Assembly: GCA_015060705.1 (NCBI GenBank) | Contig: SUXY01000002.1 | Span: 1-64,000, forward strand | DNA length: 64,000 nucleotides | From: Bacteroides sp. | GTDB taxonomy: Bacteria; Bacteroidota; Bacteroidia; Bacteroidales; Bacteroidaceae | Reading direction: 5' to 3' | Shown here: piece by piece, positions 1 through 64,000 of the stretch | Numbering within the stretch: position 1 is the first letter of the stretch | Layout: each line of letters begins with the position of its first letter | Notes under the pieces: model-generated | Seen by the model: the letters and a program-made list of their open reading frames with translations, nothing else | The model's database searches: none | What the model was told of the DNA's origin: nothing | Translations under genes and position numbers: made by a program

Positions 1-111
1 GTAGCGATCCGTTCCGTTCAGAAGAAGGTCTTGAAGGCCGTGAAGAATGGCGAGTCTACGGTCACTATCGTGGAGGAGGAAGAAGACTCTACTGAAGAAG
101 GAACCGTTTAA
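1..111 (+). CDS. C-terminal fragment of an unidentified protein with an acidic tail (truncated by window start)
   Basis: Open frame from base 1 to TAA at 109-111: VAIRSVQKKVLKAVKNGESTVTIVEEEEDSTEEGTV*. Position just before a smalltalk-like gene hints at an HU-like DNA-binding protein, but the fragment alone does not show that. Confidence 0.5.
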   Translation, partial: VAIRSVQKKVLKAVKNGESTVTIVEEEEDSTEEGTV

Positions 112-130
112 TGGATTCTCCACCGGTAAT

Positions 131-219
131 TGTCATTCAGAACGGAACGTAGTGGAGTGAAGAATCTCGGTGACACCCACTATATGCATTCGAGATTCTT
201 CGCTTCGCTCTGAATGACA
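131..219. repeat. Dispersed palindromic intergenic repeat, copy 1
   Basis: tgtcattcag...gaatctcgg...cgagattcttcgcttcgctctgaatgaca; ends and centre are inverted complements; same family as 2996, 5744, 8190, 46646. Confidence 0.9.
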
Positions 220-296
220 ACATGGGGAGAAGAATGACAAAAAGGGGAAAAAATGTCTAAAAACTAATCACTAACCCAAACTAAAACTAACACAAC

Positions 297-401
297 ATGG
301 AAACAAACAAATCTATCTGGAGCAAAATTCTCCACATCGCTATCACAATTTTAACCGCTATCGCAACCACTTTTGGTGTTTCGTCTTGTATGGGAGTATA
401 A
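297..401 (+). CDS. Smalltalk-like small hydrophobic peptide (34 aa)
   Basis: METNKSIWSKILHIAITILTAIATTFGVSSCMGV*; resembles the small Bacteroides 'smalltalk protein' pattern (charged N-term, one hydrophobic segment, T(A)IATT.GV.SCM end). Below the ORF-track length cutoff. Confidence 0.75.
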   Translation: METNKSIWSKILHIAITILTAIATTFGVSSCMGV

Positions 402-405
402 AATG

Positions 406-1275
406 CTATTCTTCCACTTCCGGTAACTGCAAACGATTCAGTTCCTGCAAAGAGCCATTGAAGACGTTCAAATCGACTTTTTCTTCGATGCCTGGTAGCG
501 TACCCACATCGGTATGCTGCCAGAACTTCCAATCGCCTTCGTAACGGACGGAATCTACATAATAGTGGGCAATCCAATACGGATAGGTATTGAATACGGA
601 ATCGTTCAAGTAACGGGTCTTAAACTTATAAGATGCATAAATGATGGGCTTTACCCCATAGTGGTTCTCCACTTTCCGAAGCCATAGTTTCAAATCGGAC
701 TGCAATTTCTTCATGTCCTTGCCTTTCTTCTCAATGTCCAGTACGGGGGGCAAGTCGCCCGGTTCCAGCTTCACCGACTGGATGAAAAAATCGGCTTGCT
801 TGTTGGCATCGGTCTTGGGATTGTAGAAATGATAGGCCCCGCGAATAAATCCATGAGCACGGGCAGAATCGAAATTGGCTGTAAAGCGGTCGTCCGAATA
901 GTCGCCCCCTTCGGTGGCCTTCATAAAGATAAACTGGATCGGGAATTGTCCTTGACGGGTCTGCTCCAGCATCTTCCAGTTGATATCTCCCTGATAGTGG
1001 GATACATCGATGCCATGTACCTGATAGCCCGACGGCATACAGATACCATAACCTTTCAACCCGTAACAGGGCTTCCAACGATAGGCATACGGACGGATAA
1101 AGAAATAATAGAAACCCGATACAAAGACGATAATCACAAGTACATACAGGAGATACCTCACCCAGGTAGGTATCTCCTTCTGTACAGATTTCTTTGCCTT
1201 ACGCTTGGACGGAGTACGTTTGGGCGCAGGCTTTTTGGTCGTTTTCTTTGCGATAGGTTTCTTTTCTTTTACCAT
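406..1275 (-). CDS. Glycoside hydrolase family 25 (lysozyme/muramidase-like), membrane-anchored
   Basis: Lys/Pro-rich N-term, TM segment, then GIDVSHYQGDINW...FIFMKATEGGDYSDDRF...ARAHGFIRGAYHFY...PVLDIE typical of GH25. Confidence 0.9.
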   Translation of the reverse strand: MVKEKKPIAKKTTKKPAPKRTPSKRKAKKSVQKEIPTWVRYLLYVLVIIVFVSGFYYFFIRPYAYRWKPCYGLKGYGICMPSGYQVHGIDVSHYQGDINWKMLEQTRQGQFPIQFIFMKATEGGDYSDDRFTANFDSARAHGFIRGAYHFYNPKTDANKQADFFIQSVKLEPGDLPPVLDIEKKGKDMKKLQSDLKLWLRKVENHYGVKPIIYASYKFKTRYLNDSVFNTYPYWIAHYYVDSVRYEGDWKFWQHTDVGTLPGIEEKVDLNVFNGSLQELNRLQLPEVEE

Positions 1276-1290
1276 TCTTTTGAGATTGGT

Positions 1291-2973
1291 TTACTTCTTC
1301 GAAGCCTTTACCCATTCTACATAGATGCCCGGATTATCATTGGCCGGACAAGCCATGAAATGGGCATAACTGATGCCATGAACGGTCGGTCGCTTCAAAT
1401 TGAGGCGCAAGTTACGCTTTTTTCCGTCAACTTGTATGCGTGCCGGAGCATTCTTTTTGGTCAAATCCCAAGAAATCGTTACTTCATGCCATTTGTCATC
1501 GCGAATCCCCAACTGTTTTCGGTCCAGTTTCACTTCGTACATGCATTCATGACGGGCCACGATATCCGACGGATTCATCCAGCGGTCATTCAAGACCAAA
1601 TAGACTTCTTCACTTCCTTGTGGAAGGCGGATGCTGGTTTGGAATGTACCTTGTTGCATGTTCGGGAAATTCCATACAGCTCCACGGATATCGGATACCA
1701 GCGAGGCATCGGCCTTGTATTTCAAGTGCAACATCTGCTTGCCTTCCTTATCGGCATGCGGCAAAGCTTCGCAACCGGCAATACGATTGTATGAACAATG
1801 TCCCTTAATACCTTTTATATAATTGAATACGGTCCATTGGTTCAGTCCGTCCGAGAAATCGTTGAAACGTTCGGTTTCATACAGCCAATCGACATCGAAC
1901 AGCATCATCGAGCGGAAGGTTTCATGTTGTCCGATAGATGCGAGGATTTTACCCGGTGCCACTTCCACCATTTGTGCCTGATGGGTGCTTCGGTCCATAC
2001 CCTTTCCTGCATATTCGGCTTCGTTGCGCTTCGGTGTGAGATAGAGTTCACGGAAACCAATCCAGGTCTTGCCGTCGTCTTCCGAAATGGCTACGTGAGT
2101 AACATCGCGATTGGTAAACACATCGTCCCACACCCCATTGGCGGTTTCCATTTCGGGTAGCGGAGTGGTGTTGCACCAAAAGAAGAGCAAGCGTCCGTCT
2201 TCCAATCGGTTCATGGTAGGCATGGTGATGGTGCCATAGAAAGGCGAAGGACGGGTTTCGCTCCAAGTGAGCCCACCATCTTCGGAGAATGCTTCGTAGT
2301 GATAATCCAGGGATGTACGCATGATCATCCATAGCTTTCCGTCGTTCAGTTCGATGACGGTTGGTTCTACGGCACCATGATTCCAACGGATACCTTTGTG
2401 GAAACCACCCTTTTCATGATTCGGAGTAGTCACGATGTTGGAGCGTGTCCATGTCAAGCCATCGTCATCCGATACATAGGTATAACATCCTTTGGGAGTG
2501 ACATCACCATGGGCAGCGACTACGATACGTTTCCCTCCTTTAATAAATATAGGTGGCTTGACCATGATGGAATTGGTATCGGCTATCTTGATAATGGAAC
2601 GACCACCATTGAGTCCTCCTTCGGTACGGATGCAATAAACACCCATACCCGGCATGTGAGTCACGCGGATGTATTCCTTACTAATCGGACTTTGACGGTC
2701 GGCAAAAGGCATTCCCACCGGAATATTTACACGCTTCCATGTCAAACCATTGTCCTTGCTGGACAGGTAGAAATTGCCCGGTACCGCTTGCTCACCGAAG
2801 TTATAATGACGGATTTCACCCGTTTCCAGTCTGGACAAACCGATATAGGCATCCGATGGTGGAGTCCCTACCCTTACCGGTGCGAAGATGGAATCGATAG
2901 TGGATGGGATGTGCTGGGCTTGTACACTCAATGAAGCACAGATCAATGCGGTTGATAATAGATGTTTTTTCAT
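1291..2973 (-). CDS. Sialidase-fold (BNR/Asp-box) secreted protein
   Basis: Signal peptide MKKHLLSTALICASLSVQAQ; Asp-box-like repeats SSKDNGLTW, SDDDGLTW, SEDGGLTW, SEDDGKTW. Confidence 0.75.
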   Translation of the reverse strand: MKKHLLSTALICASLSVQAQHIPSTIDSIFAPVRVGTPPSDAYIGLSRLETGEIRHYNFGEQAVPGNFYLSSKDNGLTWKRVNIPVGMPFADRQSPISKEYIRVTHMPGMGVYCIRTEGGLNGGRSIIKIADTNSIMVKPPIFIKGGKRIVVAAHGDVTPKGCYTYVSDDDGLTWTRSNIVTTPNHEKGGFHKGIRWNHGAVEPTVIELNDGKLWMIMRTSLDYHYEAFSEDGGLTWSETRPSPFYGTITMPTMNRLEDGRLLFFWCNTTPLPEMETANGVWDDVFTNRDVTHVAISEDDGKTWIGFRELYLTPKRNEAEYAGKGMDRSTHQAQMVEVAPGKILASIGQHETFRSMMLFDVDWLYETERFNDFSDGLNQWTVFNYIKGIKGHCSYNRIAGCEALPHADKEGKQMLHLKYKADASLVSDIRGAVWNFPNMQQGTFQTSIRLPQGSEEVYLVLNDRWMNPSDIVARHECMYEVKLDRKQLGIRDDKWHEVTISWDLTKKNAPARIQVDGKKRNLRLNLKRPTVHGISYAHFMACPANDNPGIYVEWVKASKK

Positions 2974-2995
2974 AGTATATTCAGAAAAAAGAAAA

Positions 2996-3080
2996 TGTCA
3001 TTCAGATGACCGAAGGGAGGAAGAATCTCGATAACACAAAGTGAATGCAACCGAGATTCTTCGCTTCGCTCTGAATGACA
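2996..3080. repeat. Dispersed palindromic intergenic repeat, copy 2
   Basis: tgtcattcagatgaccgaagggaggaagaatctcg...cgagattcttcgcttcgctctgaatgaca. Confidence 0.9.
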
Positions 3081-3110
3081 TCTAGGGATTGATATAATCG
3101 CCTATTCTAA

Positions 3111-4754
3111 TTACTTAGCTTGTTCCAACTGCAAAGTCTTAGTCGGTTCATCGCATACTTCAGTTGGACCGAAGTACTGGATAGGACCCGGATATACATA
3201 AGCAGTTTCCTTAGCCCATGCTTCGCGGTTAGCAGCGAACTTCTTGAATGGAGCACCGTCCAACTTCACGAGAGCCTTCTGGATAACCGGCTTCATTTCA
3301 CCGTGACGACGTTCCATGTTCATCATCATTGTGATAGGCACACCACCTGCAATCCATTCAGCAGCAGGAGCAGTTGTATTACGAACTGAAGACATGTAAC
3401 CAGTCTTACCGTTAGCAATCAACATAGAAGCTGTGTAACCCAAAGAGTAGCAGTAGTCAGCGTCGAAGTTAGATGGAGCAGCGCAACGGCCTTCGTAACC
3501 GAAGAAGTGGTGTTGAGCACCGAACTTACCATTATACTTGCCTTCTTCCTTCCATGCAGCCAACTTAGTAGCAACCATTTCAGACAACAACTTTTCTGTT
3601 TCGATCAAAGATACCTGTACGTTACCGTGTGGGTCGCGGTCGAGTGACAACTGACGAGCAACGCCTTCTGGCAATGAAGCATAGATAGCAGAGTTTTCAG
3701 CAGACAAGTGCTTGATGATATATTCACGTTGTTGTGACTTCTTAACCATTGCAAATTCTTCGCCGTTGTGAGCCAAGAAATCGTTCAATTCAGCGATCAA
3801 ACGCTTCATAGCCGGGATGAATTCGATCAAGCCTTCCGGAATCAATACAGTACCGAAGTTGTTACCATCAGCTGCACGGTCAGCAATTACCTGAGCAATG
3901 TAAGTAACTACATCGTCCAAAGACATTTCCTTAGCTTCTACTTCTTCTGATACAATACAGATGTTCGGCTGAACTTGCAAAGCACATTCCAAAGCAATGT
4001 GAGAAGCTGAACGACCCATCAACTTGATGAAGTGCCAGTACTTGCGAGCTGAGTTACAGTCACGTTGGATGTTACCGATAACTTCAGCATAAGTCTTACA
4101 AGCAGTATCGAAACCGAATGATGTTTCAATCATTTCGTTCTTCAAGTCACCGTCGATAGTCTTCGGACAACCGATTACCTGCACACCGTAGTTCTTAGCT
4201 GCATAGTATTCAGCCAATACACAAGCGTTAGTATTAGAGTCGTCACCACCGATAATTACTAATGCCTTGATACCCAATTCCTTGATGATTTCATAACCCT
4301 TTTCGAATTGTTCTTCCTTTTCCAGCTTAGTACGGCCAGAACCGATGATATCGAAACCACCAGTATTGCGGTATTCGTCAATGATTTCAGCTGTCAATTC
4401 CTTGTAGTTATGGTCTACCAAACCACCAGGACCCAAGATGAAGCCATAAAGCTTGCTGTCAGCGTTCAACTTCTTGATACCATCGAACAAACCAGAAATT
4501 ACGTTATGACCACCAGGAGCCTGACCACCTGACAAGATAACGCCCACGTTGATAGCCGGGAATGCAGGAGCTTCACCTTCTACGAACTGGATCAACGGCA
4601 TACCGTATGTGTTAGGGAACAAAGCCTTGATAGCTTCTTGGTCAGCAACAGATTGAGTTGGTTCACCTTCCTTTGCTACTACAGCACCTTTCAATGCTTG
4701 AGGAAGTTTTGGCTGATAAGCAGCACGAGCAATTTGCAATGCACTTTTTGTCAT
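3111..4754 (-). CDS. pfp: Diphosphate--fructose-6-phosphate 1-phosphotransferase (PPi-dependent PFK)
   Basis: 547 aa; [46 protein letters not shown] motifs of long PPi-PFK. Confidence 0.95.
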
Positions 4755-4903
4755 AATATTAATGTATTATTTAAATAATATATAAATTCATACGTTCACT
4801 TCTGCAAATTTCGTTCTTTTTTTGGAAATATGAAAACGTATACAAATAAAAATGCTATCTTTACAGCGAAAATAAATCACATATTAACTTAAAACATTGA
4901 ATT

Positions 4904-5146
4904 ATGGCAAGCAGAAGAAAATTGAAGAAACAAATTTCTTATATAGCCGGTGACTTGTTCCTGGCCAGTTTGGTAGAAGGTGTGAACCGTGAAGCTATTG
5001 TAGAAGCAATCCACAACGTATTGGCACTCATTCCACGCATCAGCCACACCCAACCGGGCAACGTAAAGGGATACTACAAGAAGTTGCACGAAGACTTGAA
5101 CAAGGAAATTCAAGTGGTATCTGACGAATTGAACAAAACCGCTTAA
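4904..5146 (+). CDS. Conserved small protein of unknown function (80 aa)
   Basis: Clean ORF with its own upstream AT-rich promoter region; Met start followed by Lys/Arg-rich N-term. Confidence 0.7.
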   Translation: MASRRKLKKQISYIAGDLFLASLVEGVNREAIVEAIHNVLALIPRISHTQPGNVKGYYKKLHEDLNKEIQVVSDELNKTA

Positions 5147-5157
5147 TAAACCTGCTT

Positions 5158-5715
5158 ATGAAAAAAGCTCTTTTCGGCTTTATATATCATAAGGTATTAG
5201 GATGGAAAAGCGTGGTGAATGTACCCGATTTCGACAAATGCATCATCTGTGCAGCTCCTCATACCTCCAATTGGGACTTATTCATCGGCAAGCTCTTCTA
5301 TGGAGCCATCGGCCGGGATGCAGGTTTCATGATGAAGAAAGACTGGTTCTTCTGGCCACTTGGACCTATCTTCCGATGGATGGGCGGCATACCGGTATAC
5401 CGCGACAAAAAGACTTCGCTGGTGGACAATGTCATCCAGTTGGCCCAAAAAAGCGAAAAGTTCCATCTAGCCATTACACCGGAGGCTACCCGCAAGGTCA
5501 ATCCTAATTGGAAACGCGGATTCTATTTCATCGCCAAGGGAGCAGGTATTCCCATCGTACTGGCCGGCATTGATTTCTCGAAGAAGACCATCACTCTGGG
5601 AAAGGTATTCACCCCAACAGACGACATTGAAAAGGATATGCGGGAAATAAAGCTATTCTTCAAGGATTTCAAGGGTAAGCATCCAGAAAATTTCTCGATT
5701 GGGGATGCAGAATAA
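5158..5715 (+). CDS. 1-acyl-sn-glycerol-3-phosphate acyltransferase-like protein
   Basis: APHTSNWDLF (HxxxxD-type) and TPEATRKVNPNWKRGFYFIAKGAGIPI. Confidence 0.85.
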   Translation: MKKALFGFIYHKVLGWKSVVNVPDFDKCIICAAPHTSNWDLFIGKLFYGAIGRDAGFMMKKDWFFWPLGPIFRWMGGIPVYRDKKTSLVDNVIQLAQKSEKFHLAITPEATRKVNPNWKRGFYFIAKGAGIPIVLAGIDFSKKTITLGKVFTPTDDIEKDMREIKLFFKDFKGKHPENFSIGDAE

Positions 5716-5743
5716 TCCAGAATCCTATATCGACTAAGACATT

Positions 5744-5828
5744 TGTCATCCAGAGCGTAGCGAAGGATCTCGAACACACATGATGAATTCGAGATTCTTC
5801 GCTACACTTTGTTTCGCTCTGAATGGCA
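5744..5828. repeat. Dispersed palindromic intergenic repeat, copy 3
   Basis: tgtcatccagagcgtagcgaaggatctcg...cgagattcttcgct...cgctctgaatggca. Confidence 0.85.
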
Positions 5829-5888
5829 AATACATGTGACATCCTACAAAATAATCACATAATATTCTTTTTTTCTATCTTTTTATTA

Positions 5889-5896
5889 TATCTTTG
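5889..5896 (+). promoter_or_regulatory. Bacteroides-type -7 box (TATCTTTG)
   Basis: TATCTTTG about 36 nt upstream of the ATG at 5932; matches TAnnTTTG consensus. Confidence 0.65.
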
Positions 5897-5931
5897 CGCC
5901 TTTCAAAGAAAAATAATAATAAAACAACCAT

Positions 5932-6510
5932 ATGGACAACACTAGAATTGTAGGTGAAAAGATTAAATCGCTCCGCGAAACCAAGCAAATCAGCATAGCG
6001 GAACTGGCCGAACGTACCGGATTGGCCGAAGAACAAATCGAACGTATTGAAAACAATGTGGACATTCCTTCATTGGCTCCACTGATCAAGATAGCACGTG
6101 CCCTCGGTGTACGTTTGGGTACTTTTTTGGACGATCAGGACGAAGTGGGTGCTGTAATCAGCCGCAAGCAGGATACTACCCAAGCTACCATCAGCTTCTC
6201 CAATAACGCCATGAATGCACGTACTCACATGCATTACCAATCTTTGTCAAAATCGAAGGCAGACCGTCACATGGAGCCATTCATCATCGACATCGAAGCT
6301 ACCGATGAAACCAAATACGAAGTTTCTTCTCACGAAGGCGAAGAATTTATCTATGTCATGGAAGGTGTCGTAGAAATTGCCTACGGTAAGAAGAACCACA
6401 TCATTGAAGCTGGCGACAGCATCTATTATGATTCTATCGTACCTCATCACGTACACGGTTATCAAGGACAAGCTGCCAAGATTTTGGCTGTAGTATATAC
6501 TCCAATCTAA
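5932..6510 (+). CDS. XRE-family HTH regulator with C-terminal cupin domain
   Basis: GEKIKSLRETKQISIAELAERTGLAEEQIERIEN HTH; C-term HEGEEFIYVMEGVVEIAYG...IEAGDSIYYDSIVPHHV cupin. Confidence 0.92.
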   Translation: MDNTRIVGEKIKSLRETKQISIAELAERTGLAEEQIERIENNVDIPSLAPLIKIARALGVRLGTFLDDQDEVGAVISRKQDTTQATISFSNNAMNARTHMHYQSLSKSKADRHMEPFIIDIEATDETKYEVSSHEGEEFIYVMEGVVEIAYGKKNHIIEAGDSIYYDSIVPHHVHGYQGQAAKILAVVYTPI

Positions 6511-6520
6511 TTGAACGCTT

Positions 6521-8179
6521 ATGAGTTTAGAATTATCTAACAGAACCCTCGGCGACTGGTTGGAGCATTGGGCGGAAACCACTCCCGACAAAGAGTATAT
6601 CGTCTATTCGGACCGCAATCTCCGATTCACTTGGAGCAAGTTCAACGAACGTGTGGACAACATGGCGAAAGGCTTGCTTTCCATCGGTGTGGAAAGAGGT
6701 ACTCACGTAGGTATTTGGGCAGGTAATGTTCCTGATTGGTTGACTTTCCTCTATGCTTGTGCCAAGATTGGTGCCGTAGCTGTTACCGTGAACACCAACT
6801 ACAAGCAAGCCGAACTGGAATATCTCTGTGAAAACTCGGACATGCATACTTTGTGTATCGTGAATGGCGATAGAGGTAGCGACGATTATGTAAACATGGT
6901 TTATACCATGCTTCCGGAATTGAAGACTTGCCAACGCGGTTATCTGAAGAGTGAACGATTCCCACGCATGAAGAATGTCATCTACATCGGTCAGGAAAAG
7001 TATCGAGGCATGTACAATACAGCCGAAATTCTTTTGTTGGGAAGCAACATTGAAGACGAAGAACTGAAAGAAGCAAAACAAAAGGTTAGTTGCCACGATG
7101 TAGTGAACATGCAATATACTTCCGGTACCACCGGTTTCCCGAAGGGGGTCATGCTTACACATTATAATATAGCCAACAACGGTTTCTTGACCGGTGAACA
7201 CATGAAGTTTACTTCTGCCGACAAGCTTTGCGTCTGCGTACCTTTGTTCCATTGCTTCGGTGTGGTATTGGCAACCATGAACTGTTTGACTCACGGTTGT
7301 ACCCAAGTCATGGTGGAACGCTTCGACCCGTTGGTGGTATTGGCATCTGTCCATAAAGAACGATGCACATCTCTTTATGGTGTACCGACCATGTTCATTG
7401 CCGAATTGAACCACCCGATGTTCGACATGTTCGACATGTCCAGCCTCCGTGTCGGTATCATGGCAGGTTCTCTCTGCCCGATTGAATTGATGCGTCAGGT
7501 AGAAGAAAAGATGTTCATGAAGGTGACCAGCGTATATGGCTTGACAGAAGCTTCACCAGGTATGACCCAAACTCGCATCGACGATTCATTCGAAGTGCGT
7601 TGTACGACCGTAGGTCATGATTATGAATTCACTGAAGTGAAGGTCATCGACCCTGAAACAGGTGAAGAATGTCCGGTAGGCGTTCAGGGTGAAATGTGTA
7701 ACCGTGGTTATAACACCATGAAAGGTTATTACAAGAACCAGCAAGCCACCGATGAAGTCATCGACAAGGACGGTTTCCTCCATTCAGGCGACTTGGGCGT
7801 GAAGGACAAGGATGGCAACTATCGCATCACCGGCCGTATCAAGGACATGATTATCCGTGGTGGTGAAAACATCTATCCACGCGAAATCGAAGAATTCCTT
7901 TATAAATTGGAAGGCATCAAGGACGTACAGGTAGCAGGTATCCCATCCAAGCGTTATGGCGAAGCTGTAGGTGCATTCATCATTCTTCACGAAGGTGTAG
8001 AAATGAACGAATTCGATGTCCGCGAGTTCTGCGAAGGCAAGATTGCCCGATACAAGATTCCGAAGTACATCTTCTTTGTCAAGGAATTCCCGATGACAGG
8101 TAGTGGCAAGATTCAGAAATACAAGCTGAAAGATGTAGGTTTGGAACTTTGCAAGAAACAAGGTATTGAAATCATATAA
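6521..8179 (+). CDS. AMP-binding acyl-CoA synthetase
   Basis: [21 protein letters not shown]-loop, [51 protein letters not shown]. Confidence 0.93.
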
Positions 8180-8189
8180 TACATTTTAT

Positions 8190-8274
8190 TGTCATCCAGA
8201 GCGAAGCGAAGGATCTCGGTAACATCCACGTTGATGTACACGAGATTTTTCGCTTCGCTTTGTTACGCTATGAC
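8190..8274. repeat. Dispersed palindromic intergenic repeat, copy 4 (degenerate right end)
   Basis: tgtcatccagagcgaagcgaaggatctcgg...cgagatttttcgcttcgctttgttacgctatgac. Confidence 0.8.
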
Positions 8275-8320
8275 TCTTCACTCACATTAGCATTACCATC
8301 TCAGAAGTGTTTTTCTACCT

Positions 8321-8866
8321 ACATCCCTACATTGCCTACATCAACATTGATAATCAGCGGTTTACCCATGTAGGTAACATGTAGAGAGCATGTAGGGAAC
8401 CCGTTTTTGCCTACATTTTGCCCTATTATTAACAAATCTTTGCAATAAAAGAGACCGATTTTGCCTCTTTTTGCCTAGATTCTGCCCATTTTTGATGGTT
8501 TCTTGACCATATATATCCGTATTCCAGCTATTGTGAGTGTGTGTCATAATGTATGAAAACACCTTTTATCTACATGAAAAAGCATTTTACCTACATTTTC
8601 AAGCCTTTCACTTCCGTCTGTATCTTATATTCACAATGCTTCGTCTATATATTCAAAGCATTGCGTCTATATAGACAAAGCATTACGTCTATATATTCAA
8701 AGCGCTTTGAATATAAAATAGATACTGATTATCAGTGATATACGCATATTCATATCCGATTATTCCGATATGAGTTTATATCCATGTAGGCAAAAATTTG
8801 CCTACATATTACCTACATTGGGTAACTCACTGATTATCAAAGCAGATGTAGGCATGTAGGCAAAAT
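8321..8866. repeat. Structured noncoding locus A: inverted-repeat arms of CCTACAT/ATGTAGG motifs enclosing a 3x22 bp tandem array
   Basis: Left arm 8321-8416 and right arm 8784-8866 are imperfect inverted complements (e.g. tttttgcctacat 8404-8416 vs atgtaggcaaaaa 8784-8796; ttgataatcagcggtttaccc 8347-8367 vs gggtaactcactgattatcaa 8820-8840). Confidence 0.8.
8639..8704. repeat. Three tandem 22-bp units inside locus A
   Basis: cttcgtctatatattcaaagca / ttgcgtctatatagacaaagca / ttacgtctatatattcaaagcg. Confidence 0.85.
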
Positions 8867-8972
8867 GATGAAAATAAATAAATGTTTGATATATTTAATA
8901 GATAGCTATTTGGATAATACATGTATTTGAGATGTGAGAAAATCTTTCATTTTTGGATAGGGACATCAGATG

Positions 8973-9016
8973 GAAAGTTCATTGTAACCTTCAGGCGTAA
9001 GGTAGATTGAACTTTC
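8973..9016. other. Nested hairpin
   Basis: gaaagttca (8973-8981) / tgaactttc (9008-9016), with inner acctt (8987-8991) / aaggt (8999-9003). Confidence 0.5.
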
Positions 9017-9500
9017 TGACAGCGCAAAAGTGTTTTTATTCATTTTTTATGTAAAAGAATAAGGGAAAACATTTGCTTATTTGTATTTATTTTGTAATTT
9101 TGTCAAAACAGTGCGACAGCATTTCGTTTTCAGGTAATGATGCTTAAAAATATTAAGGTTTTAGTCAATTAAGGTATTAAGGACTTCTTTCGTCCACAAT
9201 TAGTAGAAATGAAAAACATGATTCTCTACGTGACAAAACATGCTAGAGAATGATTTCAAGGGGGATATCCTATATTTTTACGATTACATCTTAATTTAGC
9301 CAAAGAATAATGCATGCTAGTGTTATTTATAACTTAACTTTGTTAACTGAATTAATCAATTAAAGTATAACCATTAAATTAAATTTAAGGTCATATTTTA
9401 CGACTGTACAAGGAAGTATAAGCAGTAAATGTCGACCGCAATTCAAAAAAAACATGGAAGAATTAATTAATAAACGATTTAACCATTGGAGGAATTTACT

Positions 9501-9956
9501 ATGGAGACAGAGAAGAAAATGGATGGTAAATATGGAAACCGGTATGGCATATTTACGCAAAAGGTAGACATCAAAGTTTTACATGATGTTATTCAGGAAG
9601 AAGTCATTCCTTGTATTACCCAAAACAATTTATGGTTTGCCGTATGGTGCGTACTCAAAGACAACAAATGCTTGTACATGGGTGTGGATCGTATCAATTT
9701 TGACCGACAAATGATTGATTGGTATGGTAATAATTACAGTTCCACTTGTCTTAATGTCTATGCGAGCACTTGCTTGGCCGAAAGAAAATGGAAAGAATGG
9801 GCAAACAAAGATGAAACAGCTTTTCCTGAGTTCGAAAGAGTACATGGAGATGCAATTGCTAGACATCGAGTCAGCATCAGAACCGTAAGAAAGATTTATA
9901 ATTTGTGTAAACGTTTTAATCCGTTAATAGAACAATGCATCAAACAAAACAATTAA
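9501..9956 (+). CDS. Hypothetical protein
   Basis: ATG at 9501 preceded by ggagg (9488-9493); track start at 9486 is an in-frame TTG. No family recognised. Confidence 0.7.
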   Translation: METEKKMDGKYGNRYGIFTQKVDIKVLHDVIQEEVIPCITQNNLWFAVWCVLKDNKCLYMGVDRINFDRQMIDWYGNNYSSTCLNVYASTCLAERKWKEWANKDETAFPEFERVHGDAIARHRVSIRTVRKIYNLCKRFNPLIEQCIKQNN

Positions 9957-9982
9957 TTATCAGTTCCGATTCATTCCTTTAT

Positions 9983-10021
9983 AACGAAGAATCAGTGACG
10001 CTACCGATTCTTCGTTTTTTT
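9983..10021 (+). terminator. Rho-independent terminator after 9501-9956 gene
   Basis: aacgaagaatc (9983-9993) / gattcttcgtt (10006-10016) followed by T-run. Confidence 0.85.
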
Positions 10022-10160
10022 GTTCTAAACAAATACAATTCATACAACTGATACAAACAATCTATTTCTTCCGATTTATCCTCCTTACACAAGCCGTCAA
10101 ATTAATACAATAAATTGACAATCAAACGCTTATTAGTCTTGTAGTATCAAAATAAACTCT

Positions 10161-10168
10161 TACCTTTG
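10161..10168 (+). promoter_or_regulatory. Bacteroides-type -7 box (TACCTTTG)
   Basis: TACCTTTG upstream of the small peptide gene and RHS operon, with a ttg-containing element about 20 nt further upstream. Confidence 0.6.
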
Positions 10169-10257
10169 TATTGAAGAAATAACAAAAGGGAAGCCACAAG
10201 CAAACACAGACCCTTAGTTTATAATAAAATAAGTATTAACTATTAAAACACACAGAC

Positions 10258-10353
10258 ATGAAAAAGAGCGACAAATGGCGCCGCATTATCGAAGCGCTGA
10301 TTGCGATTCTTACTGTTGTCGGTAGTTTCTTGACAGGAACGGCAATGCAGTAG
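10258..10353 (+). CDS. Smalltalk-like small hydrophobic peptide (31 aa)
   Basis: MKKSDKWRRIIEALIAILTVVGSFLTGTAMQ*; charged N-term then hydrophobic segment, downstream of a promoter. Confidence 0.65.
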   Translation: MKKSDKWRRIIEALIAILTVVGSFLTGTAMQ

Positions 10354-10536
10354 AATCCGGACACAAACACGAATGCTTCTACCATGGAGAAGCTGAAACA
10401 CGATTGGTTCATTGATCCTGTAATGGATTATTCATCAAGCAAAGCGACCGTACCATCCCGGGCAGGTACACGCTTCGCTTTTCAAACACAAAATTAAGTA
10501 AAGAATGTATTTTACACAACTTAAAACACTCTTTTT

Positions 10537-13470
10537 ATGAAACGTTTATTATTTGTATTATTGACATGCATTTGTTGTCTGACCATGCAGGCACAAGGCA
10601 ACTTCGGCAAAGTAAGTGCCGAAACAGCCGACTTTGTTCGTTTTGGCAATCAGTCGGTTTCTCTTTACACCGGGCAAGTTTCCGTATCTGTACCTCTTTA
10701 TCATATTAAGGATAAAGATTTCGATATTCCTTTGTCACTTAATTATGCAGCCGAAGGCTTCAAGCCCGCTTCCCGTCCCGGTTGGACCGGACTTCATTGG
10801 TCACTCAGCGGTGCCGGTGTCGTGACCCGTGAAATATATGGTGTGCCGGATGATTTCAGTAATTATGTAGACAGTAATGGGGAAGCAGCTATGGGGTTCT
10901 GGCAAGCTGTACAGCAACGCACTTATTCGCCCGACGACCTTTTCAGCTTTACTGACAATCTTTCCATGATTTGCGGTGGAGGTTATTGCAGCCTTCCTCC
11001 TGTCAGTGGAAAATATTATGATTGTGAGCCTGACCTGTTCACTTTCTCCATGCCGGGACATCATGCCACGTTCATGATTGACAACCGTGGAAATGTACAG
11101 ACCAGCAAGAAAGGGTATAAAGTGATTCTGAACAATATGACTGCCCAGACTACGGCCAATGCCAATCCGTCCATTTCTGAGATAACTGTTATTGCTCCCG
11201 ATGGTTATAGATATACTTTTGGAGGAACGCTTGAATCGTTGGAATTCAGTACGAACCGGATAACGGGCAGTGTCACTCCAACGGCAGATATGCGTAGCTG
11301 TATCAATGCCTGGCATCTGACAAGAATCAAAGCTCCCAACGGAAGAACGGTTACTTACAGCTACACATCCCATGATGCTTTGTCTGTTAGTTCTCCTTTT
11401 TGGAGTGTGAACAGTGCTTCCTTGCCATCACTTGGAACCAACTATCAGTGCAATGTGACCAAACGTGTATTCCTATCGTCCATTACGGTTGCGGATACGG
11501 GAGCGAGTGTTCAGTTCAACAAGACTCTGGAAACATGCAGTCCGTTCTATGTCGAGTTTTCAGACTACAATGCCTTGTCCTACAAGCTTGACAATGTAGT
11601 AGTGAAACAAGGGACAACAACCAAATATACTTGGCAATTGGGATATGAGAACAAACAGCATCTCCGCTTTTTGTCACAAGTAACCCAGCCGGACGGAGGT
11701 ATATACTCTTTCGGGTATCTGCATAGTTCCAACTATCCTCGTCCTACGACCGAAGAAGTGGATACATACGGATTTTGGCCACCTCTACCTGAATATCAAA
11801 ACAACAACAATGGTAATAGCGGTGGCGGTAATGGAGACGGAAGTGATGTCATTGACCCGACTCCTGACGGACGGGAAGATGGCGATACCATTGACAATGG
11901 TCTGTATCCTATATATCCCAATCTTCCTTCTACACCGACAGAAGTGGCAGACAGGGAAGCGTACAGTCTTATGACACGGGTCAACTACCCTACCGGTGGG
12001 TATACTCTGTTCACTTACGAGCAGCATCGCTATGGGAAGCGTGTCAATTTACAGGTGAGCGGCAACAATTGGGTGTCTTACACTGTGACGCAGCCCGGTA
12101 AGGTTAGCGGTCAGCGTATCAAGACCATCGAGGACCACCATGTCGTTCCCGGCACCGACATCGATCAGGTAGAAAGCCGAAGCTACACTTACATGTCAAC
12201 GGATGGAACGACAGGCAGTGGCTTCCTTATGAAGACCCGGCCTTTCATGGTAATGGCTGCCACAAATGACACGATTGCAATAACCAATAAGGTGTGGGCG
12301 AACAATTACAATGTTGAAGAACCTCATATCGGGTATTCTCATGTGACGGAAACATATAGTGATGGTTCGTATATCCAATACCAATATTCCAACTATTCCT
12401 CCAATCCGGACGGTAATATCACGAATTATCACTGGGAGGATGCAAGCGAAGTGGACGGTATGGATTTTGTGACCAGCAATGTAGCTTTGAAAAGCAGTAA
12501 CTACAGTTGTCGGGGTTTGCTTCTTCATCGGAGTTATTATACTGCAGACAATACGTTGCTTCACAATACGGCCTATACTTATCGGGATATGGGAGCACAA
12601 TCCTTACTGCCTCCCGGTGGACAAGAAACGCCATTGCTGGAAGAATATGGCTATATCGTTTCATTCCGTCCTGTCGGTGGTGGAGCAGGGACTATGGGCA
12701 TACGTTTGAGAACACATCCGGTATTGACGGAAGTAGAGACGGAATATCCTGTTTCTGGTAGCAGCCACAGCCGTACACTGACATATACTTATAATGAATT
12801 TGATTTGATGAGAACCCGTAAAGAAGCGCGTTCTGACGGTCGAACATTCATTACAAGCTATCTTTATCCTTCGGATTTGAATACCTTGGGAAGCGTGTAC
12901 AGCCGAATGGTGACACAGAACCGTGTAGCCAGTGTCGTTGAAGAACGGGATTCGTTGGGAGCTACACTGACGGCAGTACGATGCTACCTTCCCAAGATGT
13001 TGACCGGAGGGGGTTTCGTCACTGACAGCATTCAGGAAAGTCGTAATGGAACGGATTATGCGACCATTGAAAAGTATCCCGAATACGATTCATACGGCAA
13101 CCCGGTTCACATTGTTCGTCGTGACGGCACGGAGCAGGTCTTGTTCTGGGGATACAAGGGACGCTACTTGATTGGAGTGGTGGAAGGCAGTACTTATGAG
13201 GATGTTGTTGAGGCTATGGGCGGTACGCTCCCAGCCAGTTTCTCCGACAGCGAGACTCCGACAATGACGGCTATTGACGGACTTCGCAACAGCCTGGAAG
13301 GCGCGGCGGTCACAACCTACGTCTATAATCCATTGGTAGGACTGACCAAGACCACACTTCCTAACGGAAATGTGATGACCTATCTCTACAATTCGGCAGG
13401 TGAACTGATTGAAAGCCGTGACGTAAACGGCAGTAAGGTGGAAACTTACAGCAAACATTATAAGGAATAA
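10537..13470 (+). CDS. RHS/YD-repeat-type secreted protein, N-terminal component
   Basis: Signal peptide MKRLLFVLLTCICCLTMQAQ; PLYHIKDKDFDIPLSLNYAAEGFKPASRPGWTGLHWSLSGAGVVTRE; late YD-type repeats (TTLPNGNVMTYLYNSAGELIESRD). Confidence 0.85.
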   Translation: MKRLLFVLLTCICCLTMQAQGNFGKVSAETADFVRFGNQSVSLYTGQVSVSVPLYHIKDKDFDIPLSLNYAAEGFKPASRPGWTGLHWSLSGAGVVTREIYGVPDDFSNYVDSNGEAAMGFWQAVQQRTYSPDDLFSFTDNLSMICGGGYCSLPPVSGKYYDCEPDLFTFSMPGHHATFMIDNRGNVQTSKKGYKVILNNMTAQTTANANPSISEITVIAPDGYRYTFGGTLESLEFSTNRITGSVTPTADMRSCINAWHLTRIKAPNGRTVTYSYTSHDALSVSSPFWSVNSASLPSLGTNYQCNVTKRVFLSSITVADTGASVQFNKTLETCSPFYVEFSDYNALSYKLDNVVVKQGTTTKYTWQLGYENKQHLRFLSQVTQPDGGIYSFGYLHSSNYPRPTTEEVDTYGFWPPLPEYQNNNNGNSGGGNGDGSDVIDPTPDGREDGDTIDNGLYPIYPNLPSTPTEVADREAYSLMTRVNYPTGGYTLFTYEQHRYGKRVNLQVSGNNWVSYTVTQPGKVSGQRIKTIEDHHVVPGTDIDQVESRSYTYMSTDGTTGSGFLMKTRPFMVMAATNDTIAITNKVWANNYNVEEPHIGYSHVTETYSDGSYIQYQYSNYSSNPDGNITNYHWEDASEVDGMDFVTSNVALKSSNYSCRGLLLHRSYYTADNTLLHNTAYTYRDMGAQSLLPPGGQETPLLEEYGYIVSFRPVGGGAGTMGIRLRTHPVLTEVETEYPVSGSSHSRTLTYTYNEFDLMRTRKEARSDGRTFITSYLYPSDLNTLGSVYSRMVTQNRVASVVEERDSLGATLTAVRCYLPKMLTGGGFVTDSIQESRNGTDYATIEKYPEYDSYGNPVHIVRRDGTEQVLFWGYKGRYLIGVVEGSTYEDVVEAMGGTLPASFSDSETPTMTAIDGLRNSLEGAAVTTYVYNPLVGLTKTTLPNGNVMTYLYNSAGELIESRDVNGSKVETYSKHYKE

Positions 13471-13495
13471 TTTACACAACTTAAAACACACGATT

Positions 13496-16400
13496 ATGAA
13501 ACGAATTTTATTGACCCTTCTCTGTTGCCTGACAGTGGTATTCGTGTCGGCACAGAACACTTCGCAGAACTATCTGCACACCCGCAAGATGTTGAACTCC
13601 ACAGCTACCGGCTATGTGGACCACATCAGTTATCATGACGGTCTCGGTCGTCCGTTCCAGACGGTAGAGCAGCACTGGCCTTCTTCGGGAAGCGCCAGTA
13701 CACTCGTCACACAACAAGAGTACGACCTGTTGGGACGTCCTTCCGTGTCCCGTCTGCCTCTTCCCGGAAGCAGTAGCTTCGTTTCACCCAATTCGGTAGC
13801 CACATCGGTGGCTACCCACTACGGTGACAGCTATGCCTACAGCACCATTTCCTACGACAGTACAGCCCGTGAACGTGTTGTTTCCGAACAAGGAGAAGGA
13901 AGTGCATGGCAGGGAAAAGTGATTTCAACGGAATACCTGTCAAGCGGTACCAGCGGTGACTTGCTGTGCCAACATTACAAGCTAAACACTTTGGCCAATG
14001 TCACACAAAATGGAGCGTATGCTGCCGGTGCCCTTCAAGTAGTGAAGACTACAGACGAGGACGGGAAGGTGGGCTATACCTTCACGGATAAGCAAGGACG
14101 TACCGTATTGGAACGACGTGTGGACGGAACAACCTCCTTCGACACCTACTATGTGTACGATGATTACGGGAACTTGGAATGCGTGCTTCCACCGGCTATC
14201 GACGGTGACACTTCTACGGCTAACATGAACCGTTATGCCTATCTCTACCGCTACAACGAGCGCAACCTTTGTACCTGGAAGAAGCTTCCGGGTGTGGAGC
14301 CTGTGGAGTATGTGTACGATGAGCACGACCGCATGGTGTTCTCTCAGGACGGCAACCAACGTGTGTCCGGTAAATGGACATTCTATGTTTACGACAATCT
14401 GAACCGCTTGGTGCAGCAGGGAGAAAACACTTCGAAGACAGTGGTTGCATCGGACGTATACATTCAGAATTATTATGATGACCACGACTTTGTAGGGACT
14501 GACGGATTTACTGACAGCCGTTTTAACGATGATGAAACCAAACATGCCACGGGCAGCCTGACCGGAACCGTTATGAACGTATTGGGCAGTAATGACAAAA
14601 TCTATACGGCTTACTACTATGACATCAAGGGCAGGGTGACGAAGAAGGTACAGAGCAACCAGTTGGGTGGTTATGATGTAACGACCACTACCTATACTTT
14701 TACGGGTAACCCGGCAACGGTGACGCATGAACATACGGCCAATGGCAAGACTACCCGTACGGAAGTGTATACCTATACGTATGACCATGCAGACCGTCTG
14801 AGCAGCGTGAAGCACAAGCTGGGCAGTACGGAAGTGACCTTGGCAAGCTATACGTATGACAGCTTGGGCAGACAGAGCACCAAGAAGCTTCACGGCAGCA
14901 GTACCAACCAACTGACGTATACCTACAACATCCGTAACTGGCTAAGTGGTATTAGCGGAAGCAAGTTCAACCAAAATCTGTACTATACCGATGGCAATGG
15001 CACTGCCTGTTACAATGGCAATATCAGCAGCATGACCTGGAAATCGGGAGATGAAACGACGCTTCGTGGCTATAAATATACGTATGATGGCCTGGACCGT
15101 CTGAAAACCGGTATCTATGGTGAAGGGAGTACCCTAAGTACGAATGTCGGTAGATTTACCGAAAGTGTGGGAAGCTATGACAAGAACGGCAACATCATGG
15201 CAGGTTTTGTCCGTAGCGGTCTGACTTCCACCGGTAGTTATGCCAATCTCAATGCACTGACCATTACCTTGAACGGCAACCAGATTCAGTCGGTCACTGA
15301 CCATGTGCCTACTGTAGCTGCAACGGGAGGTTTCGAGTTTGTGGACGGCGCAAGTGAAACAATCGAGTATACTTACGACAATAATGGAAATTTAACAAAA
15401 GATTCCAATAAAGGTATTAGCAATATTGCGTACAATGTATTAAATTTGCCAAGTACGGTAACGTTCAGTGACGGCAGTACCATCACCTACAGCTATGCTG
15501 CGGATGGCACGAAGCTTAGAACGGTTCATACCATCAGCGGTACTGTCACACAGAAGGATTACTGTGCGAATGTGGTCTATGAAAATGGCATCCAGAAGAT
15601 GTTGCTTACTGAGGAAGGCTATGTGGACTTGTCCGCTTCTACTCCAGCCTACTATTATTACTTGAAAGACCATCAGGGTAATAATAGAGTTGTCCTAAGT
15701 TCAGGCGGTACTGCAGTGGAAGTGAGCCATTACTATCCGTTCGGTGGTGTCTTTGCATCGACCGGCAATGTTCAGCCCTACAAGTACAATGGCAAGGAGC
15801 TTGATACCAAAAAAGGTCTGAACTGGTATGACTATGGTGCCAGACACTATGATGCGGCACTTGGTAGATGGTTGGTGGTGGATCCGTTGGCGGAGAAGTA
15901 TTATTCAACTTCTGCTTATGGGTATTGTTTGAATAATCCTGTAAAGTATGTAGATCCAACAGGTTGTGCGGCTTCTACTCACACAGATTCTTTAGGAACT
16001 GTTGTAGCAGTATATAATGATGGAGATTTGGGCGTTTATAAACATAACTCAGACAAAAGCGGAACGCAGCAATTGTTAGCTGAGAATTATTCATCAACGA
16101 ACACATCTGCAAATGGAGAGAAGATGGGAGAAACTTATGAATGGAACTCATTTGTTAATCCAGGAACAGGAGATCCTATTGGAAAGATTAATTTTGGTTC
16201 AACTAAAGCAGCACAAGAAGTTTTTAAACATATGAATATACTTCTTAAAGTGAAAGCAAATTCTGCAAAATTGTTATTGTATGCATTCAATGCCAATAAT
16301 GGAGAATTGTTTGACATAAAACATCATAATCCTTATTTAGGGTCTCAGTTTGCTCTGGGGAAATATGTTTCTATGCGTGATGCTGGTAATATCTTAGCTG

Positions 16401-16600
16401 GTATGGTTGCACGTACAAGTGGTTTGCCTGCCATTACAACGTATACAGCATTTGGAGCATTGCAATTGTCCGGAAATAACAGAACAATGCTACCTCTTTA
16501 TTTATATAAAGCATATAAACTTGGTTACAGTGGAAGTTTTGGTGAATTACCAATATCACACAGTTTTCAAAGACGAGGGTATGAATTAAATTTTAAGTAA
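13496..16600 (+). CDS. RHS repeat-associated core protein with N-terminal DUF6443-like region and variable C-terminal (putative toxin) domain
   Basis: Signal peptide; VDHISYHDGLGRPFQTVEQHW; RHS core KDHQGNNRVVLSSGGTAVEVSHYYPFG...YKYNGKELDTKKGLNWYDYGARHYDAALGRWLVVDPLAEKYYSTSAYGYCLNNPVKYVDPTG, then an unrelated ~210-aa tail. Confidence 0.92.
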   Translation: MKRILLTLLCCLTVVFVSAQNTSQNYLHTRKMLNSTATGYVDHISYHDGLGRPFQTVEQHWPSSGSASTLVTQQEYDLLGRPSVSRLPLPGSSSFVSPNSVATSVATHYGDSYAYSTISYDSTARERVVSEQGEGSAWQGKVISTEYLSSGTSGDLLCQHYKLNTLANVTQNGAYAAGALQVVKTTDEDGKVGYTFTDKQGRTVLERRVDGTTSFDTYYVYDDYGNLECVLPPAIDGDTSTANMNRYAYLYRYNERNLCTWKKLPGVEPVEYVYDEHDRMVFSQDGNQRVSGKWTFYVYDNLNRLVQQGENTSKTVVASDVYIQNYYDDHDFVGTDGFTDSRFNDDETKHATGSLTGTVMNVLGSNDKIYTAYYYDIKGRVTKKVQSNQLGGYDVTTTTYTFTGNPATVTHEHTANGKTTRTEVYTYTYDHADRLSSVKHKLGSTEVTLASYTYDSLGRQSTKKLHGSSTNQLTYTYNIRNWLSGISGSKFNQNLYYTDGNGTACYNGNISSMTWKSGDETTLRGYKYTYDGLDRLKTGIYGEGSTLSTNVGRFTESVGSYDKNGNIMAGFVRSGLTSTGSYANLNALTITLNGNQIQSVTDHVPTVAATGGFEFVDGASETIEYTYDNNGNLTKDSNKGISNIAYNVLNLPSTVTFSDGSTITYSYAADGTKLRTVHTISGTVTQKDYCANVVYENGIQKMLLTEEGYVDLSASTPAYYYYLKDHQGNNRVVLSSGGTAVEVSHYYPFGGVFASTGNVQPYKYNGKELDTKKGLNWYDYGARHYDAALGRWLVVDPLAEKYYSTSAYGYCLNNPVKYVDPTGCAASTHTDSLGTVVAVYNDGDLGVYKHNSDKSGTQQLLAENYSSTNTSANGEKMGETYEWNSFVNPGTGDPIGKINFGSTKAAQEVFKHMNILLKVKANSAKLLLYAFNANNGELFDIKHHNPYLGSQFALGKYVSMRDAGNILAGMVARTSGLPAITTYTAFGALQLSGNNRTMLPLYLYKAYKLGYSGSFGELPISHSFQRRGYELNFK

Positions 16601-16610
16601 TAACAAGAAA

Positions 16611-16639
16611 GATGCCTCGCCAAAATTTTGCGAGGCATC
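16611..16639 (+). terminator. Hairpin after RHS gene
   Basis: gatgcctcgc (16611-16620) / gcgaggcatc (16630-16639); no strong T-run, so could be an attenuator. Confidence 0.6.
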
Positions 16640-16667
16640 TCATTTATCATAAAAATTTTTGTTAATT

Positions 16668-17171
16668 ATGAAAAAATCAATAACAGCAGGATTATTAATT
16701 ATTGTATGCATTGGATGTATATATAATAATGATGTATTGGGACTACTCTGTTTTGATAAGACCAAAAAGGAATATTATAATACTCCAAACGAGGAGCATT
16801 GTCTTACAGTTATACGTTATACTGGAAATGTATGGAAAAACAACCCGCTTGATGATGATAGAAGAGGAATATATATCATGCCTTATAAATTCTGTGGACA
16901 TCTTCCAGATACTAACTACATAAGGTTGAATTATGTCGGTGCTATCGAAAACCTTTATTACAAATGGCAAGGTGATACGTTATATCTGCGAACGATGGAT
17001 TACGGGGTAAAAGATGACAAATTATCCTCAACTGTTGTGCTCGATAGGAAGATGATGGACTATGAAAGATGGGGACGCTATTATGATACAATACAAGTGA
17101 TGGAACAATATTTGAGATGGAAAAGAATGAAAGCGGAATATAGTGTAATAAAGAGTAGTGGATTCAACTGA
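16668..17171 (+). CDS. Hypothetical exported/lipoprotein-like protein, candidate immunity protein
   Basis: ATG at 16668, hydrophobic N-term MKKSITAGLLIIVCIGC; located directly after the variable C-terminus of the RHS gene. Confidence 0.6.
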   Translation: MKKSITAGLLIIVCIGCIYNNDVLGLLCFDKTKKEYYNTPNEEHCLTVIRYTGNVWKNNPLDDDRRGIYIMPYKFCGHLPDTNYIRLNYVGAIENLYYKWQGDTLYLRTMDYGVKDDKLSSTVVLDRKMMDYERWGRYYDTIQVMEQYLRWKRMKAEYSVIKSSGFN

Positions 17172-17193
17172 TAGGTTCAACTTTTTAATTTAA

Positions 17194-17322
17194 TTAAATA
17201 AGCCATTAAATCCTAGAGCTGTGAAACAAGGTGAGAAGCAACTTCAAATATATAAGAGAGAATTGGAAACGATACCAAGATTTCAGGGGTGGGAATGGAA
17301 TACAAAATTAGAAACATATTGA
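17194..17322 (+). pseudogene. Orphan toxin C-terminal tail (displaced RHS-CT relic)
   Basis: Open frame from TAA (17191-17193) to TGA (17320-17322): LNKPLNPRAVKQGEKQLQIYKRELETIPRFQGWEWNTKLETY*, no start codon; pattern of the extreme C-terminus of RHS-type toxins; downstream gene ATG starts 1 nt after its stop. Confidence 0.7.
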
Positions 17323-17323
17323 T

Positions 17324-17779
17324 ATGGATAATAAAGAATTAAAAAAAACATTTTGTACAATTGCAAAACAATATGGTTTTAAAACTGCTTTCGGTTGTTG
17401 TTACAAGGAAAGTTCTGAATGTTTATTTGTAATGGAACTTCAAAAATCGAACTATAGTAATTTGTATTACTTAAACTTGAAGACATATATTCAAGGGACT
17501 TTTGGACAAAAATATATAGTTCATAAAGACTATTTGAAGAAAGACATGGGTAATGTATTTAATCGTCAACCTCCTCAATATTCTTCAATCTTTGATTTGG
17601 AAACCGAAATGTCAGATGAAGACCGTTTTGAAAATTTGAATGTTTGCTTTAATGATTTCATAATTCCTTACTCGGAAAAGAATTTGTCTGTTTCTGGAGT
17701 TCGTGAATTAGCAAAATCTAATGAATTGAAATTAATATCAACTGTTAAAGATGAGTTGGACAGACTTTATCCGGAATAG
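17324..17779 (+). CDS. DUF4304-like protein (candidate immunity protein for the displaced toxin)
   Basis: LKKTFCTIAKQYGFKT...CYKESSECLFVMELQKSNYSNLYYLNLKTYIQ matches the DUF4304 pattern (GFk..g..fyr....v..lQkS.....fyiN). Confidence 0.75.
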   Translation: MDNKELKKTFCTIAKQYGFKTAFGCCYKESSECLFVMELQKSNYSNLYYLNLKTYIQGTFGQKYIVHKDYLKKDMGNVFNRQPPQYSSIFDLETEMSDEDRFENLNVCFNDFIIPYSEKNLSVSGVRELAKSNELKLISTVKDELDRLYPE

Positions 17780-17821
17780 GAGTAAATTGGTGCTTTTATT
17801 ACATAAAAGCAATTAATTCAG

Positions 17822-17866
17822 AAAGCGTTCTTGCCAGAATACAATCTGTAAGAACGCTTTTATTCA
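17822..17866 (+). terminator. Terminator-like hairpin
   Basis: aaagcgttctt (17822-17832) / aagaacgcttt (17850-17860) followed by tatt. Confidence 0.65.
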
Positions 17867-17879
17867 AAACACAATCATT

Positions 17880-18320
17880 ATGCGACAAATAAACTTACTA
17901 GTAATCCATTGCAGTGCCACAAAAGAAAATCAATCATTCACAGTACAGGCACTGGAGAACTCACATCGTAAGAGAGGATTTTATGGAATCGGTTATCATT
18001 ACTATATCCGGCAATCCGGAGAAGTGATAAACACTCGTTCATTGAGTCGAATCGGTGCACATGCAAAAGGACACAACCGATACTCCATCGGCATCTGTTA
18101 CGAAGGAGGGTTGGATAAGGATGGAAAGCCGAAAGATACACGCACTCCCGAACAACGTGCAGCGCTCCGTCGGTTAGTGAATGAATTGCTGACACGTTTT
18201 CCCGGATGCAAAGTCTGTGGTCATCGTGACCTCAGTCCCGATCAGAACCGTAGCGGAAAGATAGAACCTTATGAATGGACGAAACAATGTCCGTGCTTCG
18301 ATGTAGCGACGGAATTGTGA
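17880..18320 (+). CDS. N-acetylmuramoyl-L-alanine amidase (Amidase_2)
   Basis: INLLVIHCSATKENQSFTVQALENSHRKRGFYGIGYHYYIRQSGEV...GAHAKGHNRYSIGICYEGG...VCGHRDLSPDQN...CPCFD. Confidence 0.93.
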   Translation: MRQINLLVIHCSATKENQSFTVQALENSHRKRGFYGIGYHYYIRQSGEVINTRSLSRIGAHAKGHNRYSIGICYEGGLDKDGKPKDTRTPEQRAALRRLVNELLTRFPGCKVCGHRDLSPDQNRSGKIEPYEWTKQCPCFDVATEL

Positions 18321-18327
18321 TATGCTG

Positions 18328-18363
18328 GAATCCCTGCCATTGCAAGTATGATGGCAGGGATTC
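18328..18363 (+). terminator. Terminator-like hairpin after amidase
   Basis: gaatccctgccat (18328-18340) / atggcagggattc (18351-18363). Confidence 0.75.
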
Positions 18364-18398
18364 TTCTATAATGGTAATGATTCAACTTTTAAATGCAA

Positions 18399-20213
18399 TT
18401 AATTTTCAGATACACTTGCATCTCCATCGGAGAAATCATTATTCTCAATTACTACGTTCTTGGTACGCAAGAAGCGAAAACGGGTTTGGTTCTTGTGGAA
18501 GGCCGGGAAATCTTCGTTCTGAACGATTACATTACCACGGAAAGTCAATCCATCAATACTCTTGGCAAAAACAATCGGACGGTCAAATGTCTCAAAATGA
18601 TTGTTTTCAATCACTACACCCGGTTGACCTTCTCCCCCATGGAAATATTTCTGCTGAGATGCCAAATCAGGGATTTCCGGATAAATGGAAATAACAGCTT
18701 CCGTAAATTGGAAAAGGTTAGTCAATGAGTTGATAAACTTATTATCACGGATAGTCACATCGCGGCAGGCACCTGTTTCGAACCAACCGTTGCAATCTCC
18801 ACAAAGCAAGATAGCTGTACCTGATGTATGGTCGAAAGTATTGCGTTCGACAATGGTCTTCAGAGGAGTACTGAACAAAGTACCACGGGCACGGTTGTTA
18901 CGGATAACATTATCAGCAAAGTAAACTTCCGGACACCATTCCAAGTTTTCAATACCGAAACCTTCTTCAGCATTGATAGCAGCATCCAATGGCTTTACAA
19001 ACGTAATCTTGAATTCCTTCGCGCCATGAAGGGTTTCTTTATCAAACGGAACAATCTCTGCCACTTCGTTTTGTTCATCAAAGATTTCCATGGTCTTGGA
19101 ACGTACAAACTGCACCTTGTCGCCCTTTCCACCCCAATAGAAACCATATGCTTGCGGATGCATGTACCGTCCTACAACGGTCTTTTCATCCAATTTCTGC
19201 ACAATCTTCAAATAGGTACCATGCACATTGATGGCATCGTCCATCATGCCTTCATAAAAGCCATTGCAAGAAACAATCTTTCCTTTACATCCGGAGAAAT
19301 GAGTTGCATCGGCTTGAGTAGTGAAATAACGAGGGTCATCATCACCACGAAGACAGACGTTGAATTTCTCCAAAGTGATATTTTCGCTGACTTGTGCCAA
19401 CAAGCCCATACCTTCGGCATAGTGTACATTGATATTCTCCAAACGGGTATCCTTATCCAGCGAAAGGAATATGCCTGGAGCCGGCCGTTCGTAATTACGC
19501 ATTGCTACCTTTGTACCAGGCACCAAACGAGAGTCTTTCCAATGTGGAGCGCGGAAAGTCCGTTCATCCAATTGTTCTGTATCATTGGTCGGACACCAAA
19601 GGTCGCTGGTCTTGTATACCACATGACGTGTCTTTCCATCGAATGCAATACCAGTCTGAGGATAATTCTTCCATCCTTCGCCATAACATTCAAAGTGAGT
19701 GTTCTCGCCAACACGGGCCTTTACCCATGGTTCGATACGGAATACCATACCGTCTTCGGCATTATCCACAATCTCTATCTGACTGATATGAGGCTCTGCA
19801 AAATCGATGCTGAAATTCTTCAAGGTACAATTTTCGGAGCTGACCAAAGAAATCGGAAGCATACGTCCATAGAAATAAAAGTCCGCTCCTCCTCCATCGA
19901 GGGTGAGGTTCTTCCAGTTTTCCAAAACAATACCAACGGGCTTCGGATTGGGTTGGTCATGGTTAGAGATATAATACTCCTTCTGAAAAGCACCTTCGGT
20001 ATGGAAATCATAACGTCCGGGCTCAAAAACCAAAGTTACCTTCTTTCCTTCATTCTCTTGTTGGATAGCCGTCAATGCTTCCTGCACTTTGGCAGAAACA
20101 TTCTCTTTCGTATCAGGCAAAACACCATAATCACGCATCCGAATGATTTTCTCATTGGAGCAACCACTCATCAAAAGAACAAGCAAGCATAAATTCAAAA
20201 TAATTTGTTTCAT
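18399..20213 (-). CDS. Alpha-1,3-galactosidase, GH110 (lipoprotein)
   Basis: Lipoprotein signal LLMSGCSN; MRDYGVLPDTKENVSAKVQEAL..., parallel beta-helix with RGDDDPRYFTTQADATHFSGCKGKI..FYEGMMDDAINVHGTYL, characteristic of GH110. Confidence 0.88.
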   Translation of the reverse strand: MKQIILNLCLLVLLMSGCSNEKIIRMRDYGVLPDTKENVSAKVQEALTAIQQENEGKKVTLVFEPGRYDFHTEGAFQKEYYISNHDQPNPKPVGIVLENWKNLTLDGGGADFYFYGRMLPISLVSSENCTLKNFSIDFAEPHISQIEIVDNAEDGMVFRIEPWVKARVGENTHFECYGEGWKNYPQTGIAFDGKTRHVVYKTSDLWCPTNDTEQLDERTFRAPHWKDSRLVPGTKVAMRNYERPAPGIFLSLDKDTRLENINVHYAEGMGLLAQVSENITLEKFNVCLRGDDDPRYFTTQADATHFSGCKGKIVSCNGFYEGMMDDAINVHGTYLKIVQKLDEKTVVGRYMHPQAYGFYWGGKGDKVQFVRSKTMEIFDEQNEVAEIVPFDKETLHGAKEFKITFVKPLDAAINAEEGFGIENLEWCPEVYFADNVIRNNRARGTLFSTPLKTIVERNTFDHTSGTAILLCGDCNGWFETGACRDVTIRDNKFINSLTNLFQFTEAVISIYPEIPDLASQQKYFHGGEGQPGVVIENNHFETFDRPIVFAKSIDGLTFRGNVIVQNEDFPAFHKNQTRFRFLRTKNVVIENNDFSDGDASVSEN

Positions 20214-20296
20214 GGGAATGATTGATTGTTAAACATGTTCGTAAAGATACTATTTTTTCCTAACTTAGCAGCGTTATTATAAAAGAATTAAATATA

Positions 20297-23140
20297 ATGA
20301 AAAAACTTCTGACATTATTCATCGCTTTATCTGCAGGCCTCTGCTCTTTTGCACAAGGATTGGAAGGTAATGTAGAAGAAAGACTCAAACAATATTTTAC
20401 TGAGTACAAACACCCTAAGGCCAACTTTGGTGTATGCGAGTTGGAATCGTATACCATTGACCATGACCGACGGAAGCTGGACATCTATCCGACCAAGCCT
20501 TTCGGTTATCAACCGTTCACCCCTGAAAGTGTAGAAGGAATCTACAAGTATCTGAAAGGCTTCTTACCTGGCCCGGTAAACTATTACGACATCACCATTT
20601 ATGCCGACGGGAAACCTATCGAAGAGTTGATTCCAAATGCCTTGCGTAAGAAAAAGGACAATTCTCTCCGTTGGAAGCGTGAACACAAAGGCAATCCCTG
20701 GACGAAAAACATCAGTCGCCCTTATACAGCTGAGAAAGGGTTGGAAGGAAGGCACATTGCTCTTTGGCAAAGTCATGGCAAGTATTACATCAACAAGAAA
20801 GGCGAATGGGGTTGGCAACGTCCACGTTTGTATGGCACCACAGAAGACATGTTCACCCAATCGTTTGTAGTTCCTTACCTCATCCCAATGTTGGAAAATG
20901 CAGGAGCGGTTGTGTTTACTCCCCGTGAACGTGATTGGCAACGCAACGAAATAATTGTAGACAATGACGGTGCAGGTAGCTATCAAGAAGTAAAGAGCCG
21001 GAAAGGCAAATGGAAGACTACTTCAACACCCGGCTTTGCCTTGAAACGCAATATCTATGTAGACGGACAAAATCCTTTTACGGAAGGAACAGCCCGTTAT
21101 GCCAATACCGAGAAAAAAGCCGAAAAAGCATTTGCCCAATGGATTCCTACCATACCGGAAACGGGTAAATATGCGGTATATGTTTCTTACCAGTCCTTAC
21201 CGGAAAGTGTAACGAATGCCAAGTATCTGGTATTCCATAAAGGAGGTGTCACCGAATTCTTGGTCAACCAACAAATCGGTGGAGGAACTTGGGTATACTT
21301 GGGAAGCTTTGAATTCGACAAAGGATACAACGACTATGGCATGGTGGTTCTCAGCAACCAAAGCAAGCAGAAAGGGGTAGTATGTGCCGATGCCGTCCGA
21401 TTTGGAGGCGGTATGGGAAACATTGCCCGTGGAGGACAAACCAGTGGATTGCCCCGTTATTTGGAAGCTGCCCGTTACAATGCCCAGTGGAGCGGTATGC
21501 CTGCTGAAGTATACACCCGACCGGATAGAGAAAACGACTATGCCGACGACCTCAATACCCGAAGCCACATGGTCAACTACTTGAGTGGAGGTTCCGTCTA
21601 CAATCCTTCAGACAAAGGACTTGGTGTTCCATTCGAAATGACATTGGCTTTCCATAGTGATGCCGGCTTCTCAAAAATGGATGAATGGATTGGTACCTTG
21701 GGAGTATACACCACCGATTTCAATGAAGGAAGACTGAATAGCGGTGTATCGAGATATACGTCACGTGATTTGACCGACTTGGTTTTAACCGGTTTGCAGA
21801 AGGACATTTCCGCCCGATATGGCATCCAATGGGCGAGACGCGGCATGTGGAACCGCAATTATAGCGAAACCCGTCTGCCGGCGGTTCCGAGCATGATTCT
21901 TGAAATCCTCTCCCACCAGAACTTCGCCGACATGAAGATGGGACATGATCCAGTATTCAAGTTTACGGTAGCTCGTTCGGTATACAAGTCCATCTTGAAG
22001 TTTACCGCCGAAATGCACGATGCTGACTATGTGGTACAACCGCTTCCTGTTACTCGTTTTGCCATCGAAGAAAATGGAAAGAATGCCTTCCGATTGAATT
22101 GGCAAGGAGTCATCGATCCACAAGAACCAAGCGCCCGTCCACAAGGATACATCGTCTACACCCGATTGGGATATGGAGGTTGGGATAACGGAACTTATGT
22201 AAAAGGCAATTCATACACCTTCCAGGCTGAACCAGGATTAGTGTATAGCTTTAAGGTTACAGCCGTAAACAAAGGTGGAGAAAGTTTCCCGTCTGAAATT
22301 CTTTCCGCTTATCATGCACCACAAAGTCAAGGAACCATTCTTATTGTGAATGCTTTCGACCGTACAAGCGGACCTTCTACCATCGAGACACCGACACTCC
22401 AAGGTTTTGACATGAGTCGCGATCCGGGTTTACCTTATATAAATACGACTTCATATTGCGGTCCTCAACTTGCTTTCGACCGTGAAAAAATCGGTGGTGG
22501 TGAACCGGATGGATTAGGCTATAGCAGTAGTGAATGGGAAGGAAAGTTAATAGCCGGTAATACATTCGATTATCCTTTTGTACATGGCAAGGCCATCCAA
22601 GCGGCAGGTGGATACTCATTCGTATCGTGCAGCGATGAAGCCATCGAACAAAGCCTCATCCGAATGGAAGATTATCCGATAGTAGACTTGATTCTGGGAG
22701 CTGAAAAAGCGATGTTGAACGAGAAAATGCAACAACGTATTGTCGACTATACCCGACAAGGTGGAAACTTGTTGGTAAGTGGTTCGTATATAGGAAGCAT
22801 TCTCCCGACCTCTTTGTCCAACAACGTATTGAAGTTCTCGCATGGAGGCAGCATGTGGGGAGTCTCAACAGGCAATGTATCCGGAGCAAATACTACATTC
22901 ACTTTTCCTACCCAAGTGAATGAAAAGAATTATGCAGTTCCGGCACCCGATTGTTTATTGCCAGCCAATGGCTCCTACTCGACTTTCGTCTACACGCCGG
23001 GCAACTATGGTGCAGGTATCGCCTATAAAGGTTCAGACTACCGCACTTTCGTTCTTGGTTTCCCATTGGAAAGCATTGAAGGAACTCAGCAACGAACTCA
23101 AATGATGAAAGCGGCTTTAGGATTGTTCCGTAGCAAATAA
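20297..23140 (+). CDS. Golvesin C-terminal-like/fibronectin-type secreted protein (often annotated 'xanthan lyase' in Bacteroidetes)
   Basis: Signal peptide; amidase-like region GRHIALWQSHGKYY...VYNPSDKGLGVPFEMTLAFHSDAGF; golvesin-like YAVYVSYQSLPESVTNAKYLVFHKGGVTEFLVNQQIGGGTWVYLGSFEFDKG; Fn3-like segment. Confidence 0.8.
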   Translation: MKKLLTLFIALSAGLCSFAQGLEGNVEERLKQYFTEYKHPKANFGVCELESYTIDHDRRKLDIYPTKPFGYQPFTPESVEGIYKYLKGFLPGPVNYYDITIYADGKPIEELIPNALRKKKDNSLRWKREHKGNPWTKNISRPYTAEKGLEGRHIALWQSHGKYYINKKGEWGWQRPRLYGTTEDMFTQSFVVPYLIPMLENAGAVVFTPRERDWQRNEIIVDNDGAGSYQEVKSRKGKWKTTSTPGFALKRNIYVDGQNPFTEGTARYANTEKKAEKAFAQWIPTIPETGKYAVYVSYQSLPESVTNAKYLVFHKGGVTEFLVNQQIGGGTWVYLGSFEFDKGYNDYGMVVLSNQSKQKGVVCADAVRFGGGMGNIARGGQTSGLPRYLEAARYNAQWSGMPAEVYTRPDRENDYADDLNTRSHMVNYLSGGSVYNPSDKGLGVPFEMTLAFHSDAGFSKMDEWIGTLGVYTTDFNEGRLNSGVSRYTSRDLTDLVLTGLQKDISARYGIQWARRGMWNRNYSETRLPAVPSMILEILSHQNFADMKMGHDPVFKFTVARSVYKSILKFTAEMHDADYVVQPLPVTRFAIEENGKNAFRLNWQGVIDPQEPSARPQGYIVYTRLGYGGWDNGTYVKGNSYTFQAEPGLVYSFKVTAVNKGGESFPSEILSAYHAPQSQGTILIVNAFDRTSGPSTIETPTLQGFDMSRDPGLPYINTTSYCGPQLAFDREKIGGGEPDGLGYSSSEWEGKLIAGNTFDYPFVHGKAIQAAGGYSFVSCSDEAIEQSLIRMEDYPIVDLILGAEKAMLNEKMQQRIVDYTRQGGNLLVSGSYIGSILPTSLSNNVLKFSHGGSMWGVSTGNVSGANTTFTFPTQVNEKNYAVPAPDCLLPANGSYSTFVYTPGNYGAGIAYKGSDYRTFVLGFPLESIEGTQQRTQMMKAALGLFRSK

Positions 23141-23182
23141 CAAAAATACGACGAAAGGTAGAAGTTATTCCATAAAAACTTC

Positions 23183-23190
23183 TATCTTTG
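23183..23190 (+). promoter_or_regulatory. Bacteroides-type -7 box (TATCTTTG)
   Basis: 25 nt upstream of ATG at 23216. Confidence 0.6.
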
Positions 23191-23215
23191 TCATAGATTT
23201 AAAATACACATCATC

Positions 23216-23545
23216 ATGTACACCATACAAACAAACGCTTCGGGTACTCGAAGCATGGAAATATCGGAAGTGAATCTAGAAACCATCCAACGCTATTCAC
23301 TCTTCCAACATTTGATTGATAGCAACGGAATCGTAGATGAAATGGTATTGGATAAACTGAAATTGAATATCCGTTCACTCATTGCATCAGCAGAAGGCAA
23401 TTGCAAGGATTTATTGGATCTTTGCATCGATGTGATTTATCATAATAATATGAAAGCTTTCGGTCTTCACCAATTGATCCTTCTCTATATCGGTTGGGAA
23501 AAAGAACAAGAAGAGAAAGCTGAAGCTACACCAGAAGAAGCATAA
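23216..23545 (+). CDS. Hypothetical protein (109 aa)
   Basis: Clean ORF with promoter; tight spacing to the YgiQ gene. Confidence 0.7.
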   Translation: MYTIQTNASGTRSMEISEVNLETIQRYSLFQHLIDSNGIVDEMVLDKLKLNIRSLIASAEGNCKDLLDLCIDVIYHNNMKAFGLHQLILLYIGWEKEQEEKAEATPEEA

Positions 23546-23548
23546 ACC

Positions 23549-25375
23549 TTGAAAGAATACAGACTTACCGACTGGCTTCCAACGACCAAGAAGGAAATGG
23601 AATTACGCGGATGGAATGAATTGGATGTCATTCTGTTCAGCGGTGATGCGTATGTAGACCACCCTTCATTTGGGGCTGCCGTCATCGGACGATTACTCGA
23701 AGCCCAAGGTCTGAAAGTGGCCATCGTCCCTCAACCTAATTGGCGGGATGACCTTCGGGATTTCAAGAAGTTGGGACGTCCCCGTTTATTCTTCGGTGTA
23801 TCTGCCGGATGTATGGACTCCATGGTGAACAAGTACACCGCCAACAAGCGTCTTCGTAGTGAAGATGCCTACACACCCGACGGCCGTCATGATATGCGTC
23901 CGGAATATCCGAGCATCGTTTACACACAAATCCTGAAGAAATTATGGCCGGATGTTCCGGTTATTTTAGGAGGAATTGAAGCATCCTTACGCCGATTGAC
24001 GCATTACGATTATTGGCAAGATTGTGTCCGTAAGAGTATCTTGATAGAATCAGGTGCGGATTTATTGGTCTACGGCATGGGAGAAAAACCCATCACGGAA
24101 CTTTGCCGGAAGATGAAAGAGAATCCTTTCATCCCATTTGATATACCTCAAACGGTTTATGTCATCAAAGGGAAGCAAGCCATTCCCCCAAGCATCAGCG
24201 AAAAGGAGGATATCGTGCTTCACTCACATGAAGCTTGCTTGAGCGATAAAAAGAAAGAAGCTGAAAACTTCCGGTTCATTGAAGAAGAATCGAACAAATA
24301 CGAAGCGGCACGTATTCTTCAACATGCAGGGAACAGTACGGTAGTCGTAAATCCGCCTTATCCCCCCATGACGCAAGGCGAATTGGATATGTCGTTCGAC
24401 TTGCCTTACACTCGTTTGCCTCATCCGAAATACAAAGGTAAACGAATACCGGCTTTCGACATGATCAAATTTTCCGTGAACTTGCATCGAGGATGTTTCG
24501 GTGGTTGTGCATTCTGTACAATCAGTGCCCATCAAGGAAAGTTTATTGTAAGCCGAAGCAAGGAAAGCATTCTGAAGGAAGTTAAAGCCATTACAGAGAT
24601 GCCCGATTTCAAGGGATATCTAAGTGATCTGGGTGGTCCAAGTGCCAACATGTATGCCATGCATGGACTCGATCAGGAGAAATGCCGCAAGTGCAAACGT
24701 CCTTCGTGTATCCACCCGAAAGTATGCCCGAACTTAAATACAGACCATCGTCCATTGCTGGACATTTACCATGCGGTCGATGCCTTACCGGGAATCAAGA
24801 AAAGCTTTATTGGAAGTGGGGTACGTTACGATTTGTTGCTTCATGAAAGCAAGGATCCAGCCGTGAATAAAAGCACCAAGGAATACACCCGCGAACTGAT
24901 AGCCAAGCACGTAAGCGGCCGCTTGAAAGTCGCTCCTGAGCACACCAGTGATCAGGTACTTCATATCATGCGCAAGCCATCGTTTACCCAATTCTATGAT
25001 TTCAAGAAGATATTCGACCGGGTAAACAAGGAGTTGAATCTACGACAACAAATTATTCCATATTTCATCAGTAGCCATCCGGGATGTACGGCTGAGGATA
25101 TGGCTGAATTGGCGGTCATCACCAAACGTCTCGACTTCCATCTGGAGCAGGTACAAGACTTTACTCCTACTCCCATGACGGTTGCTACCGAAGCTTGGCA
25201 TACAGGATATCATCCTTATACACTCCAGCCAATCTTCTCTGCCAAGACACAACGGGAGAAATTGGCTCAGCGCATGTTCTTCTTCTGGTATAAACCGGAA
25301 GAACGGAAAGCCATCATTCAAGAATTGAAACGAATGGGAAGAAGTGATTTGATAGATAAACTATATGGTAGATAA
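23549..25375 (+). CDS. YgiQ family radical SAM protein (TTG start)
   Basis: DWLPTTKKEMELRGWNELDVILFSGDAYVDHPSFG; radical SAM CxxxCxxC as HRGCFGGCAFCTI. Confidence 0.93.
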   Translation: MKEYRLTDWLPTTKKEMELRGWNELDVILFSGDAYVDHPSFGAAVIGRLLEAQGLKVAIVPQPNWRDDLRDFKKLGRPRLFFGVSAGCMDSMVNKYTANKRLRSEDAYTPDGRHDMRPEYPSIVYTQILKKLWPDVPVILGGIEASLRRLTHYDYWQDCVRKSILIESGADLLVYGMGEKPITELCRKMKENPFIPFDIPQTVYVIKGKQAIPPSISEKEDIVLHSHEACLSDKKKEAENFRFIEEESNKYEAARILQHAGNSTVVVNPPYPPMTQGELDMSFDLPYTRLPHPKYKGKRIPAFDMIKFSVNLHRGCFGGCAFCTISAHQGKFIVSRSKESILKEVKAITEMPDFKGYLSDLGGPSANMYAMHGLDQEKCRKCKRPSCIHPKVCPNLNTDHRPLLDIYHAVDALPGIKKSFIGSGVRYDLLLHESKDPAVNKSTKEYTRELIAKHVSGRLKVAPEHTSDQVLHIMRKPSFTQFYDFKKIFDRVNKELNLRQQIIPYFISSHPGCTAEDMAELAVITKRLDFHLEQVQDFTPTPMTVATEAWHTGYHPYTLQPIFSAKTQREKLAQRMFFFWYKPEERKAIIQELKRMGRSDLIDKLYGR

Positions 25376-25413
25376 AAAAGAAATCCAGCTTATTCAGCTG
25401 GACTTCTTTTTTA
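25375..25413. terminator. Bidirectional terminator between convergent genes
   Basis: aaaaaagaaatccagct-tattc-agctggacttctttttt. Confidence 0.8.
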
Positions 25414-27021
25414 TCAAGGCATGTCTATCATTCTTGGTTTTATCATATCACCTGTATAAATACGTTTGCCATCCAATGGATTCTTTCGAAATTTAATGGC
25501 CTTTCCTACTGAAAGTGGAGCAACCGAACGAGATGCTACTCGCGATTCCAAATCGGTCTTACCGGCTCTTTGCAAAGCAACATTAAGCATAGCTTCGCGT
25601 TCATCGCCCAATGGATACGGTTCTTCAAACAAATCATCTGCTTCCAAATCTGGTGTCAAGCCATTAGGCATACAAGGATTGTTTCCATTCTTGTCTGCAT
25701 ACATGTTGATCATGACATAGATGCCCCAATCACCGATATATTTCTTCCAATCGGCAAACTGCGGATGCTTTTCGGCAAAGTCCATCTTGTTGTCCTTATA
25801 GTTTTCCACGATGTCTGTAAACCATTCTTCACCGCTCCACATGATTCCCGAACAATACTTGCCATGGGTCTGTTTTCCGATGATTTCGATGTCCATGTAA
25901 GGCATCAATCCTACCAAAATGGCTTCGGAAGCCGATGCCGAACTTTCTGTCACGATGGCATAAATCTTGTTGATACCGATGTTGGCATCCGAAGTATTGA
26001 AATTATACATCTTATCATTGTGTTTCTGCGAGAAGACAGTACGGAAATAGGTGTTCAAATCGACATTGTTTTCCTTGTAATAGGCCATGTAATCATCGTT
26101 CCACACCTCAGTTTCGAACACGCTCTTGTTTTTCACCTCGGCTTCGGGAGCCAACATCGAGGCAAGCACTTCTTCGGTGAATACATACCCACCGCCATTG
26201 TAGCGAAGGTCGAGAATCAGCTCGGTAATACCTTCTTTCTTGAATTCCTTGCATGCTTCGTACAAGCCCAAACTGGATTCGAAAGTGAAGCTAGTGTATG
26301 CCAAATAGCCGACCTTCTTGCCTCCACAATCGAATACTTTGGTCAGCAAGATAGGGTCTTCGTACATGGAAACAGCAGTCATGGATGCCGATTTTTCGAC
26401 CGTAGAATAGACGTTATTACCTTTATATGAGCCTATACCTACTTCGACGGAAGAGCTTGCAAACAAGGCATTGTAATAATTACCTTGATTCATTTCCTTT
26501 CCATCCACTTCCAAAATCACATCGCCACGCTTCAATCCTGCCTTTTCTGCAGGACTTCCCGGATATGTATAGGTGATGAATCCAACCACAGCATCCGAGC
26601 CTTCCGCTTTCAGATAGAGTTTGATGCCAAAACCATAGGTACCTGTAGCTACTCCATCGGTGCTTCCCGTCATCTGGGAATAGCTTTCGGACATCGAAGT
26701 CCACTTGTCCACATCTTCACCAAGCTTATCCTTATAGCGTGCGTCTTCAACCGCCTTAACGGGGTCAGCCAAAATTTGCCAAGAATCGAGTGCATCCTCA
26801 ATATCCTGTTTCCAGAGATAAACATCGTTCATCACATTGTAAGCAAAGAAATTGACGTATGCTCTTTCGTCCTGATATGCCTTAATCTCTTCAGGGTCTT
26901 CCGTAGGTTCTTCCTTAGGTGGTTCTACAGGCTTCACCGGTTCATCATCGCCCGAACATGCCACAAACCCAAGCGGCAACAAGAAAGCCATCAAAAATAC
27001 AATATACTTCTTCATCTTCAT
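25414..27021 (-). CDS. S41 family peptidase (PDZ-containing lipoprotein)
   Basis: Lipobox GFVACSGD; PDZ GSPAEKAGLKRGDVILEVDGKEM; LDLRYNGGGYVFTEEVLASMLAP; TESSASASEAILVGL. Confidence 0.92.
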   Translation of the reverse strand: MKMKKYIVFLMAFLLPLGFVACSGDDEPVKPVEPPKEEPTEDPEEIKAYQDERAYVNFFAYNVMNDVYLWKQDIEDALDSWQILADPVKAVEDARYKDKLGEDVDKWTSMSESYSQMTGSTDGVATGTYGFGIKLYLKAEGSDAVVGFITYTYPGSPAEKAGLKRGDVILEVDGKEMNQGNYYNALFASSSVEVGIGSYKGNNVYSTVEKSASMTAVSMYEDPILLTKVFDCGGKKVGYLAYTSFTFESSLGLYEACKEFKKEGITELILDLRYNGGGYVFTEEVLASMLAPEAEVKNKSVFETEVWNDDYMAYYKENNVDLNTYFRTVFSQKHNDKMYNFNTSDANIGINKIYAIVTESSASASEAILVGLMPYMDIEIIGKQTHGKYCSGIMWSGEEWFTDIVENYKDNKMDFAEKHPQFADWKKYIGDWGIYVMINMYADKNGNNPCMPNGLTPDLEADDLFEEPYPLGDEREAMLNVALQRAGKTDLESRVASRSVAPLSVGKAIKFRKNPLDGKRIYTGDMIKPRMIDMP

Positions 27022-27127
27022 GTTTTTCTTTATTTATTGCCGACAAAAATAACAATAAAAACAAAAATCCTCCCATTTTTCGTAAATAATGAGAGGATTT
27101 TAACTATAAATTATTCAATTTATCAGA

Positions 27128-28882
27128 TTAGAACTTGTTCAAAGCTGCCTTGGCCTTATTCACTACCTTTTCGGCTGGAACTTCTACCAAATTGAATTCA
27201 TTGAACGGTTCAAGAATCTTGTCGATTTGCTTACCGTAATTCTTACTACGACCACGCTTGTCCTTTTCATTGCGTAGGATACGAATCTTTTCGTAAGCCT
27301 GAATACCTTCGATGAGTCGTTCAAAGCGGGTACATGTACGGCCACCAGGATAAAGGATATAAGTATCACCAGCTGCCCATGCAGTGAATCGGCTATCAAG
27401 CAATGGGTCCTTCACCCAGCTATTCAAAGCCCAGCGCAAGTAACCATCCACATTAATCTTGGCTGCCCACCATCCTAACCATTCAGCCTCAGCTAATGGT
27501 GAGAAAGTAAATGTATTCGGACGTGGTTCGGTACAACAAGTGTAATAAGTAGTTACACGACCATCAGCCTTACGTTGTGCGATTTCTTCCGGAGTAAACT
27601 TCTCTGCCAAAGTGATGCAATAATCGTCCAAATGTTCGAGCAATTCCTTATGGTAAGTACCAGCCAACGAAAGTTTGAAATCCGGATCAGCCTTATACAC
27701 CACATCGATGGTAGCGAGCATATCCTTCAAGCCACGTTCGTCCATAGCGATATGAGTGATTTCAAACCAACCTTTTTCTTTCAGGTGTTGAGCGAATGAT
27801 TTAAGCATACGCATCCAGAATTCTTCGTATTCAGGTTGACCAGGCTTGCCTTGGAAATACTTGAACGAGTTGCTTGCTTGGTCGAAATATTGAAAAGACA
27901 AGCGCCATGGAACCATGGAATAACAATTGATTTCCTTCTTCACACCACAAGACATCATGAATTCTACCCACTTGTCGAATACAGTATAGTCGAAGTACCA
28001 AGTGCCATCTGCCTTCTTCATCCAAGTTACCATACTTTCAAATGGGTCGTAAGTCTGACCATTCCATGGCTTGTGCATAATCGAAGCAGTGATTACCTTA
28101 CCACCGGCATCAGCATAACGCTTCATGATTGGACGCATCAAGTCGAAGTGTTCCTGACTAAATGGTTCTACATTGTAATAACGAGAAACCGCATAAGGAT
28201 TCTGCCACAAATCCAGATGGAAAGCCCATTCTGAAGGAGGAGGCAACACGCGATTCTTCACGGTAACAGTCAATGGTAATTCTGCAATTACTTTACCATC
28301 TTCTTTTACTGTAACAGTACCACGATACATACCCTTGATAATGTTTTCAGCAGGTACCTTCACACTAACCCATACCGGTTGAGTCGTATTCGCCTTGATA
28401 TCCAATGTCGGAGTGATGTGATCGATTACATCTGCCACGAGAGTCGAGTCAAAATCAGCCTTGTTACGGAATCCACAAGCACCCTTACCATCCTTGTTCA
28501 GTTCATCAGTCATGACATAACGAACAAAGCCTTTTTCAATATTCCACTTCGAAATCTTGTAATTCTTTGCCAAGATATCACTCACCTCCACGCTCACATT
28601 CTTCATGTCGCGGTTGGTTGAGATAACGAATTGTGCAGACAACTTTTCACCCATCCATCCGATGAGATTCATTGGAGCACCTGGAGTTACCTGTGCTGGT
28701 AATTCCTTGTTATAACGTACATCGGTACTACCCCATGCAACGATAGGATTCGTTACTTTTGTCCACTTGGACAAATCTGTAGTAACGGGATTCGGAAGTT
28801 CTTCGTAAATTTCCGAAACTTGTTGTGCTTCCATGCCTACCACAGAAAGCATCAAAGCTACCATCAAAAACCATTTCTTCAT
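27128..28882 (-). CDS. DUF4091 domain-containing secreted protein
   Basis: Met at 28882 precedes signal peptide MKKWFLMVALMLSVVGMEAQ; C-term WWAAKINVDGYLRWALNSWVKDPLLDSRFTAWAAGDTYILYPGGRTCTRFERLIEGIQAYEKIRILR typical of DUF4091. Confidence 0.82.
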   Translation of the reverse strand: MKKWFLMVALMLSVVGMEAQQVSEIYEELPNPVTTDLSKWTKVTNPIVAWGSTDVRYNKELPAQVTPGAPMNLIGWMGEKLSAQFVISTNRDMKNVSVEVSDILAKNYKISKWNIEKGFVRYVMTDELNKDGKGACGFRNKADFDSTLVADVIDHITPTLDIKANTTQPVWVSVKVPAENIIKGMYRGTVTVKEDGKVIAELPLTVTVKNRVLPPPSEWAFHLDLWQNPYAVSRYYNVEPFSQEHFDLMRPIMKRYADAGGKVITASIMHKPWNGQTYDPFESMVTWMKKADGTWYFDYTVFDKWVEFMMSCGVKKEINCYSMVPWRLSFQYFDQASNSFKYFQGKPGQPEYEEFWMRMLKSFAQHLKEKGWFEITHIAMDERGLKDMLATIDVVYKADPDFKLSLAGTYHKELLEHLDDYCITLAEKFTPEEIAQRKADGRVTTYYTCCTEPRPNTFTFSPLAEAEWLGWWAAKINVDGYLRWALNSWVKDPLLDSRFTAWAAGDTYILYPGGRTCTRFERLIEGIQAYEKIRILRNEKDKRGRSKNYGKQIDKILEPFNEFNLVEVPAEKVVNKAKAALNKF

Positions 28883-28896
28883 AGTATCATCGATTT

Positions 28897-29304
28897 TTAA
28901 AAGTTTCTCATTTCGCAAGCGCATCCGCTCAAAACCTCCACACACTTGTCAATGTCGTTCGGACGAATCACCACATTCGCCTTGTCGCCATCGGCAAAGG
29001 CATACATGTACTCAATGAAAATTTCCTTTTCTGCCAATTGTTCGAGGATAGCTGAGAGAGAACCTGCTACGTTGGAACAAGAAATGCAAACCACATCAGT
29101 GAGCATAACGGCAAAGTTTTCTTCACGAAGAATTTCTACCGCCTTGTCTACTTCCGACACAATCAGACGGAGGATACCAAAGTCTGTGGTTTCTGCCATG
29201 CTGAAAGCGTGCATATTGATGCCGTTCTTGCCCAAAATCTTAGTCACTTCATTGATTCTTCCGGTCTTGTTTTCCAGAAAAACGGAAAGTTGTTTGATTG
29301 TCAT
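28897..29304 (-). CDS. ACT domain protein (tandem ACT)
   Basis: MTIKQLSVFLENKTGRINEVTKILGKNGINMHAFSMAETTDFGILRLIV; adjacent to paaK as is usual. Confidence 0.88.
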   Translation of the reverse strand: MTIKQLSVFLENKTGRINEVTKILGKNGINMHAFSMAETTDFGILRLIVSEVDKAVEILREENFAVMLTDVVCISCSNVAGSLSAILEQLAEKEIFIEYMYAFADGDKANVVIRPNDIDKCVEVLSGCACEMRNF

Positions 29305-29322
29305 AATATCCTTGATTTATGA

Positions 29323-30624
29323 TTAAACTAATTTACGGTTATCTATCACATGTTTGCCCTTACCCTGGCTACGCTCGATGCTGCCCGGCTCCATAAGCTT
29401 CACATCGGCACTGATGGAAAGGACGCTCTTCAGTTTGTCGGCCAACGCCTTCTTCATGGCAAGCATACGTCCAAGGTCGTCGCTGAAGAAATCTCTGCGT
29501 ACTTCCACCTGCACCTGGAGGGTATCGAGGTTCTTCACACGGTCCACCACGAGCATATATTGCGGTTCGAATTCCGGCATGGTGAGGATTACACTTTCTA
29601 CCTGCGACGGGAATACGTTGATACCACGGATGATAAGCATATCATCGCTACGTCCCACGATGCGGCCCATCTTGACAGACGTACGTCCGCATGGACATGG
29701 ATCATTGGTTAGTGTACAAAGGTCTTTGGTACGATAACGGAGCAATGGCATACCTTCCTTAGTCAAGGTCGTGAAGACCAATTCGCCTTGAATACCGTAT
29801 GGCAATTGTTCGAGGGTTTCCGGGTTGATTATTTCGGGATAGAAGTGATCTTCGTTGATGTGTGAGCCGTTCTGTTCCTGACATTCGTACGATACACCCG
29901 GGCCCATGATTTCACTCAATCCATAGATGTTGTAACCTTTCAATCCGAGACGTTCTTCGATTTCCTTACGCATGTTTTCGGTCCAAGGTTCAGCACCGAA
30001 TGCGCCAATACGAAGACCGATATCTTCCTTGGTCAAGCCCATCTTTTCGAGAGTTTCAGCCATATAGAGCGCATACGAAGGCGTACATGCCACACCACTG
30101 ATTTTCAGGTCACGAATCAGACGGATGTGCTTTTCAGTACTACCCGTAGAAGCCGGGATAACAGTTGCACCCAAGTTTTCTACGCCATAGTGCGCACCCA
30201 AACCACCGGTGAACAAGCCATAACCGTATGCCACCGAGAAAGTATCGTCACGGGTCACGCCGAAAGCAGTCAAGCATCTTGCCATCACTTCACTCCATAC
30301 AGCCAAGTCCTTACGAGTATAACCCACGATAGTAGGATTACCGGTAGTACCCGATGATGCGTGTACACGGACAATTTCCGAAGCTGGAGCCGCTTGCAAA
30401 CCATACGGATAGTTATCACGCAAGTCCTGCTTGGTGGTAAAAGGCAATTTCACGATATCGTCGATGCTACAGATATCTTCCGGTGCAAGATCCATAGCCT
30501 GCATCTTGTTTCGATAGAAAGGTACATTGTGGTAAACGTATGTTACCAATTTCTGAAGTCGCTTACTTTGCAATGCATGCATTTCATCGCGACTCATGCA
30601 TTCTTTATTGGGATTCCAAATCAT
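29323..30624 (-). CDS. paaK: Phenylacetate--CoA ligase
   Basis: PYGLQAAPASEIVRVHASSGTTGNPTIVGYTRKDL...GLSEIMGPGVSYEC...RTKDLCTL..PCPCGRTS.KMGRIVGRSDDMLIIRGINVFPSQVE. Confidence 0.93.
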   Translation of the reverse strand: MIWNPNKECMSRDEMHALQSKRLQKLVTYVYHNVPFYRNKMQAMDLAPEDICSIDDIVKLPFTTKQDLRDNYPYGLQAAPASEIVRVHASSGTTGNPTIVGYTRKDLAVWSEVMARCLTAFGVTRDDTFSVAYGYGLFTGGLGAHYGVENLGATVIPASTGSTEKHIRLIRDLKISGVACTPSYALYMAETLEKMGLTKEDIGLRIGAFGAEPWTENMRKEIEERLGLKGYNIYGLSEIMGPGVSYECQEQNGSHINEDHFYPEIINPETLEQLPYGIQGELVFTTLTKEGMPLLRYRTKDLCTLTNDPCPCGRTSVKMGRIVGRSDDMLIIRGINVFPSQVESVILTMPEFEPQYMLVVDRVKNLDTLQVQVEVRRDFFSDDLGRMLAMKKALADKLKSVLSISADVKLMEPGSIERSQGKGKHVIDNRKLV

Positions 30625-30654
30625 AGTATGTTATTTTTATTGTTTCCTTTTTTT

Positions 30655-30751
30655 CACCACAGAGTTTCACGGAGTAACACGGAGTTTTCTTCTTCCTGGA
30701 CACATAGAATCAAGAAAAAGACTCTGTGATACTTTGTGTACTCCGTGGTGA
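30655..30751. repeat. Imperfect inverted repeat (caccacagagt...acacggag / ctctgtg...ctccgtggtg)
   Basis: Left 30655-30684 and right 30721-30750 are approximate reverse complements. Confidence 0.65.
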
Positions 30752-30755
30752 GTTT

Positions 30756-32066
30756 TTAAAATTTATGGTCCTCATGGAACGCTTTCATGCGTTCTTCCAT
30801 TACCTCATAAAGTTCGTCCCGCATGCGCGAGGTACAAGCACGTACACCCTGCTGATCACTTCCGGTAGTCGAGAGCGAAATACTGCTCACACCGTAATAC
30901 AACAATTCCTTCAACAAGTCACCTCCACTCAAGTTGCCATAACCAATGGTAAAGAAGAAACCATCGCCTACCACTTGAGTCGCATCGTAATCGTACACGA
31001 TGTGGAAACCGTTGTCAGTAAAAATCTTCTTCATCTTTTCGGCACGACGGGCATACTCACGGGTATCTTCCACAAAATTGATTTCACCATCGGTAGAGAG
31101 ACGGAGCATCTCGGCATACGCATATTGGGTAGATGCCGTACATCCCGATGTAATCATGTAAAGGATGGAAGCGATGAGTGTCTGACCGAAGATTCCGGCA
31201 TCTTTGTATCGTTCTGCCAATGCCGGGAAATGACGGTCGAAGAGTTTGTCGCTGATGCATGTCAATGCCATTCGTTGACCTGCATAGCTAAATATCTTCG
31301 AAGATGAAAGCATCAAGATATAATTGTCGGTATAATGCGCCACGGTAGGTGGATAAGGAGGCTCGAACGGATGCCCCATGTCGCGACGGAAGTCCATACA
31401 GAAATAAGCCAAGTCTTCCATCACAATCACATCGTACTTGGTAGCCAAATCGCCGATAATCGCTAATTCTTCTTCTTCCAAACAAATCCATGCCGGATTG
31501 TTCGGATTGGAGTATACGATAGCAGCAATATCTCCTGCCTGCAACATGCTTTCCAGCTTTTCACGAAGCGCTGCTCCACGATACTGATAGATATCAAATT
31601 CCACCCAATCGGCACCAATGATGCGGAGTTGGGACTTCTGAATCGGGAAACCCGGGTCGATAAAAAGCACCTTGTTCTTACCCGGTGTACGTTGCGTACA
31701 AGCGATGAACGAGCCATACGAACCTGCCACACTTCCCACAGTAGGCACACACGAGCGTGCACTGATATCCACATTGAGGAATGCCTTTACGAAACGGGAA
31801 GCCTCATGCTTCAATTCCGGCACACCAGCTGCCGCTGGATATTGCGAACCAACACCTCTATCGAGTGCAGCCTTTTCGGTCTCAACACCTTTTTGGTTGA
31901 CCGGCAAGCCTGGAGAACCTTGGTCCATGCGGATAAAAGGAATACCTGTTTCCTTTTCCAAATATTGTGCCACCAACAGCACTTCACCGATGGTCGCTCT
32001 CGAAAGGTCGGCCACCTTACATTCTTGTGCCGCCTTTTCTACTAGTTCTTCACTGAATATTTTCAT
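30756..32066 (-). CDS. PLP-dependent aminotransferase class I/II (probable aromatic)
   Basis: IVYSNPNNPAWICLEEEELAIIGDLATKYDVIVMEDLAYFCMDF...ILMLSSSKIFSYAGQRMALTCIS. Confidence 0.88.
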   Translation of the reverse strand: MKIFSEELVEKAAQECKVADLSRATIGEVLLVAQYLEKETGIPFIRMDQGSPGLPVNQKGVETEKAALDRGVGSQYPAAAGVPELKHEASRFVKAFLNVDISARSCVPTVGSVAGSYGSFIACTQRTPGKNKVLFIDPGFPIQKSQLRIIGADWVEFDIYQYRGAALREKLESMLQAGDIAAIVYSNPNNPAWICLEEEELAIIGDLATKYDVIVMEDLAYFCMDFRRDMGHPFEPPYPPTVAHYTDNYILMLSSSKIFSYAGQRMALTCISDKLFDRHFPALAERYKDAGIFGQTLIASILYMITSGCTASTQYAYAEMLRLSTDGEINFVEDTREYARRAEKMKKIFTDNGFHIVYDYDATQVVGDGFFFTIGYGNLSGGDLLKELLYYGVSSISLSTTGSDQQGVRACTSRMRDELYEVMEERMKAFHEDHKF

Positions 32067-32072
32067 AGCCTA

Positions 32073-32648
32073 TCACTTTACCGCATTCAACCCCAAATCA
32101 AATGCCATTTGATTCGCTTCCACAATCTTTTCCCCCTTCGATGCGAACACGCGTGCTATGCTTTCACGGAGCTGTTCGGGAGTGAGGATTTCGATGTATT
32201 TGGCCGCCATACCGAGCAATACCACATTGGCACTCTTCGGGAGGTTGTTTTCCTTCGCCACATCCTCAATCGGGAGAGCCGCTACCTTCGGGAGGTTGTT
32301 CAATTCCTGAGCCAACGCTTCTTCTTCCGGATAGTTCGGGATGTTCTTGAACGGATGCGAGGAGGTCACCACCCAACCTTCCTTGTGCAAATAAGGCAAA
32401 TAGCGGAGGGCTTCCATCGGCTCCATGGAGATAATCAAATCGGCCGCTCCTTGCTTGATCAAGTCCGAATGGATGAGGTCAGTCGAAAGACGAAGATTCG
32501 ATTGCACATCTCCCCCACGCTGGCTCATGCCGTGTACTTCGGCCTGCTTCAAATTCAAGCCTGCAGCAGTAGCAGCATCGCCTATGATGGTGGCAATGGT
32601 GAGGATACCTTGTCCTCCCACACCGGCTAATATGATGTCTTTTTTCAT
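32073..32648 (-). CDS. iorB: Indolepyruvate:ferredoxin oxidoreductase beta subunit
   Basis: KKDIILAGVGGQGILTIATIIGDAATAAGLNLKQAEVHGMSQRGGDVQSNLR. Confidence 0.92.
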   Translation of the reverse strand: MKKDIILAGVGGQGILTIATIIGDAATAAGLNLKQAEVHGMSQRGGDVQSNLRLSTDLIHSDLIKQGAADLIISMEPMEALRYLPYLHKEGWVVTSSHPFKNIPNYPEEEALAQELNNLPKVAALPIEDVAKENNLPKSANVVLLGMAAKYIEILTPEQLRESIARVFASKGEKIVEANQMAFDLGLNAVK

Positions 32649-34234
32649 TTCTTCTTGTTTCTAAGTTTGCGTTGAAGGGTCTGCATACATTCACGTCGAG
32701 GAATGATGACAGATACACCTTTGTATTCGATTTCTTCACGGATGGTACGGGTAATTTCTTCCATGTTCTTCGGCAATGGAACCACCACACGTACATGTTC
32801 AGGAGCCAATCCCAAGCCGAGGCAGATGGCTTCGAACTTGTTGGTACCAGCCGAATCCTGACCACCGGTCATGGCAGTAGTGAGATTATCCGAAATCACC
32901 ACGGTAATATTGGCATTGTCGTTGATGGCATCGAGCAAACCGGTCATGCCCGAATGAGTAAAGGTAGAGTCACCAATCACGGCTATGGCAGGGAATACAC
33001 CGGCATCAGCCGCACCCTTCGCCATGGTGATGGATGCACCCATGTCTACACAACTATCGATGGCACGGAATGGAGGCAAGGCACCGAGCGTATAGCAACC
33101 GATATCACCAAAGATACGAGCACCTTCGTACTCAGCGGCTACCTTGTTGAGGGCATCATATACATCGCGATGGCCACATCCCTGACAAAGTGCAGGCGGA
33201 CGAGGCATCACATTCTGAGCCGGTACATAAGGTTGGTCGATGTTCACACCGAGAGCCGCTCCTACACTATCCGGAGTCAATTCACCCATACGGGGCAAAT
33301 CGCCTGTCAAGCGACCCTTCAAAGGATAATCAGCACCGAGGATGGATTTCACTTGTTCTTCCACGAGTGGCTGACCGTCTTCGGCTATAAGCAACGAATC
33401 GCATTGTCCGGCTAATGCCTTGATGGCTGCTTCCGGCAATGGATATTGAGATACCTTCAATACTGGGATACCCAACTCTTGTGGATTGTTTTCCATCACA
33501 TAATTGTAAGCAATACCACAAGCGACCACACCAAGTTTTGATGTATGATGTATGATGTCTGATTTATTATAGGGTGATGCTTCGGATAATGCCAGGAGGT
33601 CTCCTTGCTTGCCAACCAACGATGCATACTGACGACGGGCATTGGCCGGGAGCAATACCCAATGAGTACGGTCTGTTTCCGGATTCAATCCGTTTTGTGC
33701 CAACGGCTCTCTCACCACCACACCGGCACGGGAGTGTGCCAAACGGGTTACTACACGCATCAATACCGGAAGCTTGGTTTCTTCCGACAACTGATAGGCA
33801 TACGCCATCATGTCATACGCTTCCTGTTGGGTAGATGGTTCGAGGATAGGAATCATGGCGAACTTGCCATAGAAACGGGAATCCTGTTCGTTTTGCGACG
33901 AGTGCATGGAAGGGTCATCCGCAGCCAAGACCACCAAACCTCCGTTCACACCCGTAATGGCAGAGTTGACAAAAGCATCGGCAGCTACGTTCATACCCAC
34001 GTGCTTCATACATACCAAGGCACGCTTACCGGCATAAGCCATACCGAGAGCGGCTTCCATCGCGGTCTTTTCATTTGTGCACCAACGGCTACGCACTTCG
34101 GGTGCATGACCTTGGATAAATTCGGTTATTTCAGTAGAGGGCGTACCCGGATACGCATACACACCGCTGATGCCGGCATGGATGGCTCCCAAAGCAATGG
34201 CTTCATCGCCCAATAATAATTTTCTCTCTATCAT
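32645..34234 (-). CDS. iorA: Indolepyruvate:ferredoxin oxidoreductase alpha subunit, apparently lacking the C-terminal ferredoxin domain
   Basis: KLLLGDEAIALGAIHAGISGVYAYPGTPSTEITE...PALCQGCGHRDVYDAL..FGDIGCYTLGALPPFRAIDSCVDMGASI; ends IIPRRECMQTLQRKLRNKKK*; stop overlaps iorB start (ATGA). Confidence 0.92.
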   Translation of the reverse strand: MIERKLLLGDEAIALGAIHAGISGVYAYPGTPSTEITEFIQGHAPEVRSRWCTNEKTAMEAALGMAYAGKRALVCMKHVGMNVAADAFVNSAITGVNGGLVVLAADDPSMHSSQNEQDSRFYGKFAMIPILEPSTQQEAYDMMAYAYQLSEETKLPVLMRVVTRLAHSRAGVVVREPLAQNGLNPETDRTHWVLLPANARRQYASLVGKQGDLLALSEASPYNKSDIIHHTSKLGVVACGIAYNYVMENNPQELGIPVLKVSQYPLPEAAIKALAGQCDSLLIAEDGQPLVEEQVKSILGADYPLKGRLTGDLPRMGELTPDSVGAALGVNIDQPYVPAQNVMPRPPALCQGCGHRDVYDALNKVAAEYEGARIFGDIGCYTLGALPPFRAIDSCVDMGASITMAKGAADAGVFPAIAVIGDSTFTHSGMTGLLDAINDNANITVVISDNLTTAMTGGQDSAGTNKFEAICLGLGLAPEHVRVVVPLPKNMEEITRTIREEIEYKGVSVIIPRRECMQTLQRKLRNKKK

Positions 34235-34248
34235 ATATATTTTTTATT

Positions 34249-35007
34249 TTACATTTCAAACTTATCCGCATCATTCAATGCCGGGAATTTCTCTCTAAAG
34301 GCATTCAATTTCTCCATATCGACTTCGGCAGATACTTCACACTCTTGATTCATTTCGCAAGCGGCGATGGTCTTTCCATACGGGTCGATGATGACACTTC
34401 CACCACAATACTCACAAGCTGGGTCTGTACCTACTCGGTTCACACCCGCTACATAGCATTGGTTTTCGATGGCACGGGCTACGAGCAATGCACTCCATGC
34501 CGATACTCTTGGGGTAGGCCAACTGGCTACATAAAGAATCATATCGTAATCGCCACGGTTACGTGCCCATACAGGGAAACGAAGGTCATAGCAAACTTCC
34601 AACAAGATACGTACACCTCGCCATTCCACCACCACTCTTTCTGTACCAGCGGTAAAACGTTTGTGCTCGCCACCATACGTGAAGAGGTGCTTCTTGTCGT
34701 ACCAAGTCACACTACCATCGGGTTTCACAAAATAGAAGCGATTGTAATACTTGCCATCCTGAGTCACGGCTACGCTTCCGGCAATAGCTGCATCGATAGC
34801 CGCTGCCTTATCCTTCATCCATTGGAGGGTATCACTTTCGGTACTTTCGGCAACACCTTCGGGATTCGTGCAGAAACCGGTCGAAAACATTTCAGGAAGC
34901 ACATAAAGGTCGGATCCCGGATTGCGGTCGATGGCTTCGTCGGCTCTTTGCACGTTCAGGGCAGGATTTGCCCATTCAATATTTCTTTGAAGTATCGTGA
35001 TTTTCAT
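34249..35007 (-). CDS. Nitrilase-superfamily amidohydrolase (omega-amidase-like)
   Basis: LYVLPEMFSTGF (Glu), DKKHLFTYGGEHKRF (Lys), ILLEVCYDLRFPVWARN (Cys) triad. Confidence 0.9.
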   Translation of the reverse strand: MKITILQRNIEWANPALNVQRADEAIDRNPGSDLYVLPEMFSTGFCTNPEGVAESTESDTLQWMKDKAAAIDAAIAGSVAVTQDGKYYNRFYFVKPDGSVTWYDKKHLFTYGGEHKRFTAGTERVVVEWRGVRILLEVCYDLRFPVWARNRGDYDMILYVASWPTPRVSAWSALLVARAIENQCYVAGVNRVGTDPACEYCGGSVIIDPYGKTIAACEMNQECEVSAEVDMEKLNAFREKFPALNDADKFEM

Positions 35008-35110
35008 CGTTTTTCTTTCTATTAAAATCGCAAAGATAGTAATTATCTACAAAATCTTACTATTTATTCATTTTTTTCATTTACTTTGCATCAAACTAAT
35101 AACTGACATT

Positions 35111-36241
35111 ATGGAACAAGCAAAAGTATATTTCACCGACTTCCGTACGAAGGCCAATGGCGACGGTCTTCCTACCAAATTGAAGAAACTCTGCAAGAAA
35201 GCGGGTATTGCCGACCTCGACCTCGACGGTAAGTTCGTAGCCATCAAGATGCACTTCGGCGAGCTGGGCAACATCTCCTACCTCCGTCCGAACTATGCCC
35301 GTGCGGTGGTGGATGTAGTGAAGGAATTGGGCGGAAAGCCGTTCCTCACCGATTGTAACACCCTCTATCCAGGTAGCCGAAAGAATGCCCTCGAACACTT
35401 GTATTGTGCTTGGGAGAATGGATTTACACCGCTGACGGTGGGTTGTCCCATTCTCATCGGCGATGGATTGAAAGGTACTGACGATATAGAAGTGCCGGTC
35501 ATCGGAGGCGAGTATGTAGAAAAAGCCAAGATAGGCCGTGCCGTAATGGATGCCGATGTATTCATCAGCCTCAACCACTTCAAGGGACACGAAATGACAG
35601 GCTTCGGTGGAGCCATCAAGAACATCGGTATGGGATGCGGTTCGCGTGCCGGCAAGTGCGAGCAACACATCAGCGGTAAGACAGAGATTGACCAGGAATT
35701 GTGCCGTGGATGCAAGCGATGCATGTTCCAATGCGCCAACAATGCATTGGTATACAACAAGGAAACCATGAAGATGTCCGTCAACACTGAAAACTGCGTG
35801 GGATGTGGCCGATGCATTGCAGCCTGCAACTTCGATGCCATCTCTTCGTCCGACTACCATGCACCTCAGCTCTTGAACTACAAGATGGCGGAATATGCCA
35901 AGGCGGTCATCGACGGACGTCCTAACTTCCATATTTCTTTGGTATTGGACATCTCGCCGAATTGCGATTGCCATCCGGAAAACGATGCGCCTATCCTTCC
36001 GAACATCGGTATGTTCGTGTCGAAGGACCCGTTGGCACTCGACCAAGCTTGCGTGGATGCTTGTCTGGCGGCAACTCCTATGCCGGGCAGCCAGCTCTAC
36101 GACCGCATGCACCGTCCCGATTTCCACGACCATCATGACCATTTCAAGAACTCCACACCGGAGAGCGAATACAAGTCATGTTTGGAACATGCTGAGAAAA
36201 TTGGCATCGGTACACGGGAGTATGAATTGATAAAAGGATAA
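35111..36241 (+). CDS. DUF362 domain protein with 2x[4Fe-4S] motifs
   Basis: ISLNHFKGHEMTGFGGAIKNIGMGCGSRAGK; CRGCKRCMFQCANNAL and CVGCGRCIAACNFDAI. ATG at 35111 rather than the track's 34997. Confidence 0.9.
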   Translation: MEQAKVYFTDFRTKANGDGLPTKLKKLCKKAGIADLDLDGKFVAIKMHFGELGNISYLRPNYARAVVDVVKELGGKPFLTDCNTLYPGSRKNALEHLYCAWENGFTPLTVGCPILIGDGLKGTDDIEVPVIGGEYVEKAKIGRAVMDADVFISLNHFKGHEMTGFGGAIKNIGMGCGSRAGKCEQHISGKTEIDQELCRGCKRCMFQCANNALVYNKETMKMSVNTENCVGCGRCIAACNFDAISSSDYHAPQLLNYKMAEYAKAVIDGRPNFHISLVLDISPNCDCHPENDAPILPNIGMFVSKDPLALDQACVDACLAATPMPGSQLYDRMHRPDFHDHHDHFKNSTPESEYKSCLEHAEKIGIGTREYELIKG

Positions 36242-36242
36242 A

Positions 36243-36283
36243 AACAAATGCGAGTGTGTTGAACTGACACACTCGCATTTGTT
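36243..36283. terminator. Terminator hairpin after DUF362 gene
   Basis: aacaaatgcgagtgtgt (36243-36259) / acacactcgcatttgtt (36267-36283). Confidence 0.85.
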
Positions 36284-36301
36284 TATTTATCACAACTCCT
36301 T

Positions 36302-36406
36302 TCATCGATTCCAAAAAAGCTTTCTTTCTTCCTCCGTCATCCCCGTGGCGTGGATGTAGTCGCACGCCATTCGGGAGAAGGAGCTGGTGTAATGGGGTTG
36401 TAGAAA
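36302..36406 (-). pseudogene. Truncated copy of the small gene at 37634-37813
   Basis: Minus-strand reading FLQPHYTSSFSRMACDYIHATGMTEEERKLFWNR* versus intact FLQIHYNGSFSRMACDYIHATGMTEEEVEALLEAM. Confidence 0.8.
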
Positions 36407-36414
36407 TCAATTAT

Positions 36415-37626
36415 TTATTTAAAGTGATAAACAGCTACAACCGGATTTCCATCTTCTGGATAATCCTTCAAACAATCCGGGAGATTTTTAATCATCCCTT
36501 CTTCTTTCATCCAGGCAATGGTGGCTCCGGAAGTGGCTTGGATAGCTACATTCGTTTGAGGATTCCAGTTCTTGAACCACATAGGCAATCCGCCATTCAC
36601 TTCATTTTCGATGCCCGGATAGGTTGGCCACTCATCATAGTCCTGATTTTCTTCCAAGCTTATATCGGTTTTCTGACAAAGAACCTTTCCTGTCGATTTC
36701 TCGTATGAAAGTAAATACCAATTACCGTTATTGAAGAAGCGGAAATAAAGATGCTTTGGAGTTTCACAGGCATGTCGTATATAAATCAGTTCCGGATGAG
36801 ATTCCATGTGAGTTTCAAACAATAGTTTCTTTTCCTCTGAAGAAGCACCTCTATCCATAATCAAGAACGGCTCAATTCCTTCTTTCGTCATGGTAAACAG
36901 GGTGTCATTGCAAGAAACGCCATAGCGGTATCCTTCCTGGCATTGGATGAAACAGCCCATGAAGAAACTCGTTTTCTCCAAAGGAGCGACCGAAAGATCC
37001 CAGTAATCCTTTTTCATCGACAATGTATCGATAGCGGCTTGGTCTTGATATCGGAATGTACCGATACCGAAATAAGGTGGAATGTCAAACGGGATATTCT
37101 CACGATAGGTTTCTGCTACCCAATCCAAGCCATCTCCACCGGCATAATTTACCCAACGTCCGTTTCTGTTTATTTTCTTCTCAAATTTTCCGTCGAAGGT
37201 AAACACACTGATGTTCTCGGCCTCAGACACGTATAGCTTCTGTTCCTTCTCGTTAGTCCATATAGTGAATCCCGGTGTCTGCAATCTGCCTGGTCCGTCT
37301 CCCTGTTGAGTAATTGTACGGATATATTTGCCATCGCGGCTGAACTGAAACAATTTGAATTCTTCGAAAGTTTGGACAAAAAAGAATTTATCCGTCATGG
37401 CGATATCTACAATAGTCCCAATCAAAGAAGCATCGTCATCCGTCAGTTCCAAAGGAACGTATTCGATATGTTTGATTTCATCCGTACCGATTGAAATCTT
37501 GTCCGTATGATTCAAATACTCCTTGAATGGAATGCGTGGAAGACCAGTGCTTCCCTTTTCTTCTGTACAACTTGTCATACAATACATGCTTAAAAGCATG
37601 AGACATACATAACTAAACTTTTTCAT
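36415..37626 (-). CDS. 6-bladed beta-propeller lipoprotein
   Basis: Lipobox YCMTSCTEE; HIEYVPLELTDDDASLIGTIVDIAMTDKFFFVQTFEEFKLFQFSRDGKYIRTITQQGDGPGR. Confidence 0.85.
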   Translation of the reverse strand: MKKFSYVCLMLLSMYCMTSCTEEKGSTGLPRIPFKEYLNHTDKISIGTDEIKHIEYVPLELTDDDASLIGTIVDIAMTDKFFFVQTFEEFKLFQFSRDGKYIRTITQQGDGPGRLQTPGFTIWTNEKEQKLYVSEAENISVFTFDGKFEKKINRNGRWVNYAGGDGLDWVAETYRENIPFDIPPYFGIGTFRYQDQAAIDTLSMKKDYWDLSVAPLEKTSFFMGCFIQCQEGYRYGVSCNDTLFTMTKEGIEPFLIMDRGASSEEKKLLFETHMESHPELIYIRHACETPKHLYFRFFNNGNWYLLSYEKSTGKVLCQKTDISLEENQDYDEWPTYPGIENEVNGGLPMWFKNWNPQTNVAIQATSGATIAWMKEEGMIKNLPDCLKDYPEDGNPVVAVYHFK

Positions 37627-37633
37627 AAACCAT

Positions 37634-37813
37634 TTATTCTTTTGTTGTTAATTCCATACTTTTACTATCCCTCATCGCTTCCAACAAAGCTTCCACTTCT
37701 TCCTCCGTCATCCCCGTGGCGTGGATGTAGTCGCACGCCATTCGGGAGAAGGAACCGTTGTAGTGGATTTGAAGAAATTCGTCCAATAGTCCTTTTATGG
37801 TTTCGTTGTTCAT
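37634..37813 (-). CDS. Small conserved protein (59 aa), intact copy
   Basis: MNNETIKGLLDEFLQIHYNGSFSRMACDYIHATGMTEEEVEALLEAMRDSKSMELTTKE*; packed between two propeller genes. Confidence 0.75.
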   Translation of the reverse strand: MNNETIKGLLDEFLQIHYNGSFSRMACDYIHATGMTEEEVEALLEAMRDSKSMELTTKE

Positions 37814-37817
37814 ATAG

Positions 37818-39056
37818 TTATTCTTTTTTAAATGTACACAGAACAATTACATCATTACTGTCTTCGTGCAGCGAATTCTTTAGGTGAGTAATTCGTTCAC
37901 GGACAGAATTGTCCATTGACGTATTTTTATTTAGGACTTCTTCCAATTGTTCTTTTAACTTCAAGGCATCATTGAATCGGAAGAATACATAATTGTCCTT
38001 CATCGAATAACGAAAGTTGACACCACTTACTTCAAGGCCACCTAAATAATCATTGATCAAACGAATATATCGAGCCTTCCCCGTTTTCTTCTCTACCTGT
38101 ACCAATCGGTTCGTTTCCATGTTCTGCGGAGCAATGAGTTTTCCTTCCTTATATCTTTGGTAAGTTGTGTAATAATGCAATGGTGACTCCGTAGAGAATA
38201 CCAAATTACACTCATCGTGAGGAAAATTTGTGGTATAAGCCGGATAAAAATGGTTCGTAGCCTTATTGTAATGGTATAAGGTGTCCTTTATGTAAACTTT
38301 GGCCTGCTTGATACAAAAAGTGTAAATGGGAGAGTCTTTTGTGACATGCGATACATAGATTCTATTATGCGCATTAATTTCATTTGGCATCACGAGATGG
38401 CCGGGGGAAATGCCTTTTGAAACATTCCCTTTCAAATCTTGTTGCCAACAAAGATATGGATCAGCTTCAGTTTCTATGCTATTTCTAAATCGTGGTAAAA
38501 CCCCGTTACTTTTGGGTGACACAAATACCAAAGCACTGTCTTTATTTTCACTCAAATAGACTTCTTTCCATGAAGGTATCATCGGTAATTGGATAGCTTC
38601 ATCGGGTAAATGCTTTCCGTTCCAATCGTAAGCAACAATATGGTCTAATACCATATCCGAGAGATAGACTCTTTTGTTCTGTTCGTCTATGATTCCTCCA
38701 TCTACAATGAAATACTCACCCGGTCCTTGACCGCGGTTCCCGATATTACTAATGAATTTACCATCCGAACGCCGGAATAGCTTGGCGTGTTTACCATTGG
38801 TTATCAACAAATAATTATCACTGACCATTAATTGGTGAATGGCCATGTATGCTTCGCTAGCTGTATCCAGTTGAATGATTTCTACCGATTCCATCAAGTC
38901 TGAAAAATAGACGGTATGTATTTCGTCATCCAAAGTAGTGATATCAAGAGAAAACAATTCTCTTTCTTTCACGCCAACCGAATGGTTGTCCGATTGGCTA
39001 GTGCAAGCCGATAGTGCTAGCATCAAGCATAAGAATAAAATGTTGTTCTTCATCAT
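37818..39056 (-). CDS. 6-bladed beta-propeller lipoprotein
   Basis: Lipobox LALSACTSQ; VEIIQLDTASEAYMAIHQLMVSDNYLLITNGKHAKLFRRSDGKFISNIGNRGQGPGEY. Confidence 0.85.
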   Translation of the reverse strand: MMKNNILFLCLMLALSACTSQSDNHSVGVKERELFSLDITTLDDEIHTVYFSDLMESVEIIQLDTASEAYMAIHQLMVSDNYLLITNGKHAKLFRRSDGKFISNIGNRGQGPGEYFIVDGGIIDEQNKRVYLSDMVLDHIVAYDWNGKHLPDEAIQLPMIPSWKEVYLSENKDSALVFVSPKSNGVLPRFRNSIETEADPYLCWQQDLKGNVSKGISPGHLVMPNEINAHNRIYVSHVTKDSPIYTFCIKQAKVYIKDTLYHYNKATNHFYPAYTTNFPHDECNLVFSTESPLHYYTTYQRYKEGKLIAPQNMETNRLVQVEKKTGKARYIRLINDYLGGLEVSGVNFRYSMKDNYVFFRFNDALKLKEQLEEVLNKNTSMDNSVRERITHLKNSLHEDSNDVIVLCTFKKE

Positions 39057-39301
39057 AGTATGTTTATTGTTCTGTTTATCTCAGACAAAGTTAGAGATAA
39101 AAAGTGATAAAACAAAAAAACGGGTGCGGACAAATGAAAACTTTGTTTTCTGTTGATAATCAAATGAATAAGTTGTTCTATAGCCTCATTTTTGAGGTGT
39201 CATGCGGACAACCGAGGCTTCGGAAAAGTCGTTTGTCCATGTTTTGATAAGCCATGGGGCGAATTCAATTTGCAAAAGGATTGGAAAGGGGAGAAAAACA
39301 T

Positions 39302-39336
39302 CATCCCCACTATCCTTGATTATGGTAATGGGGATG
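39302..39336 (-). terminator. Hairpin downstream of KilA-N gene
   Basis: catcccc (39302-39308) / ggggatg (39330-39336). Confidence 0.5.
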
Positions 39337-39361
39337 AGAGAAAACTTGTAATGATAAAGAT

Positions 39362-40162
39362 TTATTTCAATAATTTCCGCTGCTCGTCATTTCCGAGAAC
39401 ACTCATCTGATGAATGGCGATTTGATTTAACTTAATCAGTCGTTCGGATTGTGGAATGCCTTGGTCTATGAAAACGGCATTCAAGTTTTCCATATTCGAA
39501 AGACAAATCAACTCGTTGATACTTGCATAATCACGGATATTTCCTTTCAAATCAGGATTCTCATCACGCCATTGTTTGGCTGTTTTACCGAACATGGCCA
39601 CATTAAGCACATCCGCTTCTTCAGCATAGATTATGCTTGCCTGTTGTGAAGTTACCTCTTCAGGTATAAGATGCTGCTTAATGGCATCGGTATGAATACG
39701 ATAATTGATTTTGGATAGTTCACGTTTGGCAGACCAACCTAATTGTTTCTGTTCTTCGGATTTCAGGCGTTGGAATTCTCGTATCAAATATACTTTAAAT
39801 TCGGGACTAATCCACATGGCAAATTCAAAAGCGATATCTTTATGTGCATATGTACCACCATAACGGCCTGCTTTAGATATTATTCCGATAGCTTTTGTCT
39901 TTTCCATCCATTCCTTGACGCTTAGTCGATAGCTGTTCAGTCCTGCTTGACTTTTAATTATGTCGAATTCGACACAATTAAACTTGGGGTTATTCAATTG
40001 TTCCCAAATGCCAAGAAATTCTACCGTATTTCGATTTCGCAACCAATTAGAAAAAAAGAATTCTCCATCTTTTGCTTTAAGCATATCGGTTAAACTGATG
40101 TAATCTTGCTCGTCAACTTTCACTATAGATACTTCAGTGTCTTTCACTATAATCTTTACCAT
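39362..40162 (-). CDS. KilA-N domain-containing protein
   Basis: YISLTDMLKAKDGEFFFSNWLRNRNTVEFLGIWEQLNNPKFNCVEFDIIKSQAGLNSYRLSVKEWMEKTKAIGIISKAGRYGGTYAHKDIAFEFAMWISPEFKVYLIREFQRLK. Confidence 0.9.
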   Translation of the reverse strand: MVKIIVKDTEVSIVKVDEQDYISLTDMLKAKDGEFFFSNWLRNRNTVEFLGIWEQLNNPKFNCVEFDIIKSQAGLNSYRLSVKEWMEKTKAIGIISKAGRYGGTYAHKDIAFEFAMWISPEFKVYLIREFQRLKSEEQKQLGWSAKRELSKINYRIHTDAIKQHLIPEEVTSQQASIIYAEEADVLNVAMFGKTAKQWRDENPDLKGNIRDYASINELICLSNMENLNAVFIDQGIPQSERLIKLNQIAIHQMSVLGNDEQRKLLK

Positions 40163-40229
40163 TATAACCTCCTTATTTAATTGTTTGTATTTAATAAATC
40201 ATTTCATGTGCAAAGATAAGAATTATAAT

Positions 40230-40365
40230 TCATAACTCATAATTCACGGCCTTCTTCATCGCCTCCAACAAAGCTTCCACTTCTTCCTCCGTCATCCCCG
40301 TGGCGTGGATGTAGTCGCACGCCATTAGGGAGAAAGAGCTGTTGTAGTAGTTTGTAGAAATAAAA
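40230..40365 (-). pseudogene. Second truncated copy of the 37634-37813 gene
   Basis: Minus-strand reading YNSSFSLMACDYIHATGMTEEEVEALLEAMKKAVNYEL*. Confidence 0.78.
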
Positions 40366-40411
40366 TTACCAATGCCATACAAATCAATAATCTAAAAACT
40401 AGTTTCTTCAT
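40325..40411 (-). other. 28-aa signal-peptide-like ORF running out of frame into the truncated copy
   Basis: MKKLVFRLLICMALVILFLQTTTTALSP*; likely 5' remnant of a deleted secreted-protein gene. Confidence 0.45.
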
Positions 40412-40554
40412 AAGAATTCAATATTCTATATTATTACTGACGCGTTTATTTTTTAAACAAACTTCGTTCTTTGGCAAACGATATAAAGTCTCAAAAACAA
40501 CGTATGCTTTATCCTCTAAAAAAGTCCTTTCCTACACAAAATTTCAATCATCTG

Positions 40555-40919
40555 CTTACACTCCTGTCACCGGGACTTAACTGGTTGTAATTCATCGTGA
40601 AAGGGGTGGCAGGAGGGTACAACCATCGTGCCACTCCTGTCACCTACGAACGTTCGCTGAAAGATGATACATCTTACCTCGACAAGATGTATCATCTTAC
40701 TGCGATAAGATGCTACATCTTCCAGCGGAAGCCCGTATACGTTGTCTTTTCCTGATCAGTTAGACAGTTTTCTATTTCATTAACTATATTAATAGACACT
40801 TCTTCTTGAAGCCAACTGAAAATCTTGTCAATGCACGGGTGGCACGACGGTTGCACGACTCGTGCCACCGTATTTTCCCTGAGAGACAAGCATTTACATC
40901 CCATTGACAGGAGTGTAAG
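40555..40919. repeat. Structured noncoding locus B: inverted-repeat arms enclosing a 3x ~23 bp tandem array
   Basis: cttacactcctgtca (40555-40569) is the exact reverse complement of tgacaggagtgtaag (40905-40919); arms continue imperfectly (ggtggcaggagg...caaccatcgtgccac vs gtggcacgacggttgcacgactcgtgccacc). Confidence 0.8.
40659..40726. repeat. Three tandem ~22-23 bp imperfectly palindromic units inside locus B
   Basis: tgaaagatgatacatcttacct / cgacaagatgtatcatcttactg / cgataagatgctacatcttccag. Confidence 0.85.
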
Positions 40920-40962
40920 GAGATTCCCTGAATTTCTTGGGAAAGAGGAAGATTTCCTGCTT

Positions 40963-43900
40963 CTATCCTTCCAAACTCACAATTTCTTGCAGAATACTTA
41001 CCGCTGTCTCCACATTTTCCACATTCTTCACCACCATGCTGCGCTTGCCGTTCTGCTCACGAAGATTACAGAAACGAGGGTTGCGGCCCATGTATCCGAT
41101 AACCTTTCCAAAAGCGGCACTCTGATAGTACGGACTATCGGGATTGCTCACAAAGAACAAAGTCATTCTTCCAGCTTTCAGGAAAATCTTTTCGGCTCCC
41201 AAACGCTTGGCTAGACGACGGAGCGGCACAATGCGGAGCAATTCCTGAGCTTCGGGTGGAACCTTACCGAAACGGTCTTCCAAGCGAGACTTGAAATCGA
41301 GGACATCCTTGTCCAATTCCAATCCGTCGAGTTCCCGATAGAGCAACATACGCTCGCTACTGCTCGGAATGTATTCGTTCGGGAAGAGCAATTCGAGGTC
41401 GCTTTCCACCTGACACTCACTCACGAAATCTTCGCCACTGATTTTCTCTTCTCCGGCAGCTTGAAGTTCCTCGGCATAGAGTTCGCTGAACTCGTCTTCC
41501 TTCAGTTCCTTCACGGCTTCTGCCAAAATCTTCTGATAGGTTTCATACCCTAAATCGGCGATGAATCCACTCTGTTCAGCACCCAACATATTTCCTGCTC
41601 CACGGATATCCAAGTCCTGCATGGCGATGTGGATACCGCTACCCAAATCGCTGAAGTTCTCGATGGCCTGCAAACGGCGCTTGGCTTCGGGAGTCAACGA
41701 GCTGAGTGGTGGAGCCAACAAATAACAGAAGGCTTTCCGATTGCTTCGACCCACTCGCCCACGCATCTGATGCAAATCACTCAAGCCGAAGTTCTGAGCG
41801 GCATTGATGATGATGGTATTGGCATTCGGAATATCGATACCACTCTCGATGATGGTCGTAGCCAAAAGCACATCGTAATCGTAATTGACGAAATCGTAGA
41901 TAATCTTTTCCAACTCTTCGGGCTTCATCTGACCATGACCGATGCATACACGGCAATCCGGAATATGACGCAAGATAAGTGCCTTCAACTCCTGCAGATT
42001 CTGAATGCGGTTGTTCACGAAGAACACCTGACCATTGCGGCTCATCTCGAAATTGATGGCCTCGGTAATGATTTCCTCGTTGAACGTGTGCACCTCTGTC
42101 TGAATGGGATAACGATTGGGTGGAGGTGTCTGGATGACGGACAAGTCACGGGCTCCCATGAGCGAGAACTGCAAGGTACGCGGAATCGGGGTAGCGGTCA
42201 TGGTGAGGGTATCGACATTCACCTTCAGCTGGCGAAGCTTTTCCTTTACACTCACTCCAAACTTCTGTTCCTCGTCGATAATCAGCAATCCCAAATCCTT
42301 GAACTTCACACTCTTTCCAATCAGTTTGTGTGTACCGATCAAGACATTGATCTCGCCATTCGCCAGTTCCTTCAAGATGCGGGAAGTGTCCTTAGCGGAA
42401 CGGGCACGGCTCAGGTATTCCACCTTACAAGGGAATTCCTTCAACCGCTCACTGAATGTCTGATAATGCTGGTACGCCAACACGGTGGTAGGTACAAGTA
42501 CCGCTACTTGTTTGTTGTCCGTAGCTGCCTTGAATGCCGCACGAACCGCCACTTCGGTCTTGCCAAAGCCCACATCACCACATACCAAGCGGTCCATCGG
42601 ACGGTTGCTTTCCATATCGGCCTTCACATCGTTGGTGGCTTTCAATTGGTCGGGCGTATCTTCGTAGAGGAAGCTCGCCTCCAATTCATGTTGCAAGAAA
42701 CTATCGGGCGTATAAGCAAAGCCCTGTTCCTGCTTACGTTGGGAATACAGCTTGATCAGGTCGCGGGCGATGTCCTTGATTTTGGTCTTCGTACGCTCCT
42801 TGATTTTCTCCCAAGCGCCCGTACCGAGCTTGTTGATACGGGGAGGTTCACCCTCCTTGCCCTTGTATTTCGATATCTTGTGCAACGAGTGGATGGATAC
42901 AAACACCACATCGTCGTTCTGATAAATCAACTTGATGACTTCTTGTGTAGAATCGCCGTTCGGCAGACGCACCAATCCAGCAAACTTTCCGATGCCATGG
43001 TCGATATGTACCACATAGTCACCCGGCTCGAATTGGCTGAGTTCTTTCAGGGTTAATGCTACCTTACCGTTTCTAGCTCGGTCGCTTCGCAGATTGTATT
43101 TATGGAATCGGTCGAATATCTGATGGTCGGTAAAGAAACAGCTCTTCAGCACATGGTCTGTAAAACCTTCGTGTAAGGTTTTGTTCACATACGTAAAACT
43201 AATGTTGTCACCTCTTTCCTCGAAGATGTCCTTCAATCGTTTGGCTTGCTTTTCGCTATCCGTACAGATATAAAGAGTATATCCCTTTTCCAGGAACTCC
43301 TTGAAACAAGTACTTACCAACTCGAAGTTCTTGTGAAATATCGGTTGGGCTTGTGTATCGAACTTCAACGTTGCCTGCGGAGTGCCCGTAGGCTTGTTTC
43401 CGAATTCTATCCGACGGAAATTCAAGGCATGAAGCATGAAGGTACCTCCATCAATCAGGTGCTTGCTGATGTTCAGAAGTTCATTCTTATGCTCCTCATC
43501 GGCTGCCAATGCCAATGGTGAAACGGCCTCCTCGTAAATCGTATCAATGCGTTCTCTCACCCAGAAGAAATCCTTCATCGCCAAGATACTATCCTTCGGA
43601 ATGAAATCGAAGAAGGAAACAAATTCGCCGCTTCCTGCTACACTCAACTCCGGCACAATCGCAATGGACTCTTTCTTCTCTCTAGACAACTGAGTATCGA
43701 CTTCGAACGTACGGATACTATCAATCTCATCGCCAAAGAAGTCCACACGGAAAGGATATTCCGACGCATAGGAAAACACATCGACAATGCTACCACGAAG
43801 CGCATATTGTCCCGGCTCGTATACATAGTCCACCCGCTCGAAACCGAACCCCGCCAAGGTATCCATGATGTGATCCACTTCCACCTGCTGACCGACATCC

Positions 43901-44334
43901 AATTTCAAGGTTCTACTGGAAAGTTCCCGGCTCGACACCACCTTCTCCGCCACCGCTTCCGGACAAGTTACAATGCATACCACATCGCCCTTCTGCAATC
44001 GGCTAAGCACTTCGGTACGAAGAATCTCATTCCCGGCATCCTTCTGTCCATACTTGATGGCCCGACGGTACGATGACGGGAAAAATAAGACATTCTCCTC
44101 CCCGTTAATCTGAGTAAGGTCATGATAGAAATAGCCCGCTTCTTCCACATCGCCTAGAATAAAGACGGTCGTTTGCTTGGCATTTTTCAGATAGGATGAA
44201 AAGAAGAGTGGAGAAGCAGAGGCATGCAATCCCCCCAGAAAAAACGTCTTGACGGACGAATCCTCCAATTGTTTGGCCAATCCCTTGGTATTGGGATGAG
44301 CAGCATAGATATGTTGTAATTCTGTTATGTCCAT
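40963..44334 (-). CDS. mfd: Transcription-repair coupling factor
   Basis: RLVCGDVGFGKTEVAVRAAFKA, DEEQKFGV, TMTATPIPRTLQFSLMGARDLSVIQTPPPNRYPIQT, MRGRVGRSNRKAFCYLL. Met at 44334 (MDITELQHIYAAHP). Confidence 0.96.
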   Translation of the reverse strand: MDITELQHIYAAHPNTKGLAKQLEDSSVKTFFLGGLHASASPLFFSSYLKNAKQTTVFILGDVEEAGYFYHDLTQINGEENVLFFPSSYRRAIKYGQKDAGNEILRTEVLSRLQKGDVVCIVTCPEAVAEKVVSSRELSSRTLKLDVGQQVEVDHIMDTLAGFGFERVDYVYEPGQYALRGSIVDVFSYASEYPFRVDFFGDEIDSIRTFEVDTQLSREKKESIAIVPELSVAGSGEFVSFFDFIPKDSILAMKDFFWVRERIDTIYEEAVSPLALAADEEHKNELLNISKHLIDGGTFMLHALNFRRIEFGNKPTGTPQATLKFDTQAQPIFHKNFELVSTCFKEFLEKGYTLYICTDSEKQAKRLKDIFEERGDNISFTYVNKTLHEGFTDHVLKSCFFTDHQIFDRFHKYNLRSDRARNGKVALTLKELSQFEPGDYVVHIDHGIGKFAGLVRLPNGDSTQEVIKLIYQNDDVVFVSIHSLHKISKYKGKEGEPPRINKLGTGAWEKIKERTKTKIKDIARDLIKLYSQRKQEQGFAYTPDSFLQHELEASFLYEDTPDQLKATNDVKADMESNRPMDRLVCGDVGFGKTEVAVRAAFKAATDNKQVAVLVPTTVLAYQHYQTFSERLKEFPCKVEYLSRARSAKDTSRILKELANGEINVLIGTHKLIGKSVKFKDLGLLIIDEEQKFGVSVKEKLRQLKVNVDTLTMTATPIPRTLQFSLMGARDLSVIQTPPPNRYPIQTEVHTFNEEIITEAINFEMSRNGQVFFVNNRIQNLQELKALILRHIPDCRVCIGHGQMKPEELEKIIYDFVNYDYDVLLATTIIESGIDIPNANTIIINAAQNFGLSDLHQMRGRVGRSNRKAFCYLLAPPLSSLTPEAKRRLQAIENFSDLGSGIHIAMQDLDIRGAGNMLGAEQSGFIADLGYETYQKILAEAVKELKEDEFSELYAEELQAAGEEKISGEDFVSECQVESDLELLFPNEYIPSSSERMLLYRELDGLELDKDVLDFKSRLEDRFGKVPPEAQELLRIVPLRRLAKRLGAEKIFLKAGRMTLFFVSNPDSPYYQSAAFGKVIGYMGRNPRFCNLREQNGKRSMVVKNVENVETAVSILQEIVSLEG

Positions 44335-44415
44335 AAATTTGTTAAGTCGAACGGCAAAATTAAAAAAATATCCGATTAGTTGGAACGATTTCAAGGAAGT
44401 ATTTCGGAAAATCGT

Positions 44416-44423
44416 TACATTTG
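44416..44423 (+). promoter_or_regulatory. Bacteroides-type -7 box (TACATTTG)
   Basis: 24 nt upstream of ATG at 44447. Confidence 0.6.
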
Positions 44424-44446
44424 CAATTCGTAAAAACAGAAAACTC

Positions 44447-46642
44447 ATGTACGAAGGAATCGAAGATATTTTCCGGCTACTCGATGCCGGCCGTTTAAAG
44501 GAAGCATTGACGCAACTTCAAGGCATCAGCATGCAAACCAACCGCTGGGAGCTACGCAACCGAATCGAAAGCACCCTCACGGCGTATGGCTATATGTTGC
44601 AATATGCCCAACAAGGCATGGAAGACCCGAACCGCAAAAGCTTCTACCAACAAACCTTCCGTACGGCTTACGAACTCACGGATGCTGTAAACATCGCCCT
44701 GCATTCGCAAAAGACCAGTGGCATGTATTATGACCGTATCCGTACCTTCGGTCTGCAACCAGCGAAGGCTTATGCCGAACTTCAGCTTCAATTGGAAACC
44801 TTTACCGAAGATGCATCGACGGCCCCTTTGCTCTATCACGATGACAAGCGCCTGCAAACCGAAATGGGAAAAATTCACCAATCGCACGAATCGGCCCTCA
44901 CGGAACTTTTCGACAAGACTTGGGCAACTCCTTTCTGGAGTGATAACGAAGCACGGGAAGCAACGCTTCTTCTGCAATCGGTATTGGTGGCTCCCAACGA
45001 CTTGGCCGTCATGGTGAGTGCTGCCACCTTGAGTTTGATTCGCGTATTTGATGCCCACAAATTGGGTTTTCTATTGGAAGCCTATCGCCACGAACACTTG
45101 CAAGTGAACCAACGGGCTTTGGTAGGGATACTCATCACCATTGCTAAACATGAGAAACGGATTGCCTTGTATCCCGAACTCCTCTCCCGCTTCTCCCTCC
45201 TGAGCGAAGACGAAGGTTTCCGGAAGAACCTGTATACCATTCAGATGCAGTTACTCATCACCCGTGAAACCACCAAGATAGACAAGAAAATGCGCGAAGA
45301 AATCATCCCCGAGATGATGAAGAACGCCAAACAACTGAACGACCCGAAATTCCGTTTCGACGAATCGGAAGAATCCGAAGACCGCAATCCGGAATGGGAA
45401 GAATGGATGGACAAGAGCGGCATGACGGACAAGATCAAGGAAATGGGCGAATGGCAAATGGCAGGTGCCGATGTGTACATGAGTTCGTTTGCCCAACTCA
45501 AGCATTATCCGTTCTTTCATCAGGTTTCGCATTGGTTCTACCCGTTCGACTTGAGTCTTCCGATGCTGGCACCTCTTAAAAAAGAGTTCGACAGCTCGGC
45601 TTTTTCACCGTTGAAGCTCATCGCTCATTCGGATTTCTTCTGTAATTCGGACAAATTCTCGTTCAGCTTGGCCATTCTGAGCATGCCTCAAAACATGCGC
45701 GAAATGTCCATGCAACAAATGGAAGAACAAGCACGCATGAACGAAGAACAACGCGACAAGTTGGAAGCCTTGATGCAACAAAAAAGAGAAGCCAAGGGCA
45801 TCAGTCGTCAGTACATTCAGGACTTGTATCGCTTCTTCAAGCTATGGCAACGCCATCAGGAAGAAGAAGACATCTTCCGTTGGAAGTTCAACTTATGGGA
45901 AAACTCGTTGTTGGGCGATGCCTTGCAACAACCGGAGATTACCAAGGAATTGGCGGATTATCTCCTGCAAAAAGAATACTTGGAAGAAGCTTATTCGCTC
46001 TATCAGAAATTGATGAATGAACACAGCACCCTAGCGGAAGTTTATCAGAAAGCCGGTTATATCCAACAAAAGCAGAAGCACTATACCGAAGCGATCCGAC
46101 ATTATGAACATGCCGATATCCTGATGCCCGACAATGTTTGGACCAACAAGCATCTGGCTCAATGCTACAAGTTGAGCGGCAACATGAATTCGGCTTTGGA
46201 ATACTACCGGAAAGTGGAGGCTGTCCAGCCCGACAATTTGAGCATCGCTTTACAAATCGGTCAGTGCCTGGCTCGAAAAGAAGCCTACACCGAAGCATTG
46301 TCTTATTTCTACAAAGTGGAATATTTGGAAAAGAATCCGGACAATGCCCGACGAGCCATCGCCTGGTGTTCTTTCGTTAGCGGTAAGAACGAAGAAGCCT
46401 TAAAATATTATCAGCTATTGCTCCAACAACCGGCACCCAAGTCGCACGACTGGATGAATGCAGGTCATGTGTATTTGGTCAAGCATCAGATACAAGAAGC
46501 CCTCGTTCATTATCAGAAGGCTCATGCCATGGAAAGCAATCATACAGCCTTCATCGATAAATTCAATAAGGACAAGGCAACATTGTTGAGTTTGGGATTA
46601 AATAAGGAAGATATTCAGATAATACTTGATTTATTACTATGA
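44447..46642 (+). CDS. Tetratricopeptide repeat protein
   Basis: TPR-type repeats in C-term: LAEVYQKAGYIQQKQKHYTEAIRHYEHADILMPDNVWTNKHLAQCYKLSGNMNSALEYYRKVEAVQPDNLSIALQIGQCLARKEAYTEALSYF. Confidence 0.88.
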   Translation: MYEGIEDIFRLLDAGRLKEALTQLQGISMQTNRWELRNRIESTLTAYGYMLQYAQQGMEDPNRKSFYQQTFRTAYELTDAVNIALHSQKTSGMYYDRIRTFGLQPAKAYAELQLQLETFTEDASTAPLLYHDDKRLQTEMGKIHQSHESALTELFDKTWATPFWSDNEAREATLLLQSVLVAPNDLAVMVSAATLSLIRVFDAHKLGFLLEAYRHEHLQVNQRALVGILITIAKHEKRIALYPELLSRFSLLSEDEGFRKNLYTIQMQLLITRETTKIDKKMREEIIPEMMKNAKQLNDPKFRFDESEESEDRNPEWEEWMDKSGMTDKIKEMGEWQMAGADVYMSSFAQLKHYPFFHQVSHWFYPFDLSLPMLAPLKKEFDSSAFSPLKLIAHSDFFCNSDKFSFSLAILSMPQNMREMSMQQMEEQARMNEEQRDKLEALMQQKREAKGISRQYIQDLYRFFKLWQRHQEEEDIFRWKFNLWENSLLGDALQQPEITKELADYLLQKEYLEEAYSLYQKLMNEHSTLAEVYQKAGYIQQKQKHYTEAIRHYEHADILMPDNVWTNKHLAQCYKLSGNMNSALEYYRKVEAVQPDNLSIALQIGQCLARKEAYTEALSYFYKVEYLEKNPDNARRAIAWCSFVSGKNEEALKYYQLLLQQPAPKSHDWMNAGHVYLVKHQIQEALVHYQKAHAMESNHTAFIDKFNKDKATLLSLGLNKEDIQIILDLLL

Positions 46643-46645
46643 AAT

Positions 46646-46735
46646 TGTCATTCAGAACGGAACGAAGTGGAGTGAAGAATCTCGAAAACACCAATGTGGA
46701 TGTACTCGAGATTCTTCGCTTCGCTCTGAATGACA
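46646..46735. repeat. Dispersed palindromic intergenic repeat, copy 5
   Basis: tgtcattcagaacggaacgaagtggagtgaagaatctcg...ctcgagattcttcgcttcgctctgaatgaca. Confidence 0.9.
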
Positions 46736-46779
46736 TTAAAAAACAATAAAAAAAATAGGAGTTTTTCTCTTAAATTCCC

Positions 46780-46787
46780 TAGATTTG
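46780..46787 (+). promoter_or_regulatory. Bacteroides-type -7 box (TAGATTTG)
   Basis: 22 nt upstream of ATG at 46810. Confidence 0.6.
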
Positions 46788-46809
46788 CATTTTAAAAGAA
46801 AAGAAGAAC

Positions 46810-48195
46810 ATGAAACATATCTCATACATCGCATTTTTAGCCTTGATGCTGCTTTTCCCTTCCTGTGGAGAAGACCGCACCGGTGAATTTTATGCGCTGA
46901 TTGAAGACCGCATGTGGATAGAAGACATCATGCGGGAAAACTATTTATGGGCTGAAGACATGCCCGTCATCGAAAAGGAAGACGACTATTTCCAGGAACC
47001 GGCTACCTTCTTCAAGAACCTACTTTCCAAGAATGCGCTGAACGGAAAAGGTGACAAGTATTCGTACATGGAAGAAAAGAAAGTAGAAGCGGAAGAAGAA
47101 ACTCGTAGCTTGATGTTGGACCGTACTTCTACCTATGGTATGGAGTTCATTTTGACCAACGACCCGACAGGAACCACCGCACATACTTTCGCCCGAGTAT
47201 TGTATGTCTTGCCGGATTCACCGGCAGAGAAAGCCGGTATCCAACGGGGCGATTGGATTTCGGCCATCAACAAAGACCGAATCACTACCGACAATTACAA
47301 GCTATTGATTCAAGGAGGGAATATCTCTCTGGCACGCAATGAGGTCATCTCAACCGAAAACGGACTGGGTTGGAAAGCCAAGGACACCTTGAATATGGGT
47401 GCATCCATCGCCATGGAAATCAATCCGTTCTTCATGAGCAATGTTTATGAAGTGGAAGGACAAAAAATTGCCTACTTGGTGTACAACGAATTTTCAACCG
47501 GTCCCAACAATGAAGGTACCGAATCTGTTTATAATGAACAGATGAAACAACTCTTTGCTCAATTCAAATCCCAATCACCGGATGCCATGATCCTCGACTT
47601 GCGTTATAACAACGGAGGGTTCTTGCAATGTGCTCAAGCTTTAGGTAGCTTGTTGGCACCAGCCAGTGCCATCGGAAAGGATTTTGTGAACTTGACCTTC
47701 AACGATAAAGCCGATCCGCAAGTGGTACGCTATCCTTTCGACCAACAATATGCCGATGCAAACCTCGACTTGAACAAGGTTTACATTCTGACCGGCAGCC
47801 AAACCGCCTCTGCCTCCGAAGCAGTCATCAACGGTCTTATCCCATACATGGGAGCTGAGAATGTGGTGCTCATCGGTACAAAAACCGAAGGAAAGAACGT
47901 AGCCATGTCTTCTTTCAAGAACGAAGCACATGGACTGACTTTATGGCCGGTCATCGCTTTTGTCTCCAACGCCAACAACGAAGGAGCATATAGCGAAGGA
48001 TTCAAGCCTCGCTATGAACTGAATGAAAATAGCCTCATCAATTGGTATCCTTTAGGAAATCCGGAAGAATACCTGTTGAAGAATACCCTTTCTTTGATTA
48101 CTACCGGCACCATGCCTGATCTCCCAACATCGAATGAAGGAGAAACACAAACGCTTCGTAGTTCCATTGCTCCGAAAGGGATACGCATTAAATAA
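46810..48195 (+). CDS. S41 family peptidase (lipoprotein)
   Basis: LFPSCGED lipobox; PDSPAEKAGIQRGDWISAINKDRI PDZ; LDLRYNNGGFLQCAQALGSLLAP; GSQTASASEAVINGL. Confidence 0.92.
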   Translation: MKHISYIAFLALMLLFPSCGEDRTGEFYALIEDRMWIEDIMRENYLWAEDMPVIEKEDDYFQEPATFFKNLLSKNALNGKGDKYSYMEEKKVEAEEETRSLMLDRTSTYGMEFILTNDPTGTTAHTFARVLYVLPDSPAEKAGIQRGDWISAINKDRITTDNYKLLIQGGNISLARNEVISTENGLGWKAKDTLNMGASIAMEINPFFMSNVYEVEGQKIAYLVYNEFSTGPNNEGTESVYNEQMKQLFAQFKSQSPDAMILDLRYNNGGFLQCAQALGSLLAPASAIGKDFVNLTFNDKADPQVVRYPFDQQYADANLDLNKVYILTGSQTASASEAVINGLIPYMGAENVVLIGTKTEGKNVAMSSFKNEAHGLTLWPVIAFVSNANNEGAYSEGFKPRYELNENSLINWYPLGNPEEYLLKNTLSLITTGTMPDLPTSNEGETQTLRSSIAPKGIRIK

Positions 48196-48216
48196 TAACC
48201 TTATAAGAAGACAACC

Positions 48217-48957
48217 ATGAAATCCGACAGCATTATTATCATACCTACATATAACGAAAAGGAAAATATCGAGAACATCATCCGGGCGGTGTTTGGCTTG
48301 GAGAAATTCTTTCATATCCTGATTATTGAAGACAACTCTCCCGACGGAACCGCTGATATTGTCCGTCGCATGCAACAAGAATTCCCGGACCGTCTCTTCA
48401 TGGTAGAACGGAAAGGGAAGTTGGGTCTGGGTACTGCTTACATTGCCGGATTCAAATGGGCCGTTGAGCATCAATACGATTATGTATTCGAAATGGATGC
48501 CGACTTCAGTCACGCACCGGCCGACCTCCCACGTTTGTACGACAAGTGTGCCAACGAAGGGTATGACGTAGCCATCGGTTCGCGCTATGTCAGTGGGGTC
48601 AATGTAGTCAACTGGCCGATGGGACGTGTCCTGATGTCTTATTTCGCATCGAAATACGTACGCTTTGTTACCGGATTGCCTATCCACGATACCACCGCCG
48701 GATTCAAATGTTACCGTCGTCAGGTATTGGAAACCATCGAACTGGACAAGATCAGATTCAAGGGATATGCTTTCCAGATTGAAATGAAATTTACCGCTTA
48801 TCAATGCGGTTTCAAGATAGCCGAAGTACCTGTCATCTTTGTCAACCGTGAACTGGGTACCTCGAAAATGAATTCCAGCATCTTCGGAGAAGCCTTCTTC
48901 GGTGTGATGCAATTGAAATGGAGCAGTTGGTTCCGTAAGTATCCACAAAAAGCTTAA
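48217..48957 (+). CDS. Polyprenol monophosphomannose synthase-like GT2
   Basis: IIIPTYNEKENIENIIRAVF...ILIIEDNSPDGTADIVRRM...VFEMDADFSHAPADLPRL...SRYVSGVNVVNWPMGRVLMSYFASKYVRFVTGLPIHDTTAGFKCYRR. Confidence 0.93.
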   Translation: MKSDSIIIIPTYNEKENIENIIRAVFGLEKFFHILIIEDNSPDGTADIVRRMQQEFPDRLFMVERKGKLGLGTAYIAGFKWAVEHQYDYVFEMDADFSHAPADLPRLYDKCANEGYDVAIGSRYVSGVNVVNWPMGRVLMSYFASKYVRFVTGLPIHDTTAGFKCYRRQVLETIELDKIRFKGYAFQIEMKFTAYQCGFKIAEVPVIFVNRELGTSKMNSSIFGEAFFGVMQLKWSSWFRKYPQKA

Positions 48958-48963
48958 TGTACA

Positions 48964-50304
48964 ATGAAAAGAACATACATTAAAAACGCACGAATCGTCA
49001 ACGAAGGACAAGTATTCGAAGGTTCGTTGGTAATAGCAGATGAAGTCATAGCAGAAGTATTGAAAGCAGGCGAATTACCTTCTGTCGCTTGTGAAGAAAC
49101 CATCGATGCACAAGGTTGCTATCTGTTGCCAGGTGTCATCGACGACCATGTTCATTTCCGTGATCCGGGCTTGACACACAAGGCCGACATGTACACCGAA
49201 AGCATGGCTGCCGCTGCCGGTGGGGTAACTAGCTATATGGATATGCCGAACACCAATCCACAAACGACGACCCTCGAAGCATTGGAAGACAAGTTCAAGG
49301 ATGCTGCAACCAAGAGCATCGTGAACTATTCGTTCTATTTCGGTGCAACCAATAACAATGCCGATTCATTGGCTTTGTTGGACAAGAAGAAAGTTTGCGG
49401 GGTGAAATTGTTTATGGGATCCAGTACAGGAAACATGTTGGTGGACCAAATGAAAACCTTGAAGAATATCTTCGCCAATGCCGGTATGTTGATTGCGACC
49501 CATTGCGAAGACCAACATATCATCAGTGCCAATACTGCTGCTTATAAGGAAAAATACGGAGAAGATCCAGACGTGAAATATCATCCGGAAATTCGCAATG
49601 AAGAAGCTTGCTACCAATCATCGGCTTTGGCGGTACAATTGGCGAAAGAAACGGGTGCTCGTCTGCACATCATGCACATCAGCACCGCCAAGGAATTGGA
49701 ATTGTTGGAAAACAAACCGATTGCCGATAAGAACATCACTGCCGAAGCTTGTGTGTCTCATCTTTTCTTCTGCGATGAAGACTATGAAACATTCGGTGCA
49801 CGCATCAAGTGTAATCCTGCCATCAAGTCGAAGAAAGACAGAGATGCATTGCGTCAGGCATTGACCGGCAACTTGATTGATGTCATCGGTACCGACCATG
49901 CTCCTCACCTCTTGAGTGAAAAGCAAGGGGGTGCATTGAAAGCCGTATCGGGTATGCCGACCTTGCAATTTTCGTTGACCGCTGTCATGGAATTAGTTCA
50001 TGAAGGGGCACTGACTATCGAACAATTGGTTCAGAAAATGTGTCATGCACCGGCTACTCTCTATCAGATAAAGAATCGTGGTTTCATCCGTCCGGGCTAT
50101 CAAGCCGACTTGGTATTGGTTAATCCTACCAAAGTATGGACAGTCAACAACGATTGCATTTTGAGCAAATGCGGTTGGAGTCCGATGGAAGGACAGACTT
50201 TCCACTCGAAGGTAGTCAAGACATTTGCCAATGGCCATATCGTATACGACGGTCAGCAGGTAGACACAGATTATCGCGGACAGGCATTGGCATTCGACCG
50301 ATGA
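48964..50304 (+). CDS. pyrC: Dihydroorotase (type I)
   Basis: GVIDDHVHFRDPGLTHKADMYTESMAAAAGGVTSYMDMPNTNPQTTT; LHIMHISTAKEL; GTDHAPHLLSEKQGG. Confidence 0.94.
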   Translation: MKRTYIKNARIVNEGQVFEGSLVIADEVIAEVLKAGELPSVACEETIDAQGCYLLPGVIDDHVHFRDPGLTHKADMYTESMAAAAGGVTSYMDMPNTNPQTTTLEALEDKFKDAATKSIVNYSFYFGATNNNADSLALLDKKKVCGVKLFMGSSTGNMLVDQMKTLKNIFANAGMLIATHCEDQHIISANTAAYKEKYGEDPDVKYHPEIRNEEACYQSSALAVQLAKETGARLHIMHISTAKELELLENKPIADKNITAEACVSHLFFCDEDYETFGARIKCNPAIKSKKDRDALRQALTGNLIDVIGTDHAPHLLSEKQGGALKAVSGMPTLQFSLTAVMELVHEGALTIEQLVQKMCHAPATLYQIKNRGFIRPGYQADLVLVNPTKVWTVNNDCILSKCGWSPMEGQTFHSKVVKTFANGHIVYDGQQVDTDYRGQALAFDR

Positions 50305-51182
50305 TCAAGCATTATCGCATCCATGAGGTAAGCGAGTATATCAATTGGCTATACTTCTTCCATGCGTGGGGATTTCAACCCCGCTATGCGGCTATTGCCA
50401 ATATCCATGGGTGCGATGCATGTCGTGCCTTATGGCTGGCTAACTTCCCCGAAAACGAACGGGCCAAGGCGGCAGAGGCCATGCAATTGTTCAAAGAAGC
50501 CAACCGGATGCTTATCCAATTGGATGCAGATTATCAGACTCATGCTATTTTCCGCCTTATGGAAGCGAATAGTGAAGAGAACGATCTCTGGTTAGAAGGT
50601 ATCCGCTTCCCTTTTCTTCGCCAACAAACGGCCAAGGAAGGCGAACCTTATCTTTGTTTGAGTGATTTTATCCGTCCTCTGTCCAGTGGTATTCCCGACA
50701 AGATTGGATTGTTCGCCACCAGTGTTGATGCAGGCATGGAAACACTTTATGCCAATGATACCTACCAACATTTATTGGTTCAGACATTGGCTGACCGTTT
50801 GGCAGAAGCTACCGCCGAGAAGATGCACGAAACCATTCGAAAAGAAATCTGGGGATATGCACCTGATGAGGCCTTGAGTATTCATCAACTCCATAACGAG
50901 GAGTTTCAAGGAATCCGACCAGCTGTTGGTTATCCTTCCCTACCCGACCAATCGGTCAACTTCCTATTGGACGAATTACTGGACATGCAACAAATCGGTA
51001 TCCAACTGACAGAAAACGGCATGATGCAACCCCATGCTTCGGTTAGCGGATTGATGTTCGCTCACCCCGCTAGCCGCTATTTCAGCGTTGGAAAGATAGA
51101 CGAACAACAATTGAAAGATTACGCCACACGCCGAGGACTTCCGCTGGATGTCATGCGGAAATACCTGGGAGCAAATATCTAA
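50301..51182 (+). CDS. Stand-alone vitamin-B12-dependent methionine synthase (MetH) activation-domain protein
   Basis: ATG at 50301 overlaps pyrC stop. GIRPAVGYPSLPDQSVNFLLDELLDMQQIGIQLTENGMMQPHASVSGLMFAHPASRYFSVGKIDEQQLKDYATRRG closely follows the MetH activation-domain pattern. Confidence 0.85.
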   Translation: MIKHYRIHEVSEYINWLYFFHAWGFQPRYAAIANIHGCDACRALWLANFPENERAKAAEAMQLFKEANRMLIQLDADYQTHAIFRLMEANSEENDLWLEGIRFPFLRQQTAKEGEPYLCLSDFIRPLSSGIPDKIGLFATSVDAGMETLYANDTYQHLLVQTLADRLAEATAEKMHETIRKEIWGYAPDEALSIHQLHNEEFQGIRPAVGYPSLPDQSVNFLLDELLDMQQIGIQLTENGMMQPHASVSGLMFAHPASRYFSVGKIDEQQLKDYATRRGLPLDVMRKYLGANI

Positions 51183-51187
51183 CGGAC

Positions 51188-52351
51188 ATGAGACACTTAC
51201 TTGAACTTTTCCTTTTCTTCATCGTCTTGATGGGATTGCCTGATTGGTACATCTATCGCCATTCCATCAAGCAATGGAAGTCGACTTGGTTACGCCGCCT
51301 TTATTGGCTTCCCAGTATCCTTCTATTGATAGGTATGATTGCTGTTTACTGTACATACGAGCCTCGCCCACAAGCCATGAACAGACTGAGCTTGTTTCTC
51401 ATCGTCTTTTTATGCATAAATGTACCCAAAGCCATTTTTACATTAGCGACTCTACTATTCAAAGGACTGGCTCATAAGATCCATCATCATTTCCATGAGA
51501 ATGCCATCGGACTTGCCATTGCTCTTTTCTCCATGGCTTACCTCATCTATGGTGCGACCGAAGGGAAACAACATTTTCAAGTGAAAGAAGTGGAAATCGA
51601 ATCGGTAGATATCCCGCATGCATTCGATGGTTATCGGATTGTTCAATTGGCAGACATCCATGCAGGAAGTTGGGGAGATAATACCGATGCCATCCAGAAA
51701 GCGGTAAACATCATCCATAAACTGGAACCAGACCTCATTGTCTTTACGGGCGATTTGGTCAACAATCTAGCGAGCGAACTGGATGCATTCATCCCCATCT
51801 TTGCCCAACTGAAAGCCAAGGACGGAGTGTATTCCGTTCTAGGGAATCACGACTATTCAACCTATATCCAATGGGATACTCCCCAACAACAGGAAGAACA
51901 ACTAGATAGCCTCAAGAGCAAACAAGCACAAATGGGTTGGACACTCTTGAACAATCGTCATGTCAAAATCTATCAAGGCAATGATAGCATTGCTTTGATT
52001 GGTGTAGAAAATAGCGGACGTCCTCCCTTCCCGGACAGAGCCAAACTAGCCGAAGCCATGAGCGGTACGGAAGGTATGTTCAAGATACTATTGAGTCATG
52101 ATCCTAGCCATTGGCGCAGAGAAGTGCTACCTCAAACGGATATCCAACTCATGCTTGCCGGACACACCCATGCCATGCAAACCAATATCTTCGGCTTTAC
52201 CCCTGCCCAATTCGTCTATCCGGAAAACGATGGACTCTATCAAGAGGGAAAACAAATGCTCTATGTAAACATCGGCTTAGGGCATCTCCTCTACCCAATG
52301 CGATTGGGAGCTTGGCCGGAAATCACCTTGTTGACTTTAAGAAAAGAATAA
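51188..52351 (+). CDS. Membrane-anchored metallophosphoesterase
   Basis: Four N-terminal TM segments; RIVQLADIHAG, VFTGDLVNN, SVLGNHDY, LLSHDP, LMLAGHTHAMQ. Confidence 0.93.
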   Translation: MRHLLELFLFFIVLMGLPDWYIYRHSIKQWKSTWLRRLYWLPSILLLIGMIAVYCTYEPRPQAMNRLSLFLIVFLCINVPKAIFTLATLLFKGLAHKIHHHFHENAIGLAIALFSMAYLIYGATEGKQHFQVKEVEIESVDIPHAFDGYRIVQLADIHAGSWGDNTDAIQKAVNIIHKLEPDLIVFTGDLVNNLASELDAFIPIFAQLKAKDGVYSVLGNHDYSTYIQWDTPQQQEEQLDSLKSKQAQMGWTLLNNRHVKIYQGNDSIALIGVENSGRPPFPDRAKLAEAMSGTEGMFKILLSHDPSHWRREVLPQTDIQLMLAGHTHAMQTNIFGFTPAQFVYPENDGLYQEGKQMLYVNIGLGHLLYPMRLGAWPEITLLTLRKE

Positions 52352-52380
52352 AAGAAGCATACCTTTTTATGATTTTTTCG

Positions 52381-52388
52381 TATCTTTG
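52381..52388 (+). promoter_or_regulatory. Bacteroides-type -7 box (TATCTTTG)
   Basis: 20 nt upstream of ATG at 52409. Confidence 0.65.
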
Positions 52389-52408
52389 TCCAAATAACAA
52401 TTAGTATC

Positions 52409-53161
52409 ATGAAGCTATTATACATTCTTTATCAAATCTTTATTGCTCTACCTATTCTATTGGTAGCAACCATCATTACATGTATTACCATCATTATCGG
52501 TTGTAGTATTGGGAATGCACATTTCTGGAGTTATTGGCCGGGAAAGATCTGGTCCATTCTATTCTGTTATGTACTATTGTTACCCGTAACCGTCAAGCGC
52601 AACCCGAATGTAAAGAAAGACACTTCGTATGTATTTGTAGCTAATCACCAAGGTGCATTTGATATCTTCTTGATTTATGGTTTCTTGGGACATGAATTCA
52701 AATGGTTGATGAAGCAGAGTCTCCGTAAGATGCCATTGATTGGTAAGGCTAGTGAATCGGCCGGTCATATTTTTGTCGACAAATCGGGTCCGAGAAAGAT
52801 TTTGGCAACCATCATGCATGCCCGTAAGGTATTGACCGGTGGCATGTCCCTTGTCATCTTTGCCGAAGGTTCCAGAAGCTTTACTGGACACATGGGTATC
52901 TTCAAACGGGGTGCTTTCCAATTGGCTGACCAATTGCAATTACCGATTGTTCCCATCACATTGAACGGACCTTTCGATGTATTGTCCCGTACTTCCAAAT
53001 GGCCGAAATGGCATCCATTGACCATGACCATCCATGACCCTATCTATCCGGAATGTAAAGGAGAAGAAAACGTGAACCGGATGATGGAAGAATCTTACCA
53101 GGCCATCATGAAGGGATTGCCTGAAAAATATCAAGGTACCGTAGAAAATCCTGACCAATAA
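52409..53161 (+). CDS. plsC: 1-acyl-sn-glycerol-3-phosphate acyltransferase
   Basis: VANHQGAFDIFLIYGFL (HxxxxD-like NHQGAFD), IFAEGSRSFTGHMGIFKRGAFQLA, PIVPITLNG. Confidence 0.9.
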   Translation: MKLLYILYQIFIALPILLVATIITCITIIIGCSIGNAHFWSYWPGKIWSILFCYVLLLPVTVKRNPNVKKDTSYVFVANHQGAFDIFLIYGFLGHEFKWLMKQSLRKMPLIGKASESAGHIFVDKSGPRKILATIMHARKVLTGGMSLVIFAEGSRSFTGHMGIFKRGAFQLADQLQLPIVPITLNGPFDVLSRTSKWPKWHPLTMTIHDPIYPECKGEENVNRMMEESYQAIMKGLPEKYQGTVENPDQ

Positions 53162-53197
53162 ACATCTATAAACGAAGGTATTTCACAATATAAATTA

Positions 53198-53275
53198 GGC
53201 ACGGATTACACGAATTCACGGATGAGAAAGTGTTTTACACACTTAAAGACCATGTTAATTCGTGTAATCCGTGCC
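53198..53275. repeat. 19-bp perfect inverted repeat between convergent genes
   Basis: ggcacggattacacgaatt (53198-53216) / aattcgtgtaatccgtgcc (53257-53275). Confidence 0.85.
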
Positions 53276-53287
53276 CAAAATATAAGA

Positions 53288-53986
53288 TTAATCGTTCATT
53301 TTCTGCATATTTTCACGGGCAACTTCCACGTATTCTTTGATTAAGCTATGATTCTTAAAGGAATCCGGAGCTTTCTCCACGATTTCTTCCATCAGTGGTG
53401 TCAACAACGGGTAAGGGAAACCATTGCAAAGCATCAAGAAAACACCAGGCCCCAATACGTTTTCGTAATTGTCCTGAATAAAGGTTTTCACCAATTCATT
53501 CATTTCATTGGTCAGTTTCTCCCGCTCCTTATTTATCTCCTTTTCCACCACATCCATGGAATGACCATCCATAATCATGCGGCTTTCCATACGTTCCACT
53601 TCATAAGCCCGATCGTCCAAAGAGCTCTTCTTTCCCACAAAATCGTAAAGCTTTTCATTCAACGGAGTACCTTTCACGGTAATGCGCGCATTGTCTATCT
53701 GGATTTCGATACTACCCTTCTCCATCACCAAGGGCATGATGCTTTGGTCGTCCATATATAAGGAGGCAATCATTGTGGTATCAATTTCGCCCTGCATTTT
53801 GAACATGCCATGCACCACTTCTGCCGAATCGACATTCATCATGTCATTTCCTTGAGGAACTTTAACAAACAGCATCTTTCCATCCAGTCTCGATACCGAA
53901 GAACTACCCTGAATCTGATATTCACTTACACAAGAAGTGAAAACCAACATTATTATAACGGTATATATCAACTTTGCTATGTTCAT
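53288..53986 (-). CDS. DUF4369-like lipoprotein
   Basis: Met 53986: MNIAKLIYTVIIMLVFTSCVSEYQIQGSSSVSRLDGKMLFVKVPQGNDMMNVDSAEVVHGMFKMQGEIDTTMIASLYMDD. Confidence 0.8.
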   Translation of the reverse strand: MNIAKLIYTVIIMLVFTSCVSEYQIQGSSSVSRLDGKMLFVKVPQGNDMMNVDSAEVVHGMFKMQGEIDTTMIASLYMDDQSIMPLVMEKGSIEIQIDNARITVKGTPLNEKLYDFVGKKSSLDDRAYEVERMESRMIMDGHSMDVVEKEINKEREKLTNEMNELVKTFIQDNYENVLGPGVFLMLCNGFPYPLLTPLMEEIVEKAPDSFKNHSLIKEYVEVARENMQKMND

Positions 53987-54126
53987 TACAATAGGTTCCT
54001 TTTTTCCGACGACAAAAATACAATGTATATTCATTACTCGGAAAAATTTTATCATTATTTAAAACTAAATAGAAGATGTTCATGACTTGAATCTCCATAA
54101 AAAGAGGATATTTGTCGATTTTTTTC

Positions 54127-54134
54127 TAATTTTG
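54127..54134 (+). promoter_or_regulatory. Bacteroides-type -7 box (TAATTTTG)
   Basis: 42 nt upstream of ATG at 54177; implies the track start at 54087 is too early. Confidence 0.65.
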
Positions 54135-54176
54135 CGCCAACATCTAGAGAATAATAACAAAAACAATCATCTCAAC

Positions 54177-56339
54177 ATGAAAACATTGAAAGTTTTAATG
54201 CTTGCACTTTTATGTGCAATCTGCCTCCCGTCGAAAGCCGACGAAGGTATGTGGTTGCTTCAGATGATGCAGGAAAAGCACCTCATCGACCGTCTGAAAG
54301 CACAAGGACTTTTGTTGGAAGCCAGCGATGTCTATAGTCCCAACAAGATTTCATTGAAGGATGCCGTAGGTATCTTCGGTGGCGGCTGTACCGGCGAAAT
54401 CATCTCTCCGGACGGTTTGATCCTGACCAATCACCACTGTGGTTATGGAGCTATCCAACAACACAGTTCGGTAGAACATGACTATTTGAAGTATGGCTTC
54501 TGGGCAAAGAACCGCTCGGAAGAATTGGCAACTCCAGGATTGGCCTTCACTTTCGTTGAACGCATCGACGATGTAACCGACAAGGTATTTGCCAAGATCA
54601 AATCGGGTGAAATCAAGGAAGAAGAATCGTTCGGACAACCTTTCTTGCGCCAATTGGCAAAGGCTGAATTGGAAGCTAGCGATTTGAAAGGCAAACCAGG
54701 CATCCGTACCCAAGCGCTTCCTTTCTTTGCAGGTAACAAGTACTATTGTATCTACCTCAAGACATATCAGGACGTACGTATGGTAGCTGCTCCTCCTAGC
54801 TCAATCGGTAAGTTCGGTGGCGAAACAGATAACTGGATGTGGCCACGTCACACTTGCGACTTCTCGGTATTCCGTGTATATGCCGATGCCAATGGTGAAC
54901 CGGCTGACTACAGCCCGAACAACGTTCCTTTGAAAGCCAAGAAGCACCTTGCCATCTCATTGAAGGGTATCGAAGAAGGCGACTATGCCATGATTATGGG
55001 TTTTCCGGGCAGCACCAACCGTTACCTTACTCAAAGCGAAATCAAGCAACGCATGTATTCTACCAACGAACCGCGTATCCGCATCCGTGGTGCCCGTCAG
55101 GAAGTGTTGAAAGCAGAAATGTATGCTAGCGACAAGATCCGTATCCAATACGCCAGCAAGTATGCAGGTAGTAGCAACTACTGGAAGAATTCGATCGGCA
55201 TGAACAAGGCTATCGTAGACAACAAGGTGTTGGAAACAAAGGCTGAACAAGAAGCTCGTTTCGCCAAGTTCGCTCAGGAAAAGGGTAATGCCGACTATGC
55301 CAAGGTAGTCAGCCAAATCGATGCTGTCATCGAAAAGAGCAACCCGATTCTTTATCAGTTCACTTGCTACAGCGAAATCCTCCGTGGCATTGAATACAAC
55401 ACTCCGAACGTGGTTCTCGATAGCTTGAAGAACGCCATCCAAAAGAAAGACAAGGAAGGTATCAGCAAGTTCAGCGAACAGTTGAAGAAGCAATATGCAC
55501 GCATCCACAACAAGAACTACGACCACGAAGTAGACCGCAAGGTGGCTAAGGTATTGCTCCCACTCTATGCTGAAATGGTAGAAGCCGAAAATCTCCCTGC
55601 TTTCTATGCAACTATCAACGGTCAGTTCAAGGGCGACTACAATGCATACGTAGACCATTTGTACGACAACACCATCTTTGCCAACGAAGCAAATCTCAAC
55701 AAGTTCCTCAAGAAGCCTAGCGTAAAGGCGATCGACGCTGACTTGATGAAGCAATTCGTAGAAGCTAAGTTTGCTTTGGGTGAAAAGTTGATGAAGGCTC
55801 GTGCTGAATCCATGCAAGGTATGGACCTCCTCCACAAGACATACGTTCGTGGTTTGTGCGAAATGTACTCACCGGAACCAAAGGCACCGGATGCAAACTT
55901 CACCATGCGTTTCACTTATGGTAACGTGAAGCCTTACGATCCGAAGGACGGTGTTCACTACAAGTTCTACACTACCTTGAAGGGTGTAATGGAAAAGGAA
56001 GATCCTAACAATCCGGAATTCGTGGTTCCTGCCAAGTTGAAAGAACTCTACGAAGCCAAAGATTTCGGTCGCTATGCCATGCCGAACGGTGAAATGCCGG
56101 CTTGCTTCTTGACCACCAACGACATTACCGGCGGTAACTCTGGTTCTCCGGTCATCAATGGCAACGGTGAATTAATTGGTTGTGCATTCGACGGCAACTG
56201 GGAATCATTGAGTGGTGACATCAACTTCGACAACAACCTCCAGCGTTGTATTGCTGTTGATATCCGCTACGTACTCTTCATTCTCGACAAGCTTGGCAAC
56301 TGTGGCCACTTGATTGATGAAATGACAATTGTAGAATAA
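54177..56339 (+). CDS. S46 family dipeptidyl-peptidase, DPP7-type by S+18 Gly
   Basis: [92 protein letters not shown]. Confidence 0.92.
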
Positions 56340-56360
56340 AGGGATTCTCCCTTCAAACAG

Positions 56361-56395
56361 GTGGATGTGTCAAAATACGCATCCACTTTTTTTTT
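56361..56395 (+). terminator. Rho-independent terminator
   Basis: gtggatgtgt / acgcatccac followed by a 9-T run. Confidence 0.85.
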
Positions 56396-56473
56396 GAGGT
56401 GTTGCGAATCGTTACGGAATGCTCATTAATCTATAATTATGTTAACTAGATTTGCTAGTTAAAATATATAGGT

Positions 56474-56481
56474 TACCTTTG
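56474..56481 (+). promoter_or_regulatory. Bacteroides-type -7 box (TACCTTTG)
   Basis: 29 nt upstream of ATG at 56511. Confidence 0.65.
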
Positions 56482-56510
56482 CAAAAAATCATTTAAAAAC
56501 CGACTAAAAC

Positions 56511-58988
56511 ATGAAAAACTTGATTCAATGGATGCTGATGCTCAGCATCGTATTGGGGACAACAAGCAACCTCCAAGCACAAAAAACAGCCAACAAGAGT
56601 TTTACCGTAAAGGGTATACTAGTAGACTCCTTGACACACGAGGGAGAGCCATACGCCACCATCCGGATTTTCACACCAAACGACACCAAGAAAGCCGTGT
56701 ATGCAGCCGTGACACAAACCAACGGCAAGTTCAACGAAAAGCTGAAAGCACCGGGAAAATACATCATCCACTTTTCATCCGTAGGAAAGACGACCGTCAT
56801 CCGCAACTTCTCCGTAACCGAAGCCAATCCTGTGGCCGACTTGGGTACCCTGCTCATTGCCGAATCGGCAGAAATGCTGAAAGGAGTGGAAGTAGTGGCA
56901 CAGAAGCCTCTGGTGAAAGCTGAGATAGACAAAGTATCTTACAGCGTAGAAGACGACCCGGATTCCAAGACCAATTCTACTCTGGAAATGCTCCGCAAAG
57001 TACCCTTCGTGACCATCGACGGCGAAGACAATATCCAAGTGAACGGCAGCAGCAGTTTCGTAGTCCATGTCAACGGGAAGCCCAATAGCCTGATGAGCAA
57101 TAACCCGAAGGATGTACTCAAAAGCCTTCCTGCCAACTCGGTGAAATCCATCGAAGTCATCACCGAACCGGGTGCCAAATACGATGCCGAAGGTATTGGT
57201 GGCATCCTGAACATCATCACCACCAGCCGTAGACTGGAAGGATACAATGTGACCCTCAACGCTAATGCCAACAACCGGGGCGCCGGTGCCAGTGCTTATG
57301 GTACGGTGCAAATCGGCAAGTTCACCGTTACCGGCAACTACTCGTACAACAACCAGTTCAACAGTCCACGTAGTTATTCTGAAAGCGAACGCGAAGACTT
57401 CACTTCGGAAGAATTCAAGTATTTGACACAAAACAGTTCGCACAAGGGAAAGTCATACAGCCAGTTCGGCTATATGGAAGGTAGCTACGAGATAGATACC
57501 CTAAACCTGATTACCTTCTCGGCCAACCTCTTCGGATATGGTTTCGAAAGCAACGGTTTGGGGACTACGCAGATGATGAATGCCCAGCGTCAACATGCCT
57601 ATTCGTATAACCTGGTGAGCAAGAGCGAAAACAGTTCGACACACTTCAATGCGAACTTCGACTATCAGCGTTCCTTCAAGAAAAAAGGCGAATACCTGAC
57701 TTTCTCCTACCGTTACGGCACCTCGCCCAACACCAATGAATCGCATACCGATTACGACAACATCAAGGACTATCCTTACGATGCCAGCTATCTGTACAAC
57801 CAGTTCTATGACAACCATTCACGCACGGACGAACATATTTTCCAGTTGGACTATACCAACCCTATCAACAAGGTGCATAGCATCGACTTCGGGGGAAAGT
57901 ACATCTTGCGCAACAACAAGAGTGAAAGCGACTACTTCAAGAGAAGCGTAACAAGCAACGACTACTATTTGGACGAACGTCCCGAATCGTACTACCAACA
58001 GATACATCACATTGCCTCTGCCTATGCCGACTATATGGTAAAGACCAAGAAGCTGAGCGCCAAGGCTGGGGTACGCTACGAGCATACCTTCAGCGATGTG
58101 AAATACGAGAAGATGCCGGAACGGAACTTCGATGCAGGCTTTGACAACTTGGTACCTTCCGTCCGATTGGGTTATCAGTTGGCTCCGTCGAAGATGCTCT
58201 CGTTCTCTTATCAGATGCGTATCGCCCGTCCGAACATCAACTTGCTGAACCCTTTCCGCAACACCAGTAACCCGACCAGCGTACACTATGGTAATCCGGA
58301 CCTCGACCCAGCCAAGTCGCACCGCTTCGGATTGAGCGTTAACTCGTTCAGTGCCAAGTTTAGTACCAATATCAACTTGAGCTATCGTCTGGTGAACAAC
58401 AGTATCCAGGGCTATACCTTCATGCAGGACGGAATCCAGCACAGCACGTATGCCAACATCGGTCGTGCGCAGACTACCGACCTCTTTATCTGGGCGAATT
58501 GGAATCCGGGAAGCAAGCTCCGCATCTCGATGAATGCCGGAGGTAGTTACAACGACTACAAGAGCAAGTCCGACCAGCTGGATGCCAAAAACCATGGTTT
58601 CCAAGGCAGCTTTAACCTGAACTTCCAATACACCTTGCCGTGGGAACTCCGCTTCAGTGCCTTTTATGGAGGCAGCACGCCCTACATCAGCATGCAGGGC
58701 AAGGGCAGTTCGTATTCGTACTACGGTTTCGGGCTGAACCGTTCATTCCTGAAGAACAAGCGTCTGACCGTTTCCATCAATACGAACAACAGCTTCAACA
58801 AATGGCGTACATCGGAAAGCGAAACGTTGACATCTACCTTCCGTACGCAAAGCAAGAGCAAATATGCGCAATCGCATTATGGTTTCAGTATCAGCTGGCG
58901 ATTCGGCGAACTGAAGGCTAGCGTGAAGAAGACCGCCAAAAGTATCAGTGGCGATGACATCATGGCTACACAACAAAGCGGAAGCTGA
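56511..58988 (+). CDS. TonB-dependent-receptor-like outer membrane beta-barrel protein
   Basis: Carboxypeptidase-like N-term domain (VKGILVDSLTHEGEPYATIRIF), plug-like EVITEPGAKYDAEGIGGILNIIT, C-term beta-barrel strands. Confidence 0.9.
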   Translation: MKNLIQWMLMLSIVLGTTSNLQAQKTANKSFTVKGILVDSLTHEGEPYATIRIFTPNDTKKAVYAAVTQTNGKFNEKLKAPGKYIIHFSSVGKTTVIRNFSVTEANPVADLGTLLIAESAEMLKGVEVVAQKPLVKAEIDKVSYSVEDDPDSKTNSTLEMLRKVPFVTIDGEDNIQVNGSSSFVVHVNGKPNSLMSNNPKDVLKSLPANSVKSIEVITEPGAKYDAEGIGGILNIITTSRRLEGYNVTLNANANNRGAGASAYGTVQIGKFTVTGNYSYNNQFNSPRSYSESEREDFTSEEFKYLTQNSSHKGKSYSQFGYMEGSYEIDTLNLITFSANLFGYGFESNGLGTTQMMNAQRQHAYSYNLVSKSENSSTHFNANFDYQRSFKKKGEYLTFSYRYGTSPNTNESHTDYDNIKDYPYDASYLYNQFYDNHSRTDEHIFQLDYTNPINKVHSIDFGGKYILRNNKSESDYFKRSVTSNDYYLDERPESYYQQIHHIASAYADYMVKTKKLSAKAGVRYEHTFSDVKYEKMPERNFDAGFDNLVPSVRLGYQLAPSKMLSFSYQMRIARPNINLLNPFRNTSNPTSVHYGNPDLDPAKSHRFGLSVNSFSAKFSTNINLSYRLVNNSIQGYTFMQDGIQHSTYANIGRAQTTDLFIWANWNPGSKLRISMNAGGSYNDYKSKSDQLDAKNHGFQGSFNLNFQYTLPWELRFSAFYGGSTPYISMQGKGSSYSYYGFGLNRSFLKNKRLTVSINTNNSFNKWRTSESETLTSTFRTQSKSKYAQSHYGFSISWRFGELKASVKKTAKSISGDDIMATQQSGS

Positions 58989-59005
58989 TTTTTAAAGACT
59001 AAAAA

Positions 59006-59065
59006 AGGAACTTCAGACGGGAACGGCAGTGCAATCTACCGATTACCAGCCCGTCTGAAGTTCCT
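59006..59065. terminator. Bidirectional terminator hairpin between convergent genes
   Basis: aggaacttcagacggg (59006-59021) / cccgtctgaagttcct (59050-59065), perfect 16-bp stem. Confidence 0.85.
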
Positions 59066-59089
59066 GATAAACTAATGGTCGTTTACTTC

Positions 59090-61108
59090 TTACTTCAAGA
59101 TTTCCATTTCCTGCAACAAGTGATTAGCACCAGCCAACTTGTCGATGATGAACAAAGCATAGCGGATATCGAGAGAAATGTTACGACAGATTTCAGGGTC
59201 GTAAACCACGTCACTCATTGTACCTTCCCATACACGGTCGAAGTTCACACCAATCAAGTTACCTTCTGCATCGAGTACCGGAGAACCCGAGTTACCACCA
59301 CTGGTATGATTCATGGCAATGAAAGCAACTGGAACAGAACCATCCACTTCCCACTGACCATAATCCTTAGCAGCATGAAGGTCTCTCAATTTCTGAGGTA
59401 TGTTGTAATCGTAGATTTCCGGATTATCCTTTTCAATAATACCATCCAACGATGATACCGGAGTGTAATAGATAGCATCTGCCGGCTTGTAACCCTTCAC
59501 CTTACCGTAAGTGACACGGAGAGTAGAGTTGGCATCCGGATAGAAAATCTTGCCACCATTGGTTGCATCGTTATATTCCATCTGACCTCTCATGTAGGCA
59601 CGGTAAAGCAATGTAATTTCTGCATTTACCTTGTCCAAAGTCGGCTTGATGTTTTCCTTGAAATAAGCATTGGTCTTTTCATAAATTTCAGCCGCCATTT
59701 CCATGTTTGGAGTTGCAGTGAAGAGTGCCTCTGCCCAAGCTTCGATAGAACCGTACTTCTGGAGCTGTTCCTTGAAATACGGAGACTTGTAATTATCTGC
59801 AATATTCTTATTGTATGCATTATAAAGAGCAATAAAACAAGCCTTGTCAATCGGCATATAATAGTCCTTGTGGAACTTTTCTGCACCACGCTGACCTCTA
59901 CCGGCAAACGCGATGATTTCTACCGCATTCAACGCTTCGTTCTGATAGTCCTGTACCAATGACAATTCTTCGATAGAGCCATACAATTCCTTGAAGCGTT
60001 CTACCAAGTTTTCATATTCAGGCTTACCTTCTGCCCACTTGTCGAACTTTGCTTCGAAAGCTTGCTTGTTTTCGATAGCTTTCATCTTGAGGATACCCTT
60101 GGCTTCACCTTGCCACTTCTTCCAGGCGTTAGAAACGCTGGCATTCTTGGAAGCATACTTGATTCTCACTGCCTGATCCTTACCCATCTCTTCGCGTTGG
60201 ATGTCCAGACGGAGAGTACGCAAGGCAATCTTATGAGGATTCGAAGTCAAAGCAGTATACTTCACTGCATCCGAGAACAAATATTCACGAGTAGTACCCG
60301 GGAAACCGTACACCATGGTGAAATCGCCTTCCTTGATACCCTTGGCATTGATCTTGAAGAACTTCTTCGGACGGAAAGGCACGTTCTTTTCTGAATAAGC
60401 AGCCGGTTCGTTGTCTTCACCTGCATACACACGGAAGATAGAGAAGTCACCGGTATGACGCGGCCACATCCAGTTGTCGGTATCACCACCGAACTTACCG
60501 ATGGAGCTAGGAGGAGCACCTACCAAACGAACGTCGGTATACACCTTATAAACGAACAAGAAGTATTGGTTGCCATAATAAAGCGGCTTCACGTTCGCTC
60601 TCAAATTCGGATTGCCATTGATAGCCTTTTCTTCAATCTTCTTGGAGTTCTTGGCGATGAGTTCGTTTCTCTTTTCTTCGCTCATCTTGGTCTTGTAACC
60701 CTTCAATACTTGATCGGTTACATCGGTCATGTATTCCAGGAAAGAAACAGACAAGCCCGGATTCGGCAATTCTTCTGCTCTGGACATTGCCCAGAAACCG
60801 TCTCTCAAATAGTCGTGTTCTACCGAACTGTGCGACTGGATTTGACCGAAACCGCAATGGTGGTTGGTAATCAACAAGCCTTCCGGAGAAATCAATTCAC
60901 CTGTACAGCCACCACCGAAACGTACTACTGCGTCTTTCAACGATGATTTGTTCACACTATAGATATCTTCAGCCGAAAGCTTGAAGCCCTGGCTCTGGAT
61001 ATCCTTGATCTTCTTCAAGATTTCAGAAGGAAGCCACATACCTTCATCGGCATGAACATACGATGCTCCCGTCAAAATCATTGCGACTAGGAATAATAGT
61101 TTTTTCAT
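59090..61108 (-). CDS. S46 family dipeptidyl-peptidase, DPP11-type by S+18 Arg
   Basis: Met 61108: [85 protein letters not shown]. Confidence 0.92.
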   Translation of the reverse strand: MKKLLFLVAMILTGASYVHADEGMWLPSEILKKIKDIQSQGFKLSAEDIYSVNKSSLKDAVVRFGGGCTGELISPEGLLITNHHCGFGQIQSHSSVEHDYLRDGFWAMSRAEELPNPGLSVSFLEYMTDVTDQVLKGYKTKMSEEKRNELIAKNSKKIEEKAINGNPNLRANVKPLYYGNQYFLFVYKVYTDVRLVGAPPSSIGKFGGDTDNWMWPRHTGDFSIFRVYAGEDNEPAAYSEKNVPFRPKKFFKINAKGIKEGDFTMVYGFPGTTREYLFSDAVKYTALTSNPHKIALRTLRLDIQREEMGKDQAVRIKYASKNASVSNAWKKWQGEAKGILKMKAIENKQAFEAKFDKWAEGKPEYENLVERFKELYGSIEELSLVQDYQNEALNAVEIIAFAGRGQRGAEKFHKDYYMPIDKACFIALYNAYNKNIADNYKSPYFKEQLQKYGSIEAWAEALFTATPNMEMAAEIYEKTNAYFKENIKPTLDKVNAEITLLYRAYMRGQMEYNDATNGGKIFYPDANSTLRVTYGKVKGYKPADAIYYTPVSSLDGIIEKDNPEIYDYNIPQKLRDLHAAKDYGQWEVDGSVPVAFIAMNHTSGGNSGSPVLDAEGNLIGVNFDRVWEGTMSDVVYDPEICRNISLDIRYALFIIDKLAGANHLLQEMEILK

Positions 61109-61131
61109 TTGTAATAGATGGATTATAGTTA

Positions 61132-61470
61132 TTATTTTTCTTTTTCCATTTCCGATGGAATGCGGAAGGCCGTATAGAGCTGAAGAACAGCGGCGGCACT
61201 CAAGCAAAGCACCCATTCGTTATGACGGGTCACAAACATCAGGACTCCCGCAAAAACCAGCAGCACGGCACCGATAATCTGTTGACGACGAAGGCGACGG
61301 ATAATCAGGTTCTTTCCTTCGTAACGGCTCATGACCTGCACATAAGCAAACATCACAGCACCAATGGTATAAAGTACCGGAGCCAACTCCCAACGGGTGA
61401 TCTGCAACATGGCACCGACCAACAACAAGACGGCGCCTATCATTTGTATGATAGAATATCCCTTTTTCAT
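61132..61470 (-). CDS. Small integral membrane protein (112 aa)
   Basis: Four hydrophobic segments; stop overlaps next gene. Confidence 0.75.
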   Translation of the reverse strand: MKKGYSIIQMIGAVLLLVGAMLQITRWELAPVLYTIGAVMFAYVQVMSRYEGKNLIIRRLRRQQIIGAVLLVFAGVLMFVTRHNEWVLCLSAAAVLQLYTAFRIPSEMEKEK

Positions 61471-61763
61471 TCTTCAAATATAAAAATGTCCTCGTTCGGC
61501 TTCTTCATCAGGTATTTCTCACGAGCAATCTTTTCCAAGGCTTCCGGATTCTCGGTCAGCTCCTTCAAGGTTTCGGTATCTTGCTCAAACTGCTTGCGGT
61601 ACTTCTCAATCTCAGTAGTCAATGCATTGATTTCCTGACGATGCTTGGCACGCTGGATCAAACTGTTTTCATCCAAGAAAACAATGATTACCAGAAAACC
61701 CACAATCGTAATGAGATACTTGTGCTGACGAATATAACTCCAAACGGTCATTAATTTGCTCAT
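61467..61763 (-). CDS. FtsB/DivIC-like septum formation initiator
   Basis: Met 61763; one TM then coiled coil and NPEALEKIAREKYLMKKPNEDIF. Confidence 0.87.
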   Translation of the reverse strand: MSKLMTVWSYIRQHKYLITIVGFLVIIVFLDENSLIQRAKHRQEINALTTEIEKYRKQFEQDTETLKELTENPEALEKIAREKYLMKKPNEDIFIFEE

Positions 61764-61787
61764 AGAAAATTCTTTTTGCTTTTGGTG

Positions 61788-61795
61788 CAAAGATA
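61788..61795 (-). promoter_or_regulatory. Bacteroides-type -7 box (TATCTTTG on minus strand)
   Basis: caaagata upstream of the FtsB-like gene start at 61763. Confidence 0.65.
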
Positions 61796-61807
61796 CAATT
61801 AATTATG

Positions 61808-61815
61808 TACATTTG
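61808..61815 (+). promoter_or_regulatory. Bacteroides-type -7 box (TACATTTG)
   Basis: Upstream of dnaX ATG at 61846. Confidence 0.6.
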
Positions 61816-61845
61816 CAGATACATTGTTGAACAAATTTATCCCTT

Positions 61846-63585
61846 ATGGAAAACTATATTGTTTCGGCACGTAAATACCGCCCATCGACATTCGACTCGG
61901 TGGTGGGTCAACGTGCGCTGACTACAACCTTAAAGAATGCGATTGCTACCGGTAAACTGGCACATGCCTACTTGTTCTGCGGACCAAGAGGTGTGGGAAA
62001 GACAACTTGTGCCCGTATCTTTGCCAAGACCATCAACTGTCTTTCACCTTCTGCCAATGGAGAGGCTTGCAACCAGTGCGAATCCTGCCAAGCATTCAAC
62101 GAGCAGCGTTCCTACAACATCCACGAACTGGATGCCGCTTCCAACAACTCGGTAGAAGATATCCGTACCTTGATAGACCAAGTGCGTATTCCGCCTCAGA
62201 TCGGTAAATATAAAGTGTACATCATCGACGAGGTACACATGCTCTCGCAATCGGCGTTCAATGCTTTCCTGAAGACATTGGAAGAACCGCCTCACCATGC
62301 GATCTTCATCTTGGCTACCACCGAAAAACACAAGATTCTTCCGACCATCCTGAGCCGATGCCAAATCTATGATTTCAACCGGATCAATGTACAAGATGCG
62401 GTAAGTCATCTGCAATATGTCGCTCAGAAAGAAGGAATCCAAGCCGAACCGGAAGCCCTGACCATCATCGCCCAAAAAGCCGACGGTGGTATGCGTGATG
62501 CCCTTTCCATCTTCGATCAAGTGGTAAGCTTCACCGGTGGTAACATCACCTATCAAGGAGTGATTGAAAACCTGAACGTACTGGACTACGAATACTACTT
62601 CCGCTTGGTAGACCTCTTCCTGGAAAACAAGGCAGCCGATACCATGGTATTGCTAAACGAAATCCTCCGAAAGGGATTCGACGCTCATCATTTCATTACC
62701 GGATTGGCTTCGCATTTCCGCGATCTGTTGGTGAGCAAGGATCCGATTACCCTTCCTTTGCTGGAAGTAGGCGCAAGCATCCGCGAGCGTTACCAGCAAC
62801 AGGCACAGAAGTGTGACCAGAAGTTCCTGTATCGTGCCATGAAGCTCTGCAACGATTGCGATTTGAACTATCGAACCAGCAAGAACAAGCGTTTGTTGGT
62901 AGAGCTGACCTTGATTCAATGTGCCCAGCTCACCCTTCCCGATGCAGACGACATCATTGGTGGGCGTAGCCCTAAGAAAAGATTAAAACCCCTGTTCAAG
63001 CAGCAAGTGGTAACACCAACCACTCCACAAGCCCAGCCTCAGGCCGGGGATGTAGCTGCCCGAAAAAGCCCGTTGCCAGAACTGAAAGAAGAGAAGCGTA
63101 AGATTCCAGTCATGAAGGCGGGTCAGATTGGTATGTCCATCCGTCATCGAGCCACTCAAACGGAGGCGCCTAAAGTAACCACTCCTACTCCAACAAACAA
63201 CCAGCAATCCAGCTACGAGGATTATGTGGTTTATGAAAAGGATTTGAACTATTATTGGAGAGAATTTGCCCAACGCTTGCCGGTGGAAGAAAAGGCTAAT
63301 GCTTCGCGTATGATGAATCTTCAACCCAAGCTCTTGAATGATACGACATTCGAAGTGGGTGTAGACAACAGCATGGTAGAAAAGTATATGAAACAATTGT
63401 TGCCCAACATACAGGACTACCTGCGGGAGAAACTGCACAACCGGAAGATTACCATGACTGTACGTGTATTCGAAGCCAAGGAGGTGGTCCGTGCTTATAG
63501 TCAGGTAGAACGCTTCCAGCTCATGAGCCAAAAGAACCCGAAGCTGATGAAGCTGAAGGAAGTGTTTGGATTGGAGTTATCGTAA
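61846..63585 (+). CDS. dnaX: DNA polymerase III subunit gamma/tau
   Basis: YRPSTFDSVVGQRALTTTLKNAIATGKLAHAYLFCGPRGVGKTTCARIFAKTINC; zinc-module cysteines; YIIDEVHMLSQSAFNAFLKTLEEPP. Confidence 0.96.
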   Translation: MENYIVSARKYRPSTFDSVVGQRALTTTLKNAIATGKLAHAYLFCGPRGVGKTTCARIFAKTINCLSPSANGEACNQCESCQAFNEQRSYNIHELDAASNNSVEDIRTLIDQVRIPPQIGKYKVYIIDEVHMLSQSAFNAFLKTLEEPPHHAIFILATTEKHKILPTILSRCQIYDFNRINVQDAVSHLQYVAQKEGIQAEPEALTIIAQKADGGMRDALSIFDQVVSFTGGNITYQGVIENLNVLDYEYYFRLVDLFLENKAADTMVLLNEILRKGFDAHHFITGLASHFRDLLVSKDPITLPLLEVGASIRERYQQQAQKCDQKFLYRAMKLCNDCDLNYRTSKNKRLLVELTLIQCAQLTLPDADDIIGGRSPKKRLKPLFKQQVVTPTTPQAQPQAGDVAARKSPLPELKEEKRKIPVMKAGQIGMSIRHRATQTEAPKVTTPTPTNNQQSSYEDYVVYEKDLNYYWREFAQRLPVEEKANASRMMNLQPKLLNDTTFEVGVDNSMVEKYMKQLLPNIQDYLREKLHNRKITMTVRVFEAKEVVRAYSQVERFQLMSQKNPKLMKLKEVFGLELS

Positions 63586-63587
63586 AA

Positions 63588-63618
63588 AAACCCTCCCCCT
63601 TGCGAAGGGGGAGGGTTT
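63588..63618. terminator. Bidirectional terminator between convergent genes
   Basis: aaaccctccccct-tgcga-agggggagggttt. Confidence 0.9.
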
Positions 63619-63635
63619 CATTTCAAACTATTAAA

Positions 63636-64000
63636 TTAGAACGAGTAAGTAGCACTCAACACCAAGCGGTTATTACCTACGGCATGAGTATCCTTTACCT
63701 TACCATCCTTCTGAGTCTTTCCATACCAAGCAGAAGTATAGTTATATTCTGCACCAATCTTCCAATGAGGAACATTGTAAGTCAATTCGAATGTACCGCT
63801 CAACAACTGGTCGATATTGGTACCAGTTCCATAAATCGCCTTGTTATCGCCCATTTCCATATCATCGGCAGTACCCAAGTTCTTGATATAACCGATAAAG
63901 ATACCTGGTTTCCACTTCTTACCATAGATGATGTTAATCCAGTTGCTGGAATTGCGGAACGGAGTATATTCACGTTCACCGGTAATGGCATTCTGTGACT
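63636..64000 (-). CDS. C-terminal part of a porin-like outer membrane beta-barrel (truncated by window end)
   Basis: Minus-strand reading ...NSSNWINIIYGKKWKPGIFIGYIKNLGTADDMEM...LSGTFELTYNVPHWKIGAEYNYTSAWYGK...NNRLVLSATYSF* with terminal aromatic (Phe) typical of OMPs. Confidence 0.8.
   Translation of the reverse strand, partial: SQNAITGEREYTPFRNSSNWINIIYGKKWKPGIFIGYIKNLGTADDMEMGDNKAIYGTGTNIDQLLSGTFELTYNVPHWKIGAEYNYTSAWYGKTQKDGKVKDTHAVGNNRLVLSATYSF

Follow-up and report, generated by a model that had tools for sequence, protein, structure and literature searches.

The 365-bp element that lies between mfd and a KilA-N gene in the 64,000-nucleotide stretch of Bacteroides DNA analysed here (the window) probably belongs, in a judgement that we hold with moderate confidence, to a dispersed repeat that is modular, MITE-like and non-coding, and of which it would be one copy. 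We refer to it as locus B. The repeat is built from interchangeable inverted arms (C-arms), a 97-bp array core (P) and a short module (S); its copies would spread by mobilisation and be reshuffled by recombination between arms, and its palindromes would act at the level of DNA.

Modules of the element beside mfd

Locus B sits past the 3' end of mfd. Direct reading of its 15-bp ends, cttacactcctgtca (40555-40569) and tgacaggagtgtaag (40905-40919), shows that they are exact reverse complements, and the arms continue to pair imperfectly over 66 nt (73%; 40550-40615/40859-40924). A second, inner inverted pair spans 23 nt (83%; 40617-40639/40834-40856). The interior holds three 15-bp palindromes with a 23-bp period (40661-40675, 40684-40698 and 40707-40721), and TRF extends this period over 40655-40727. 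The exact terminal repeats, imperfect longer arms and three tandem palindromes that the first-pass annotation described are thus confirmed. Folded as DNA, the whole element reached -85.2 kcal/mol, compared with -39.7 +/- 4.0 for shuffled sequences (z -11.5; 0/100), which means that the fold is not due to chance. The features of the region are as follows, with ORFs called by a simple longest-ORF method and the S module recognised by eye, in copies L010, L011, L013, L017 and L018 as well as in the window.

39362..40162, minus strand: KilA-N domain protein, the other neighbour (PF04383, E 4.9e-27; PHROG transcriptional regulator, E 4.8e-62)
40537..40554, plus strand: outer left arm of CAAAATTTCAATCATCTG type, less conserved; outward sequence common to arm copies, with conservation fading by about -35
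40555..40644, plus strand: left C-arm, with TIR CTTACACTCCTGTCACC and inner hairpin GGTGGCAGGAG...CACTCCTGTCACC; 92% to the arm consensus at 40549-40644
40645..40741, plus strand: array core P, 97 bp, with outer inverted repeat TACGRGCRTTCGCTGAAAGATG / CATCTTCCGGCGGAAGCYCGTA around the three palindromes; from an alignment of 20 copies
40661..40675, no strand: palindrome unit 1, AAGATGATACATCTT; TRF period 23, 102 units tabulated
40684..40698, no strand: palindrome unit 2, AAGATGTATCATCTT; direct reading, TRF and unit table
40707..40721, no strand: palindrome unit 3, AAGATGCTACATCTT; direct reading, TRF and unit table
40757..40799, minus strand: S module, a pair of GTCTA(CTTT)-type motifs spaced by about 33 bp; recurs beside P cores
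40833..40924, minus strand: right C-arm, inverted; 77% to the arm consensus, exact TIR at 40905-40919
40963..44448, minus strand: mfd, flanking gene (Pfam UvrB_inter, CarD_TRCF_RID, DEAD and TRCF)

Two further kinds of repeat were seen in the window. A different dispersed inverted repeat of about 92 bp, GTCATTCAGAACGGAACGAAG...CTTCGCTTCGCTCTGAATGAC, occurs at 46643-46736, 128-219, 2991-3081, 5744-5835 and about 8192-8272; it is found at about 40 places in the same genome and also in several relatives. The intergenic gap at 53196-53275 contains the inverted repeat GGCACGGATTACACGAATTC...TTAATTCGTGTAATCCGTGCC, and a similar sequence is present on a contig of the related genome G010.

Dispersed copies in the same genome

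The genome to which the window belongs is a Bacteroides-like MAG, a draft of 118 contigs that is 88% complete. Searched against it, the whole element gave 71 matching pieces; the P core was found at no fewer than 22 distinct sites (E<=0.001), and the C-arm consensus had at least 15 matches. In the copies that we read, P and C modules were joined, separate and in varying order. The order C-P-S-C is shared by the window, L009, L015 and L024, and the other combinations were P-S-C, C-P, solo P and solo C. All 28 examined copies were intergenic or touched an ORF edge at most, in 16 tandem, 6 convergent and 3 divergent contexts, with 3 at contig ends left unassigned.

This dispersion bears on a proposal of the first-pass annotation, namely co-evolution of locus B with a binding protein, here the adjacent KilA-N protein, in the manner of an iteron-type origin or a recombination site. 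The 22-23-bp period is indeed iteron-like and the KilA-N gene adjoins the element, but the 22 or more copies flank unrelated genes rather than forming a dedicated site, mfd occupies the other flank, no initiator gene was present among the neighbours examined and the arrays do not occur as one per replicon. The dispersion largely refutes this reading, which we regard as highly improbable. A REPIN moved by a RAYT (Y1) transposase is equally improbable. REPINs are likewise dispersed extragenic palindromes with inverted ends, but the units of locus B carry no GTAG/GGAG foot by eye, and Y1_Tnp (PF01797) was absent from this genome and nine relatives, most of them incomplete, while the controls were positive. 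As Y1 is absent from these ten genomes, mobilisation by a RAYT is unlikely, and the REPIN reading has very little probability. The search for a transposase sharing the TIR covered the Y1 family, and none was found there. Tn7/Mu-type transposon ends, in which multiple transposase sites of about 22 bp form arrays at the ends of a transposase-carrying element, were considered and rejected: the array of locus B lies within the arms, and at 365 bp the element is too small to hold a transposase gene.

The orientation of the copies relative to genes is balanced, with 7 sense and 9 antisense among the 16 tandem contexts. This is relevant to a structured RNA or a terminator element in 3' UTRs, the former of which had also been suggested for locus B. 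Such a role would agree with the hairpins predicted on the two strands, which are strong (z -6.4 and -7.2), and with the many copies that sit after gene 3' ends, but several copies come after a separate apparent terminator: P begins right after apparent intrinsic terminators in L011, L014, L016, L017 and L018. The 102 tabulated units contain one strongly variable stem pair, which changes from T-A to C-G (67 and 17 units) with the intermediates CA (12) and TG (6), and stem mismatches show no G-U bias (GT 10 versus AC 17). The structure of the P core pairs far better than slid versions of it. Covariation on 20 P cores was not above the control, with 5 double-change pairs versus 4.3 in shuffles, and an Rfam scan of the window gave no match. 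The stem-pair data, the covariation result and the balanced orientation together favour a DNA-level feature, and the RNA suggestion is not supported and is quite improbable. On our preferred reading of a mobile repeat, the palindromes would act on DNA as dyad sites, spaced by roughly two helical turns, to which a dimeric protein or one that recognises cruciforms would bind; alternatively, cruciform or hairpin DNA, not RNA, might take part in the mobile step.

Some arm copies have distinctive junctions. In L018 (right end) and L032 (left end), the C-arm is joined to GAAGTGAACCCAAAAAGTTGGAC... near a contig end, which looks like the end of an inserted IS. The outer edge of the C-arm in L068 (1606) and L080 (1492) is spanned by a perfect Bacteroides-type promoter, TTTG-N21-TATATTTG, so that the -33 box comes from the arm; both promoters point outward.

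Arms and arrays in related genomes

Within the genus, P was present in 8 of 60 sampled genomes and the C-arm in 6 of 61, the carriers of the latter being mostly incomplete MAGs with several copies at contig ends. None of 40 other genomes of the phylum contained P at high similarity. The exact P and arm patterns were both absent from viral contigs, and neither the locus B element against phages nor the arm consensus against plasmids gave a match. The only plasmids matched by the element were Parabacteroides distasonis records, and the match ran through the array; searched alone with blastn, the array was found in three records, at six places, from one strain of this species. These arrays have the unit and spacer style of P (e.g., AAGATAATACATCTTACAACGATAAGATGATACACCTT), and P-like arrays are also present in G041, a complete genome of the window's genus (L215 and L218). 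This means that the unit is more widely distributed than the arms. The P-type units and similar spacer in Parabacteroides could reflect a conserved functional site instead of a selfish element.

The first-pass annotation had set two checks for its reading. The first is passed, as other genomes do have arms around triple-unit arrays; the second, on compensatory changes, was applied to the array core and was not borne out there. The arrays that the arms enclose are not the same: the C-arms hold AGTACTCTCATC-type and CACATACGTATG-type arrays in G010, CGCCTTCGCGA-type and AAGCTT-type (AAGCTTNNGCGG) arrays in G031 and a AAACGCYTAGGCGTTT array in G057. Nearly all of these have a 21-22-bp period, and their sequences are unrelated. 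In the pairs L009/L080, L014/L074 and L036/L082, the aligned flanks are orthologous and remain so across the arm; homology is lost at, or a few bases from, the inner end of the arm. In L025/L054 and L030/L075, orthologous genes are followed by different arrays. As the far flanks of the compared sites are not syntenic, rearrangement by recombination at dispersed arms fits these data as well as exchange of the interior. Locus B itself sits at a synteny break, since synteny on the mfd side is kept over many kilobases in several relatives and the sequence past the 3' end of mfd differs among the relatives read. At the orthologous sites that we compared, neither a clean empty site nor a target-site duplication was obtained; for L011 and locus B, the intergenic flanks could not be aligned and the orthologous regions were too diverged or rearranged.

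The dispersion, intergenic placement and mosaic structure of the copies, the unrelated 22-bp arrays within the same arms and the sharp ends of homology are observations. From them, we infer transposition, with an enzyme and a binding protein of the repeat: copies would spread by trans-mobilisation, and recombination between dispersed arms may reshuffle them and leave rearrangement breakpoints.

Two stretches are unusually similar between genomes. L040 946-2518 and L091 3093-1521 (G000 versus G010) share 95.4% identity over 1.57 kb, ending inside a C-arm, whereas other orthologous flanks are at about 77%; a recent transfer is likely. Window positions 38863-39248, upstream of a propeller gene, match one locus of G031 at 96.6% identity and one of G010 at 92%, compared with about 77-85% for most orthologues, which suggests recent spread.

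The first-pass annotation compared locus B with another element of the window, locus A, in which inverted arms (8326-8384/8802-8860, 85%) enclose a 22-bp array (8626-8703). Its observation that the two have a like plan with unlike sequence holds: we saw no primary sequence similarity between them. Locus B belongs to a many-copy repeat family and locus A is single-copy in the genome. A 22-bp array related to that of locus A (window 8290-8900) is found in G009 (L196 15791-15867), and the two lie in intergenic gaps of nearly equal length (1303 and 1306 bp).

The likeness in plan recurs across many array families of the genus. In an unbiased sample of 262 kb of the window's genome, intergenic DNA showed a sharp 22-bp lag peak that reached 40, with a 44-bp harmonic; shuffled sequences gave 3.3 and coding DNA 1.4. 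The peak was also found in G009, G057, G031 and G041 and was weak in G011; other periods dominated G010. A scan for arrays with periods of 14-33 in six genomes of the genus, G010 being left out, found 20 arrays, 18 of which had a period of 21-23 (binomial 2e-13 versus equal periods). Outside the genus, 100 kb of each of four genomes was scanned; three contained no arrays and one had mostly other periods. Units were dyad-symmetric (p<0.05) in 14 of 17 arrays tested although their sequences are unrelated; the 17 are not a random sample, since some were chosen for their position in C elements. Most arrays have about 2.3-5 units. One family of G041, TATCACTNNAGTGATGAA, follows the plan of P, with four 22-bp units and ATCGTTTCACT/AGTGAAACGAT ends at 8 dispersed sites. 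The absence of these 8 sites between 1.19 and 3.87 Mb, a possible bias to half of the chromosome, was too weak to claim.

As the arrays of the genus nearly all combine a period of 21-23 bp and dyad units with unrelated sequences, the rule of same architecture and different sequence seen in loci A and B holds more widely. We tentatively propose, as a possibility well short of an even chance, that Bacteroidales contain a general class of intergenic arrays of about 60-100 bp, with 3-4 dyad units, a fixed 21-23-bp period and free sequence, that are moved and swapped as cassettes within conserved inverted arms. If so, behind them would lie either a mobilising enzyme that is yet to be described or binding proteins of one family, spaced by two turns and with changing specificity, and the search for either would become concrete. 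Fixed spacing with free sequence throughout Bacteroidales would give one design for a large share of gut-bacterial intergenic repeats, would account for the rearrangement points and assembly breaks that recur at these repeats and would link BrickBuilt of Porphyromonas to a wider class.

The fixed period and the dyad units in unrelated families are also what would be expected if P and the other 22-bp arrays were operator-like or nucleoid-organising sites, each family with its own dimeric protein on one face of the DNA and with dispersion reflecting a regulon or chromosome organisation. The lack of strand bias and the return of the P-type unit and spacer in Parabacteroides distasonis and G041 fit this too, and there is a precedent in P. 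gingivalis, where the HU protein PG0121 binds both structured DNA and an inverted repeat of 77 bp (PMC3969353). However, copy number and array type turn over fast among related species, the arrays follow unrelated genes, often right after a terminator, and the binding protein is putative, with no candidate singled out. We consider this explanation possible, though clearly less probable than a mobile repeat. Doubtful, and weaker again, is a passive minisatellite, in which slippage would grow the arrays and template-switch correction would perfect the palindromes, giving period and symmetry without function. BrickBuilt 23-mers do grow and shrink between strains (PMC4596501) and covariation within P does not exceed shuffles, but slippage sets no common 21-23-bp period over unrelated sequences (18/20), and the copy numbers of the arrays are narrow. 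Our preferred reading remains the modular mobile repeat, and the interpretation of the first-pass annotation as a whole is partly supported.

Comparison with known repeat systems

BOX elements of pneumococcus are modular composite intergenic repeats, like the locus B family, with different sequences. We know of no report of fixed two-turn palindrome arrays with exchangeable families among them. BOX elements are named in PMC10969869. REPINs, BIMEs and GTAG/CGTC REPs share with the family dispersed extragenic palindromes, inverted pairs and turnover among related genomes (PMC3733652, PMC3116915), whereas no GTAG/CGTC tag was noted and no RAYT found for the locus B copies, which do have long arms and a fixed 22-23-bp tandem spacing. 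The repeat of the gingivalis capsule operon, bound by HU PG0121, is, like locus B, a large intergenic inverted repeat of Bacteroidales with cruciform potential; in the available part of its source, it is described as a single locus, and a tandem 22-23-bp array is not described (PMC3969353).

A search of the open-licence literature, both for 22-bp palindrome arrays between Bacteroides genes and for the sequences of the unit and the arm themselves, found nothing closer than BrickBuilt, a MITE of Porphyromonas gingivalis in which tandem 23-nt repeats lie in flanking segments with inverted-repeat ends (PMC4596501). It has about 19 copies, which are strictly intergenic and modular, some without one or both flanks; its terminal repeats resemble those of other P. 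gingivalis MITEs whose interiors differ, and BLASTn reported it from P. gingivalis alone (PMC4596501). As such an element of another Bacteroidales was already described, the claim that locus B is the best candidate for an undescribed system was too strong. The locus B family likewise has 23-bp direct repeats and segments with inverted ends (40549-40644 and 40833-40924), and is intergenic and multicopy, with 22 sites or more versus about 19; both belong to the order Bacteroidales. It differs in its ends, which by eye read CTTACACTCCTGTCA against the published 12-bp IS5-like consensus GAGACCTTTGCA, and in its unit number, mostly 3-4 versus 1-23. Palindromic units are not described for BrickBuilt, and neither is the swapping of unrelated arrays inside a single arm family (PMC4596501). 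As the architecture of BrickBuilt is found in locus B and its terminal sequence and reported host restriction are not, locus B is of the BrickBuilt kind and is not BrickBuilt itself. On the best-supported reading, the locus B family is a non-autonomous modular repeat with arms as recombination zones, functionally comparable with BrickBuilt, its closest known system.
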